Positions 1-54,857 of a DNA stretch of 54,857 nt are shown one piece after another; position 1 is the stretch's first letter; every line of letters starts with the position of its first letter. Under the pieces are notes generated by a model. The model did no database searches and was not told the origin of the DNA. It worked only from the letters and a program-made list of their open reading frames with translations. A program made the translations under genes and the position numbers. The stretch is taken from NCBI GenBank assembly GCA_905479115.1, contig CAJQLF010000023.1, positions 1 through 54,857 of the forward strand. The letters run 5' to 3'. This DNA comes from an uncultured Flavobacteriales bacterium (GTDB taxonomy: Bacteria > Bacteroidota > Bacteroidia > Flavobacteriales_D > Sanyastnellaceae).

Positions 1-15
1 AAGAACTCCGACGCC

Positions 16-951
16 ATGAAACAAGCAAGTTCATCCGTCTTTATGGTTCGGCCCCACTCCTTCCGAATGAACGAGGAAACAGCCGAAAACAACCACTATC
101 AGCAAGAGCTGAAAGGGGCCAGCGCCGAAGAGGTCATCGAGAAGGCACAAGCCGAGTTTGACGGATTGGTCGCTCAGCTCGAATCTGCAGGAGTTGAGGT
201 CGTGGTGTTCGAAGAAGCAGAACCATACGAGACGCCCGACGCGTTATTTCCAAACAACTGGATATCCACCCATGGAGATGGCTCGGTGGGCTTATATCCC
301 ATGTTTGCTCCCAATCGGAGAAAAGAACGCCGCGAGGATATCCCGCTGATGCTCGAGCACTCCCATGGATTTCAAGTAGCCGAGATTGTTGACTTCACGG
401 AATTTGAATCGCATTCCAAGTTTTTGGAAGGAACCGGCAGCATGGTGTTAGATCGGATTCACCGGAAAGCATATGCCGCAAGAAGCGAACGTACCGATGA
501 GCGTGCATTGGAACATTTCTGCTCCAACTTTGATTACGAGCCCGTCGTATTTTCCTCTTTTCAATCCATTGATGGCAAGCGACTTCCCATATACCATACC
601 AATGTGATGATGAGCATCGGAAGCCATTTTGCAGCCGTTTGCCTAGATTCTGTGGATGATGTAGAAGAAAAGAACGCACTGAGGTCTTCACTGGAGTCAG
701 ACGGATTGGAAGTGATTGAGCTCAGCGAAGATCAAATTGCTCGATTTGCCGGCAACATGTTGGAGGTAGAAGGCAATGAACAGCCGTATATCGTAATGAG
801 TCAACAAGCTCACCAAGCATTGACCGCATTGCAATTGAACCAGCTCGCGGTGCATGGAACCCTTCTTTTCGCACCACTGACGACCATCGAAACCCTTGGA
901 GGAGGCAGCGCACGCTGCATGATTGCCGAAATCCACCTGCCGAAGCTATAA
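16..951 (+). CDS. ctlX: Citrulline/arginine-type guanidino hydrolase (CtlX-like)
   Basis: This 311-residue protein belongs to the amidinotransferase/arginine deiminase superfamily, and its overall sequence resembles the CtlX (citrulline utilization hydrolase) branch. Enzymes of this fold attack guanidino or ureido carbons with a cysteine nucleophile. Visible motifs are MVRPHSFRMNEETA near the N-terminus, the FPNNW signature at residues 78-82, GTGSMVLDR in the middle, a histidine in IYHTNVM and the probable nucleophile C301 in GGGSARCM close to the C-terminus. No signal peptide is seen, so it is probably cytoplasmic. The ATG at 16 is the only sensible start; the region upstream lies outside the window. 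argS follows 9 bases downstream on the same strand, so co-transcription is likely. The exact substrate (citrulline, arginine or dimethylarginine) cannot be decided from sequence alone. Confidence 0.85.
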   Translation: MKQASSSVFMVRPHSFRMNEETAENNHYQQELKGASAEEVIEKAQAEFDGLVAQLESAGVEVVVFEEAEPYETPDALFPNNWISTHGDGSVGLYPMFAPNRRKERREDIPLMLEHSHGFQVAEIVDFTEFESHSKFLEGTGSMVLDRIHRKAYAARSERTDERALEHFCSNFDYEPVVFSSFQSIDGKRLPIYHTNVMMSIGSHFAAVCLDSVDDVEEKNALRSSLESDGLEVIELSEDQIARFAGNMLEVEGNEQPYIVMSQQAHQALTALQLNQLAVHGTLLFAPLTTIETLGGGSARCMIAEIHLPKL

Positions 952-960
952 ATCCAACGA

Positions 961-2757
961 ATGCAACACCTGGACTCCATTCTCACCCAATCTGCAATTG
1001 TTGCGTGCAAAGCATGCTTTGATGCTGATATTCAAGCATCTACAATTCAAATTCAGCAAACGAGGAAGGAATTTGAAGGCCATCGAACTCTTGTTGTCTT
1101 TCCACTCACGCGGATTTCTAAAAATTCTCCTGAGGAAACTGGAAGGTTATTAGGAGAATGGTTGCTCGCTCACGATGCGCTCGTGGTTGGCTTTCAGACC
1201 GTCAAGGGCTTCTTAAACTTGAGCATCTCTTCAACGTATTGGTCGGAACAACTGATCGCCGCCCTGCAAATAACTCACTATGGGATTGCACCGCTAAACA
1301 GTCTACCCCGCGTGATGGTCGAGTACTCCTCTCCCAACACGAACAAGCCACTGCATCTCGGACACCTCCGAAATAATTTTCTAGGGTTCAGCGTAGCAAA
1401 AATCCTACAGGCCGCAGGACACGAAGTCATTAAGGTTCAAATCATCAATGACCGGGGCATTCACATCTGCAAGTCCATGGTCGCTTGGCAGCGATTCGGA
1501 AACGGAGAAACCCCCGACTCAAGCGGTATGAAAGGCGATAAGCTGGTGGGAAAGTACTACGTAGCGTTCGATGCCGAGTACAAAAAAGAAATGGCCCATA
1601 TGATGGCCCAAGGCCATACCGAAGATGAAGCCAAAAAATCGGCCCCCATCCTATTGGCTGCGCAAAACCTGCTGCATCAATGGGAACGAGGAGACGCAGA
1701 GGTTGTTGAGCTCTGGAAGCAGATGAATGCATGGGTCTATACCGGATTCGAGGACACCTACAAGGAAATGGGCGTCACATTTGATAAACTGTATTACGAG
1801 TCAGACACTTACCTCTTGGGCAAGGCACAAGTTGAGAAGGGCTTGGACGAAGGAGTCTTCTTCCGAAAAGACGATGGCAGCACCTGGATTGACCTCACCG
1901 ACGAAGGACTGGATGAAAAACTCGTGCTACGAAAGGATGGCACCTCTGTTTATATGACACAAGATATCGGCACAGCACTCTTGCGTTATGAGGAGTTTCC
2001 TGGATTAGATCGGCAGATTTACACCGTTGGAAATGAGCAAGAATATCATTTCAAGGTGCTCTTCAAAATTCTCTCAAAATTGGGCATCGAAGGCGCCGAA
2101 CGAAATTCTCACTTGAGTTACGGGATGGTCGAATTGCCAGAGGGCAAAATGAAATCAAGAGAAGGCACCGTGGTTGATGCGGATGACTTGTTAGCTGAAA
2201 TGGCTGAAACATCCAAAAGAATGGCGTCGGAGCTCGGAAAAATAAACGACTTATCCGAATCAGAGAAGTCCTCATTGTTCAAGCAGGTTGGCTACGGAGC
2301 GTTGAAATATTTTTTACTTAAGGTAAGTCCGCAGAAATCTATGATGTTCGACCCTGTCGCGTCTGTTGATTTCATCGGAAATACGGGGCCCTTCATCCAA
2401 TTCAATTTTGTCAGAGCGAAAAGCGTACTCCGGAAATGCTTGGACGAGGGAATTCCGACAACAATTGATTCTGTTGATCCGAATGCGTGGGATGAGTCTG
2501 AGCTTAGAATCATTCAGCAAACGCTTCAATGGCCAGAAATCGTGCAGTCAGCGGCAGCTCAATACGATCCCAGTGTTATCGCAAACCACAGCTATGAGTT
2601 GACCAAGGCGTATTCGAGGTGGTACCAAGATCACAGCGTCCTCAAAGAACCCAACGAGGCGAAATGTGCTGCGCGTATCGCCCTGACTCACATGTATACA
2701 CGGCAAATTGAAACGGCTATGGCACTGCTTGGAATTGAAATGCCCGAGCGGATGTGA
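961..2757 (+). CDS. argS: Arginyl-tRNA synthetase
   Basis: This class I aminoacyl-tRNA synthetase charges tRNA-Arg with arginine in the cytoplasm. Its 598 residues are normal for a bacterial ArgS. The N-terminal ~110 residues look like the tRNA-binding Add1 domain. The HIGH motif appears as HLGH at residues 132-135 within SPNTNKPLHLGHLRNN. The KMSKS loop appears as KMKSR at 396-400, preceded by EGK and followed by EGTVVDADDLL. The C-terminal ~130 residues form the anticodon-binding DALR-type helical domain, ending in TRQIETAMALLGIEMPERM. It starts at ATG 961, 9 bases after ctlX, and its stop lies 9 bases from the convergent stop of the next gene, leaving no room for a terminator. Confidence 0.97.
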   Translation: MQHLDSILTQSAIVACKACFDADIQASTIQIQQTRKEFEGHRTLVVFPLTRISKNSPEETGRLLGEWLLAHDALVVGFQTVKGFLNLSISSTYWSEQLIAALQITHYGIAPLNSLPRVMVEYSSPNTNKPLHLGHLRNNFLGFSVAKILQAAGHEVIKVQIINDRGIHICKSMVAWQRFGNGETPDSSGMKGDKLVGKYYVAFDAEYKKEMAHMMAQGHTEDEAKKSAPILLAAQNLLHQWERGDAEVVELWKQMNAWVYTGFEDTYKEMGVTFDKLYYESDTYLLGKAQVEKGLDEGVFFRKDDGSTWIDLTDEGLDEKLVLRKDGTSVYMTQDIGTALLRYEEFPGLDRQIYTVGNEQEYHFKVLFKILSKLGIEGAERNSHLSYGMVELPEGKMKSREGTVVDADDLLAEMAETSKRMASELGKINDLSESEKSSLFKQVGYGALKYFLLKVSPQKSMMFDPVASVDFIGNTGPFIQFNFVRAKSVLRKCLDEGIPTTIDSVDPNAWDESELRIIQQTLQWPEIVQSAAAQYDPSVIANHSYELTKAYSRWYQDHSVLKEPNEAKCAARIALTHMYTRQIETAMALLGIEMPERM

Positions 2758-2766
2758 CTGCACTCT

Positions 2767-3153
2767 TCAGCCTAACGTCCGGTAGAGCTTCTGCCCTGGC
2801 ACATCGATGACCAGAGCGCAGGCTTGATCGGGAACTCGTTCAGTGCACTCAATGGAATCGATCGGGTCAGTGGACGTGAAAAAAACGTCACCCATTTGTT
2901 CACCTGTCATTTCAAAAGCCATCGAAACCGTCCCTTTCCAATCCGGTGGAATGGAAAGCTCAATGTGAACTTGACCATCCTCCAAGCGACGAATATGCAC
3001 CTCTTCTAGTTGAGCAACCGTAGCCTGCACTACCCCCTTGTGCATTTGAGAGGCCATTCGACGCAAAACAACATACGCAGTGACCAGAAACCCTGTAAGC
3101 AATAAGGCTAAGACTCCTGTTTCTAAGGCAGCATATAGTTCGTTCCCTGTCAT
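2767..3153 (-). CDS. Small single-span membrane protein of unknown function
   Basis: I do not recognise this 128-residue protein. It has one strong transmembrane segment near the N-terminus (about residues 7-32, GVLALLLTGFLVTAYVVL), then a short basic stretch, then a ~95-residue soluble domain rich in acidic residues and beta-prone sequence, with two cysteines (ECTERVPDQAC). I chose ATG 3153; an upstream TTG at 3177 would add eight residues and overlap the stop of the DUF493 gene by 4 bases, which is also possible. Adjacency to the DUF493 gene on the same strand suggests an operon. No function can be assigned. Confidence 0.6.
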   Translation of the reverse strand: MTGNELYAALETGVLALLLTGFLVTAYVVLRRMASQMHKGVVQATVAQLEEVHIRRLEDGQVHIELSIPPDWKGTVSMAFEMTGEQMGDVFFTSTDPIDSIECTERVPDQACALVIDVPGQKLYRTLG

Positions 3154-3173
3154 GTTTTCACTTGCAGATTCGT

Positions 3174-3461
3174 TCAAAGAGAAATAACCCCCGGGATATG
3201 AGCCGCCGCCTCGTATCGCTCAAAGACTTCCTCTGCGGAATGAACACGCTCCTCGATTGTAAAGGCTATGTAGCGCCCATTACGCGATGGCCTTGCACGA
3301 AATAAAGCGTCCTTGGAAAAAACCTCTTTTAACTTGGCTTCTCCTTCTCCTTCATTTGGAACAATGAATTTGAAAGAAAAAGCGCTCGGCCAACGATGCG
3401 TGTCATCCAATTGCTTTCTTAACCGTTCTCGCTTTTCAGCTGCTGACTCACTGTTCGACAT
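3174..3461 (-). CDS. DUF493 family protein
   Basis: This small cytoplasmic protein of 95 residues matches the DUF493 (YbeD-like) family. That family has an ACT-like ferredoxin fold and an unclear, probably regulatory role. Typical features are the WPSAFSFKFIVPN segment, the phosphate-loop-like mid region, and the strand RNGRYIAFTIEERVHSAEEV followed by a C-terminal helix ending in IPGVISL. The ATG at 3461 is preferred to a TTG one codon upstream. It sits directly upstream of the small membrane protein and is probably co-transcribed with it. Confidence 0.8.
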   Translation of the reverse strand: MSNSESAAEKRERLRKQLDDTHRWPSAFSFKFIVPNEGEGEAKLKEVFSKDALFRARPSRNGRYIAFTIEERVHSAEEVFERYEAAAHIPGVISL

Positions 3462-3547
3462 CAACTCTCAATTTGGTTGCGAAATTACAGCATGTTCCAT
3501 GGACTACGGGCATCTTGGATGGCACATCCATAAACGACAAGAAAGGA

Positions 3548-3563
3548 CTGCACCTGAGTGCAG
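3548..3563 (-). terminator. Weak hairpin downstream of the giant surface-protein gene
   Basis: A perfect 6-base stem, CTGCAC/GTGCAG, with the four-base loop CTGA lies 68 bases beyond the stop of the giant gene in the 170-base gap before the DUF493 gene. On the minus strand it is followed by the pyrimidine-rich stretch TCCTTTCTTG, not a clean U-tract. It may act as a terminator, but the stem is short and the tail imperfect. Nothing else is recognisable in this gap. Confidence 0.3.
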
Positions 3564-3631
3564 CCCCCTCCCTAGGAATCAGTCTTGCCAGACTCGAATT
3601 CGCTATAAAGTCGTATTCAATCGAATTTCGA

Positions 3632-6600
3632 TTACTCGTCGCAGATCTGTCCGTAGTATTGGAAGAACTCCAATAAGTCACCAACATTGACAAAGCCGTC
3701 GTCATTGATGTCTCCAGGACATGGATCTGGGTAGTCACACCCACCTGGGTAGTTCGCGTTCGGATCGTAGTCGTATCCATCAGGATCCATGCAACCAACC
3801 GTTACGCAGGAACCATCATCGATGGAAGCAATCGGGTTGTAGTTAGCAGATGCCATATCTGTACAGCCAGCGTACTCGCATGAACCATCATCCACAATCG
3901 CAGCTGCGTCGTAGTTTTCAGCATCCATGTATGTACATCCTGTAGCGTATACAGCTGTGATCGACTGTTCGATGGTTGTGGAATTACCACACGCATCCGT
4001 AATGACCATCACACGATTCAACTCATAACCCGTCAAGCTATTGCCGAGCCAAGTATCCGTGGAAGTATACGTCCAATCGCTGCACGCATCCATTACCTCT
4101 ACCCCTTCGAAATCATCCAATTCACTTGTCGCAACATTTTCTAGGATGACATTCGCATCGTAAGTAACAACAGGAGCTGTTGTATCCTCGAGGGTGATTA
4201 TTTGATCTGCTGAGGCGCTGTTACCACACCCGTCCGTGACAGTCCACGTTCGAGTCACTACGTTGTCAGCTAAGCAAGATCCTTCAGACGTGCTTGAAGC
4301 GTCCGTGTAGGCAACATAGATATCCGCACTGCAAACATCAGCCGCATCCATGACATCACCTGTCAAGGCCAGATCAGAAAGATCTGAATCACATTCAAGT
4401 GTTACATCAGCAGGAGCCGTAAATGTCGGTGCAATGACATCATCGTATGAGATGCTTTGCGTTACCGAGCTGCTATTGCCGCAAGCATCCGTAGCCGTGT
4501 ACGTTCGGATGAAAGACATCTCACCTGAGCAACTCAAGCCATTGTCTACATCTTCAAACGTCACCTCCACTGAAGAGCAGTTGTCAGTTGCTGTTGGAGC
4601 ATCTGGAATTGCATCTCCACATTGGAGAACTACTTCTGCATCGATCGCACTCAATACCGGTGCCTCGTCGTCCACAACAGTGATGCTTTGCATCGCCGTT
4701 GAGCTGTTTCCACAGGCATCCGTGAAGGTGTACTCACGCACCACTTCGAAGCAACCCGCTTGGCCGTCTTCTGTCGACGATGTCTCCATCCAAGTCACGG
4801 TCACATCTCCAGAGCAATTATCCGAAGTTTCGTATGATCCGAATTCTGCAGATGAATCATACTCCGAACATGACACAGTTGCGTCCGTCGCCGCACCAGT
4901 TGGTGCTTCATCGTCTACAAACGTTATGACCTGAACAGCCGTGCTAGAATTTCCACATGCATCCATGGCAGTGAATGTTCGAATCACTTCAGTCAAACCA
5001 CTGCAAGTCATGTCACCATCCGCATCACTGAATGTCACAGTCACGTCGGAGCAAGCATCAGCCGCTGTAGCGTTTTCAGTTGGAAGCTCATCGCCACAAG
5101 TCAGCGCAGCAGCAGCTGGAACATTGGTAAAGTATGGAGCGTTGTCATCCACCAATGTGATGATTTGCTCCTGAGAAGTTGCGTTTCCACAATCATCCAC
5201 AGCCGTCCATGTTCGTGTTACAACGTTGTTTGCGAAACAACCATCCGTAGAGTATTCATCTTCGAACGTGACTTCAACCGTTCCACTGCAATCATCAGCA
5301 TCGCTTACGTCACCTGTTTCTGCAGGGTCTAAACCAGCAGCAGTACAAGAAACACTGAGGTCTGCAGGGACAGTGAAGGTAGGTCCAGTTTCATCCACAA
5401 CATTGATGGTTTGAACCGCCGTTGTCGAGTTTCCAACGTTATCTACAGCCATCCATGTGCGCTCGATGGTGTATGAACCATTGCAATCGCCCTCGAAGAG
5501 AACATCATTCATGGTCACATCCAGCAGATCATCGCAGTTATCAGCGAATACGGGTTCACGGATATCTGTGTCAGCATCTTCGCAAGAAGTTGTGTACGTT
5601 TCTTCAAACGCAATCACTTCGGGGTCAGAATAATCGTACAAGCAAGTTGCACCACAGTTCTCACCTTCTGCTGCGTAGAAGCAAGATCCATCATCGGTCA
5701 CATTATCCGCTTCGTAGTTACAAGCCATTGGATCCGTGCAACCGCAAGCTGCGCTTCCGAAGGACAAGTTCACATAGACTGTATTCCCAGCAGATAGTCC
5801 CTCAGGGAAAATCTGAACATATAACTGACCATGGATAGAACCTGGTGTTGTCAATTGAGCAACCATCACTCGGTTATCATCACCTGCAACACCATATTGA
5901 CCCATCACATCGGCATTCATATACCATCCACTTCCTACTGCATCTGTGATTTCGATGTTTCCACCATTTTCAAACGACGTCACCCAAGCCGGGTCGTTTC
6001 CGTCAGATGTTGGAGGGAATTCCATCGCATCAGCAGGTGTTTCCTCACCCAATGTTACGAACGAGTCGAACTCAAGCATTGGGAAGAAAGCGAACATGCT
6101 TGCTGGTGAAGGCAAGGCTGAACCAGAAGCATTTTGGTAGATCTCACTTGAAGATGCCAAAACAATTGGATTCAATTCGTTGCCCAAAATAGCATTGACC
6201 ACATCGGTAGAGGTTGGCGTTGTCACGAACACCTGATAGGTCATAGCTCCATCAATTCCAGACACCGCTTCCTCTACCTCGATGCCGTATCCTTCCATCG
6301 AAGTTTCGACATTGGGGCAGCTGCAGAAGTCACAGAAATCCAAAGAAGGGAATTCAATTCCTTCTTCATAATTACACGCACCTGGTTCTGCGCATCCTTG
6401 GAGGATATCACAAATGAAGTCGCCGTTATCGTCGAAGCAGCCTCCTGCGCAATCAAATCCTTCAGCAGGATATTCACAAGCCGATGCATCAGAGAGCGTT
6501 GCTTCTAAGTCGAAGTTACAAGCAGCTTCGTCCAAACAACCGGCGCATGTTTCATATTCACAAGAGCCATCGTTGAAGTTTGGTTCAGGATTCACATTTG

Positions 6601-9600
6601 GATTGAAGTTACATGCCGTAGCATCATTGCAACCAATACAGAATGGCGAAGTCTGACACATTGTTGGATCATTGGCAGTTGCCTCTGGATCATACAGGCA
6701 GTTGCCTTCTTCCATGCAACCCCAAATTTCATCTTCATCGCAAACACCATTGGCTGGATCGACGTCATTCAAGCATACTCCATCGCAATCCAATCCCTCC
6801 TCTGCATATGTACACGAATCGTAATCCGCATTGTTTACAGCGTCGTCATAGTTGCAGGCCAAAGGATCAATACAACCAGTTACAATGCATGAGCCATCGT
6901 CTTGTGTGGCGTCTGCATCGTAGTTGTCCGCCGCTGGATTCGTACATCCGACACAACTTGAGAAATCACAAGCTCCGGGTAAGGTCGCTGTGTCATCATA
7001 GTTACATGCCAATTCGGATAGACATCCAGCGCACGACTCAAATTCACAACTTCCATCACTTGAAGTCGCAGAAGCATCATAGTTACAAGCTGCCGCAATC
7101 ATACAACCCGCATAGTCACAGCTGCCATTATCAACAGTCGCCGTAGGATCGTAATTCGAAGCATTTTCATCCGTGCAACCTGTGCAGCTGGAGAAATCAC
7201 AAGAACCATCATTGATAGAAGCTTCAGGATCAAAGTTACAAGCGCTAGCCAATGTACATCCAGCACATGAGGTGTATTCACATGAACCGTCAAAGTATAC
7301 AGCCTCTTCGTCGTAGTTGCATGCTGTAGGTACCGTGCAACCCATGCAAGAAGCGTACTCACATTCGCCCTCTGCACCGAAGTTACAAGCAGCTTCATCG
7401 GCACATTCTGTGATAACCCCGAGTGGAGTTGGAGAATCTCCTGTTCCGCCGGTGCAATCAAAGCACAATGAAATCGATGGCATCACCGTCGCATCCGGAT
7501 CGTAGCAAGGCAAGCTTGGTACCAGGCAACCAACAACGTCTGTGTAGAAACATGTTCCGTTATCGTCCGTTGCAAACGCATTGAAGTTTACCGCAGTTGC
7601 GTCCGTGCAGCCAGGTATTTCGAACTCATCACAAACCCCATCGCCATCCGTATCATTGGAACAATTGCCATCGCAATCAACAAAGATGCTCTCTGGATAA
7701 ATACATGACCCTGAGTCATTCAAAGTCGCAGTGCTATCGTAATTGCAAGCATTCACATTGGTGCAACCTGAAACAGATGCAATGCAACTGCCATCATCAT
7801 AGGTAGCAAATGGGCTGTAGTTCAAGGATTCCATATCGGTGCAACCACCAAAGTCAAGCGGGTCACAGATTCCATTCCCATTCGTGTCGAAGCCGTCAGC
7901 GCAACCTCCGTCGCAATCTTCCCAGGCAAATGCAGGGAATTCGCAGAATCCAGGCACTGTCGCATCCATGTCATAGTTGCATGCTGATTCGTCCATACAT
8001 CCTGCGCATGAAACAAACTCACATGAACCATCGTCGGTATTGGCGTCAGCGTCATAGTTGCATGCCAAAGAAGTCATGCATCCCAACACTTCGCATTCTC
8101 CTCCATCCACTGGATAGAAGCACGAACCATCATTGTAGGTCACAGAAGCATCATAGTTGCACGCCATTTCGTCGTTACATCCACACTCGTTGCCTCCAAA
8201 GCTCAGAGTGAGATAGGTGTCTTGGCTTTGGTCTCCATTCGGGAAGACCTGAACATACAACTGTCCATTCAATTCACCATCCGTGGTCAACTGGGCAACG
8301 AGAACACGCTGATCATCTCCAGCATATCCGTTGTTAGCCGTAATCAAAGCGAACCAAGAACCACCGAAGAAACTATCGATGTTGAGGTTATTCCCCGCAT
8401 TGAATTCAGCCATCCAATTGTCCCCAGGAGCTTCCACAAACGTGATAGCACTTTCCTCACCTGAAGGCTGTGAATCCAAGCCAATGGTCAACCAGCTATC
8501 GTACATCAAACTTGGCACAACAGCAAAGAAGAGCGTATTGATGTTATCAGGACTGATTGCACCAAATGGGTGCTGGAAGAACGATGTGGTCGTATTCAGG
8601 TATGCTGGAACATCCGAGCTTCCCGAAATAGAACTCACGAAATCATCTGCGGTCGGAGTGGTAACATATACCCTGTAAGTGCTTAAACCAACAGGTAAGT
8701 CTGGGTTAGAACCGTCATGGTTTGTAACCAATTCAAGTTCCAATCCAAAACCAGCCTCACCTCCAGATCCACAAGAGCAGTAGTCACAACTTCCGTCATC
8801 ATAAGATGCTCCGCCGTTATAGTTACAAGCTGAATCGTCCATGCAACCAAACACCTCGTTCACCGAAATAATTTGATCTTGAGAGACACTGTTTCCGCAG
8901 GCATCTGTTGCGGTCCAAGTCCTCGTGATCACAGTTGTTTCAGCATTGCTGTTGTCCTGTGAATCGCTAAAGTCAATGGTAACCTCGTTGCAATCATCTG
9001 ATGCAGTAGGTTCGTCAGACATCATGTCTTCGCCATACGTGTACGTGACATCCGCTGGGAACGATGTGAAAACAGGTGCCTCGTTGTCCACGATCATAAT
9101 GGTCTGCGTGAAGTCAGAAGAGTTACCGCAGTCATCAGAAGCTGTCCATGTTCGGAAAACAGTGTAGGATGTTCCACAAGTTCCTTCTTGAGTCTCCTCA
9201 ACGGGATCAGAAATGGACACCGAACCACAATCTTCCGCAGAAACAGTTGCCATTGGAATCTCGTCATTGCAGCTCAATTGCAAATTGGCTGGCGTAGACG
9301 TAAAGACCGGTCCTTCTGTATCAACGATAGTAAAGTACTGAACGGCTGTATCGCTGTTGTCACAGCCATCTGTCACCGTCCATGTTCGCATTAAACCAGA
9401 CTCAGCTAAGCAGGAAGAAACGTTGTCAGCTGCAAACTCAGCCGCATCATCTTCTGTGTAAGTAGCTGTGCCCGTCCAGGTAACCGTGAAGCCATTGCCA
9501 GAAGATGAAGTGGAAACTTCAGCGCCAGGGGCAATTCCATTGGCTACAACAGATACACCTGCCAAATCATCAATAGACATATTCGAAACGGTCACGATGG

Positions 9601-12600
9601 CATAGTCATATTGATATGGGAAACCGTCTGTTCCTACAACGGACATATGGATCGCTGAACCGTCTATGTCTACAGCAATCGCGCCGCGATGCGAGGAAGG
9701 ATTCGACGTCAAATCATCGTACGTGATTTCAGCGCCAGAGCCAATGGCCACACCGGTTGCCTCCAAGATCAATGACTGACCAAAAGGCCCTCCAAAGTCT
9801 TTACCCATTTCCACATGGAAATCAGCTGTTACGCCGGTTAAGTCAAACCCAGGGCTGTAAGGAGCATCAACATAGCTGAAGCTCAATTCATCTGAACAAC
9901 TGTCATAGGAATTCGTTGGGAATTCGGCCACACCAGAACCTGGCGTTAAGTCATCAGAGCACTCAACAGTCAAATCTTCCTGAGCTACAGCGACAGGTGC
10001 TTCATTGTCCACCAAGCTAACCAATTGAGTAGCTGTTGCCGAGTTGCCCCAAGCATCTGTTGCGGTAAACATTCGTGTCAACAAGTATCCACAATCGGTA
10101 TCAGTCAACGTTTCTTCAACAGTCACCGTCGTTTCAGCAATACAACCCTCATCAATGGCAGTGGCCATATCGGTAGGCCATGCAGCTCCACAGTTTTGAG
10201 TTACATCAGCAGGCACAGACGTGAACACGGGTGCATCAGCATCTTCACTTGAGTAACCAAATGGCAAGTGCACCTGAATTGGGTTTTGTTGATCTCCTTC
10301 AGGGAACATCTGCACGAACAACTCACCGCTCAAAACACCGTTTGTCGTGAACTGTCCTACAAGAATGCGGTTATCATCTCCAGAAAGACCATTGGTGTAA
10401 GTACCAGCAGTTTCATCCCAAATGACAAACCATCCGTCACCGAAATCACCCTCTAATTCAATGTCACCTCCTGCATTGAAAGAACTCTGCCAATCTGTTG
10501 TTGGCGGCACGATTTGGACACTTGATTCCGTTGGAGACAACATGTTGTCCTCAATACCGATTGTTACCCAGCTATCGTAAGCTAATTCCTCGAAAATCGG
10601 GAAGAACGCAGGGTTGATTCCATTCGGAGTAACGTCACCAAGCGGAGACTGGAAGAAAGGAAGTGTTGAACGGATGAACGTCGGATTAATCACATCACCT
10701 GTAACAGCCGATAAAACGTCTGTCGTATTCGGAGTTTCGATGTACATGCGCTGACGCTTTCCTTCTGGCGTATCACCCATGTCTTCGATAATGATGTTAT
10801 AGCCGACAACTGAAGCGCCGGAAGCACAGCAGTAATCGCAAGAACCATCTTCTTCAGTGTTTGAAGCGTCGTAGTTGCATGCTGACTCATCCGTGCAACC
10901 CGAAACTTCGAATTCATCGCACGTTCCGTCTCCGTCTTCATCGTTTAAGCAGACGTTATCGCAATCGTATGCACTGCTTTCTGGGTACGTGCACGTACCG
11001 TTTTCTTCTGTTGCGGTTTCGTCATAGTTACAAGCTGTAGCATCTGTGCAACCTCCGAGCTCATCTTGATCACAAACTCCATCACCATCTACATCGCTCA
11101 AGCAGTTGCCATCACAATCCAGCCCTGCTTCCGGGAAAATGCACGTAACCAAATCAGTTGGTGCTTCCACGAAGTTACACGCGTTTGGATTTAGACAACC
11201 TTCGATTTCATTTTCATCGCAGACGTAATCACCATCAGCATCGTTCAAGCAATTGCCTTCACAATCGATGTTTTCGCCCCAATATGCAGGACCATCTTGG
11301 CAAGAACCATCATCCCACAAGGCCACTGGATCAAAGTTACATGCTGTCTCATCTGTGCATGCGCAAGCTGGAGATGTGAAAGAGATGTAGATTTCCTCAC
11401 TGGCCAATTGATTGCCTTCTGGGAACACTTGAACATACAAGTCACCACTTAAGAAACCGTTCGTTGTGAACTGACCTATTAATACGCGGTTGTCGTCGCC
11501 TGCAATTCCACTCACAGATCCGGGAGATAAAAACCATCCTCCTCCAGAAGACGTCTCTATTGCAATATCGTTACCCGCCTCAAAATCTGCTTCCCAATTC
11601 TCTCCAGGAGTGGATACAGTTTGAATAGCAGATTCTCCTGCACCCGCATCGGCCATTTCAGTATTACCGATCGTCACAAACGAATCGTAAGCTCCAGCAG
11701 CAAATTCAGGAATAACTCCAAAGGCCGACTGCCATCCGTTCGGCGTGGCGCCTCCACCAGGACCGAGGTATTGATAAAAATCAGTCGTAGTAGCCAAGCT
11801 CATGGGGTATGCAGAATAACCTGTCACAGCAGAAACGGCGTCCGTCGCATTAGCTGTAGTCACATACAAACGATATGTTCGCATTCCAGTGATCCCACCA
11901 ACTGCGTGAAGTTCAACTTCTACGCCGTAAGCATCATTCGTAGATTCGACCGAATCGCAGCAGAAATCACAGCTGCCGTCGTCGTCATTCGCAATCGCAT
12001 CATAGTTACATGCAGCGGAATCCGTGCAACCTGGGAAAAGGCATGAACCGTCGTCTTGCGTTGCAGTTGCCTCGAAGTTGGAAGCAGATCCATCCGTGCA
12101 ACCGCACAACTCACTAGAGAATGAAAACTGAAAACTTTCAGGAGCTCCGGCGCCATTGGCCAAGATCTCAACAAACATTGTTCCGTTCAACTCACCATCA
12201 GTGGTGACCTGAGCAAGCATAATTTTTGTGTCATCACCTGCATATCCATTCGCTGCACCTTCATCAACAGACCATCCGCTACCTGCAGCGGAATTCGTTC
12301 CGTCAATGCTGAGGTTGTTCCCTGCGAGGAAGCTAGCGCCCCAAGTTTCAGAACCGGTTAGAGAAATAGACGACTCTCCTGCACTTGACTGCGCTTCAGA
12401 GTCCAAGCCTATGGTCACGTAGCTATCGTACTCCATTTCTGGAAAGAACGAGAACAGACCAGGATTAATGGCATTCACCGTGATCCCACCAAAGTCGTTC
12501 ATGTAAAAAGAAGTACTCGAAGTCAACTGAACCTCTCCTGAAGCGCCATCCGTGTGCACTGCAGAAACAAAGTCCAAGGAGGAGTTTGTGTGAAGGAAGA

Positions 12601-12814
12601 TTCGGTAGGTTGTAGAACCCGCCAAATCAGCCAATGCTGGCGATGACTCTGTACCGTCAAAGGTTGCGAAGGTTTCAACTTCCAAGTGGAAGCCTGCTGG
12701 GGCGTTCGCATTTGCGTCATAGCCAAAACACGAAGTTTGGGCAAAAAGAGAGCTGGAGAAGCTTGTGATTCCAACAAGCAATCCGAACAAGATGGATAAT
12801 TTCGTCTGCATCAT
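3632..12814 (-). CDS. Giant secreted modular Cys-repeat / Ig-like surface protein
   Basis: This is a ~3060-residue exported protein. The start is ATG 12814 (or the adjacent ATG 12811), which gives a good signal peptide (MMQTKLSILFGLLVGITS, cleavage after SLFAQ); the open frame runs on to 12937 but that extension lies over the candidate promoter. The mature part has, in order: five copies of a ~185-residue module (about residues 41-235, 296-481, 669-851, 1355-1542 and 2173-2355); about 30 Cys-rich repeats of the form GC-x-D-x2-ACNYD-x-n-DDGSC, some carrying a thrombospondin type 3-like insert (DCDGNCLNDEDGDGTCDE); two blocks of Ig-like/HYR-type repeats with the signature RTWTATDACGNS (4 and 7 copies); and a 29-residue EF-hand tail, residues 3032-3060. 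It is very acidic and Cys-rich, consistent with a calcium-stabilised, disulphide-bonded cell-surface or adhesive fibre. No T9SS type A or type B C-terminal domain is visible. The function is inferred only from architecture. Confidence 0.9.
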   Translation of the reverse strand: MMQTKLSILFGLLVGITSFSSSLFAQTSCFGYDANANAPAGFHLEVETFATFDGTESSPALADLAGSTTYRIFLHTNSSLDFVSAVHTDGASGEVQLTSSTSFYMNDFGGITVNAINPGLFSFFPEMEYDSYVTIGLDSEAQSSAGESSISLTGSETWGASFLAGNNLSIDGTNSAAGSGWSVDEGAANGYAGDDTKIMLAQVTTDGELNGTMFVEILANGAGAPESFQFSFSSELCGCTDGSASNFEATATQDDGSCLFPGCTDSAACNYDAIANDDDGSCDFCCDSVESTNDAYGVEVELHAVGGITGMRTYRLYVTTANATDAVSAVTGYSAYPMSLATTTDFYQYLGPGGGATPNGWQSAFGVIPEFAAGAYDSFVTIGNTEMADAGAGESAIQTVSTPGENWEADFEAGNDIAIETSSGGGWFLSPGSVSGIAGDDNRVLIGQFTTNGFLSGDLYVQVFPEGNQLASEEIYISFTSPACACTDETACNFDPVALWDDGSCQDGPAYWGENIDCEGNCLNDADGDYVCDENEIEGCLNPNACNFVEAPTDLVTCIFPEAGLDCDGNCLSDVDGDGVCDQDELGGCTDATACNYDETATEENGTCTYPESSAYDCDNVCLNDEDGDGTCDEFEVSGCTDESACNYDASNTEEDGSCDYCCASGASVVGYNIIIEDMGDTPEGKRQRMYIETPNTTDVLSAVTGDVINPTFIRSTLPFFQSPLGDVTPNGINPAFFPIFEELAYDSWVTIGIEDNMLSPTESSVQIVPPTTDWQSSFNAGGDIELEGDFGDGWFVIWDETAGTYTNGLSGDDNRILVGQFTTNGVLSGELFVQMFPEGDQQNPIQVHLPFGYSSEDADAPVFTSVPADVTQNCGAAWPTDMATAIDEGCIAETTVTVEETLTDTDCGYLLTRMFTATDAWGNSATATQLVSLVDNEAPVAVAQEDLTVECSDDLTPGSGVAEFPTNSYDSCSDELSFSYVDAPYSPGFDLTGVTADFHVEMGKDFGGPFGQSLILEATGVAIGSGAEITYDDLTSNPSSHRGAIAVDIDGSAIHMSVVGTDGFPYQYDYAIVTVSNMSIDDLAGVSVVANGIAPGAEVSTSSSGNGFTVTWTGTATYTEDDAAEFAADNVSSCLAESGLMRTWTVTDGCDNSDTAVQYFTIVDTEGPVFTSTPANLQLSCNDEIPMATVSAEDCGSVSISDPVEETQEGTCGTSYTVFRTWTASDDCGNSSDFTQTIMIVDNEAPVFTSFPADVTYTYGEDMMSDEPTASDDCNEVTIDFSDSQDNSNAETTVITRTWTATDACGNSVSQDQIISVNEVFGCMDDSACNYNGGASYDDGSCDYCSCGSGGEAGFGLELELVTNHDGSNPDLPVGLSTYRVYVTTPTADDFVSSISGSSDVPAYLNTTTSFFQHPFGAISPDNINTLFFAVVPSLMYDSWLTIGLDSQPSGEESAITFVEAPGDNWMAEFNAGNNLNIDSFFGGSWFALITANNGYAGDDQRVLVAQLTTDGELNGQLYVQVFPNGDQSQDTYLTLSFGGNECGCNDEMACNYDASVTYNDGSCFYPVDGGECEVLGCMTSLACNYDADANTDDGSCEFVSCAGCMDESACNYDMDATVPGFCEFPAFAWEDCDGGCADGFDTNGNGICDPLDFGGCTDMESLNYSPFATYDDGSCIASVSGCTNVNACNYDSTATLNDSGSCIYPESIFVDCDGNCSNDTDGDGVCDEFEIPGCTDATAVNFNAFATDDNGTCFYTDVVGCLVPSLPCYDPDATVMPSISLCFDCTGGTGDSPTPLGVITECADEAACNFGAEGECEYASCMGCTVPTACNYDEEAVYFDGSCEYTSCAGCTLASACNFDPEASINDGSCDFSSCTGCTDENASNYDPTATVDNGSCDYAGCMIAAACNYDASATSSDGSCEFESCAGCLSELACNYDDTATLPGACDFSSCVGCTNPAADNYDADATQDDGSCIVTGCIDPLACNYDDAVNNADYDSCTYAEEGLDCDGVCLNDVDPANGVCDEDEIWGCMEEGNCLYDPEATANDPTMCQTSPFCIGCNDATACNFNPNVNPEPNFNDGSCEYETCAGCLDEAACNFDLEATLSDASACEYPAEGFDCAGGCFDDNGDFICDILQGCAEPGACNYEEGIEFPSLDFCDFCSCPNVETSMEGYGIEVEEAVSGIDGAMTYQVFVTTPTSTDVVNAILGNELNPIVLASSSEIYQNASGSALPSPASMFAFFPMLEFDSFVTLGEETPADAMEFPPTSDGNDPAWVTSFENGGNIEITDAVGSGWYMNADVMGQYGVAGDDNRVMVAQLTTPGSIHGQLYVQIFPEGLSAGNTVYVNLSFGSAACGCTDPMACNYEADNVTDDGSCFYAAEGENCGATCLYDYSDPEVIAFEETYTTSCEDADTDIREPVFADNCDDLLDVTMNDVLFEGDCNGSYTIERTWMAVDNVGNSTTAVQTINVVDETGPTFTVPADLSVSCTAAGLDPAETGDVSDADDCSGTVEVTFEDEYSTDGCFANNVVTRTWTAVDDCGNATSQEQIITLVDDNAPYFTNVPAAAALTCGDELPTENATAADACSDVTVTFSDADGDMTCSGLTEVIRTFTAMDACGNSSTAVQVITFVDDEAPTGAATDATVSCSEYDSSAEFGSYETSDNCSGDVTVTWMETSSTEDGQAGCFEVVREYTFTDACGNSSTAMQSITVVDDEAPVLSAIDAEVVLQCGDAIPDAPTATDNCSSVEVTFEDVDNGLSCSGEMSFIRTYTATDACGNSSSVTQSISYDDVIAPTFTAPADVTLECDSDLSDLALTGDVMDAADVCSADIYVAYTDASSTSEGSCLADNVVTRTWTVTDGCGNSASADQIITLEDTTAPVVTYDANVILENVATSELDDFEGVEVMDACSDWTYTSTDTWLGNSLTGYELNRVMVITDACGNSTTIEQSITAVYATGCTYMDAENYDAAAIVDDGSCEYAGCTDMASANYNPIASIDDGSCVTVGCMDPDGYDYDPNANYPGGCDYPDPCPGDINDDGFVNVGDLLEFFQYYGQICDE
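3635..3721 (-). other. C-terminal EF-hand tail of the giant protein
   Basis: The last 29 residues contain one canonical 12-residue calcium loop, DINDDGFVNVGD, followed by LLEFF and flanked by cysteines three residues before the loop and three residues before the end. It resembles half of a type I dockerin (one repeat instead of two). The same tail occurs on the secreted protein encoded at 22468-24261 and on the partial gene at the right edge. Confidence 0.85.
3728..3940 (-). repeat. C-terminal Cys-rich repeats (3 copies)
   Basis: Three consecutive in-frame copies of the Cys-rich repeat (GCTYMDAENYDAAAIVDDGS, GCTDMASANYNPIASIDDGS and a diverged third) lie between the last Ig-like repeat and the EF-hand tail of the giant protein. 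Confidence 0.8.
3940..5580 (-). repeat. Second Ig-like/HYR-type repeat block (7 copies)
   Basis: About seven tandem ~75-85-residue repeats, each running from a DDCS/DNCS-like segment through RTWTATDACGNS to a linker such as VDDEAP. The pattern fits beta-sandwich HYR or Ig-like adhesion domains. Conserved cysteines occur near the start and middle of each copy. The block forms residues ~2412-2958 of the giant protein. Confidence 0.75.
5750..6298 (-). repeat. Unrecognised ~185-residue module, copy 5
   Basis: The fifth copy of the module of unknown function starts at GYGIEVEE and ends just before ACGCTDP. Shared anchors are the STDVVNAILG segment (TDxVSAVTG in other copies), FDSFVTLG, VAGDDNRVMVAQLTT and GQLYVQIFPEG. 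Confidence 0.75.
6310..8185 (-). repeat. Main Cys-rich repeat array (about 19 copies)
   Basis: A long tandem array of the 20-40-residue Cys-rich repeat, each with GC-x3-ACNYD-x-A-x2-DDGSC or a close variant, several separated by SCAGC linkers or by thrombospondin type 3-like DCDG-x-C-x2-D-x-DGDGVCDE inserts. The DNA shows an imperfect ~100-base periodicity that is fully explained by the protein repeat. Confidence 0.85.
8190..8750 (-). repeat. Unrecognised ~185-residue module, copy 4
   Basis: The fourth copy starts at GFGLELELV and ends before ECGCNDEM. Anchors are TADDFVSSISG, YDSWLTIGLDS, GYAGDDQRVLVAQLTTDG and GQLYVQVFPNGDQ. Confidence 0.75.
8855..10240 (-). repeat. First Ig-like/HYR-type repeat block (4 copies)
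   Basis: Four Ig-like repeats with the RTWTATDACGNS-type signature. The second is interrupted by a ~150-residue insertion at about 9420-9880 that has no counterpart in the other ten Ig-like repeats of the protein. Confidence 0.7.
10262..10809 (-). repeat. Unrecognised ~185-residue module, copy 3
   Basis: The third copy runs from VVGYNIIIED to LPFGYSSEDA. Anchors are TTDVLSAVTGD, YDSWVTIGIED, GLSGDDNRILVGQFTTNG and GELFVQMFPEGDQ. It leads directly into the first Ig-like repeat without an intervening Cys-rich repeat. Confidence 0.75.
10820..11370 (-). repeat. Cys-rich repeat array between modules 2 and 3
   Basis: Four Cys-rich repeats (for example GCTDATACNYDETATEENGT) alternate with three thrombospondin type 3-like segments of the form DCDGNCLSDVDGDGVCDQDE, a probable calcium-binding pattern. 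Confidence 0.8.
11372..11929 (-). repeat. Unrecognised ~185-residue module, copy 2
   Basis: The second copy starts at YGVEVELHAVGG and ends before ACACTDET. Anchors are ATDAVSAVTGYS, YDSFVTIGNTE, GIAGDDNRVLIGQFTTNG and GDLYVQVFPEGNQ. Confidence 0.75.
12108..12694 (-). repeat. Unrecognised ~195-residue module, copy 1
   Basis: The first copy begins soon after the signal peptide at FHLEVETFATFDG and ends before LCGCTDG. Anchors are LDFVSAVHTDG, YDSYVTIGLDS, GYAGDDTKIMLAQVTTDG and GTMFVEILANG. It is the most diverged of the five copies. Confidence 0.7.
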
Positions 12815-12831
12815 TCCTAGGTTAAGCAATC

Positions 12832-12863
12832 GAAAATTACGAAATATCTTGCTTAGAAACAAA
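12832..12863 (-). promoter_or_regulatory. Candidate Bacteroidota promoter of the giant gene
   Basis: On the minus strand, TTTG (12860-12863) is followed after exactly 20 bases by TAATTTTC (12832-12839), which differs from the Bacteroidota consensus TAnnTTTG at one position. The spacing fits the -33/-7 arrangement, and transcription would start about 12 bases before the ATG at 12814. A perfect 12-base palindrome lies immediately upstream. Confidence 0.45.
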
Positions 12864-12875
12864 CCCGTCGACGGG
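12864..12875. promoter_or_regulatory. Perfect 12-base palindrome, possible operator
   Basis: CCCGTCGACGGG is a perfect palindrome directly abutting the candidate -33 box of the giant gene, in the 155-base divergent region shared with ffh. Its position fits an operator, but no bound regulator is known. Confidence 0.3.
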
Positions 12876-12949
12876 AAAAATAATTCAATCGGGTAAAACA
12901 GTATGTTCAGCGAAGACATAATCTGCTGTATAATCAAGCGTTCAGGTAT

Positions 12950-12957
12950 TAAGTTTG
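12950..12957 (+). promoter_or_regulatory. Candidate -7 element of ffh
   Basis: TAAGTTTG matches the Bacteroidota -7 consensus TAnnTTTG perfectly and lies 12 bases before the ATG of ffh, implying a very short leader. No TTTG-type -33 box is visible about 20 bases upstream, so support is partial. Confidence 0.3.
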
Positions 12958-12969
12958 CAACAAAAAAAT

Positions 12970-14307
12970 ATGTTCGAAAACCTGCAAGAAAGATTCGAAA
13001 AAGCCTTTCAAACCCTGAAAGGACACGGTCAAATCACGGAAATCAATATTGGAGAAACACTGAAAGAGGTCCGAAAAGCGCTTTTGGATGCCGATGTCGA
13101 TTTCAAGACAGCAAAGGAATTCACACAGCGGGTGAAAGAGAAGGCTCTTGGACAAAAAGTCCTCACTTCCATCAAGCCTGGACAGCTTCTCATAAAAATC
13201 ACCCATCATGAGTTGACGGAGCTCATGGGATCAGCTGCAGCCCCCTTCAAGCCAACTGGTAACCCGTTTACTGTTTTGATGGCAGGGCTTCAAGGCGCCG
13301 GTAAAACAACCCATTCTGGAAAAATCGCTCAGCTCCTCAAGGATAAGCATGGAAAGAAGCCGCTCCTCGTAGCTTGCGATGTGCATCGCCCAGCTGCCGT
13401 CGACCAATTGATGGTTCTTGGTGATTCCATTGGCGTAGAAGTTTATGCGGAGCCAGGCAGTAAAGATGCCGTCCACATTGCACAGAACGCCATAGCCCAC
13501 GCTAAATCCAATGGTCACAATGCGGTCATCGTCGATACCGCAGGTCGATTGGCCATTGATGAGGCGATGATGACCGAAATTCAGTCAATACGTTCGGCTG
13601 TCAAGCCTGAAGAAATTCTCTTCACGGTGGATGCCATGACCGGTCAAGACGCTGTCCGAACTGCCAAAGCATTCAATGACGCACTGGATTTCACAGGAGT
13701 CGTTTTAACAAAACTCGACGGTGATACCCGAGGTGGTGCAGCATTGGCCATTCATTCAGTCGTAGGTAAACCAATCAAGTTCGTCGGTGTCGGCGAGAAA
13801 ATGGATGCCTTGGACACGTTCCATCCGAATCGAATGGCGGATCGAATATTGGGTATGGGCGACGTGGTCTCTTTGGTTGAGCGGGCACAAGACGTCATCA
13901 GTGAAAAAGAGGCCGCAGCTCTTGAAGCCAAGATTCGCAAGAACAAATTCGACCTCGAAGACTTTTTAAACCAAATCCAGCAGCTCAAGAAAATGGGCAA
14001 CATCAAAGATTTGATGAGCATGATTCCCGGAATGTCGAAAGCGCTCAAGGGAATTGAATTGGATGATGATTCTTTCAAACAGGTCGAGTGCATTATCCAA
14101 TCCATGACCCCCGTCGAGCGTTCGAAGCCGGAAATTCTTGATTCCCGGAGAAAAGAACGCGTGGCGAAAGGATCTGGAACGGACATTGCACAAGTCAATC
14201 GACTGCTGAAGCAATTTCAAGACATGAAAAAGATGATGCAAGTCATGACCAAAGGGAAAGGAGGCAAACGAAGCCGTATGGCAGGACTATCAGCCCTGGG
14301 ACGCTGA
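12970..14307 (+). CDS. ffh: Signal recognition particle GTPase Ffh (SRP54)
   Basis: Ffh binds 4.5S RNA and signal sequences of nascent membrane proteins and docks with FtsY at the membrane. The 445 residues show the N-domain helices, then the G domain with P-loop GLQGAGKTT (about 106-114), DTAGR (about 185-190) and TKLDGD, and a C-terminal Met-rich M domain (MGNIKDLMSMIPGM, MKKMMQVMTKGKGGKRSRM). The ATG at 12970 is chosen; an in-frame TTG five codons upstream overlaps the candidate -7 element. It is transcribed divergently from the giant gene, and folD follows 34 bases downstream. Confidence 0.97.
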   Translation: MFENLQERFEKAFQTLKGHGQITEINIGETLKEVRKALLDADVDFKTAKEFTQRVKEKALGQKVLTSIKPGQLLIKITHHELTELMGSAAAPFKPTGNPFTVLMAGLQGAGKTTHSGKIAQLLKDKHGKKPLLVACDVHRPAAVDQLMVLGDSIGVEVYAEPGSKDAVHIAQNAIAHAKSNGHNAVIVDTAGRLAIDEAMMTEIQSIRSAVKPEEILFTVDAMTGQDAVRTAKAFNDALDFTGVVLTKLDGDTRGGAALAIHSVVGKPIKFVGVGEKMDALDTFHPNRMADRILGMGDVVSLVERAQDVISEKEAAALEAKIRKNKFDLEDFLNQIQQLKKMGNIKDLMSMIPGMSKALKGIELDDDSFKQVECIIQSMTPVERSKPEILDSRRKERVAKGSGTDIAQVNRLLKQFQDMKKMMQVMTKGKGGKRSRMAGLSALGR

Positions 14308-14341
14308 GTTTGCTAGAGGCTAAATCTATGAACGACTCACC

Positions 14342-15217
14342 ATGACACTAATCGACGGAAAAAGCACATCACTCCAGATTCAAGATGAGATTAAGTCACT
14401 TGTTGAGGTGAGAACTAAACGAGGGCAGAAAAAACCCCACCTCGCTGCGATCATCGTCGGCGATAATCCAGCAAGCCGCGCATATGTTGGACACAAAATT
14501 AAAGCGTGTGAACGTGTGGGCTTTGAGAGCACATTGATTGAGCTGTCTGAAAGTGTCCGAGAAGAACAGCTTTTAAGCGAAGTCGAAGCGTTAAACAACA
14601 ACGACTCGATCGATGGATTCATCGTGCAGTTACCCCTGCCCGACCACATAGATGATCAAAAGGTCCTCGAAGCAGTTCGGCCTGAGAAAGACGTAGACGG
14701 TTTTCACCCCGTCAATGCAGGGAATTTAAGTTTAGGTTTACCGGGATTTCAGCCTGCCACTCCTGCTGGCATTATGGAACTTCTCAAGCGATACAAGATC
14801 GAAACCAGTGGAAAGCACGCCGTCATCATCGGCCGATCAGCCATCGTAGGAACTCCCATGACACTGCTGCTCAGTCGAAATGCGAACCCCGGAAACTGCA
14901 CGGTCACCCTTTGCCACTCACGAACTCAAAATCTGGAGGAAATCACGCGGTCTGCTGACATTTTAATTGCCGCTATCGGAAAGCCGCACTTCGTCACAAA
15001 AAGCATGATTAAGCCAGGAGCGGTCATCATTGACGTTGGAATCAACCGAATCCCAGATGCATCCCGTAAATCAGGAAACCGTCTGACCGGAGATGTGGAC
15101 TTCGAAGGTGCTGCGGAAGTTGCGGGAAGCATAACACCTGTGCCTGGAGGTGTGGGGCCCATGACGATCGCCATGTTGTTGAGAAACACCTTGCAGGCTG
15201 CAGATCAACGGGCATGA
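14342..15217 (+). CDS. folD: Methylenetetrahydrofolate dehydrogenase/cyclohydrolase
   Basis: FolD interconverts 5,10-methylene-, 5,10-methenyl- and 10-formyl-tetrahydrofolate in the cytoplasm, supplying one-carbon units. Its 291 residues are full length. The active-site segment ASRAYVGHKIKACERVGF contains the conserved Tyr48 and Lys52; VQLPLP, the NADP-binding GRSAIVGTPM, and the signature TPVPGGVGPMTIAMLL near the C-terminus are all present. The stop overlaps the ATG of ribD by 4 bases, so the two are translationally coupled. Confidence 0.97.
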   Translation: MTLIDGKSTSLQIQDEIKSLVEVRTKRGQKKPHLAAIIVGDNPASRAYVGHKIKACERVGFESTLIELSESVREEQLLSEVEALNNNDSIDGFIVQLPLPDHIDDQKVLEAVRPEKDVDGFHPVNAGNLSLGLPGFQPATPAGIMELLKRYKIETSGKHAVIIGRSAIVGTPMTLLLSRNANPGNCTVTLCHSRTQNLEEITRSADILIAAIGKPHFVTKSMIKPGAVIIDVGINRIPDASRKSGNRLTGDVDFEGAAEVAGSITPVPGGVGPMTIAMLLRNTLQAADQRA

Positions 15218-16335
15218 AGTGGACGCCGGATGATCTGCGGCACATGGAGCGAGCCTTGATGCTCGCGGAAAGAGGCGCACGAACTGTCGCACCCAATCCA
15301 ATGGTCGGTTGTGTCATCGTCTCTGAAGATTGCCAAGTCATTGGAGAAGGCTGGCATGAGCAGGCAGGCAAAGAGCACGCGGAAGTCAATGCATGGCGAA
15401 ACATGGCCGATTCGAATCGGCCGTTGCTGGCGAAAAGCACATGGTACATCACCCTAGAACCGTGCAACCATGTTGGACGAACCCCTCCATGCACTTCACT
15501 GATTGAGCGCATCAGTCCCCAACGAGTCGTCATCGCATGCTCCGATACAAATCCGGACGTCGAAGGAGGTGGAGTCTTGCAGCTTCGAAGTGCTGGAATT
15601 CAAGTTGAAACCGGATGCTTAGAGCAGGAAGCCCAATGGCAGAACAGACGCTTTTTTTGGAATGCTGCACACCGGCAACCTTGGGTGGTGCTCAAATGGG
15701 CTCAATGCCAGAATGGATATATGGACCCCCGCTCCCATTCACAGCGCATACCCGGTGCGGGAAGCTTTGCTTTGACAGGCGATGAAGCGCGCGCTATCAC
15801 GCACGATTGGCGGTCAATGGAACAGGCCATTGCCATCGGTTCGAATACCGCCCTTGTGGACACTCCACAACTCAATGTCCGAGACATCGATGCCCCATCT
15901 CCCCGCATTGTCCTCTTGGATCCATCCGGCGAACTACCGCCATCGCATCCTTTATTCAACAGCAACCCCAACCTCATTCATGTCATTGGCCGCGGCCAAA
16001 AAGCACATAGCACCTTTGCATGCTATTGGGACATCCATGAAGGCACCGACGCCTTGTTGACCAAATTACACGATGAGTTTGCCTTGACGAGTATGCTCAT
16101 TGAGGGCGGAGCAACCGTCCTCCAAGCCTTCATCGACTCCGGAACATGGAATGAGATCAAAACGTGGACTAGTGCGAAGAAATTCCAATCAGGTCTCAAA
16201 GCTCCATCGCTTCCAAACAACGCTGTTCCTCCTCCGCATGCGCAACGTGGACCGAGTCCCATTTCAACTTCGCAGGGAACAGCTGGAACAGATCAATGGA
16301 AGTGGTTCGTGCATTCCGTGGGCCATAAACAATAG
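15214..16335 (+). CDS. ribD: Bifunctional riboflavin biosynthesis deaminase/reductase RibD
   Basis: RibD catalyses two consecutive steps of riboflavin synthesis: zinc-dependent deamination of the diaminopyrimidine intermediate and NADPH-dependent reduction of its ribosyl side chain. The N-terminal deaminase domain shows TVAPNPMVGCVIV, the HAEVNA zinc motif (H55, E57) and PCNHVGRTPPC with C84 and C93. The C-terminal reductase domain starts at about residue 145 (PWVVLKWAQCQNGYMD) and includes SMLIEGGATVLQAFI. The length of 373 residues is typical. A 4-base overlap couples it to folD; both belong to pteridine/flavin metabolism. Flavin supply also serves the flavin-rich Nqr complex encoded further right, though no regulatory link is visible. 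Confidence 0.95.
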   Translation: MKWTPDDLRHMERALMLAERGARTVAPNPMVGCVIVSEDCQVIGEGWHEQAGKEHAEVNAWRNMADSNRPLLAKSTWYITLEPCNHVGRTPPCTSLIERISPQRVVIACSDTNPDVEGGGVLQLRSAGIQVETGCLEQEAQWQNRRFFWNAAHRQPWVVLKWAQCQNGYMDPRSHSQRIPGAGSFALTGDEARAITHDWRSMEQAIAIGSNTALVDTPQLNVRDIDAPSPRIVLLDPSGELPPSHPLFNSNPNLIHVIGRGQKAHSTFACYWDIHEGTDALLTKLHDEFALTSMLIEGGATVLQAFIDSGTWNEIKTWTSAKKFQSGLKAPSLPNNAVPPPHAQRGPSPISTSQGTAGTDQWKWFVHSVGHKQ

Positions 16336-16358
16336 CGCTTTGTTCTACCTTCGCGGCC

Positions 16359-17246
16359 GTGGTCTACTTGATAACCAGCATCGGCCTGTCTGCGGGCATC
16401 TTCCTCCTGTTTCAGCTTTTTGAGCGTTGGAGAGTTGACACGTTTCCTGCCATCGTAATTAACTACGGAGTCGCCGCAGGATTGGGATGGTCCTTAGCAG
16501 GTGGAATGACAACGTTCAAATCAGTCATGCACGAGCCTTGGGCCATGGTTGCACTCTGCATGGGGTTGCTTTTCATCTACCTCTTCCAACTCATCGCACG
16601 TTCGACGCAAGAAAACGGTGTGACGGTCACCTCCATTGCCGCCAAATTGAGCATGGTACTCCCTGTCGCTTTGTTCCTCCTTTTCGACCCGAATGACACC
16701 TTAAACTGGCAAAAAGGACTGGCTATAGCACTGGCCATACCCGCCATCGTTTTGGCCTCTTGGAAGGGAACGGAAAAAGGGAGGGTAGCGAAGTGGATCG
16801 TGCCTTTGGTAATTTTCTTTGGAAGCGGAATGATTGACCTCATGTTTGCAGGTTTTTCGGGTCCAGAACACATGCGGCAGGTAGAGCACCGTTATTTGTT
16901 CGCCGCACTGCCATTGGTCACCGCGTTTTTGGCTGGAGTGATCTGGTGGATGTTCCAAGCGCGGCAAAAAGACCAATGGTCCATTCCCAGCAAACAAACT
17001 TGGTTCGGAGGGATTGGACTTGGCGTGATCAACTTCGGCTCCTTGTATTTCCTCCTGGAGACTTACGACAAGACGGGAGTCGATCGAAGCGCAATCATGC
17101 CCGTCAATAATTTAGGCGTGATCCTATTGAGCAGCGCATTGAGTGTTTGGCTCTTGAAAGAAAGCCTGATCCGAAAAAATTACCTCGGCCTTTTCCTTGG
17201 AGCCCTGGCCATTGCCTTGCTCCTTTGGGATGCCGTGATGGGCTGA
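16359..17246 (+). CDS. EamA/DMT-family transporter
   Basis: This 295-residue integral membrane protein has about ten hydrophobic segments arranged as two similar halves, as expected for the drug/metabolite transporter (EamA) superfamily. It keeps the typical last helix pair (NNLGVILLSSALSVWLLKES and NYLGLFLGALAIALLLWD), with GxxLIxxG-like packing. The substrate is unknown. The start appears to be GTG 16359, 23 bases after ribD, because no upstream ATG is in frame and the first helix begins immediately. Its stop is only 1 base from the convergent stop of the M1 peptidase gene. Confidence 0.8.
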   Translation: MVYLITSIGLSAGIFLLFQLFERWRVDTFPAIVINYGVAAGLGWSLAGGMTTFKSVMHEPWAMVALCMGLLFIYLFQLIARSTQENGVTVTSIAAKLSMVLPVALFLLFDPNDTLNWQKGLAIALAIPAIVLASWKGTEKGRVAKWIVPLVIFFGSGMIDLMFAGFSGPEHMRQVEHRYLFAALPLVTAFLAGVIWWMFQARQKDQWSIPSKQTWFGGIGLGVINFGSLYFLLETYDKTGVDRSAIMPVNNLGVILLSSALSVWLLKESLIRKNYLGLFLGALAIALLLWDAVMG

Positions 17247-17247
17247 A

Positions 17248-19632
17248 TCAATCTTCGGCAGGCTGCCGCTCCATTTCCGCATCACGAAGGGCGCGCTGCA
17301 TGGGATTTTCTCCTCCACTTCCGCCGCGACGTCCGCGGTCTGACTTGAACAATTCAAACCGTGTCGGTTGAGGACGAGCAGGCCAATAATTGTCCGACAT
17401 GTCCACATCGGCTGTTTCTAACATCGGATCGAGCGTAATCTGCAAGGCGGGACGATTCGTGACAAATACCTTCGTTACCGTTGGTTCACTCATTCGCCAG
17501 ATTTCTGCAGGAATCCGTCGAATCTCCTTTTCTCCATCTTCGTATTCAAACTGAAGAATAAGCGGCATCACCAGCCCCCCTTCATTTCGAAAAGTGATCT
17601 CATAGAAATTCTTTCCGCTCGCTAATAAATCCTTTTCTGAAGTGTCCAACTTCTCCATGCGCTCCGCGTATTCAACTTTATCCAACTCCAACACCATGAA
17701 GGGATCGGTCATGGTGTAAAAGTCGTGCAGAGTAGCATCTTCTTCGAGGTATGTCGATGGTATAAAGGCTGCGTCTCGAATCAATGAAATATCAGCAGGC
17801 TCGCTTTCAGCAGCCTCGCGATCGAAGGCGGACTCTGTTTCTGGATCTTGTGTATCGATTTGAAACCACTTCACATCTTCCATGGCAATGTCGACGTGGT
17901 CTGTGCTGTAAAACCAACCCCGCCAAAACCAATCCAAGTCTACACCGGAAGCATCTTCCATGGTTCGGAAGAAGTCAGCCGGAGATGGATGCCTGAATGC
18001 CCATCTTCGTGAATATTCCTTGAATGCATAGTCAAACAAATCCCGTCCCATAACCGTTTCACGCAGAATGTTCAGAGCAGTCGCCGGTTTGCCGTAGGCA
18101 TTGTTCCCGAATTGGTAGATGGATTCTGAATTGGTCATGATGGGACTAATGCGGGACTTATCCCCTCCCATGTAATTCCGAATATCTCGGGCGCTTCCTC
18201 TGCGCGTTGGGTAGTTCCGATCAAATTCCTTCTCTGTCAAATACTGCACGAAGGTGTTCAATCCTTCATCCATCCACGTCCACTGCCGTTCATCCGAGTT
18301 GATGATCATCGGGAAGAAATTGTGTCCAACCTCGTGGATGATGACCGAAATCATTCCAATTTTAGTGCGCTCCGTGTACGTCCCATCCGGCTCTGGCCGG
18401 CCACCGTTGAAGCAAATCATGGGGTACTCCATTCCAATCCACTTGGTGTGGACTGAGATGGCAACTGGGTATGTATAATCGACCGTAAACTTGGAATAGG
18501 TCTTGAGCGTTTGGGCTACCGCTTTGGTGGAGTACTGTTCCCATAAGGGATTTCCTTCCTTCGGATAAAAGCTCATCGCCAGAGGGGATCTCTTGCCCAC
18601 TTTAACGGCCATGGCATCCCAAATAAATTTTCGGCTGGAAGCCCACCCGAAATCCCTCACATTCTCCGCATCAAAAATCCACGTTTTCGTACCTGCCATT
18701 TTATCCTGCTCCGTCTCCCGCGCTTCTGCCTCATTGACAATCATAACCGGTTGGTCGTAGGTTTTACGTGCCAGTTGCAATCGCTTTCGCTGCTCTGGAG
18801 TCAGCACAGATTTTTCATTCTTCAAGATTCCAGTCGAGGCTACGACATGGTCCTCAGGAACGGTAATTTCAACGTGGTAATCTCCAAAATTCAAGGTAAA
18901 CTCGCCACTCCCCAAAAATTGCTTGTTTTGCCATCCTTCATTGTCCATGTACACGACGAGCCGAGGATAAAACTGTGCAATGGTGTAGAGGTAATTGTCT
19001 TCATCTTCGAAATACTCGTATCCGCTGCGGCCACCATCTTTCATCCTATCATTGATGTTGTACCACCATTCCACATCAAACACAAACGTGCCACCGGGCT
19101 TGAGCGGTTGTGGCAAATCGATGCGCATCATGGTTTTGTTAATGGTATAGGGCAGGGCTTTCCCCGTTTCATCCCCGACGTATTCAATTTTGAATCCACC
19201 ATCAAACGTCGGCTCTAGTCCTTTGACCGCATCAAAACTCGAGCGGTTGTTTATTCTGGATTCCTTGATTTTATAACTGTCGCTATCCAATGACCGGACA
19301 TTTTGATCCAGTTGCAACCAGAGGTACCTCAATTCGTCCGGACTGTTATTCGTATAAAGAATTCGCTCTTCCCCATCAATTCGCTGGGTTTGGTCGTCCA
19401 GGGTAACAGAAATATTGTAGTCAACCTGTTGCTGCCAATATTCATGACCGGGCGCTCCAGACGCAGTGCGATACACATTGGGTGTTGGCAATTCCTGGCC
19501 CAACTGACGAAACTTATTCGTATTCACCTTGGATGGAACATCCTGAAGTTCTTGTTGGGCGTTTGCTTCCCAAGCAAAAAATAAACCGAGGGTCAGCACC
19601 ATGCTGATTCCGTGTGACAAAAATCGTATCAT
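17248..19632 (-). CDS. Secreted M1 family metallopeptidase
   Basis: This 794-residue exported zinc peptidase has a signal peptide (MIRFLSHGISMVLTLGLFF, cleavage after EANAQ). The gluzincin motif HEVGH is at residues 433-437, and the third zinc ligand E456 follows at the correct 18-residue distance in WTWMDEGLN. The substrate-binding GxMEN equivalent appears as GMEYP at 400-404. The N-terminal part contains the M1 beta-saddle domain (YNISVTLDDQTQRIDGEERI). The protein ends in a Gly/Arg-rich low-complexity tail (DRGRRGGSGGENPMQRALRD). It probably trims peptides in the periplasm or at the surface. It is followed on the same strand after 50 bases by the gap before the DUF2807 gene; co-transcription is uncertain. 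Confidence 0.93.
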   Translation of the reverse strand: MIRFLSHGISMVLTLGLFFAWEANAQQELQDVPSKVNTNKFRQLGQELPTPNVYRTASGAPGHEYWQQQVDYNISVTLDDQTQRIDGEERILYTNNSPDELRYLWLQLDQNVRSLDSDSYKIKESRINNRSSFDAVKGLEPTFDGGFKIEYVGDETGKALPYTINKTMMRIDLPQPLKPGGTFVFDVEWWYNINDRMKDGGRSGYEYFEDEDNYLYTIAQFYPRLVVYMDNEGWQNKQFLGSGEFTLNFGDYHVEITVPEDHVVASTGILKNEKSVLTPEQRKRLQLARKTYDQPVMIVNEAEARETEQDKMAGTKTWIFDAENVRDFGWASSRKFIWDAMAVKVGKRSPLAMSFYPKEGNPLWEQYSTKAVAQTLKTYSKFTVDYTYPVAISVHTKWIGMEYPMICFNGGRPEPDGTYTERTKIGMISVIIHEVGHNFFPMIINSDERQWTWMDEGLNTFVQYLTEKEFDRNYPTRRGSARDIRNYMGGDKSRISPIMTNSESIYQFGNNAYGKPATALNILRETVMGRDLFDYAFKEYSRRWAFRHPSPADFFRTMEDASGVDLDWFWRGWFYSTDHVDIAMEDVKWFQIDTQDPETESAFDREAAESEPADISLIRDAAFIPSTYLEEDATLHDFYTMTDPFMVLELDKVEYAERMEKLDTSEKDLLASGKNFYEITFRNEGGLVMPLILQFEYEDGEKEIRRIPAEIWRMSEPTVTKVFVTNRPALQITLDPMLETADVDMSDNYWPARPQPTRFELFKSDRGRRGGSGGENPMQRALRDAEMERQPAED

Positions 19633-19682
19633 TTTCTTTCAGATAAAGGCCCAATTTACACCCGCAACTCCAAAACCCCACC

Positions 19683-20447
19683 TCACTGCCTTTCCCATTT
19701 TAATTCTCCTGAACCTGTTTTATCAAGGGTGTGTGCTTCTGGAGGAATCCATCCACCGTATACGTCTCCAGCAGACTCAATGGCGACATAGGCATATTCG
19801 AAAGCCTGAAAATGTAGCGGTTGAATTCCCGTTTGCGTAATGTAGGCTTGATCGGCAGAAACAAGCGATGCATCCACGCGGGAGTAGCCTGACGAATAAC
19901 ACCCCAAACGGGATGCACTCCCTGTTAGTTCTGCGAGACACACCCCGTCGTGCAGGCGAACCTGCAGCGTATCCGCTTCGCACGCCACCTTCAATTCTCC
20001 TGCATATGTATAAGCATCAATGAATACGCTTTCACCTTCCAAATTGGACTGGATATCGCATTCACCTTGGCCTCGCAGAATGAATTTTGGGACAAATGGC
20101 GAGCGAATACGGACTTTAACAACATTGGATAAATCTCGGGTCCATTGACACGCTTCTTCGAAGCTGAGGTCAAGCACGGCTCCATCCCACTCCATTCGCG
20201 TATCCGATATAAGATTGCTGTGAACCTCCCAACTGACGGCGACTGCACTGCTGTCCCATGTTTCGTATGACACCTGCATGTGGCCCTGGGTATTCAAAAC
20301 TTCCAAAGGTTTTTGGAAGGTGAAGTAATGGGTTTCTAATTCTCCCGCTGCCTTGAGACAAGGAGGCGCATCATCCGCATTGCATCCTATGGCAATGAGG
20401 CCAATAGCTCCCATCAAGGCCCTCCCATATGCTCTGCCTGTCATCAT
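19683..20447 (-). CDS. DUF2807 (head-GIN type) lipoprotein
   Basis: This 254-residue envelope protein has a lipoprotein signal (MMTGRAYGRALMGAIGLIAI followed by G and C22) and a repetitive beta-helix-like body. That body resembles DUF2807, the putative adhesin head domain common in Bacteroidota: short strands with the pattern LRGQGECDIQ, LTGSASRLGCYSSGYSRVDAS and IESAGDVYGG. Function is unknown. Its ATG overlaps the mazG stop by 4 bases, so translation is coupled to mazG, an odd pairing of a cytoplasmic enzyme with an envelope lipoprotein. Confidence 0.75.
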   Translation of the reverse strand: MMTGRAYGRALMGAIGLIAIGCNADDAPPCLKAAGELETHYFTFQKPLEVLNTQGHMQVSYETWDSSAVAVSWEVHSNLISDTRMEWDGAVLDLSFEEACQWTRDLSNVVKVRIRSPFVPKFILRGQGECDIQSNLEGESVFIDAYTYAGELKVACEADTLQVRLHDGVCLAELTGSASRLGCYSSGYSRVDASLVSADQAYITQTGIQPLHFQAFEYAYVAIESAGDVYGGWIPPEAHTLDKTGSGELKWERQ

Positions 20448-21259
20448 TCGTTTGCGCTGGATGAAAGGGCTTGTTTTGCTTCATTCCAGTACGCATCCAA
20501 TTCGGACAACTTCATTTCAGCCATTGATTTACCGCCTTCCACTACCTGTTTTTGGATCGCCTGCTCCATGTGCTGGAAACGTTCCTGAAACCTCCTATTC
20601 GTTCGTTCCAGTGCTTCATCCGGATTAATCCCTTTGAAACGGGCGTAATTGATCAATGCGAAAAACACATCCCCCAATTCATCCGTTGCCCGGTCCGATT
20701 CTGCTTCAACTTCAGCCTGGAACTCCTTGATTTCCTCTTCTACTTTGGCCCATACTTGGTCTGCATTTTCCCAATCGAATCCAACTCCTCGCACCTTGTC
20801 TTGGATGCGGTAAGCCTTAACCATGCTCGGAAGCCCCTTGGGCACTCCTTCCAAAACCGATTTATTCCCCTCTTTCAATTTCAATTGTTCCCAATTCGCT
20901 TTGACAGTTTCCTCATCATCGGCCTTCACATCACCATAAATGTGTGGATGTCGGTCCACGAGCTTGTCGCAAATACCATGAAGGCTATCCGCGATATCCC
21001 AGCCGCCGTCTGCTTCTGATTTTTCACTGGCGATTTCAGCATAGAAAACCATGTGCAGGAGTAAATCTCCCGTCTCCTTTCGGATTTCATTCCAGTCTCC
21101 GTCTAAAATAGCCTCGGACAGTTCATACGTTTCCTCGATACTCAAATGCCGCAAAGACTCCATGGTCTGCTTGCGGTCCCAAGGGCATTTTTCCCGTAAT
21201 TCGGTCATGATCTTCAACAACCGTTCAAATGCGGCCAATTTCTCTTCTATGCTGTGCAT
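20444..21259 (-). CDS. mazG: Nucleoside triphosphate pyrophosphohydrolase MazG
   Basis: MazG hydrolyses (d)NTPs to monophosphates and pyrophosphate, cleaning the nucleotide pool. The chosen ATG at 21259 gives 271 residues, the usual length for the two-domain form; an open frame continues upstream to 21379 but crosses into the start of the divergent gene. The first MazG domain shows CPWDRKQTMESLRHLSIEETYEL with the EExxE metal motif; the second shows KVEEEIKEFQAE and DELGDVFFALINYARF. It is translationally coupled to the DUF2807 lipoprotein downstream, and only 34 bases separate it from the divergent PagL-like gene. Confidence 0.95.
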   Translation of the reverse strand: MHSIEEKLAAFERLLKIMTELREKCPWDRKQTMESLRHLSIEETYELSEAILDGDWNEIRKETGDLLLHMVFYAEIASEKSEADGGWDIADSLHGICDKLVDRHPHIYGDVKADDEETVKANWEQLKLKEGNKSVLEGVPKGLPSMVKAYRIQDKVRGVGFDWENADQVWAKVEEEIKEFQAEVEAESDRATDELGDVFFALINYARFKGINPDEALERTNRRFQERFQHMEQAIQKQVVEGGKSMAEMKLSELDAYWNEAKQALSSSANE

Positions 21260-21293
21260 ATTGCGAAGGTAAGCCTTGCTAAATTCGAAATTC

Positions 21294-22376
21294 ATGCGCC
21301 GTTCTGCATTTTCATCGGGTCCATCCCTCGCCATTTTTGCTTTGCTGCTTGCATTGACAGCCGAAGGACAAATGGACACGTGGTCCGGCCGCCTGCATGG
21401 AGGCTATGTTCTTCCACATCGAGAAGAAATGAATGCGCTGGTGACGGGACATGCACGCGGAGTCGGATTTAGAATGGGAACTGCGGGGAAAGAGGATTGG
21501 CGCTCGGGCTGGTCTCGGAAAGGCGACGTTTGGCAAGGCGTCGAACTTGGATGGCTTTATGGGGGAAGTGCTTCGCTTGGTCACGTGATCAGCGCGCTAT
21601 GGATTCTTGAATTGCCCATAAGCAAGAGCGCACATGCGGAGGTCGGGGCTGGATTGGGCTGGGCAACAGCTCCTTACGACATGCAGGATCGTCCCCTTTC
21701 CATTGCCTTGGGCACCCACCTCAATGCCGGATTGCATCTTGCGCTCTCCCAACAGCTTCGAACATTCAATTCTTCGGTCCTCTCCCTCTCTGGCGGTCTT
21801 ACCCATTTTTCCAACGGTGCCGTGCAATTGCCCAACTTGGGAATTAATAATATTCACCTCGGGCTTACACTTGAGCGCCGTGGTAACGCTCGGGCAACAG
21901 ATGAAGCCACTCTGCTCACAACAGGGTCCAATGATGCAGAGCATTTCGCCCGGTGGACAACAACCGCAGCCGTTCGAGCTGGAGTGCGCGATGTCCCACT
22001 TGCAGGCAAGCCACTTCATCCCATCTCAAGCGCGATGATCGCAACAGAAAGGCGATGGAATCAACGTTGGGGATGCCTCTTTGCACTTGACATCACGTAC
22101 AACCAAAGTTTACGCGCTCTTTCATCTGAGCCGTTGGCCACCAATGAGCGCATTCAACTTGCAAGTGGAATAGGCAATCAATGGCATTTTGGACGCGCAC
22201 ATTTGGCCCTGCTTCAAGGCTGGGTATGGACCAATCCTGACCACATCTTGGGTCGACGCCATCTGCACACTGCACTGGCGTATGAAATAAATGAACACGT
22301 CTCATTCGAAATCGGGCTTCGCTCCTTCCGTCTGCGAGCTGACTATACGTTTCTGGGTATTCGTTGCAGGCTATGA
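21294..22376 (+). CDS. PagL-like lipid A deacylase / acyloxyacyl hydrolase family protein
   Basis: This 360-residue outer-membrane beta-barrel candidate has a signal peptide (MRRSAFSSGPSLAIFALLLA, cleavage near AEGQ). The segment GLTHFSNGAVQLPNLGINN at residues 168-186 aligns with the PagL active site: H171 and S173 match the catalytic His and Ser, and the N-x5-PN-x-GI spacing is kept. The position of the PagL catalytic Glu is N185. PagL removes an acyl chain from lipid A; whether this homologue is active is uncertain. The C-terminal half (~residues 200-360) is longer than PagL itself and ends in an aromatic/arginine strand (DYTFLGIRCRL), like a barrel. ATG 21294 is preferred over TTG 21276. 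Confidence 0.7.
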   Translation: MRRSAFSSGPSLAIFALLLALTAEGQMDTWSGRLHGGYVLPHREEMNALVTGHARGVGFRMGTAGKEDWRSGWSRKGDVWQGVELGWLYGGSASLGHVISALWILELPISKSAHAEVGAGLGWATAPYDMQDRPLSIALGTHLNAGLHLALSQQLRTFNSSVLSLSGGLTHFSNGAVQLPNLGINNIHLGLTLERRGNARATDEATLLTTGSNDAEHFARWTTTAAVRAGVRDVPLAGKPLHPISSAMIATERRWNQRWGCLFALDITYNQSLRALSSEPLATNERIQLASGIGNQWHFGRAHLALLQGWVWTNPDHILGRRHLHTALAYEINEHVSFEIGLRSFRLRADYTFLGIRCRL

Positions 22377-22467
22377 AGCCACATGATTGCGACAAAGTAC
22401 TTACAACAACCCTCCCGATTGAAGACGGCTATGACCGTGTTGGTTGCCGAACTGCATGACGCCTGCA

Positions 22468-24261
22468 TCAGTCAATGCATGGATCTCCAAAAGAGCTGAG
22501 AAAAAGGAGTAAATCACCCGTGTTCACCATTCCATCTTGATTGATGTCAGCGGGGCACGTCAAGGCCACATTACCCGTGCACGAACCATCGTCAAAGAGG
22601 GCATCGGGATTGTAGTTTTCGGCACTGGGCCACGTGCAACCCGCACAAGATTCAATCTCACACGAGCCATCGTCAATGGTTGCCTCTGCTGCATAGTTGC
22701 AAGCAAACACATAGGTGCACCCCGGCACTTCTGCCCCGCTATCTCCAGAACCATCGTTCCAGGAGCCAAACAATCCGAGTTGCTCGGCATAGGTCCAGCA
22801 CGTCAACCAATTGCCACCGTCAGGCGAAAATGCGCCGATGTATCCTGCTGATTCAAACCATGCATCTTCTGGAAAAAACTCCGATTCCACCAACATTGTC
22901 GCTGAATCCGGAGTAAGGTTGATGGGATCCATGACATGCCCCGAATCAGAAGCAAACGCAAAGTCGATATTCGGATCAGCAGCAAAATTGTTATTGCCCG
23001 TAAAATGATCCTCCACCACCTCCTGTCCATTGAACACATATCCATCGTCGTAGAGGATGAGCTCATGGATCAGCGAGCTGTCTCCAATTTGCCAAAACCG
23101 GTTGTTCTCAATGTTGGTCTCACCGAATAAGAGCAGCTCCCATGCATCGCACGGATCTTCATCTTCAAAATCAATTCCAAGTCCGAAATTCACAAAGAGA
23201 CTGTTGTGCATGCGAACACCAGCTCCGTTGTGCAATCGAATCGCCGTCGCTTCACCTGCACCGATGTACGTTTGATTGAACAGCAAGGGGTTGGAATAGG
23301 GCATGAAGGTCATGTCTACATCAAACTCCTCATAATCATCTCCTTCAAAATCACCGGCATGCTCACCAGCTCCGTTGAGCTCGTCGGTTATCACAAAGAT
23401 GAATTGCCCTCGACCTTGCCAGCCCTGATCGTATTCGAGGCCGTCTTCTTCATTGAAAATTGCAGCCACATGATGCACATCGACCATGCCACCAAAAATC
23501 TGTATGCCATCATCTCCGCTCGCAATGGCCTCGATGTATTCAATGATTGTCTCATCACCCACTCCACAAAGGGTCAAGGCATTGGTCTCCAATCCATTAC
23601 CAAATTGGCTTACCCCAAGCGATGCAGACGCGTGCCGTATGCTCAAATAACGAAGCGTGCCTGAATTGAGATAGGCCGTTCCATCGCCTCCGTACACATG
23701 TCGATTTTGTCCGGTCACATCAACGATTCCTTCCACCTCGTCATCCCCATCGAATGTATTCAATTGACCATCACCACAAACGATTACCCCCCCCCATTTC
23801 CCGCGTACGTCGTACCCAGAACTACCATCCATAGGATCCCCTTCATAGGTGAACACAATGGGACAATTGGGTTCGCCGTCAGCAACAATACTGGCTCCCA
23901 CACTAACGACCAAACTACCGGCTTCCTCGGCATAAACATAATCCAACCGGGGTGAAGGGTTGCCATTCGGCAGCGTGTAGGTCAACGTATCAATGACCAC
24001 TCCTGTTCTGCCCTGAATCAAAGTACCGGGCTCGATGGTCAATTCATCACCTGCGTTCACAAAAACAGTTTCCGTTAACACATAAACGGTATCACAACTC
24101 CAAAGAACTGTTCCCGTTCCTGATCCATCTTGGTCTGATATCTCCTTCAACGGACGCTCAGCAATTGGCAGACAATTGCACGGTCCTTGCTGCCCTCTGG
24201 ACTCCAGAATAGCTCCAAAGCAACCCAAAGTCGCCATAGCAAGGACAAGATTCCGCATCAT
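22468..24261 (-). CDS. Secreted beta-helix-like protein with Cys-repeats and EF-hand tail
   Basis: This 597-residue exported protein has a signal peptide (MMRNLVLAMATLGCFGAILE, cleavage after SRG or so). The ~440-residue body resembles a right-handed parallel beta-helix: it opens with a typical segment (TETVFVNAGDELTIEPGTLI) and continues with GKWGGVIVCGDGQLNTFD, LRYLSIRHAS and GDDGIQIFGGMVDV. Similar proteins are often annotated as 'T9SS C-terminal target' beta-helix proteins. It ends with two Cys-rich repeats (GCTYVFACNYAAEATIDDGS and GCTWPSAENYNPDALFDDGS) and the EF-hand tail DINQDGMVNTGD-LLLFL at 22471-22557, shared with the giant protein. Function is unknown; a surface-exposed, calcium-binding role is inferred. 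It converges with the PagL-like gene across a 91-base gap holding nothing recognisable. Confidence 0.85.
   Translation of the reverse strand: MMRNLVLAMATLGCFGAILESRGQQGPCNCLPIAERPLKEISDQDGSGTGTVLWSCDTVYVLTETVFVNAGDELTIEPGTLIQGRTGVVIDTLTYTLPNGNPSPRLDYVYAEEAGSLVVSVGASIVADGEPNCPIVFTYEGDPMDGSSGYDVRGKWGGVIVCGDGQLNTFDGDDEVEGIVDVTGQNRHVYGGDGTAYLNSGTLRYLSIRHASASLGVSQFGNGLETNALTLCGVGDETIIEYIEAIASGDDGIQIFGGMVDVHHVAAIFNEEDGLEYDQGWQGRGQFIFVITDELNGAGEHAGDFEGDDYEEFDVDMTFMPYSNPLLFNQTYIGAGEATAIRLHNGAGVRMHNSLFVNFGLGIDFEDEDPCDAWELLLFGETNIENNRFWQIGDSSLIHELILYDDGYVFNGQEVVEDHFTGNNNFAADPNIDFAFASDSGHVMDPINLTPDSATMLVESEFFPEDAWFESAGYIGAFSPDGGNWLTCWTYAEQLGLFGSWNDGSGDSGAEVPGCTYVFACNYAAEATIDDGSCEIESCAGCTWPSAENYNPDALFDDGSCTGNVALTCPADINQDGMVNTGDLLLFLSSFGDPCID
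22471..22557 (-). other. C-terminal EF-hand tail, second copy
   Basis: The last 29 residues match the tail of the giant protein position by position: a cysteine, the 12-residue calcium loop DINQDGMVNTGD, then LLLFLSSFG and a cysteine three residues from the end. Confidence 0.85.
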
Positions 24262-24357
24262 AGTTCAATCGTTAAGCTTCCAGAAAATACGCAATTTTTC
24301 TCGGAAATAGGGTGCAGAATCGTAAATAGTGCACGACCAACCTCTTATTTTTGTCGC

Positions 24358-24576
24358 ATGGAATGGAAAGTAGTCGCGCTGTCAATAGGTTTATTGGCAC
24401 TCGGTTTTGCAGGAATTGCAATCAAAATCTTGGTCAAAAAAGACGGGAAATTCGCTGGAACCTGCGCAAGTCAAAATCCATTTCTCAATGAAGAAGGAGC
24501 GGCTTGCTCCCTCTGCGGTGCAAAGCCTGAGGAACAGTGCCGAGGAGATGAAGGGAGCGGAAAAATCGTCGGTTGA
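24358..24576 (+). CDS. Small four-cysteine membrane protein, NqrM-like Nqr maturation candidate
   Basis: This 72-residue protein has one N-terminal transmembrane helix (about residues 4-25, VVALSIGLLALGFAGIAIKI) followed by a short basic stretch and four cysteines: C36 in FAGTCASQNPF, the pair C50/C53 in ACSLCG, and C61 in PEEQC. That layout parallels NqrM (DUF539), a small membrane protein with four Cys needed to insert iron into the NqrD/NqrE site in Vibrio. It converges on apbE (3 bases between stops), the last gene of the nqr operon, which strengthens the link. It lies 96 bases from the divergent secreted-protein gene. The ATG at 24358 is preferred because the open frame upstream has no coding character. 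Homology to NqrM is inferred, not proven. Confidence 0.7.
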   Translation: MEWKVVALSIGLLALGFAGIAIKILVKKDGKFAGTCASQNPFLNEEGAACSLCGAKPEEQCRGDEGSGKIVG

Positions 24577-24579
24577 CCC

Positions 24580-25725
24580 TCACTCTTGGATTTCAATAGC
24601 TGTGAGTGCTTGCCATCCTGGTGTAACCCAATTCGCCCAATTTCCCTCCCCGTCGTCGCTAATGAAATAAGCCTCTACGCGATCAAATGGATTGGCATTT
24701 CGATAATCCAAAATGAATTGCTTGCCGTCTTTTGGGCCCCACACCATGCACGCCGTTGCTAACGCATCAGCAGTCGAAGCGCTGGTCGCATGCACCGTTG
24801 CACTCAACAGACCATGTTGGACAGGATAGCCCGAGAAGGGACTGATGGTATGCGATCGTTTAATCCCGTCCATTTCATAGAATTTACGGTAATTTCCGCT
24901 GGTGCAAATGGCTGCGTCTGACACGTTCATCACCGTTTGCATTTCCCGATTATAATCTCCATCCACGGGTTCAGTAGGCCGATCTACTGCGATTCTCCAT
25001 GGCTTACCATCCATTCGATTCCCACCACATTTGACTTCTCCTCCCACTTCGACCATATAATTTTTGACTCCCCTTTCTTCCAACATGTCTGTCAATAAAT
25101 CGACGGTCATGCCCTGGGCGATTCCATTGAAGTCAAGGCATGTTCGGGGGTTGCGCTTTCGAACAGTCGTGAACTGGTAGTTGCGATCCCGCTCCACTTC
25201 ATTCAAATCAATATTCTCAAACGTCATTCCCACGTGCATCAGCGCTGAATCAACGGCCATTGGGGTCACCTCGCTCCTCTTACGCAGGCCAAAACCCCAC
25301 AACTCCACGAGCGGCTGAACGGTCGGGTCAAAAGCCCCCTCTGATGCTTCAAATAAATCAAGACTTTGAGCCCAAATCGAAGACCACAGGCCATTCTCAT
25401 CTACAAAAGTGAACAAAGAATCTCGATGTGAGAATGCATTAATCGCATTAATTCGAGAGTCTGGACGCCATAAATTAAACTCTACATCTACCGCTTCAAG
25501 CACCGAATCAATCGCCGACTGGGGCACGGCTTCAGCCTCGTGATACTTGATTAAATAAGTTGTTCCTTGGGTATCGCCGGTATGGATGATCACCTCGTTC
25601 TTTGAATTCATCGAAGTTGGTGCATCCGAATCATGACACCCTTGCAACATGAGACCCGACAGCACAAAAACGAGCAACAAAAATGCCACTCGTTTTGATT
25701 CCTTAAGAAAGAAAGAACACTCCAT
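24580..25725 (-). CDS. apbE: FAD:protein FMN transferase ApbE
   Basis: ApbE covalently attaches FMN to threonines of NqrB and NqrC, using FAD as donor, on the outer side of the cytoplasmic membrane. The 381-residue protein carries a lipoprotein signal with C30 (SGLMLQGC). Family motifs include the acidic/phosphate-binding stretch CLDFNGIAQGMTVDLL, MVEVGGEVKCGG, and HTISPFSGYPV near the C-terminus. It starts 2 bases after nqrF ends and is clearly the last gene of the nqr operon. Its stop is 3 bases from that of the convergent small NqrM-like gene. Confidence 0.95.
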   Translation of the reverse strand: MECSFFLKESKRVAFLLLVFVLSGLMLQGCHDSDAPTSMNSKNEVIIHTGDTQGTTYLIKYHEAEAVPQSAIDSVLEAVDVEFNLWRPDSRINAINAFSHRDSLFTFVDENGLWSSIWAQSLDLFEASEGAFDPTVQPLVELWGFGLRKRSEVTPMAVDSALMHVGMTFENIDLNEVERDRNYQFTTVRKRNPRTCLDFNGIAQGMTVDLLTDMLEERGVKNYMVEVGGEVKCGGNRMDGKPWRIAVDRPTEPVDGDYNREMQTVMNVSDAAICTSGNYRKFYEMDGIKRSHTISPFSGYPVQHGLLSATVHATSASTADALATACMVWGPKDGKQFILDYRNANPFDRVEAYFISDDGEGNWANWVTPGWQALTAIEIQE

Positions 25726-25727
25726 GT

Positions 25728-27023
25728 TTAACCACCAAAATCGTCAAAGGCAACATTTTCCGGCGGTACACCCCAATCGTCGCACATCTTTAAGACTGCC
25801 TGGTTCATCAATGGAGGCCCACAAAAATAGAATTCAATATCCTCCGGTGCTTCGTGATGAGCAAGCTGGTGTTCGATTACAGCGTTGTGAACAAAACCAA
25901 GGAAACCATCTCCCTCGTCCTTCATATCCTTCTTGACCTTCCAATCATCCTCTTCCGATGGCTCGGATAAAACAACGTGGAAATCGAAATTCTCAAATTC
26001 TTCCGCAATGCTGTTGAAGTCGTCCAAGTAGAACAACTCACGCTTGGAACGACCACCGTACCAAAAAGTCACTTTACGGTCCGTCTTCATCGTGTGAAAC
26101 AAGTGAAACAAATGGGAGCGCATGGGCGCCATACCAGCTCCTCCTCCGATATAGACCATCTCCGCATCCGATTCCTTGATGAAAAACTCACCATATGGCC
26201 CTGAAATGGTCACCTTATCACCTGGCTTTTGAGCAAAGACATACGAGGAACAAATTCCAGGATTCACCTGCATCCAAGCGTTTCGGGCACGATCCCATGG
26301 TGGTGTGGCAATTCGAATGTTCAACATGACGATGTTGCCCTCCGCAGGGTGATTCGCCATAGAATAGGCACGAACGATAGGCTCGTCATTCGTCATTTTT
26401 AAGTCCCAAAGACCAAACTTGTCCCATTCGCTTTGGAACGTTTTGGGATCCTTGTGGTGCTCCGGGTGCGCCGCAATGTCAATGTCACTAAAATTCACGA
26501 CAACCTCTGGGACATCAACTTGGATATACCCTCCGGCCTCAAAGTCCAATGTCTCGCCCTCTGGAAGGCGAACAACAAACTCCTTGATGAACGAGGCAAC
26601 GTTATAATTCGACACGACCTCACAGTCCATCTTTTTGATGCCAAACACTTCCTCTGGAACCTGAATCTCCATGTCCTCCTTGACTTTGACTTGGCAACCC
26701 AAGCGCCAATTATCGTTTACCTCCTTGCGGGAAAAATGAGGTTCCTCCGTAGGAAGGATTGACCCGCCCCCGACGGGAACCTGGCATCTGCATTGTACAC
26801 ACGTTCCTCCACCTCCGCAGGCAGATGGTAAAAAGACACCGTTGTTACCCAGTGTCGTGAGTAGCGTACTTCCTCCGTCAACTTCAATGGTTTGCTCACC
26901 GTTGATCACAATCTTCAGTTTACCACTGGGAGACAACTTGGCCTTCGCAAAAAGTAACAACCCGACGAGCACCAAAATGACCGCAAGGAAAAAAACGATG
27001 GTTAAAAGAATGGTCGTTGTCAT
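25728..27023 (-). CDS. nqrF: Na+-translocating NADH:quinone reductase subunit F
   Basis: NqrF is the NADH-oxidising input module of Na+-NQR. The 431 residues contain an N-terminal transmembrane anchor (LLTIVFFLAVILVLVGLLLF), a plant-type 2Fe-2S ferredoxin domain with the cysteine cluster ACGGGGTCVQC plus a distant C in LGCQV, and an FAD/NAD reductase domain (RAYSMANHPAE for FAD; GGGAGMAPMRSHLFHLF for NAD; FCGPPLMN near the end). I chose ATG 27023, where the protein begins MTTTILL; a TTG at 27032 is three codons upstream. It follows nqrE by 5 bases. Confidence 0.96.
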   Translation of the reverse strand: MTTTILLTIVFFLAVILVLVGLLLFAKAKLSPSGKLKIVINGEQTIEVDGGSTLLTTLGNNGVFLPSACGGGGTCVQCRCQVPVGGGSILPTEEPHFSRKEVNDNWRLGCQVKVKEDMEIQVPEEVFGIKKMDCEVVSNYNVASFIKEFVVRLPEGETLDFEAGGYIQVDVPEVVVNFSDIDIAAHPEHHKDPKTFQSEWDKFGLWDLKMTNDEPIVRAYSMANHPAEGNIVMLNIRIATPPWDRARNAWMQVNPGICSSYVFAQKPGDKVTISGPYGEFFIKESDAEMVYIGGGAGMAPMRSHLFHLFHTMKTDRKVTFWYGGRSKRELFYLDDFNSIAEEFENFDFHVVLSEPSEEDDWKVKKDMKDEGDGFLGFVHNAVIEHQLAHHEAPEDIEFYFCGPPLMNQAVLKMCDDWGVPPENVAFDDFGG

Positions 27024-27028
27024 CTCTA

Positions 27029-27643
27029 TCAAATTTCAATGCCCATAAAACTCATAAAGGCAATCCCCATGAGACCGGTTATGATGAATGTGATACCCAG
27101 CCCTTTCAAAGGTGCAGGCACATTGGAGTAACGGATTTTTTCTCGGATCGCCGCGATTGCAACAATTGCCAACCACCAACCTACGCCAGATCCCAAACCA
27201 AAAACAGTTGCTTCGCCAATGCTCGGATACTGGCGATCTTGCATAAACAAGGCGCCTCCTAAAATCGAACAGTTCACCGCTATCAGCGGCAAAAAGATAC
27301 CCAAGGCTCCATACAGTGCCGGGGCAAATTTCTCGACAATCATCTCCACGAGCTGCACCATGGAAGCGATAACCGCAATGAACATGATGAAGCTGAGAAA
27401 GCTCAAATTAATGGACGCATACGCTGGATCTATCCATTGCAATGCACCTTCTTTCAGCACGTAATTCTCGAGCAAATAATTAATGGGCACCGTAATCCCC
27501 AAGACAAAAATCACAGCCAGACCTAAGCCGTTGGCGGTCTTCACCGTTTTGGACACCGCGAGGTAAGAACACATGCCCAAGAAATAGGCAAAAATCATGT
27601 TCTCAACGAAGATGCCTTTGACAAATATGCTGAGGTATTCCAT
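27029..27643 (-). CDS. nqrE: Na+-translocating NADH:quinone reductase subunit E
   Basis: NqrE is one of the two related membrane subunits that form the inverted-topology pair holding the intramembrane iron centre. The 204 residues contain about six hydrophobic helices. The conserved iron-ligand cysteines are present: C25 in [13 protein letters not shown] and the second in [14 protein letters not shown]. The ATG overlaps the nqrD stop by one base (TAATG), an arrangement typical for coupled translation of subunits made in equal amounts. Confidence 0.96.
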
Positions 27644-28335
27644 TAGTTCTCTTCAAATAAGGCCTGATTGCGGCTGCGTTGAATCCAAATGATGATGCCC
27701 ACGGTGATCAGCGCCATCGGAGGCAGGATCATCAAATTATTGTTCTCATAAAATCCACCTTCACTCATGAACCAACTGGAGGGGAGAAACTTGATTTGTC
27801 CCATTCCAGGCAAGGAAATCGCTCCGCTACCAAAAACCTCCCGAACCACCGATACGGCCAACAAAATCCATGCATACCCCATGGCATTGCCAATGGCATC
27901 TAAGAACGACGGGCCGGGTTTGTTCGCCAATGCAAACGCTTCCAAACGTCCCATGATGATGCAGTTCGTAATGATGAGACCAACAAACACAGAAAGCTTC
28001 TCGGAGATGTCTGGTTGGAAGGCCTTCAGCACTTGGTCAACGATGATGACCAATGAGGCCACAATGACGAGCTGAACAATAATTCTAATGCGATCGGGAA
28101 TCATGTTGCGCAACAGAGAAACAATGACGTTTCCACCAATCATGACAAACAAAACAGACAAACTCATGATGACCGCCTGCTGCAGTTGGACCGTAATGGC
28201 CAAGGCCGAGCATATTCCCAAAACCTGAACGGTGATGGGATTTGAATCGTCCAAGGGATCAGAAAGTAATCTCCGGTTTTTCTTTGAAAACAACGACTCC
28301 TTTTTGGCCGTTGCGGCTGCCGTTTCTGTGCTCAT
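27643..28335 (-). CDS. nqrD: Na+-translocating NADH:quinone reductase subunit D
   Basis: NqrD pairs with NqrE in the membrane core of Na+-NQR. The protein has 230 residues and about six membrane segments. Iron-site cysteines are C42 in [11 protein letters not shown] and C125 in [10 protein letters not shown]. It has a ~30-residue hydrophilic N-terminal extension ([17 protein letters not shown]) before the first conserved segment, slightly longer than proteobacterial NqrD. It overlaps nqrC by 4 bases and nqrE by 1 base. Confidence 0.96.
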
Positions 28336-29132
28336 CGCTGCGCTCGGGTTTCAGATTGAAAATAACGGAGGTACACTTTTAACGTGCGGTTCATCATTTC
28401 ATCCACCCCTTTCGAAGTGATGGTCCCTCCCGTGATTCCGTCCACACTGTATTCGTCAGTTGCAGCTCCGCCTTTCAGTACACTGAAAAGTGCTGCGCCT
28501 TCCACATCGAGCTTCTTTCCCTTGAATTTCTCAGTGAAAAAAGACTCCCTAATTTCAGCACCGAGTCCTGGAGTCTCCGTCTTGTGATCAAATTTCGCTC
28601 CGAAGATTGTGGTCATGTCATCTTCTAATGCTATGTACCCCCAAATCGGTCCCCACAACCCCGATCCAACTATCGGAATAACGAACAAATTTTGGTCATC
28701 GTCTGTGACGCACTGAAACAGCGGAAAGGTCAGCCCTTCGTCCGCCAATGCCGCCATCAATGCCGCATCATCTCCGTCTGCAGCCTTTGCCGCTGACTTG
28801 ACAGACGAGCGATAGTCCTTTTTCACATCGATGCTGAAAGGGTCTGTCTTGTCCTTGGGATTGACTGGCGATTTTGTAGAGGACACCTGCTTCCCTTCCA
28901 AGTCAATTGCAATGCGTTCTACCACGTATTCTGCAAATATGTCGCTTGCATTGGATCGATCGGCATCCACTCCAATGGCTCCGAGGATGTCAATCATTTT
29001 CTTGTCCGCGGCATTCGCGTCTTGGCGATCTTTCAACGACAAGGCCGTAAAGGCCAAAGCCGTTCCTACCACCACCACCATTGCGATGGAAAATAGAAAA
29101 GTATAACCGGTGCTGTTCTTGTCTATAGCCAT
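28332..29132 (-). CDS. nqrC: Na+-translocating NADH:quinone reductase subunit C
   Basis: NqrC carries a covalently bound FMN facing the periplasm. The 266 residues show one N-terminal transmembrane helix (FLFSIAMVVVVGTALAFTAL) and the flavinylation motif at residues 231-237, DGITGGT, in which T237 would be the FMN-bearing residue; the usual alanine before it is glycine here. The motif continues TITSKGVDEMM. ApbE, encoded in the same operon, is the expected FMN transferase. The gene starts 10 bases after nqrB. Confidence 0.95.
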   Translation of the reverse strand: MAIDKNSTGYTFLFSIAMVVVVGTALAFTALSLKDRQDANAADKKMIDILGAIGVDADRSNASDIFAEYVVERIAIDLEGKQVSSTKSPVNPKDKTDPFSIDVKKDYRSSVKSAAKAADGDDAALMAALADEGLTFPLFQCVTDDDQNLFVIPIVGSGLWGPIWGYIALEDDMTTIFGAKFDHKTETPGLGAEIRESFFTEKFKGKKLDVEGAALFSVLKGGAATDEYSVDGITGGTITSKGVDEMMNRTLKVYLRYFQSETRAQR

Positions 29133-29142
29133 GGTGATTCTA

Positions 29143-30393
29143 TTAAGCTGTTGCGCCTTGTGATGAGAGCATGCGCTTTTCGCGCTTGCCCGTATTTGCC
29201 TGGATCACATAGTGATCAATCAGGGGTGCCATGACATTCATAAACAAAATTGCCATCATGACCCCTTCCGGGTAAGCTGGATTGAAGACCCGAATCATGA
29301 TGCTGAGAAATCCTCCAAAAAACCCGTAAATCCATTTACCTCTCTCCGTTTGGGATGCACTGACCGGATCCGTGGCCATGAAGACCATGCCGAACATGAA
29401 CCCACCCATGACAACTTGATGAACCGGTGGAAGCGTCATGTACGCATTCAACCCCATCAGATTGAAAAGCAATCCCATAACCAAGCCACCCGCTAGGAAA
29501 GACGACATGATCTTCCAGCTTCCAATACCCGTCCAAATCAACAAAGCCGCTCCTAGGAGAATCGCTAATGCGCTCGTCTCTCCAACAGAACCGGGGATTA
29601 AGCCCAAGAAAGAATTTGTCAAACTGAACATGCCATCCGCGCCAAACATATCCATGACACCCGCAGCAGCTGCATCATTCGGAGCTTTACCAACTGTCGA
29701 TGCCAGGTGACCCAATGCCGTTGCTCCTGTATACCCGTCTGCGAGTACGCCCGCCTCAGCGGAGGCCTTCACTTGGTGAATCCAAATCTCACCAGATAAT
29801 TGTTTGGGGTAAGCAAAAAACAGAAATGCACGCGCGGTGAGGGCGACGTTCAAAATATTCATTCCCGTTCCACCGAACACCTCTTTGGCGATGATCACTG
29901 CAAAAGCTACGGCCAGAGCAACCATCCAGAGCGGCACATCAACCGGCATAATCAACGGTATCAGCATGCCCGAAACCAAATAGCCTTCATTGATGCTGTG
30001 ACCTCGCATCCCTGCAAAAAGAAACTCAATGCCCAAACCAACTCCATAACTCACCACCACCAAAGGCAAAACTTTCACAGCACCGATGAACATCTTGTCC
30101 ATAAATGCCATCATCAGCGGATCTGCGACTGTGATTTCTCCAATGGACAACAGATACTGGTGCCCCTGGTTCCATGTTCCGAACAAAAGTGCAGGCACGA
30201 GTGCCAAAATCACCATGAACATGGTGCGCTTCAGGTCCACACCATCCCGGATGTGAACTCCGTTTTTCGTTGCATGACCCGGGGTGAATGCGAACGTTTC
30301 AAGCGAATCAAAGACCACCCAAAACTTGCTCAACTTTCCACCTTCTTCAAAATGTGGACGGACAGCGTCCAATAACTTGTGTGCAGCTTTCAT
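29143..30393 (-). CDS. nqrB: Na+-translocating NADH:quinone reductase subunit B
   Basis: NqrB is the largest membrane subunit of Na+-NQR; it holds a covalent FMN and riboflavin and forms the sodium pathway. The 416 residues carry about ten hydrophobic segments. The flavinylation motif DGYTGAT at 219-225 makes T225 the FMN site. Other family signatures are GHSINEGYLVSGMLIPLIMP, FGGTGMNILNVALTARAFLF and FMATDPVSASQTERGKW. It starts 1 base after nqrA ends. Confidence 0.96.
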   Translation of the reverse strand: MKAAHKLLDAVRPHFEEGGKLSKFWVVFDSLETFAFTPGHATKNGVHIRDGVDLKRTMFMVILALVPALLFGTWNQGHQYLLSIGEITVADPLMMAFMDKMFIGAVKVLPLVVVSYGVGLGIEFLFAGMRGHSINEGYLVSGMLIPLIMPVDVPLWMVALAVAFAVIIAKEVFGGTGMNILNVALTARAFLFFAYPKQLSGEIWIHQVKASAEAGVLADGYTGATALGHLASTVGKAPNDAAAAGVMDMFGADGMFSLTNSFLGLIPGSVGETSALAILLGAALLIWTGIGSWKIMSSFLAGGLVMGLLFNLMGLNAYMTLPPVHQVVMGGFMFGMVFMATDPVSASQTERGKWIYGFFGGFLSIMIRVFNPAYPEGVMMAILFMNVMAPLIDHYVIQANTGKREKRMLSSQGATA

Positions 30394-30394
30394 G

Positions 30395-31753
30395 TTATCC
30401 CAGTTCTTTCATTAAGCGATCAAGGCCTTCGCGAACGATGGATTGAACGGCAATTTTGGAGGTGCAAGCGTACTCACAAAGAGCGAAATCTTCCGGTGCC
30501 ACTTCATAAATACCGAGCTTTTCCATGGCATCAATGTCATTGGCCAGGATGCTCTTGAGCAACTGCACCGGATAAATATCAAACGGAAAAACAGGCTCAT
30601 ATTGACCCGTGACCACAAAGGCTCTTTCTTCACCGTTGTTGCATGTATCCATGGCAAACTCCTTCGTCTTTGGCAACAACCAAGTCGGGTAACTTTTGGA
30701 TAAGCTGAACTTATCTAGGCCCAGGCCCAACCAGCCATCTGCCAAAAGAAACTTCGGTTTATTGCCTTCGGGCAAGAGGCATATTTGATGGTGAAGCCCC
30801 CCGAGATGTCCGCTGGCTTCTGTTCGAGCTCCCGTCAATGGATTGCCCGAAATAATGCGCACGGATTCTTCATCGATTGGATCGCCCGTCAAACTCTGCA
30901 CTTCACAGCCCAAGGTCGTCGTCATGTGCTTCGGTGACGCATGCTCCGACCCCGCAACGGAAATTGTTCGTTTTGCACAGTATGTGCCTGTTTGCAGGGT
31001 TTCTCCCAGATTCGCAACATCTTCAGCGTGCATGGTCCAAACCGTTTCTCCCTTGTTAATGGGAGTGGTATGATGAATTTGCACACCGACATTGCCTGAA
31101 GGGTGCGGACCATCAAAAATGGTGGTCTCTACTCCTTCGATTCCATCAAAGGTTGATTGCCCCGGTTGGATACCGACTTGGATTGCGTCGTTGCCAACGA
31201 GGCATTGAAGCGCTTTTATTCCAAATTGAAAGGCCTCTTCTCTGCCCGCCAGAACCAATTCCATATCTGGAGCGAGCGGCGCACTGTCAAATCCACTCAC
31301 GTGAATGCTCCGAGGATGAATCTCAGGATTGGCTACCGTTGCAAATGGGCGCTGTTCCACAAAAGGAAAAAACCCGCGCTCCGCCATTGCTTCTTTCATG
31401 CGCTGAGCATCACAGGTCGCCAGATTGATCTTCTCAAACGTTCTCGACTCTCCCTTCCCGTCGGCGTCGATGACAACGGACAGAATCCGCCGTTTCTCAC
31501 CGCGCAGGACACGGCTTACCGTTCCACTTACGGGGCTCAGAAATTTTACTGAGGGGTGCTCCTTGCTGTGAAATAGAATGGAACCCGCCTGAACGGCAGC
31601 CCCTTCTTTCACTTCAAGTTTAGGAACAATTCCCAGGTAATTGGGAGGTTGCACAGCATATGTTGCTGTTGCTGAGCCAGCTTCCACTTGGCGGGAAGGA
31701 CGACCTTTCAGTCGTATATCGGCTCCTTTTTTAATCCGTATCGTGCGGGACAT
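30395..31753 (-). CDS. nqrA: Na+-translocating NADH:quinone reductase subunit A
   Basis: NqrA is the cytoplasmic subunit of Na+-NQR and has been linked to quinone binding. With the ATG at 31753 the protein has 453 residues and begins MSRTIRIKKGADIRLKG, as family members do. An open frame runs up to 31888 but a perfect TAnnTTTG promoter element lies inside it, which argues for the shorter start. Family motifs include SPVSGTVSRVLRGEKRRILSV, HVSGFDSAPLAPDM, GNPLTG and the C-terminal segment FALCEYACTSKIAVQSIVREG. It is the first gene of the operon nqrABCDEF-apbE and is transcribed divergently from the T9SS plug gene. Confidence 0.96.
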   Translation of the reverse strand: MSRTIRIKKGADIRLKGRPSRQVEAGSATATYAVQPPNYLGIVPKLEVKEGAAVQAGSILFHSKEHPSVKFLSPVSGTVSRVLRGEKRRILSVVIDADGKGESRTFEKINLATCDAQRMKEAMAERGFFPFVEQRPFATVANPEIHPRSIHVSGFDSAPLAPDMELVLAGREEAFQFGIKALQCLVGNDAIQVGIQPGQSTFDGIEGVETTIFDGPHPSGNVGVQIHHTTPINKGETVWTMHAEDVANLGETLQTGTYCAKRTISVAGSEHASPKHMTTTLGCEVQSLTGDPIDEESVRIISGNPLTGARTEASGHLGGLHHQICLLPEGNKPKFLLADGWLGLGLDKFSLSKSYPTWLLPKTKEFAMDTCNNGEERAFVVTGQYEPVFPFDIYPVQLLKSILANDIDAMEKLGIYEVAPEDFALCEYACTSKIAVQSIVREGLDRLMKELG

Positions 31754-31782
31754 CAGCTCGCGAAGGTTTACTTTTCGGGGCG

Positions 31783-31790
31783 CAAAGTTA
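31783..31790 (-). promoter_or_regulatory. Candidate -7 element of the nqr operon
   Basis: On the minus strand TAACTTTG matches the Bacteroidota -7 consensus TAnnTTTG exactly. It lies 29 bases before the nqrA ATG, implying a leader of roughly 20-25 bases. No TTTG box is visible about 20 bases upstream. Confidence 0.45.
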
Positions 31791-31847
31791 GGTCTCGGTC
31801 GCATTGCGTGCACCCTTTCATGGTAAAATTCTTCAATCTTCTCTAAC

Positions 31848-33200
31848 ATGCCCACGGCGAAACCACGAAATCTCTTTTCCAAGTCCATAACGCGCGCTTT
31901 GGCGACCTTCGTTTGCTTGGCGACATGGGTGAGCTCGATCGCTCAAACGCCCGGCGTCGACACGTCTTATCCTCAAGGATTTGTCCATGCGAGCCTGCAT
32001 AGCTGCAAGCTCCATCCGTCGGGCACGCCCAATGCTCATCCCATTGTCCCATTGAACAATGGGAAATTAACCTTGAGCTTCGATGATTTCTCAGCTTCTT
32101 TGCGAACCCTTGAAATTCGATGGAAGCATTGCACATTTGATTGGTACGATTCTCCCGATTTGTCATCAAATGATTACGTCGCCGGTTTTTCAAGCCTATC
32201 GTTTGAGAAGGTGGAAGCCTCATTCAACACCAAAACCCCTTACACCCACTATGCAACGTCCTTCCCAAATGATTTGATGTCCTTTACGAAAAGCGGCAAT
32301 TACATTGTAGAAGTGTACGATTCAGCAGAGCCCCAAAAGCCCTTAGCTCAGTTGCGATTTGTTCTTTACGAATCGCTCATTAGCATTGAAATGGACGTCC
32401 ATGAGTCATCTATCATTCGGGATCAAAGAACCCATCAAGAAGTCGACCTCGCTCTGATACACAGCAGCGAGCGGTATGCCATTCAAGATGCCTACGATGC
32501 ACTGCAGGTGGTACTGCTCCAAAATGGCCGATGGGAAACGGCGATCATGGGGCTGGAACCTCAATTTGTTCGCGGAGAGGAAGTAACATTCAACCCCACA
32601 GGGGACCAGTCCTTTGCAGGAGGCAATTCTTGGCGCTTCACCGATTTAAAAAGCCTACGTTTTGCGAGCTTGGGCATTCAGCGAATCATGGACGAAGGCG
32701 ACCGATGGCACGCCTACCTCGAACCCGATGAATCACGCAGCTATGAATTTCTGAAAGCCCGTCCGGACATCGATGGGCATTACGTCATCTCCAATGAACT
32801 TCAAGATGATGCGACGGGAGGCGATTACGTCTGGGCTCATTTTTCGCTCAAAGCTTTTGAAGAACGTTTGCATGAAGACATCTACATCTACGGCGAGTTA
32901 TCCCAGTGGACCTACCTCGAAACCCACCGCATGCGTTGGAATGAACAAACCCGTCGATACGAGGCGAAACTCTTTCTGAAACAAGGGTACTACAATTACG
33001 AATACCGCATACGGCCCTCCTTGGACCGAGGAAAGAATGATTTTGCCTCGCTGCAATCCCAGCCTTCCAATGTCGCAGCCATCGAGGGATCCCATGCTCG
33101 ATCCGACACCCCGTATATGTGCATTGTGTATTACTGGGATTTTCAAGGGTTCGATCGGGTGATTGGATTTGCACAAGCAAAACCTGGCGAAATTCCCTAA
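31848..33200 (+). CDS. Type IX secretion system plug protein (DUF5103 family)
   Basis: The 450-residue protein has a signal peptide (residues ~1-33, ending VSSIAQ) and matches DUF5103 throughout: the N-terminal immunoglobulin-like domain with LSFDDFSASLRTLEIRWKHC and DWYDSPDLSSNDYVAGFSS, and the C-terminal part with DIYIYGELSQWTYLETHRM and GYYNYEYRI. In Flavobacterium a DUF5103 protein is the periplasmic plug that closes the SprA outer-membrane translocon. Its presence, with a T9SS type B substrate encoded at 39900, shows the organism has a T9SS. Its ATG is 94 bases from that of the divergent nqrA. Confidence 0.85.
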   Translation: MPTAKPRNLFSKSITRALATFVCLATWVSSIAQTPGVDTSYPQGFVHASLHSCKLHPSGTPNAHPIVPLNNGKLTLSFDDFSASLRTLEIRWKHCTFDWYDSPDLSSNDYVAGFSSLSFEKVEASFNTKTPYTHYATSFPNDLMSFTKSGNYIVEVYDSAEPQKPLAQLRFVLYESLISIEMDVHESSIIRDQRTHQEVDLALIHSSERYAIQDAYDALQVVLLQNGRWETAIMGLEPQFVRGEEVTFNPTGDQSFAGGNSWRFTDLKSLRFASLGIQRIMDEGDRWHAYLEPDESRSYEFLKARPDIDGHYVISNELQDDATGGDYVWAHFSLKAFEERLHEDIYIYGELSQWTYLETHRMRWNEQTRRYEAKLFLKQGYYNYEYRIRPSLDRGKNDFASLQSQPSNVAAIEGSHARSDTPYMCIVYYWDFQGFDRVIGFAQAKPGEIP

Positions 33201-33202
33201 TC

Positions 33203-33219
33203 CATCACTCCGAGTGATG
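33203..33219. repeat. Small inverted repeat between plug and SDR genes
   Basis: CATCACT and AGTGATG form a perfect 7-base stem around the 3-base loop CCG just after the plug-gene stop. There is no U-tract, so it is at best a weak attenuator or mRNA end-protecting hairpin. Confidence 0.25.
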
Positions 33220-33231
33220 TAGTTTAGCCAT

Positions 33232-33945
33232 GTGAAATCACTCCGTATCCTCCTTACCGGTGCCTCGAGTGGCATCGGTGCCGCCACCGCACGATTGCTT
33301 GCGAAAAAGGGCCACAAGCTCTTTCTTTTGGCACGAACCGAAGAACCGTTGCAAGCAATTGCCGCAGAATTTGAGGAGGGACAAGTCCAATGGCAGGTTG
33401 CAGATGTAACGAGAACCGAAGACCTCGATCGCGCACGCAACACGATGATTCAATCGTGGGGAGGCATTGATGTCTGTATACCGAACGCAGGTTTGGGGAT
33501 TTTTTCACCACTCAAGGAAGCTCAGTTAGCAGATTGGAAGAACATGATCGATGTCAACGTTCAAGGCGTTTTGAACACCCTGCATTGTGCACTCCCGTCG
33601 CTCATTGAAAACCGAGGACACGTGATTCAAATTGGCTCCATCGCTTCTCGCAATGTCTTTGCTAACAGCGGGGTTTACTGCGCCACGAAACATGCTGTCT
33701 TGGCGATAAGCGAGGCACTTCGCATCGAGTTCCGAGAAGAGCTGGCCGTCACCACCATCAATCCCGGTGCCGTCAATACGAGGTTCATCGACCAAACCCG
33801 AGACGATGCTCTCAGGGAATCGTACCGTCCTCAGTTTGAAGCCGGCATGGATTCCCATTTTATCGCGGAGGCTATTGCAACCGCCATTGAAGCAAAAGGA
33901 CGTGGCATCTTCAGTGAAATTACGGTTCGTCCCGATCGCCGATGA
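33232..33945 (+). CDS. Short-chain dehydrogenase/reductase family oxidoreductase
   Basis: A classical SDR of 237 residues with a Rossmann fold. The NAD(P)-binding motif TGASSGIG is at residues ~9-16, followed by the NAG segment in PNAGLGIF, the catalytic serine region IGSIASR and the catalytic YCATK (Tyr and Lys). NPGAVNTRF follows. The substrate is unknown. The start is GTG 33232; the overlapping ATG at 33230 is immediately closed by TGA. Its stop overlaps the ATG of the glycosyltransferase by 4 bases, so the two may act in one cell-envelope or polysaccharide pathway, though this is inference. Confidence 0.9.
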   Translation: MKSLRILLTGASSGIGAATARLLAKKGHKLFLLARTEEPLQAIAAEFEEGQVQWQVADVTRTEDLDRARNTMIQSWGGIDVCIPNAGLGIFSPLKEAQLADWKNMIDVNVQGVLNTLHCALPSLIENRGHVIQIGSIASRNVFANSGVYCATKHAVLAISEALRIEFREELAVTTINPGAVNTRFIDQTRDDALRESYRPQFEAGMDSHFIAEAIATAIEAKGRGIFSEITVRPDRR

Positions 33946-35033
33946 AAATTAGCTTCCTATCAAGTTCCTCTGGATGGGGCGGTTTGGAGCAAAACCTGCT
34001 GCGCTATGCGCGTTGGATGAATGAGGTGGGGCATGATGTTGAGCTGAACTGCGTAGCGGAAACGGCACTTGCTCGAGAAGCTGCCAATCAAGGCCAGCGC
34101 ATTCGTTTCATCGCCCGGCAGCCCCGGCATTATCCGCTGCGAGCTGCTCGTGTTCTCCGACGGCACCTGCAGCAAAATTCGACTGAGGTACTTTGGGTCA
34201 GAGATCCTCGAGACTTGAGCTTGTGCAGCGGGGCCGTAAGAGGAATCAAAACGCGACTCCTGTTCCATCAAGGAATGCAGATCCCCAAACCCAAAAAAGC
34301 GCCTTGGCATGCGTTGAGATTTAACCAAATAGATGCCTGGGTTGCACCGCTCGAACACTTGCAAAAACAAGTTCTTCAAAACACGAGCATTCCCTCACAC
34401 CGCGTGCATGTCATCCCCCTCGCCCTCGGCGATCATTGGTTTGAGCATCATCGGCAAAGCCGAAATATCCTGCGCACGGAATGGGGGCTTCCATTGGATG
34501 CTCAAGTGGTGGGGCTTTTTGGTCGCCTCGACTCCTTGAAGGGGCAGCGCACCTTACTGGGCGCCCTAGCTCAACCAGAAGGGCTGAAATGGCACGCGTT
34601 GCTCGTAGGAGAAAACACCCGTGATGAACTCAAAGACGAACAGCAGACCCTGCAACGTCTTGCCCAGACATTGGGCGTATCCGACCGGGTGCACTGGCAC
34701 GCGCCGGTCACCGATTTGCGCGGAGCCTATGACGCCTGCGACGCGTTCGCCATGTGCAGCTTGTCAGAAACCTTCGGAATGGTGACGATCGAAGCCATGG
34801 CGCGCAACCTTCCCGTCATTGGGACGAACGCAGGCGGGACCCCTGAACTGCTCCTCCATGGAGAAGCAGGCGTGCTCTTTGAACCCAACGATTCCAAGGC
34901 TTTGGCACGGGCATTGGCAGACTTTAAAAAGTGGCCTATTCCACCTCCTGGGCACAGACAAAAATTTCAAAAATCGACCGCTTTGAAAAAGTGGAGTCAA
35001 TTGTTGGACAGCCTTCGTTCATCTCCTTCGTAA
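33942..35033 (+). CDS. Family 4 glycosyltransferase
   Basis: This 363-residue GT-B glycosyltransferase transfers a sugar from a nucleotide donor onto an unknown acceptor. The N-terminal domain opens with SSSGWGGLEQNLLRYARWM. The C-terminal donor-binding domain carries VVGLFGRLDSLKGQRTLL and the EX7E-type motif SLSETFGMVTIEAMA, followed by NAGGTPELL. No transmembrane segment or signal peptide is seen. Its coupling to the upstream SDR by a 4-base overlap, and the absence of other sugar genes nearby, leave its pathway open. Confidence 0.9.
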   Translation: MKISFLSSSSGWGGLEQNLLRYARWMNEVGHDVELNCVAETALAREAANQGQRIRFIARQPRHYPLRAARVLRRHLQQNSTEVLWVRDPRDLSLCSGAVRGIKTRLLFHQGMQIPKPKKAPWHALRFNQIDAWVAPLEHLQKQVLQNTSIPSHRVHVIPLALGDHWFEHHRQSRNILRTEWGLPLDAQVVGLFGRLDSLKGQRTLLGALAQPEGLKWHALLVGENTRDELKDEQQTLQRLAQTLGVSDRVHWHAPVTDLRGAYDACDAFAMCSLSETFGMVTIEAMARNLPVIGTNAGGTPELLLHGEAGVLFEPNDSKALARALADFKKWPIPPPGHRQKFQKSTALKKWSQLLDSLRSSPS

Positions 35034-35045
35034 ATTCGCGCTCTC

Positions 35046-36647
35046 ATGGGCACGATACAAGAAGAAATCAATCGGCGGCGAACCTTCGCCATCATCAGTC
35101 ACCCGGACGCGGGCAAGACGACGCTCACGGAAAAATTCTTGTTGTTTGGTGGCGCCATCCAAACGGCGGGTGCGGTGAAAAACAACAAGATCACCAAAAC
35201 TGCTGCATCGGACTTCATGGAAATCGAGCGGCAGAGGGGAATATCCGTCGCCACTTCGGTCATGGCCTTTCATTACAAGGATCGCCTTATCAATTTGCTT
35301 GACACACCGGGACACCGGGATTTTGCAGAAGACACCTACCGAACGCTAACTGCTGTAGATAGTGTCATTTTGGTCGTGGATTGCGTCAAAGGAGTTGAAG
35401 CGCAAACGGAGCGGCTCATGGAAGTCTGTCGCATGCGGAATACGCCCGTCATCGTCTTCATTAATAAAATGGATTTAGAGGGGCAAGACCCTTTTGATCT
35501 TTTGGATGAATTGGAAGAAAAACTAAAAATTCAAGTGCGTCCGCTGAGCTGGCCCATCAGTGGAGGCCAGTCGTTTAAAGGCGTTTATAGTCTGTACGAA
35601 AAGGAACTGCGGCTTTTCAATCCGGACAAAACAAAAATTGCGAAGGAGGTCCTGTCCATTGAGGACATAGCCGATCCCGAACTCGATGATTTGGTGACGA
35701 CAGAGCATGCTGAGCAATTGCGCAAGGACGTTGAATTAATTGAAGGCGTTTATGAGACGTGGGACCCCAACCCTTATTTGCAAGGGGAATTGGCCCCCGT
35801 ATTTTTTGGAAGCGCCGTCAATAATTTTGGGATCCAGGAAATGTTGGACACCTTCATTGACATTGCCCCAGACCCGCGACCACGTTCCACCGATGTGCGA
35901 GAGGTGACACCAACTGAGCCGAAGTTCACCGGTTTCATCTTTAAAATTCACGCCAACATTGACCCGCGTCACCGAGATCGCATCGCATTCATGCGGGTAT
36001 GCAGCGGGCAGTTTAAACGGAACACCTTCTTTACCCACACCCGACTTCAAAAGAAGATGAAGTTTGCAAACCCGGCAACATTTCTCGCCCAGGACAAGAA
36101 CCTCGTGGACGAAGCTTGGCCAGGCGACGTGGTCGGTTTGTATGATACCGGAACATTCAAAATTGGGGACACGCTCACCGAAGGGGAAAACATGCAGTTT
36201 CGAGGGATTCCAAGTTTCTCGCCTGAAATTTTCAAGGAGTTGGTCAACAAGGATCCCATGAAAAGCAAGCAGCTTGAAAAAGGAATCCAACAATTGACGG
36301 ACGAGGGAGTGGCTCAGCTGTTTGTGCGAGAATTAGGCAATCGGAAGATTGTGGGCACCGTCGGCGAGTTGCAGTTCGAGGTCATCCAATACCGCCTGGA
36401 ACACGAATACGGCGCAAAATGCGAGTTTCAAGCCAAGAAATACTATAAAGCCTGCTGGATCGTTAGTGACAACGAACCGAAGCTCGAAGAATTTAAACGA
36501 ATCAAAGGCACAGAAATGGTCAAGGACAAGGATGGCAATGATGTTTTCTTGGCTCCCTCCAAGTTTTTATTGGACATGGAAATAGCGAACTACCCCGACT
36601 TGACCTTTCACTTCACTTCTGAATTCAAAACTTCACAGGCCTCATAA
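35046..36647 (+). CDS. prfC: Peptide chain release factor 3
   Basis: RF3 is the GTPase that removes RF1/RF2 from the ribosome after peptide release. The 533 residues show the translational GTPase signatures [12 protein letters not shown] (G1), RGISVATSV (G2), [12 protein letters not shown] (G3) and NKMD (G4). The RF3-specific C-terminal domain follows, with [20 protein letters not shown]. It begins 12 bases after the glycosyltransferase gene, so it may share its transcript, but the functions are unrelated. Confidence 0.97.
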
Positions 36648-36682
36648 CTTGGCCTTTTGCCTCATCGCCTTACCTTGACACC

Positions 36683-37321
36683 ATGAGACTTTTTCTTTCG
36701 TTTTGCCTCAGTATGACGGTTATCCCCTTGGCCTTTAGTCAAGATACCCTTTCTGTGGAGCCATCGGCGGAAGTGGTTCAAATCAGTGGAATGGTGGTCA
36801 CCGGAGACTCTTTGGCTCCTCTTGCCTACGCGACGGTTTTTCGGGCCCGAGACTTGCGCGGTACCATGACCGATGTGAATGGATTTTTTAGCATCCCTGC
36901 ATTGGCCGGTGATACGCTCACCGTCTCATCCATTGGTTATTTGACCCAAGCCTTTGCCGTTCCCACTGACCTGGAACTTCCGCGCATGAATGTGGTCCAG
37001 CCCTTAGGTCGAGACACGGTGGCACTGGAACAAGCATTTATTTACCCTTGGCCCACCAAAGAGCGGTTTAAGGAAGAGTTTCTTCAATTACAGTTGTCCC
37101 CCGATGCCTACGCAATTGGACAAGAACGGCTGGATCCTGCTGCACTGTACGATCGCTTAATGGACGTCGGACGAGACGGAAGTGAAGTATACAGTTATAC
37201 GGTTCAGCAGCAAGCGGAACAGAGCTATTACCAAGGGCAATTGCCTCCCCTCAACATATTCAATCCTGTTGCCTGGGCTAAATTCATCGATGCCGTGCGC
37301 AACGGGTCGCTTAAGCGATGA
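36683..37321 (+). CDS. Secreted carboxypeptidase-regulatory-like domain protein
   Basis: This 212-residue exported protein has a signal peptide (MRLFLSFCLSMTVIPLAFS) and one carboxypeptidase-regulatory-like (transthyretin-type) beta-sandwich at residues ~33-115, recognisable from ISGMVVTGDSLAPLAYATVF, GTMTDVNGFFSI and LTVSSIGYLTQ. The remaining ~95 residues (PWPTKERFKEEFLQLQL onwards) are not recognised; similar small proteins are found next to TonB-dependent receptors in Bacteroidota. Its stop overlaps the ATG of the receptor gene by 4 bases, so it is translationally coupled to it and probably functions with it. Confidence 0.8.
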   Translation: MRLFLSFCLSMTVIPLAFSQDTLSVEPSAEVVQISGMVVTGDSLAPLAYATVFRARDLRGTMTDVNGFFSIPALAGDTLTVSSIGYLTQAFAVPTDLELPRMNVVQPLGRDTVALEQAFIYPWPTKERFKEEFLQLQLSPDAYAIGQERLDPAALYDRLMDVGRDGSEVYSYTVQQQAEQSYYQGQLPPLNIFNPVAWAKFIDAVRNGSLKR

Positions 37322-39891
37322 ACACATCTTCTAGCAGAACGCTGTGGATTCTCATGGGCGCGTTGGCTCTTTTGGCCACTCAAACCTTGCACGCGCAAGA
37401 AAAGGGAACCATCCAAGGAACGGTGACCAATGATGCGGGATCTCCTCTGCCCGGAGCTACGGTTATTCCATTGGACCAACAATCATCAGCGGTCGTCACC
37501 AACAACCGAGGGGAATATTCGATAAAATTGCGGCCCGGCCCATGGATTGTTCGGTTCGGCTTTGTCGGATTTAAGTCCCAAGACGCTGTGTTCAATGTCC
37601 AAGCGGCTGATACCCTCGTGAAAAACATTCAGCTCCGTGCTGGAGTTGCTTTAAGCACATCCGAGGTGATTGCCGACGGTGATCGGTCAGCACCTGTCCA
37701 AAGGATCGACCCCAAAATCGCCAGTCGCATTCCCTCACCCCGAGGAACCATAGAAGATCTGCTCATTCAGGCTCCAGTGAATTTCAATAGCGAGTTGTCA
37801 AGCGGGTACAACGTGCGCGGCGGAAGCTTTGATGAAAACTTAGTCTATGTCAACGACATCGAAGTGTACCGGCCCTTTCTGGTTCGCGCAGGTCAGCAAG
37901 AAGGGCTGTCATTCCCCAATCCTGACATGGTCGAATCCATCAACTTTTCAGCCGGTGGATTTGAAGCGAAATACGGCGATAAACTGAGCTCTGTATTGGA
38001 CATCCGATACCGCAAACCCAATGCGCGTAAGACGCGGATAACATCCAGTATGCTCGGTGCTCAAATTCAACAGGATTGGGCAAGTGCCGCAGGGCCAAAT
38101 GGGCACAAAAAGTTCACAGTCAATACAGGCATACGCTACCGCGACAACTCTTACGTTTTGGGCTCATTGGATGAAGGAGGTGAATACCAACCGCGCTATG
38201 TAGACGTCCAAAGTTTTATCACATGGGACCCCGATGGTTATGGCCCTTGGGAGTTTGAAGCGCTGGGCATATTTGGACAAAATCAGTACCAATTCAATCC
38301 CATAAAACGCGAATCAGACGTTGGAAACATCAACGAAGCACTCCGTCTGACGGTGTATTTCGACGGCCAAGAAAAGACCTCCTATCAAACTGGATTTGGG
38401 GCGTTTGGTGTCAATTACATCACCGAGAATCACCGATTTCGATGGATATCATCAGCTTTCCAAACTGCTGAATCTGAGACATTCGATATCCTTGGAGCGT
38501 ATTGGCTGGATGAACTTGAGCGAGATTTGGGATCGGATGCTTTGGGCGAGGCCGCGGTAAGCCGAGGGGTAGGTGCTTTTCTTAACCATGCCCGTAATCG
38601 GTTGTATGCCAATGTCTACAGCAGCGCCCTCAAAGGATCGAGCGCTTGGGGACAAGATCGCGGTTTTTTGGAATGGGGCTTAAAGTGGCAAGCGGAGGAC
38701 ATCGAAGATTACCTGTCCGAATGGTCGCTTGTGGACTCTGCCGGGTTCATTACCCCGCATCCCCGCGACAGCATTGGATACATTGGAGATGGCCCTGACC
38801 AAGTCATCCAATTGGACGATGTCATTCGAGCAGAGAACCAGATTGAAACACAGCGTGCTCAAGCATTCGTGCAAAATACTTGGCGCTGGAAGGATGCATC
38901 GGAAGGACAGTGGAAGTTCAATGCCGGAGTTCGCGGACATTGGTGGCAAAACAATCAGCAAACGCAAGGACCAGGGTTGGTTGGGGGTCCACGTGGTCAC
39001 CTCTCCTATCAACCACTCAAGGCTGACGATGAACCTTCGACTGTCTTCAGCTTATCTGGAGGCGTTTACTGGCAACCGGCATTCTACCGAGAAATGCGCG
39101 GATTTGACGGCACGCTAAATCCAGATATTGGCTCGCAACGTGCGATTCATACTGTGCTGGGCATGGATCGAATATTTGAAATGTACGGACGGCCTTTCAA
39201 AATGGTGGGCGAATTGTACTACAAAGACATGGACTTCCTCATACCGTATGAAATTGAAAACGTTCGCCAGCGATATTACGGGCGAAATAACAGCTCTGGT
39301 TATGCGACAGGAGCTGATTTTATGCTCAACGGTGAGTTCATCGACGGAATTCAAAGTTGGTTTCGGTTGTCGGTTCTGAAAACAGAAGAAGACCTCAACG
39401 ATGACGCCTATTGGCAGTATTACAACGACGAGGGACAGCCGATCATCGCTGGCTACACGCTGAACAATGTGGTCTCGGACAGCTCAGAAATTGTTCCTGG
39501 ATTCATCCCCCGACAGACAGACCAGCGTATTAACATGAGTCTATTATTTCAAGATGAAATGCCCGGTAATGAGACCTTCAAAGTCCTCGTTAGCCTGTAC
39601 TTTGGAACCGGACTCCCATTTGGCCCTCCTTCTTTTGATCGCTATAAAGATGTATTGAGAACGCCGACCTACCGGCGGGTGGACATCGGATTTTCTCGTG
39701 AATTGTTCGACAAAATAAATGCGCCAATCGGAGGACCAACGGGATTTGTTTCCGTCGAAATATTCAATATTCTCGGAATTCGAAACACCATTAACCATAC
39801 GTGGATAGAAGATGTTAATGGACGGCTTTATGCAATCCCCAATTACCTTACCAATAGACGAGTCAACTTGAAAGTGGGCGTTAATTTTTAA
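37318..39891 (+). CDS. TonB-dependent receptor
   Basis: This 857-residue outer-membrane transporter has a signal peptide ending LHAQ, an N-terminal carboxypeptidase-regulatory-like domain (residues ~28-105, GTIQGTVTNDAGSPLPGATV), a plug domain with NVRGGSFDENLVYVNDIEVY and FSAGGFEAKYGDKLSSVLDI, and a ~600-residue beta barrel ending in the aromatic-terminated strand RVNLKVGVNF. The ligand cannot be read from the sequence; no SusD-like partner is encoded beside it, which argues against a polysaccharide utilisation locus. It lies between the coupled regulatory-domain protein and a lectin-like T9SS substrate gene only 8 bases downstream, so all three may be one operon. Confidence 0.95.
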   Translation: MNTSSSRTLWILMGALALLATQTLHAQEKGTIQGTVTNDAGSPLPGATVIPLDQQSSAVVTNNRGEYSIKLRPGPWIVRFGFVGFKSQDAVFNVQAADTLVKNIQLRAGVALSTSEVIADGDRSAPVQRIDPKIASRIPSPRGTIEDLLIQAPVNFNSELSSGYNVRGGSFDENLVYVNDIEVYRPFLVRAGQQEGLSFPNPDMVESINFSAGGFEAKYGDKLSSVLDIRYRKPNARKTRITSSMLGAQIQQDWASAAGPNGHKKFTVNTGIRYRDNSYVLGSLDEGGEYQPRYVDVQSFITWDPDGYGPWEFEALGIFGQNQYQFNPIKRESDVGNINEALRLTVYFDGQEKTSYQTGFGAFGVNYITENHRFRWISSAFQTAESETFDILGAYWLDELERDLGSDALGEAAVSRGVGAFLNHARNRLYANVYSSALKGSSAWGQDRGFLEWGLKWQAEDIEDYLSEWSLVDSAGFITPHPRDSIGYIGDGPDQVIQLDDVIRAENQIETQRAQAFVQNTWRWKDASEGQWKFNAGVRGHWWQNNQQTQGPGLVGGPRGHLSYQPLKADDEPSTVFSLSGGVYWQPAFYREMRGFDGTLNPDIGSQRAIHTVLGMDRIFEMYGRPFKMVGELYYKDMDFLIPYEIENVRQRYYGRNNSSGYATGADFMLNGEFIDGIQSWFRLSVLKTEEDLNDDAYWQYYNDEGQPIIAGYTLNNVVSDSSEIVPGFIPRQTDQRINMSLLFQDEMPGNETFKVLVSLYFGTGLPFGPPSFDRYKDVLRTPTYRRVDIGFSRELFDKINAPIGGPTGFVSVEIFNILGIRNTINHTWIEDVNGRLYAIPNYLTNRRVNLKVGVNF

Positions 39892-39899
39892 TTGAAACC

Positions 39900-41912
39900 A
39901 TGTCCAGATTGCACCTCAATCCACAGCGATGTGCTGCGTTATTGCTGGCTTTGACTAGCGCATTCAACGCACCCTTGATTGCGCAGTCGTACTTTTTAAA
40001 TGGTACAGCCCAAGAAGCTGGAACGGACTGTTATCAACTCACAACCACGCAAGGCAATCAAAACGGAGCCGTCTGGTCTGCCGACTTCATCGACTTAAGT
40101 CAGCCATTCGACCTCAATTTGACCATGAATTTTGGTGACCTTGACATCGGCGGTGCAGACGGAATGGTGTTTGTCTTACAAGACGTTGGAACATCCGCCT
40201 TGGGACAAACTGGAGGAGGATTAGGATTCAATGGATTCGACCCCAGTTTTGGCATTGAATTCGACACCTGGCAAAATGGGCAGTATGGGGACCTCGTCCA
40301 AGATCATATCGGATTCATTTCAGACGGAAGTGTAGACCATGCTCCACCGAGCGGTCTCGGCGGACCAGTAACAGCCAACATAGATGGAGCAAATATCGAA
40401 GACGGTGAGGACCATCCTGTGCGCATCACTTGGGATCCGAATGCGCAGATTATTGCGGTATACTTTGATTGCGAAATGAGACTGTTCAATGAAATCGACC
40501 TCATTGGGGATGTTTTTTCTGGACAAGAGCTCGTGTATTGGGGGTTCACAGGAAGCACCGGAGGATCGTACAACAATCAAAGTGTCTGCCTGTCCCCTAC
40601 CATTTTGGCCACTGGCCCAGAGACCATGGTATGCCCGGGAGGCTCCGTGGAACTGAACGTCGTGGGAGCGCCTGGAACGGACTACGCATGGGAGCCTAGC
40701 ACCTTTTTATCTGATTCTGTCGGCGCGAATGTTTGGTGCACACCAGATACATCCATCACCTATTTCGTTACCTATGATGGGTTTTGCGAAAATGACATTC
40801 AAGACAGCATTGTGGTTGAAGTCGCTGAATTGGTAGCTTCTGCCGAAGCCAGCCCCGGTCTTACCCTCAATTGCCTCATCCCATCCATTGGACTTTACGG
40901 GGGCAGCAATTTCTCAGATGGAATAGATTACCAATGGATCAGCGCGAATGGAGGCAATATCCCATCCAACCTCGGCCCTAATGCCACGGTTGATGCTCCC
41001 GGCAATTACTGGCTTGTGGTTACCTCGGATGATGAGGTTTGTACGGATACCCTCGAGGTTGAAATCATCGGAGATTTTAGGACGTACGAAAGCACAGTCA
41101 CTGCATCTTCAAATCAGCTCAACTGCCTCTACGATTCTGTCCTACTCACCCTTGAAACCGCGCCTGAATCCCTCCTTGAATGGATTGTTCCATCGAATGC
41201 CTCGTTCAATTGGATTGATGAGCCATTTGAACTCTGGACGGAAACCAGCGGAGTATGGCAAATTGTCACCACGCATCCAGAAAGCGGCTGTGAGACTTCT
41301 GTTTCACTGGAAATTGGTTCCGATTTCACCCCTCCAGAAGTCCATGCCGGATTTGCGGATACGCTGACCTGTTCCGTGCCGACCTCAACAGTCAGTGGCG
41401 TAGAGGTATCCCCACAGGGTTACACGCCCATTTTGGAATGGTCCTGGACCGAAGGGGCCCTTAATTCCTTCGCACCTTGGAGCACCGAAGAACCCCAGGT
41501 CCTGCTGCCTGGGACTTATTATTTGAATGTAACCTTTGAAGAAAATGGCTGCACCGGATTGGATTCTCTGGTCGTCGTGCAAGACCCTGAAGCGACCATT
41601 GACGCAAGCTCCGCACAGTTTCCAAATGTCATCTCCCCGAACAAAGATGGCAAAAATGAGCGCCTCACCTTGTACCTCGCAGAGAATCCGGACTTTCCTC
41701 TTCTGTCAATTGTTGACCAGTATGAGTTGCTCATTTTTAACCGTTGGGGCGAAGCGATCTTCTCTTCCTTCGGAGCACCCGTAGAATGGGATGGGCGCAT
41801 TAACAACAAACCCGTCACTGAAGGGACATATTACTACCGCGTGCGGTATGTCATTATTTGCGGGGAAGAACAGCGAGGCGAGCGAATAGGATCGTTTGAA
41901 ATCTTTCGCTGA
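39900..41912 (+). CDS. Lectin-like T9SS type B secreted protein
   Basis: This 670-residue exported protein carries a signal peptide (ALLLALTSAFNAPLIAQ). An L-type (legume) lectin-like domain covers residues ~33-230, with IGGADGMVFVLQDVG, GFDPSFGIEFDTWQNGQ and VYFDCEMRLFNEIDLIG; such beta sandwiches bind carbohydrate. Three or so Ig/PKD-like repeats follow, each with a Thr/Leu-Asn-Cys segment (LTLNCLIPSI, NQLNCLYDSV, LTCSVPTS). The last ~90 residues are a T9SS type B (gliding-associated, CHU_C-like) sorting domain: FPNVISPNKDGKNERL, LLIFNRWGEAIFSS and GTYYYRVRYVI. It is therefore secreted through the T9SS and attached to the surface. A polysaccharide-binding adhesin is the likely role. Confidence 0.88.
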   Translation: MSRLHLNPQRCAALLLALTSAFNAPLIAQSYFLNGTAQEAGTDCYQLTTTQGNQNGAVWSADFIDLSQPFDLNLTMNFGDLDIGGADGMVFVLQDVGTSALGQTGGGLGFNGFDPSFGIEFDTWQNGQYGDLVQDHIGFISDGSVDHAPPSGLGGPVTANIDGANIEDGEDHPVRITWDPNAQIIAVYFDCEMRLFNEIDLIGDVFSGQELVYWGFTGSTGGSYNNQSVCLSPTILATGPETMVCPGGSVELNVVGAPGTDYAWEPSTFLSDSVGANVWCTPDTSITYFVTYDGFCENDIQDSIVVEVAELVASAEASPGLTLNCLIPSIGLYGGSNFSDGIDYQWISANGGNIPSNLGPNATVDAPGNYWLVVTSDDEVCTDTLEVEIIGDFRTYESTVTASSNQLNCLYDSVLLTLETAPESLLEWIVPSNASFNWIDEPFELWTETSGVWQIVTTHPESGCETSVSLEIGSDFTPPEVHAGFADTLTCSVPTSTVSGVEVSPQGYTPILEWSWTEGALNSFAPWSTEEPQVLLPGTYYLNVTFEENGCTGLDSLVVVQDPEATIDASSAQFPNVISPNKDGKNERLTLYLAENPDFPLLSIVDQYELLIFNRWGEAIFSSFGAPVEWDGRINNKPVTEGTYYYRVRYVIICGEEQRGERIGSFEIFR

Positions 41913-41913
41913 T

Positions 41914-42840
41914 TCAGCTTTTAAGACGCAAGTCCTTTAGCGCCTCGACAAATTGCGCTTCAGTCAAAATGGGGATTTCCTGTGCTTGGCACTTGGCATA
42001 TTTTGACGCGCCCATGCGCTCATCCGCTACCAAAAAATCAACAGCTCCCTTCAAATACCGTTTGTACACCAGACCTTTGTTCGCCCCAGCTTTGCGCAAT
42101 TCAGCTTTTTTCGACTGATCAAATCCACTGAGGACGAATTGCTGACCCGTCCTGAATTCCTTGGGCTTCGAAGTGCGCTCCCATGCCACCAATTCATGCA
42201 AATACTCAGATCGCTGGAGGGGTTTTGTCGATTTTTTTTTGATCGACAATTTCGTCTTATAAAGAGGAACTCGGTGGGAGTGCAATCGCATGGCGTTCAC
42301 CAGTTCAGCCCAATCATTAAGCCCTCGGTTGCTGCAAGCTTCTTGAACGATGGATCCGCAAACTCGCGCATCGCTCTCCGGGTTATGGTGATCCAATGCC
42401 CATCCAAAGTGCTTCGCGACATGCTTAATTCCATGTTTGGGTAAATCGGGCCATTGAGCGCGCGCAAGTTCAAGTGTGCAGTAAAAGGTCGGTGATTCTG
42501 CCGCATCCAATCCATGAATGGAAAACGCATGCCCCAAATGTTTACACTCTACCTCCGTGGCATTGTGTGCAACAACGGGTAAGTCTCCAATCAGCGATTT
42601 GGCTGTCGCCCAAACTTCAGCAAAGCTTGGTGCCTTCAAGGTGTCGTTCAACGTATAGTCAAAGTTCCAACGTTGCCAATCTCCGAATGACTCCACAACA
42701 GGGTGAACCAATGATCGGAATTTTCGGACCTCTTCGCCCCCTTCAATGATCACCAGACCCACCTCGCAAATATTGCCGACATCACTGGTGGCGCACTCCA
42801 AATCTAAAGCTGCAAAAGACAGGTGTTTCTCTTTACTCAT
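41914..42840 (-). CDS. DnaQ-like 3'-5' exonuclease with C-terminal BRCT domain
   Basis: This 308-residue cytoplasmic protein has an N-terminal DEDDh exonuclease domain: motif I ALDLECAT with D13 and E15, motif II AHNATEVECKHL, and motif III HHNPESDA with H152 and D157. At the position of the usual motif II aspartate (after HNA-x-F) it has V97 flanked by E96 and E98. A linker (~residues 170-225) leads to a BRCT-like domain (FRTGQQFVLSGF, VDFLVADERMGASKYAKC, EIPILTEAQFVEAL). It probably trims 3' ends in DNA repair. It lies 28 bases downstream of ligA on the same strand, and LigA also ends in a BRCT domain, so a joint role in nick processing is plausible but inferred. Confidence 0.85.
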   Translation of the reverse strand: MSKEKHLSFAALDLECATSDVGNICEVGLVIIEGGEEVRKFRSLVHPVVESFGDWQRWNFDYTLNDTLKAPSFAEVWATAKSLIGDLPVVAHNATEVECKHLGHAFSIHGLDAAESPTFYCTLELARAQWPDLPKHGIKHVAKHFGWALDHHNPESDARVCGSIVQEACSNRGLNDWAELVNAMRLHSHRVPLYKTKLSIKKKSTKPLQRSEYLHELVAWERTSKPKEFRTGQQFVLSGFDQSKKAELRKAGANKGLVYKRYLKGAVDFLVADERMGASKYAKCQAQEIPILTEAQFVEALKDLRLKS

Positions 42841-42868
42841 CGTTTTTACTCGTATCCATTCGCCCTAT

Positions 42869-45337
<2,469 letters not shown>

Positions 45338-45466
45338 TTAAAGATAAATCGATGGGCCAAGCGTCGGCTTAAATATTCAGAGTTTTCTAAAGCAATTAAT
45401 CCACAATCCATTCGGAAAACATCCGAGAAATGCCTCCGGTCTACACCCACAATTTTCGTTCTTTGA

Positions 45467-47095
45467 ATGATGCAATGGAGTATGCGACATTCTTTGTGGA
45501 TCGTAAGCACTGCAGCGTTGATGCTGTCGACTGGGTGTTCCGTGCTCTACCGCTCCACCTCATCCCAGATTGCTGTTCACCCTGAACATGGGGCAGATGT
45601 GGCGATTTCCAAAGATGCGTGGAATTGGACGGAAGGATTTCATTATGAGCAATGGGGCCAAGGAATGACATGGGTAGAGCTGGATAACAAAGAGCCTGTG
45701 CACCTCATACGACTGGAGCAAGAAGGGCATTTCCCCAAGGTCCATCCGTTATTCCCTGAAGCTCGGAATCCGTATAAAAGTGTGGACGCCGGGGCGGCCT
45801 TGGGCTTGGCAATCGTTGGGTTCACTGGACAAAAACGAACCATCCAACCCGGTTTCATTTGGGGGGCCTTTATTGGTGCCGCGGCCAATGCAACGGCCCT
45901 CTTTGCACAACCCAAACGCGTTTTTCAAAAAGCTTACTACTTCGAAGGCTTGAAGAAAATGCCCTCTGGCAACCCCATCAATCCTCCGCTCAAAGTGGAA
46001 GGTTTTCACATGCATATTTCAGCAGGAGAGCACAGTTGGCATTATTTTCAGAACATGGACAAGTACCACAAAAATCGGGTTGAGTTCATGAGTGCTTCGG
46101 ATGAGTCCATCGAAATTGAATATTCTAACTTAGACGAAGGTCTCAATGCAACCCTTCAGAACCAATCCTTTCAACCACCTGGTGCAGACGGGATGTTTCA
46201 GCAAGAAGAAGGAGTGCAGATTAGCGGTCAGCTCATCGGCGTTCGTGAACACCGAGTTCAAAACATCGTGCGCTACGAATTGACCACCGAGTGGTGGGTT
46301 TACAATCCCTTCCAAATCCGGACGGACACCGCGCACATCTCTTCCTATTCCAATTGGGCTCTGTACAACTTCTCCAGCCCCGGATTTGATCGGGACCTCA
46401 TCGCGGAGGGATTGGATGAAGCTCTTTTCCAAGCCATGGAGTCCGATGTGTTCATTGGGAAATTGAATCGAATCGAAGATTTGGAATTGGAATGGACCAA
46501 AGACTGGGACGTCATTACCCTCGATCAACCCGATCAACCCGCCGGCAAGGTTTCAGCTGCACTGGAATCCGTTGTGACGGTTGCTGCGCATGACGGACAC
46601 GGAAGCGGTTGCATCGTGAGCAGCGATGGCTATATCCTTACGAACTATCACGTCATTGCAGATGGCGAACTAGATTACACGGTGCATTTCCAAAATGGTC
46701 GGCAACGACAAGCCGAAGTGGTCCGGTACCATCCTTTGTATGATTTGGCCCTGCTTAAGGTTGATACAATTGGATTGAAACCCTTCTACATTGATGCGGA
46801 CCAGCCAATTGATGTAGGCGAAGAGGCGTATGCCTTGGGGACACCGTATGACATTGATTTGGGAGCATCCGTCACAAAAGGAATCATTTCTGGAAAACGC
46901 AAAGACGGCAGCCGCACCTTGATTCAGACAGATGTGAGCATCAGTCCAGGAAACAGCGGTGGCGCGTTAATTTCCTCTTCTGGTCAGCTTATTGGGGTTG
47001 TGAATGAAAAGGTCTTGGGGATGGGAGTTGAAGGCATTGGATTCGCTATTCCAGCATTTCACATTGCCGATGCACTCATGCTTGAGTTTCGGTAA
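45467..47095 (+). CDS. Lipoprotein trypsin-like (S1C) serine protease
   Basis: This 542-residue envelope protein has a lipoprotein signal with C24 (AALMLSTGC). Residues ~30-350 are not recognised; they include a hydrophobic glycine/alanine-rich stretch at ~108-146 (GAALGLAIVGFTGQK, FIWGAFIGAAANATALFA). Residues ~360-542 are a DegP/HtrA-like chymotrypsin-fold protease with the complete triad: H395 in TNYHVIAD, D426 in YDLALLKV and S497 in SPGNSGGAL. No PDZ domain follows the protease domain, unlike DegP. It is divergent from ligA across 132 bases that hold no clear signal. Confidence 0.85.
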   Translation: MMQWSMRHSLWIVSTAALMLSTGCSVLYRSTSSQIAVHPEHGADVAISKDAWNWTEGFHYEQWGQGMTWVELDNKEPVHLIRLEQEGHFPKVHPLFPEARNPYKSVDAGAALGLAIVGFTGQKRTIQPGFIWGAFIGAAANATALFAQPKRVFQKAYYFEGLKKMPSGNPINPPLKVEGFHMHISAGEHSWHYFQNMDKYHKNRVEFMSASDESIEIEYSNLDEGLNATLQNQSFQPPGADGMFQQEEGVQISGQLIGVREHRVQNIVRYELTTEWWVYNPFQIRTDTAHISSYSNWALYNFSSPGFDRDLIAEGLDEALFQAMESDVFIGKLNRIEDLELEWTKDWDVITLDQPDQPAGKVSAALESVVTVAAHDGHGSGCIVSSDGYILTNYHVIADGELDYTVHFQNGRQRQAEVVRYHPLYDLALLKVDTIGLKPFYIDADQPIDVGEEAYALGTPYDIDLGASVTKGIISGKRKDGSRTLIQTDVSISPGNSGGALISSSGQLIGVVNEKVLGMGVEGIGFAIPAFHIADALMLEFR

Positions 47096-47101
47096 TTCCG
47101 T

Positions 47102-48034
47102 TCAACTCTTTGATGCAATCGCCGCTCGCTGCGCAAAGATCATTCGCCAGTTCTCCTGCATATCCCGCTCTTTTTCGACAGTCTTCCAGTGCTCTTGATG
47201 AAAAAGCTCTCGCACGGCTTCCACAGCATCGCGGTGGCATTCAAGCGCCAACCAACCTTCCGAACTCAACCAGCCTTCCGTTGCACATCCTAAGATGATG
47301 CGCTTGTAAAAAACCAATGGATCACGGTCCGACACAAAAAGTGCCATGTTGGGCTCCCAATCCGTCACGCTCCGGCTCATCCCACTTTTTTCGGACTCGG
47401 GTATATAAGGGGGATTGGATAAAACAACATCACAGGCTGATAGGACTGTATCTTTGGCTCCAACGCTTGCCAGGATATCATGCTTATGCCAGTCAATAGC
47501 GAGCCCAAGGCGCTCTGCATTCGCGCTAGCTGTATGCAATGCTTCGGGTGAAACATCCAGGCCGTACACTTCATCCATTGGCCGTTTCGCTTTCCAAGCT
47601 AGTGAAATGGCGCCGCTGCCAGCTCCGATGTCCACTACTTTCCTCTTTTGAGACTTAGAAGATGAGATGTATTGCAACATCCGATGTACGAGCTCTTCCG
47701 TCTCGGGTCGAGGAATAAGCACACTTTTATTGACACACACATCAAGGCCCATAAAATGGGCAGTTCCGAGAATGTACTGCAAGGGTTCCCCGTGATTCAA
47801 CCGGTCACATGCAAGAGCTAAGCGTTCCAATTGAGACTCACTTGCCACCCAATTTCCGATCAACCGGTCAGCACGGGAAACACCACTCACGTCATCAAGC
47901 AATTGGCGAATTATGGCTTGTCGTTCGCGTGATTCAAACACAGCAATGCGATCGGTCAGCCATTGGCGCACCGCCACCGCATCATTGCTCTTCGGCCAAG
48001 GGCCGCGACCACGATGTACATCCCCTGCCTTCAT
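47102..48034 (-). CDS. prmC: Release factor glutamine methyltransferase PrmC
   Basis: PrmC methylates the glutamine of the GGQ motif in RF1 and RF2. The 310-residue protein has an N-terminal helical domain, VNKSVLIPRPETEELV, the SAM-binding loop VVDIGAGSGAISLAW, and the substrate-binding NPPY at 207-210 (SNPPYIPESEK). It is the last gene of the operon GH13-mgsA-prmC, overlapping mgsA by 4 bases. Its stop is 6 bases from the convergent protease gene. Confidence 0.96.
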   Translation of the reverse strand: MKAGDVHRGRGPWPKSNDAVAVRQWLTDRIAVFESRERQAIIRQLLDDVSGVSRADRLIGNWVASESQLERLALACDRLNHGEPLQYILGTAHFMGLDVCVNKSVLIPRPETEELVHRMLQYISSSKSQKRKVVDIGAGSGAISLAWKAKRPMDEVYGLDVSPEALHTASANAERLGLAIDWHKHDILASVGAKDTVLSACDVVLSNPPYIPESEKSGMSRSVTDWEPNMALFVSDRDPLVFYKRIILGCATEGWLSSEGWLALECHRDAVEAVRELFHQEHWKTVEKERDMQENWRMIFAQRAAIASKS

Positions 48035-48414
48035 TCGCCTCCAAAAGCGATCCGGCCAATGAGCAAACTCGCCGTGGCGTAATTCGTCGCTAACGGAATG
48101 TTGTGAACGTCACATTGACGAAGCAGCATGTTGATGTCAGGCTCATGCGGATGTTTGCCCATGGGATCCCGGAAAAAAATCACTGCATGGACCCGCCCTT
48201 CGGTAATGCGAGCTGCAATCTGAGCATCTCCTCCAAGGGGACCACTTGCCAAGCATTCGATTCGAACCCCTAAAGATTCAATGCGGCCGCCTGTTGTGCC
48301 CGTCCCGACTAAATGAAACTGCTCAAACCAAGATTGATTCGTTTGCACAAATTCGACAAGCGCATCTTTTTTTCCGTCATGAGCAATGAGTGCAATGGTT
48401 TGTTGGTGTCTCAT
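48031..48414 (-). CDS. mgsA: Methylglyoxal synthase
   Basis: MgsA converts dihydroxyacetone phosphate to methylglyoxal plus phosphate, a bypass used when sugar phosphates accumulate. The 127 residues match the family in full: IALIAHDGKKDALVEF, phosphate-binding VGTGTTGGRI, catalytic D63 in SGPLGGDAQIAA, and FFRDPMGKHPHEPDINMLLR. Its ATG overlaps the GH13 gene stop and its own stop overlaps prmC, each by 4 bases. Being translated with an alpha-amylase-family enzyme suggests linkage to glycan catabolism. Confidence 0.95.
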   Translation of the reverse strand: MRHQQTIALIAHDGKKDALVEFVQTNQSWFEQFHLVGTGTTGGRIESLGVRIECLASGPLGGDAQIAARITEGRVHAVIFFRDPMGKHPHEPDINMLLRQCDVHNIPLATNYATASLLIGRIAFGGE

Positions 48415-49874
48415 TTCTTTGAGCCCTTCGACCAGACTGCTGCTGCATGCGCTGGCACCGTCACCACCTTTCCCGCCTCAACGCCCCCCCATTCAACCCG
48501 GTAGGTAGAATCCAATCCGAGTTCCATTTCTATCGACTCGCCTGAAAGATTCACCGCCGTGACCACTTCATCCGCTTCTGCCCTTCGTGTCCAGGCCATC
48601 GCAACGTCAGAATCTATGGAATAAAATTCCGGCTGACCACCCACGGCACCATTCCACAGTGCTGGGTGATCATGATTCAGTTCATTAATGAAGCGGTACA
48701 ATCCTGCTTTGGTGTTGGCACCCCACTCCACCGTGTCTTTTTCAAAGAACCGCAACCGCTTGGAATTTCCTGCCTCTTGTCCACTGTAAATCAATGGCAT
48801 TCCCATCAAGGTGCCTGAGAGCACCGCCATCGCATCACCATTGGCTCCCATGCGCTCCTCAATCGTCCCATTCCACGAATTTTCATCGTGATTCGTGATG
48901 AACATCATGCGATACGCGTCTGCTCCGAATCGCTCCAACTGCCTTGGTACGGCCTGGATGATGGAGTCCACCGACCACTCGCCTTTGGCAACTTGGTTCA
49001 TGATGTGGTGCATCTCCCAGCCGTAGGACATATCGAATGCTCGGAGATGATGTTCGGGCACCTCAGCTTCTGCAAGCATAAAGACATCCGGATTAACCCG
49101 TTCCATTTGCCGTCGAGCCTTTTCCCAAAAATCAGTCGGAACCTTTTCAGCCACGTCGCATCGATAGCCGTCGATCGCGCATTCGCGCACCCAGTATTCC
49201 AAGGCATCAGCCATTGCATCGTACAAACCGGTTTCTTTCCCATTGGCCCAATCCAATTGCGTCACATCCCACCAGTCCGTTCCTGAAGGAGGTTGCAAAT
49301 TCCCCGTGTCATCCAATAAAAAATATTCAATGTGTGAATCTGTCCATTCGCTGTCGAACGCTGTGTGATTAGCAACCCAATCTAAAATTACTTTCATGCC
49401 CAATTCGTGCGCCATCGCCGTCAGCGCCTTGAGATCTTCCTTCGTTCCAAAGTCAGGGTTAACGGCATAATAGTCTTTCACACTGTACGGACTTCCCATG
49501 CTTGAAGATCCCGGTGGTACCATGAAGTTATTGCTGTTCTCTCCGCCTTTACGGTTGACCTCACCAATGGGATGAATGGGCATCAGCCATAGGATGTCTG
49601 CGCCGAGTTCTTTGAGCCGAGGAAGATCTGCTTGCAAGGCCAAAAAGGTTCCCTCCGCTGTGTGCTGCCGAACATTGACCTCATAAATCGTAGCATTTTT
49701 TGACCAAGCAGGATGAACCAAGGTGTCTTCCACAAAACCTTGACCAATCGTACTCGCTTCTGTTGTCGGCTGTGTGGTGGGCATTTCTCCACAGGCAATC
49801 AACGCCACAATGCAACAAGAAAAGATGAATCGACTCCTGAAGAAAAGAGGCATTATTGAATTGAATTTCTGCAT
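48411..49874 (-). CDS. GH13 alpha-amylase family lipoprotein
   Basis: This 487-residue envelope glycoside hydrolase has a lipoprotein signal with C28 (IVALIAC). The (beta/alpha)8 barrel shows all GH13 regions: region I DWVANHTA, region II GYRCDVAEKVP with nucleophile D240, region III MLAEAEVP with acid/base E269, and region IV ITNHDEN with D330. Residues ~395-487 form the C-terminal beta domain. It probably degrades alpha-glucans (starch- or glycogen-like) at the cell surface or in the periplasm. The ATG at 49874 is preferred to the TTG two codons upstream. mgsA and prmC follow with 4-base overlaps. Confidence 0.93.
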   Translation of the reverse strand: MQKFNSIMPLFFRSRFIFSCCIVALIACGEMPTTQPTTEASTIGQGFVEDTLVHPAWSKNATIYEVNVRQHTAEGTFLALQADLPRLKELGADILWLMPIHPIGEVNRKGGENSNNFMVPPGSSSMGSPYSVKDYYAVNPDFGTKEDLKALTAMAHELGMKVILDWVANHTAFDSEWTDSHIEYFLLDDTGNLQPPSGTDWWDVTQLDWANGKETGLYDAMADALEYWVRECAIDGYRCDVAEKVPTDFWEKARRQMERVNPDVFMLAEAEVPEHHLRAFDMSYGWEMHHIMNQVAKGEWSVDSIIQAVPRQLERFGADAYRMMFITNHDENSWNGTIEERMGANGDAMAVLSGTLMGMPLIYSGQEAGNSKRLRFFEKDTVEWGANTKAGLYRFINELNHDHPALWNGAVGGQPEFYSIDSDVAMAWTRRAEADEVVTAVNLSGESIEMELGLDSTYRVEWGGVEAGKVVTVPAHAAAVWSKGSKK

Positions 49875-49890
49875 GACCAATTACTAAAAA

Positions 49891-52593
49891 TCAAAAAAGA
49901 GTTGGTTGTTGCGAAATTCCGGACTCAGCTTCCGTTGAACCCTTTTCATGGTCCTTCTTCGAAGCATCGACAGATGGTGCGGGACTCTTCTCAACAAGCG
50001 AAGGCGGAGGGGTCACATCTCTCAACCAATCCGCTTGAGCTTGCGCTTCTCTTTGCTCATCCAATGCATCCAACTGCACCTCCGTGACTGGCAGGCCGCT
50101 CAGCTTATTGCCGATGGCCCGTATGCCCTTGATTGCGATGAAATCCGAGGCGTCAAAAACCTCATCTTCACGGTCCCTCGTTTCTTTAAATCGACGGTTA
50201 AATCGAATCCGAACCCTGGGGTGGTGTGCCGTAGAGAGAACACCTAATCGTGAGTTTTCATGGTCACCGATGAATGAAAATGGCTTCAGCACGGGTTCGG
50301 CAAAGAACCGCTTTACGTACCAGTCATCCTTTTCTCCTTCAAAATAAACGACTGACACAGGACGCTTCGGATGCCACTTTTCCAAGTGAATCATCTTATC
50401 GTCAAAACGGGTGCTCAGATCAAAGCTTGTAAACAAATATTCACCTGAGGAAAGGAATACCACAATGCGATCATCCGCCATGAATTCACCAAGCAGTTCG
50501 CCCCGGCCATCCGCATTCAGCGCACGTACCGTTTCATCGTACCAAACTTTTCTTGCGCCCAACGTGGATACTCCTTCCTCCGTCATTTCGATTTTTCGAA
50601 TGGCGTTTTTGGATACCAAATTTCCACCTGCCCCTCTTCCTCTGATGGCCATTTCCGAGAAGTCAAGGTCAAATTTGAGCTTCTTAAGTCGAGCACTACT
50701 CCGCAAGAATACCGTGACAATTTCGGCCTCGCCATTCGGATTCGCAGTAAAGTACAGCAGCCTTGATTTAGGAGTTCCCTTGGTAATGTTATATTCTCTA
50801 TCACGCGTTATGGCGGGTACATTGAAGCGCTTTATAAGACTTCGACCGGTCGCCCCATCGAGGTAGATGCAATTATAAACGGTTCGCTCATCTCCTCGCT
50901 TCCACACACCTACATGAAGGAGGTCTTTACCAAAGAAGGCCTTTTGACTCACCTTACTCACTTGCAATACACCGTCTTTTCGGATCACAATGATGTCATC
51001 GATGTCACTGCATTCACAGACCAATTCACCTTCCCCGCGTTTTAGCCCATGTCCGACAAATCCTTCTTCCATTTGTGCGTAGAGCTTGACATTCGCCACG
51101 GCCACTGCAGATCGCGATATGGATTCAAACGAGCGCAATTCCGTTTTGCGTTCTCTGCCCTCACCGTATTTCTTTTTCAGCATTTTGAACCATTCCACGG
51201 CATAGTCCGTCAAATGCGCTAAGTGATGCTTAACCTGATCAATGTCTCCATCGAGACCTTCAATAATGCGGTCGGCTTTGAACGCATCAAATTTGGAGAT
51301 GCGCTTGATGCGTATCTCTGTCAAACGCGTGACGTCTTCATCGGTGACTTCACGCAATAAATGCTTTGTATATGGCTTTAATCCAGTGTGTATGGTCTTC
51401 AGTATCTCCTCCCAGGTTTCGCACTCCTCTATATCACGGTAGACTCGGTTCTCTATGAAGATTTTTTCCAGAGACGCGAAGTGCCATTTTTCTTGCAACT
51501 CGCCCAATTCGATTTCCAATTCCAACTGAAGCAATTGCTTGGTTCGCTCGGTAGATATCTTTAGCAACTCAGTCACGCCCAAAAACTGCGGCTTGTCATT
51601 TAAGATGACGGTGGAATTTGGTGAAATCGACACCTCGCAATCCGTAAAGGCGTACAACGCCCCAATCATTTTATCCGGACTCACGTTATTGGCGAGGTGG
51701 ACCACAATCTCCACTTCATTTGCCGTGTTATCCTCAACACGCTTGATCTTGATCTTCCCCTTGTCATTGGCTTTGAGAATACTCTCAATTAACGAACTCG
51801 TCGTCACACCAAAGGGCAACTCCCGAATGACCAACGTCTTGTTGTCCTCTTTTTCAATCCTCCCACGCACCCGGACTTTTCCGCCGCGCAAACCGTCATT
51901 GTAATTCTCCACATCCGCAGTCCCGCCCGTCGGGAAATCCGGATACAGTTTAAAACCCTTACCCTGAAGTGTAGCTATGCTCGCATCGATCAACTCCAAA
52001 AAGTTGTGTGGAAGGGTCTTGCAAGCCAATCCCACCGCAATTCCTTCAACCCCAGAAGCGAGCAATAAAGGAAACTTGACGGGCAGGGTCTCAGGTTCCT
52101 TATTGCGGCCATCGTAGCTCATCAACCACGTCGTCGTCTTGGGATTGAATAGCACCTCCTTTCCGAGCTTACTCAATCGAACTTCAATGTAACGAGGGGC
52201 GGCAGCACGATCTCCCGTAAGAATATTGCCCCAGTTGCCTTGGCAATCCAACAGCAAGTCTTTCTGTCCTATTTGCACCAACGCGTCACCAATGGAGGCG
52301 TCACCGTGCGGGTGGAACTTCATGGTGTTGCCGATGACGTTCGCGACTTTGTGAAAACGCCCATCGTCCATTTCATCCAGGCTGTGCAGGATGCGTCGCT
52401 GCACGGGTTTCAACCCATCATCTTGGTGCGGGACCGCGCGTTCCAAAATGACATAGGATGCATAATCGAGGAAATAATTATTGTACATCCCAGACACCTG
52501 AATAACCCGCTCTAGGCCTTCTTCAGGAAGTTCTGATGAGTCTTGCGCGCCTTCGTGCTCCTCAGGATCCAGGGGGGTCAATTCTTCACTCAT
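49891..52593 (-). CDS. parC: DNA topoisomerase IV subunit A
   Basis: ParC is the DNA-breaking subunit of topoisomerase IV, which decatenates daughter chromosomes. The 900 residues include the winged-helix segment [19 protein letters not shown], the catalytic Y135 in [10 protein letters not shown], the coiled gate around residues 350-450 and the C-terminal beta-pinwheel domain. After that comes a ~60-residue low-complexity tail ([20 protein letters not shown]) not needed for the fold. Sequence features fit the Bacteroidota ParC-type branch, not GyrA: no GyrA-box QRRGGKG-like motif is visible. Its ATG overlaps the parE stop by 4 bases, supporting parE-parC co-translation. Confidence 0.93.
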
Positions 52594-54443
52594 TCTTCTA
52601 GCAAATCTTTCTCAACACGCAGGTTTTCTATGATAAAGCTCTGTCGGTCTGGGGTGTTTTTTCCCATGAAAAATGTCATCATCTCCTTGATGCGACTCTC
52701 CTTTCCGATCACCACAGGATCGAGGCGAATGTCTTCGCCGATGAAGTGACTGAATTCATCCGGACTGATCTCACCAAGCCCCTTGAAACGCGTAATCTCT
52801 GATTTAGCTCCCAGCGCTTGAAGGGCATCTTGCTTTTCATTTTCACTATAGCAGTAGGTCGTTTCCTTCTTATTCCGAACACGGAATAAGGGGGTTTGCA
52901 AAACATACAAATGTCCACGCTTCACCAAATCAGGAAAGAACTGCAAAAAGAAAGTGATCAACAGCAGCCGAATGTGCATTCCATCTACGTCAGCATCGGT
53001 TGCAATGACCACGTTGTTGTACCGCAAGTTGTCCAAATCATCTTCGATGTTCAATGCGGCTTGCAGCAAATTGAACTCTTCGTTTTCGTAGACTACTTTT
53101 TTGGTAAGGCCAAAACAATTGAGAGGCTTCCCCTTCAGGCTAAAGACCGCTTGCGTTTGAACATCACGTGCCTTGGTAATCGATCCCGAAGCTGAATCTC
53201 CCTCGGTAATGAAAAGCGTCGACTCTTGGTTACGTTCTTTCTTGCTGTCTCCAAGGTGAATCCGACAATCACGCAATTTTTTATTGTGAACACTGGATTT
53301 TTTCGCTCGTTCTCTCGCCAATTTTTTTATACCCGCTAAATCTTTGCGCTCGCGTTCACTCTGCAGAATACGTGCTTGAAGAAGCTGCGCCGACTCGGGG
53401 TTCCGATGGAGAAAATTATCCAATTCACGCTTCAAAAAATCATACACAAAACTCTTGAGTGTCGGACGATTTGGCCCCATCTCCGCAGAACCTAATTTGG
53501 TCTTGGTCTGCGACTCAAAAACCGGCTCCTCCACTTTAATTGCGAAGGCTGCTGAAATCCCACTTCGGATATCTGCCGAATCATAATCCTTGCCAAAAAA
53601 ATCTCTTACCACGCGGACATATGCCTCGCGAAACGCCGACTGATGCGTCCCTCCTTGTGGCGTAAACTGACCATTAACAAAGCTCTGGTAATCTTCCCCG
53701 TATGCATCGGTATGAGCCACTGCAACCTCAATATCTTCACCGACGAGATGGATGATGGGGTACCTCGGATCCGTGCCCAAATTGTTGTTGAGCAGGTCCT
53801 TAAGTCCATTTTCACTTTTGAATTTCTCCCCGTTGAGGTAAAGTGCCAAATTGGTGTTCAAATAGGCATAATTCCAGAGCAACCTCTCCACATGCTCCAT
53901 CCGATAACTGTACGCCTTGAAAACTTCCGTGTCCGGCCGAAAAGAAATGAGTGTACCGTTGCGCTCCTCCGTTGGAGCCAATTCCGCATCGTTGGTCAAT
54001 TCTCCTCGTTTAAAATCTGCTCGCTTCGCCTGCCCCTCTCGAAAGCTCTCGACGGCAAAATCAACAGACAGGGCGTTCACGGCTTTCGCACCCACCCCAT
54101 TCAACCCCACAGATTTCTTAAAAGCCCGCGAATCATACTTACCTCCCGTGTTGATTTTGGACACGACATCGACCACCTTTCCCAATGGAATACCGCGACC
54201 ATAATCACGCACCTTCACCTCACCCTCCCGGATGTGAATTCGCACACTCTTTCCATGGCCCATGGCATGTTCATCGATGCAGTTATCGATGATCTCCTTG
54301 AGAAGCACGTAAATTCCGTCATCTGCAGATTGGCCGTCTCCCAATTTGCCTATGTACATCCCCGGACGCATTCGGATGTGTTCCTTCCAGTCCAGTGAAC
54401 GAATGTTGTCCTCCGTATATAAAACCTGCTCTTGTCCCGCCAT
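52590..54443 (-). CDS. parE: DNA topoisomerase IV subunit B
   Basis: ParE is the ATPase subunit of topoisomerase IV. The 617 residues have the GHKL ATPase domain with E50 and N54 in [17 protein letters not shown], and the ATP-lid [14 protein letters not shown]. The transducer domain follows, then the TOPRIM domain with [10 protein letters not shown] and DADVDGMHI, and the conserved C-terminal [15 protein letters not shown]. The length is that of ParE, not the longer GyrB. It precedes parC with a 4-base overlap and is transcribed away from the terminator at 54483. Confidence 0.94.
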
Positions 54444-54482
54444 AGCAAGCGAAATTAGGGTTTAAGGGAACAGGGCACGAAT

Positions 54483-54517
54483 AAAAAGCCCCTCGTTTTT
54501 TCCACAAAACGAGGGGC
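54483..54517 (-). terminator. Strong intrinsic terminator after the right-edge secreted gene
   Basis: A perfect 12-base stem, GCCCCTCGTTTT (54488-54499) with AAAACGAGGGGC (54506-54517), and a 6-base loop, is followed on the minus strand by TTTTT. It lies 20 bases after the stop of the partial secreted gene and 40 bases before the parE start, so it insulates parE from read-through. It is the only convincing intrinsic terminator I find in the window. Confidence 0.85.
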
Positions 54518-54537
54518 TCTCTTCCGATATCAAGTTA

Positions 54538-54857
54538 TCACTCGCAAGATGTTCCAATGTTCCCCAAGAACAGAAGTAAATCTGCCGTTCCCACGTAAGC
54601 ATCTCCGGAGAAATCAAAGAGACAATCAGGCTCGAAGTCCTCTGGATACAAGCAATTGTCTGAACTGTTCGTTGCCAATGGTTGGTAGTTCACAGCGTCT
54701 GCGTCTGTGCATCCACTGATTTCATTTTCATCGCATACCCCGTCTCCATCCGCATCGTTGACACAGTTGCCTGCGCAGTCATAACCGGCGTCCGCATAAT
54801 CGCAGTAGCCAGCATCCGTCGCCGATGAGTCGTAGTTGCAAGCACTTGCGTCTTGGC
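54538..54857 (-). CDS. 3' end of a third Cys-repeat secreted protein with EF-hand tail (partial)
   Basis: Only the last 105 residues are inside the window; the gene continues past the right edge. Reading the minus strand from codon CAA near the edge gives a Cys-rich repeat (DASACNYDSSATDAGYCDY), a thrombospondin type 3-like segment (DCAGNCVNDADGDGVCDENE), a second Cys-rich repeat (GCTDADAVNYQPLATNSSDN) and the C-terminal EF-hand tail ending LGNIGTSCE and TGA at 54538-54540. The layout is the same as the C-termini of the giant protein and of the protein at 22468, so it is very likely another exported surface protein. Its N-terminal domains are unknown. Confidence 0.85.
   Translation of the reverse strand, partial: QDASACNYDSSATDAGYCDYADAGYDCAGNCVNDADGDGVCDENEISGCTDADAVNYQPLATNSSDNCLYPEDFEPDCLFDFSGDAYVGTADLLLFLGNIGTSCE
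54541..54624 (-). other. C-terminal EF-hand tail, third copy
   Basis: A 28-residue tail: cysteine, then the calcium loop DFSGDAYVGTAD, then LLLFLGNIG, then a cysteine two residues from the end. The loop glycine found in the other two copies is alanine here, but the aspartates at loop positions 1, 5 and 12 are kept. Confidence 0.8.

Follow-up and report, generated by a model that had tools for sequence, protein, structure and literature searches.

The window, by which we mean the whole stretch of 54,857 nucleotides analysed here, carries a complete nqrABCDEF-apbE cluster and, on the opposite strand from it, a small gene for a 72-residue protein (Table 1) in which the preliminary description had recognised one N-terminal membrane helix and four cysteines. 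Both features hold up: hydropathy peaks at 2.29 over residues 8-26 (19-residue window), the Cys residues occupy positions 36, 50, 53 and 61, and a helix spanning residues 3-36 is seen in a single-sequence structure model of the protein alone, whose low confidence (mean pLDDT 60.7) restricts its use to the helix. Of 120 genomes sampled from the order, 76 have homologues at E < 1e-7, and the motif C-x(12-14)-C-x(1,2)-C-G-x(2-9)-C is kept in 89/89 extracted four-Cys homologues, a set collected by similarity and hence biased towards look-alike members; together, this marks it as a real gene. Over the roughly 60 residues that can be aligned in the family, only C36, C50, C53, G54 and C61 are invariant across 25 diverse members, and GTC is replaced by KSC in five proteins from the order (L037-L041). 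In NqrM proteins, too, a single N-terminal helix precedes four conserved Cys residues, the first of which sits in a G-S/T-C motif.

As the preliminary description had it, the gene converges on apbE, the two lying tail to tail with 3 bp between their ends. Its placement at the end of the nqr operon stands in part: the gene does adjoin apbE where the operon ends, but it is convergent, lies outside the operon and has a predicted promoter of its own. Two Cys residues each in NqrD and NqrE, pairs that are likely the four ligands of the iron-sulfur cluster, together with ApbE-type motifs in NqrB and NqrC, indicate that the client sites for maturation appear to be present. Among 168 carriers pooled without repeats (4 of them counted for a His/Cys form described below), gene and nqrA lie no more than 12 kb apart in 56. 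In 19 others they share a contig but are separated by 18 kb to 2 Mb, and in the remaining 93 they are on different contigs, in some cases perhaps through contig breaks. Where the two are linked, it is convergent with nqr in 50 of the 56 carriers and co-directional in 6.

Upstream of the gene lies a predicted sigma-A box that conforms to TAnnTTTG. Of 88 homologues, 61 have this consensus in the 45 nt preceding the ATG and 27 lack it, while letter-shuffled controls gave a mean of 2.8 and a maximum of 10 in 1000, and any ATG from the same loci had the box in 435 of 17805 cases. The spacing between box and ATG is exactly 4 nt in 20 of the 88 homologues, the one in the window included. For Flavobacterium psychrophilum, passages of one study place the TAnnTTTG box at -12 to -5 and put leaderless mRNAs at 5.5 % of those examined (PMC9723704). 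Such a box also accords with the presumed Bacteroidota affiliation of the genomes analysed. With the box in the window 4 nt from the ATG, the placement in F. psychrophilum predicts the A of this ATG as the first transcribed base, and so by prediction the gene forms its own transcription unit with a leaderless mRNA, separate from the nqr operon.

Table 1. Features of the window and small genes at other loci; positions refer to the sequence named in the second column.
Feature	Sequence	Position	Strand	Remarks
Predicted sigma-A -7 box	window	24346..24353	+	TATTTTTG (consensus TAnnTTTG); 4 nt before ATG
Very likely divergent NqrM, 72 aa	window	24358..24576	+	ATG 24358, stop TGA 24574-24576; MEWKVV...GKIVG
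Membrane helix, residues ~5-26, then Lys-rich KILVKKDGK	window	24370..24435	+	from hydropathy; limits approximate
Four-Cys tail	window	24463..24540	+	C36 (GTCAS), C50 and C53 (CSLCG), C61 (EQC); invariant in 25 aligned homologues
apbE, flavin transferase, convergent neighbour	window	24580..25725	-	PF02424, E 4.7e-70
nqrF	window	25728..27032	-	TIGR01941, 580.5 bits (cut-off 295)
nqrE	window	27029..27643	-	TIGR01940, 314.7 bits (cut-off 247.55); two Cys (25, 125)
nqrD	window	27643..28335	-	TIGR01939, 268.5 bits (cut-off 244.85); two Cys (42, 125)
nqrC	window	28332..29132	-	TIGR01938, 171 bits (cut-off 144); ApbE-type motif DGITGGT
nqrB	window	29143..30393	-	TIGR01937, 477 bits (cut-off 349.9); ApbE-type motif DGYTGAT
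nqrA (matched stretch)	window	30404..31741	-	TIGR01936, 439.4 bits (cut-off 321.05)
His/Cys member	L083	5595-5810	-	
His/Cys member	L084	5426-5641	-	
His/Cys member	L085	5182-5412	+	
His/Cys member	L225	1501-1710	+	
CCGGGxC member	L087	12804-13055	+	
CCGGGxC member	L088	5537-5740	-	
CCGGGxC member	L089	9712-9918	+	
CCGGGxC member	L100	10672-10890	+	
CCGGGxC members	L265-L272			

No Pfam or NCBIfam model names the window protein or the relatives scanned. At E <= 10, the window protein draws below-cut-off matches to unrelated Pfam models only and nothing from NCBIfam; since NCBIfam is silent on canonical NqrM, too, only the Pfam miss is informative. Family proteins are, we presume, often labelled 'membrane or secreted protein' in databases. 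The Pfam model for NqrM (DUF539, PF04400), which gives 80.4 and 35.9 bits with positive-control proteins, returned no match at E <= 10 for any of 16 sequences scanned, namely the window protein and 15 four-Cys relatives. A separate canonical NqrM in the same genome, which according to the preliminary description would speak against its assignment, was not seen: the genome from which the window derives gave zero PF04400 matches at E <= 10, and six-frame searches found none over the cut-off in 120 genomes of the order or 395 of the phylum. The same search, applied elsewhere, detected NqrM in 2/2 genomes where it is known and in 17 of 110 from another phylum, and Bacteroides ihuae, the one Bacteroidota named among the control genomes, has nqrA over the cut-off and at most a below-cut-off match to PF04400. 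Such weaker matches, which we take to be chance, were seen in 6 of the 120 order genomes (E <= 0.1, best 18.0 bits) and in 2 of the 395 phylum genomes (E <= 0.01), the best of these (21.1 bits) coming from G400, which is not among the nqrA-positive genomes. An apparent counter-example, a locus titled Chryseobacterium that encodes a canonical NqrM (L184), is 95 % identical over 4458 bases to a Citrobacter locus (L185) and probably stems from a mislabelled assembly. Searches of solved structures yielded no match under E 0.03 with the family or 0.3 with NqrM, and those of a plasmid collection chance matches only (E 3 and 6).

Profile-profile comparison with DUF539/NqrM, the check that the preliminary description had proposed, came out in favour of a relationship. 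Using hhalign, a 25-row alignment of the family matched 18 canonical NqrM sequences with a probability of 97.7 % and a score of 64.2 over 62 columns, with all four Cys in register and with a helix motif (GIAIK / GMAIG) and G[ST]C aligning together; exchanging the sides gave 97.5 % and a narrower 22-row alignment 97.0 %. None of 750 column-permuted controls (five schemes of 150 each that permute helix columns, tail columns or both, two of them holding the Cys columns) reached 64.2, the best being 59.2 with Cys columns held. Mean scores dropped to 37.0 with the helix permuted and to 41.9 with the tail permuted, which tells that much of the real score comes from one half alone. The hhalign probability and the permutation controls thus support common ancestry with NqrM, although Pfam itself makes no such assignment, and with PF04400 failing to match any of the four-Cys members scanned, the evidence for homology comes from profiles of short sequences. 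One may ask whether the likeness could instead be convergent, an unrelated membrane-anchored Cys protein having been recruited to the same job. Such an origin would suit a tail that is short and Cys-dominated as well as the lack of PF04400 matches among scanned sequences and, over the cut-off, among genomes. Yet in each of the five schemes 0/150 permuted controls equalled the real score and the helix motif aligns jointly with G[ST]C, so to our minds convergence is highly improbable.

Like NqrM, the family combines one N-terminal helix and a basic flank with G-[ST]-C and then C-x(1,2)-C...C, is tied to nqr and, in the window, adjoins apbE. It differs in having CAS-NP where NqrM has CGG after the first Cys, in the distance from first to second Cys (13 residues in the window protein), in escaping PF04400 and in a gene that is predicted to be a convergent unit of its own and that lies close to nqrA in no more than the above 56 carriers. 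The layout G[ST]CG...C-x2-CG...C does occur in 8 of 17 canonical NqrM from another phylum, unlike in enterobacterial NqrM, which read C-x-C-x3-C. CcoS/FixS proteins are also small with a single helix, and relatives of the window protein gave weak matches to a FixS profile (E 0.014, 0.0093 and 0.27); all of these, however, stay below the PF03597 cut-off of 23.1 bits, with 16.1 bits as the highest score of any relative and no match for the window protein itself, and the CcoS-like proteins of L095 and L097, named from sequence, have no Cys. ApbE, encoded by the adjacent gene, also matures this enzyme, as the flavin transferase that acts on NqrB and NqrC, but is itself an unrelated protein (PF02424).

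NqrM is said, in the abstract of Kostyrko et al., to be found only in bacteria with Na+-NQR. In our order sample (n=120; nqrA at E <= 1e-10 in 84 genomes, 78 of them over the family cut-off; protein matches weaker than E 1e-7 excluded), protein and nqrA coincide in 76 genomes, nqrA is alone in 8, the protein alone in 0 and 36 have neither. The phylum sample (n=395; four-Cys form at E < 1e-10 and nqrA over the cut-off, leaving out weaker profile matches and not counting as nqrA-positive 10 genomes with only below-cut-off nqrA matches) has the four-Cys form in 50 of 67 nqrA-positive genomes and in 0 of 328 others, and the class sample (n=130), searched with a profile that includes the His/Cys sister branch, has the protein in 48/48 genomes with and 0/82 without nqrA. 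These samples overlap in a few genomes, and shared ancestry means that the counts are not independent events, and Fisher values computed from them should not be read as probabilities of such events. In the order and phylum samples, where no genome has a DUF539 match over the cut-off, most genomes with nqrA carry this protein, a check that the preliminary description had proposed, and the nqr-free carriers that it had expected to count against an NqrM role were not seen in any of the three samples. Among the listed genomes of genus g25, G082 has both protein and nqr, and G008, G038, G043, G048 and G055 have neither. The 8 misses among the 84 order genomes compare with 5.7 expected from incompleteness; in G053, from the same family as the window genome, 99 % complete and equipped with apbE and an entire nqr operon (L042), no four-Cys homologue was found, nor any candidate in the ~3 kb downstream of apbE. 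Five nqrA-free genomes with weak family-profile matches were set aside: G165 and G471, whose proteins are CcoS-like and contain no Cys; G306, where the frame is short; and two dismissed on length alone, G511, with a match over 29 residues in a frame of 213 aa, and G215, with one over 22 residues in a frame of 178 aa that we take as chance. It might be argued that the protein handles iron or metals in general and travels with nqr by chance, given that other small membrane proteins have Cys-rich tails and that Pfam zinc-ribbon and FeoB-associated models match, albeit below cut-off. But with no nqrA-free carrier among 36, 328 and 82 genomes and with presence varying in step with nqr inside g25, we find this hardly credible.

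The phylum also holds candidates for further forms. One is a sister branch (FPN[TG]H...G[IV].C), encoded in four genomes of the phylum sample that have nqrA but lack the four-Cys form. The first Cys is replaced by His here, and of the remaining Cys positions the second alone is retained, occupied in one member by two adjacent Cys. Of 80 genomes searched with a profile of this branch (29 nqrA-positive, 51 nqrA-negative), these 4 alone gave a strong match; the ten matches that follow in rank are four-Cys genes, and two of the 12 four-Cys carriers included (G156, G359) were missed. By hhalign, His/Cys proteins resemble the four-Cys family (97.4 %, score 59.8, null maximum 20.3) but reach only 61.4 % when compared directly with NqrM (score 27.5, null maximum 21.9). 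A protein from G413 (L098 5310-5528, minus strand) appears intermediate between the four-Cys and His/Cys types (GTCAGSNIKMKEKGITCGCGPEGC). Another small protein, a helix followed by CCGGGxC, is present in 12/12 nqrA-positive genomes of another family from a different class; its gene directly follows apbE or, in L267, where apbE was not detected, sits at the corresponding place. Two of these proteins (L089, L267) have no Pfam match at E <= 1. They align with NqrM at 95.4 % (38 columns, score 44.6, null maximum 28.7) but with the four-Cys family only at 68.3 % (score 28.5, null maximum 26.4); since the first four were chosen as the best NqrM-profile scores among 1412 frames, the comparison with NqrM is not independent, while their place after apbE is. 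These two candidate forms cover 16 of the 17 remaining nqrA-positive phylum genomes, so that 66/67 have a candidate; in G385 (3 % contamination) there is none near nqr. We see an even chance that NqrM comes in at least three forms in this phylum with different ligand sets, namely four Cys, His/Cys, and CCGGGxC usually plus one Cys. The first Cys of NqrM is reportedly essential in Vibrio harveyi. With His at this position in the whole sister branch, the iron chemistry of NQR maturation would not be fixed, nor would a four-Cys site be universally required.

What might the window protein do? Its homology to NqrM, its co-occurrence with nqrA and the failure of PF04400, which detects NqrM elsewhere, to find any in these genomes together support a divergent NqrM branch that is missed by Pfam, and we are confident that the protein belongs to a Bacteroidota branch of this Na+-NQR maturation factor. 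According to passages of one paper, NqrM is a maturation protein, and the intramembrane [2Fe-2S] cluster 'seems to require' it for insertion (PMC12174285). By analogy, the window protein may deliver iron. Made, as predicted, from its own unit as a leaderless mRNA and not with the nqr operon, the protein would be anchored in the inner membrane by its helix, and by the positive-inside rule both the Lys-rich stretch and the Cys tail would face the cytoplasm; the tail may bind iron or a nascent cluster and could hand it to the four NqrD/NqrE Cys residues that hold the intramembrane cluster, while ApbE would attach flavins meanwhile. A scenario in which the protein, NqrM-derived or not, stays in Na+-NQR as a small accessory subunit or assembly scaffold and delivers no iron would fit strict nqrA co-occurrence equally well, and the His/Cys branch, which retains one of four Cys positions, shows that a four-Cys metal site is not kept group-wide. 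Nonetheless we deem such a subunit unlikely, as the relative it resembles is, in the passages cited, a maturation protein (PMC12174285), as 19 of the 168 carriers surely have its gene far from nqr and 93 have it on a separate contig, and as a plain scaffold would not need the motif kept by all 89 four-Cys members.

Na+-NQR has been argued to originate in the Chlorobi/Bacteroidetes group (passages of PMC4014512), yet 0/395 phylum genomes have a Pfam NqrM over the cut-off. In the titles, abstract beginnings and passages of the NqrM/DUF539 papers covered by our search we found no Bacteroidota NqrM treated, although an earlier mention in the founding paper is possible, and in a paper on Prevotella NQR (PMC6560451) the words ApbE and maturation are absent. 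The assignment of the window protein to NqrM gives annotators a marker for a small gene without a Pfam name, and it names the gene to co-express for active Bacteroidota NQR in another host. Moreover, the natural variants, with Cys changed to His or with CCGGGxC, could show which residues handle iron.
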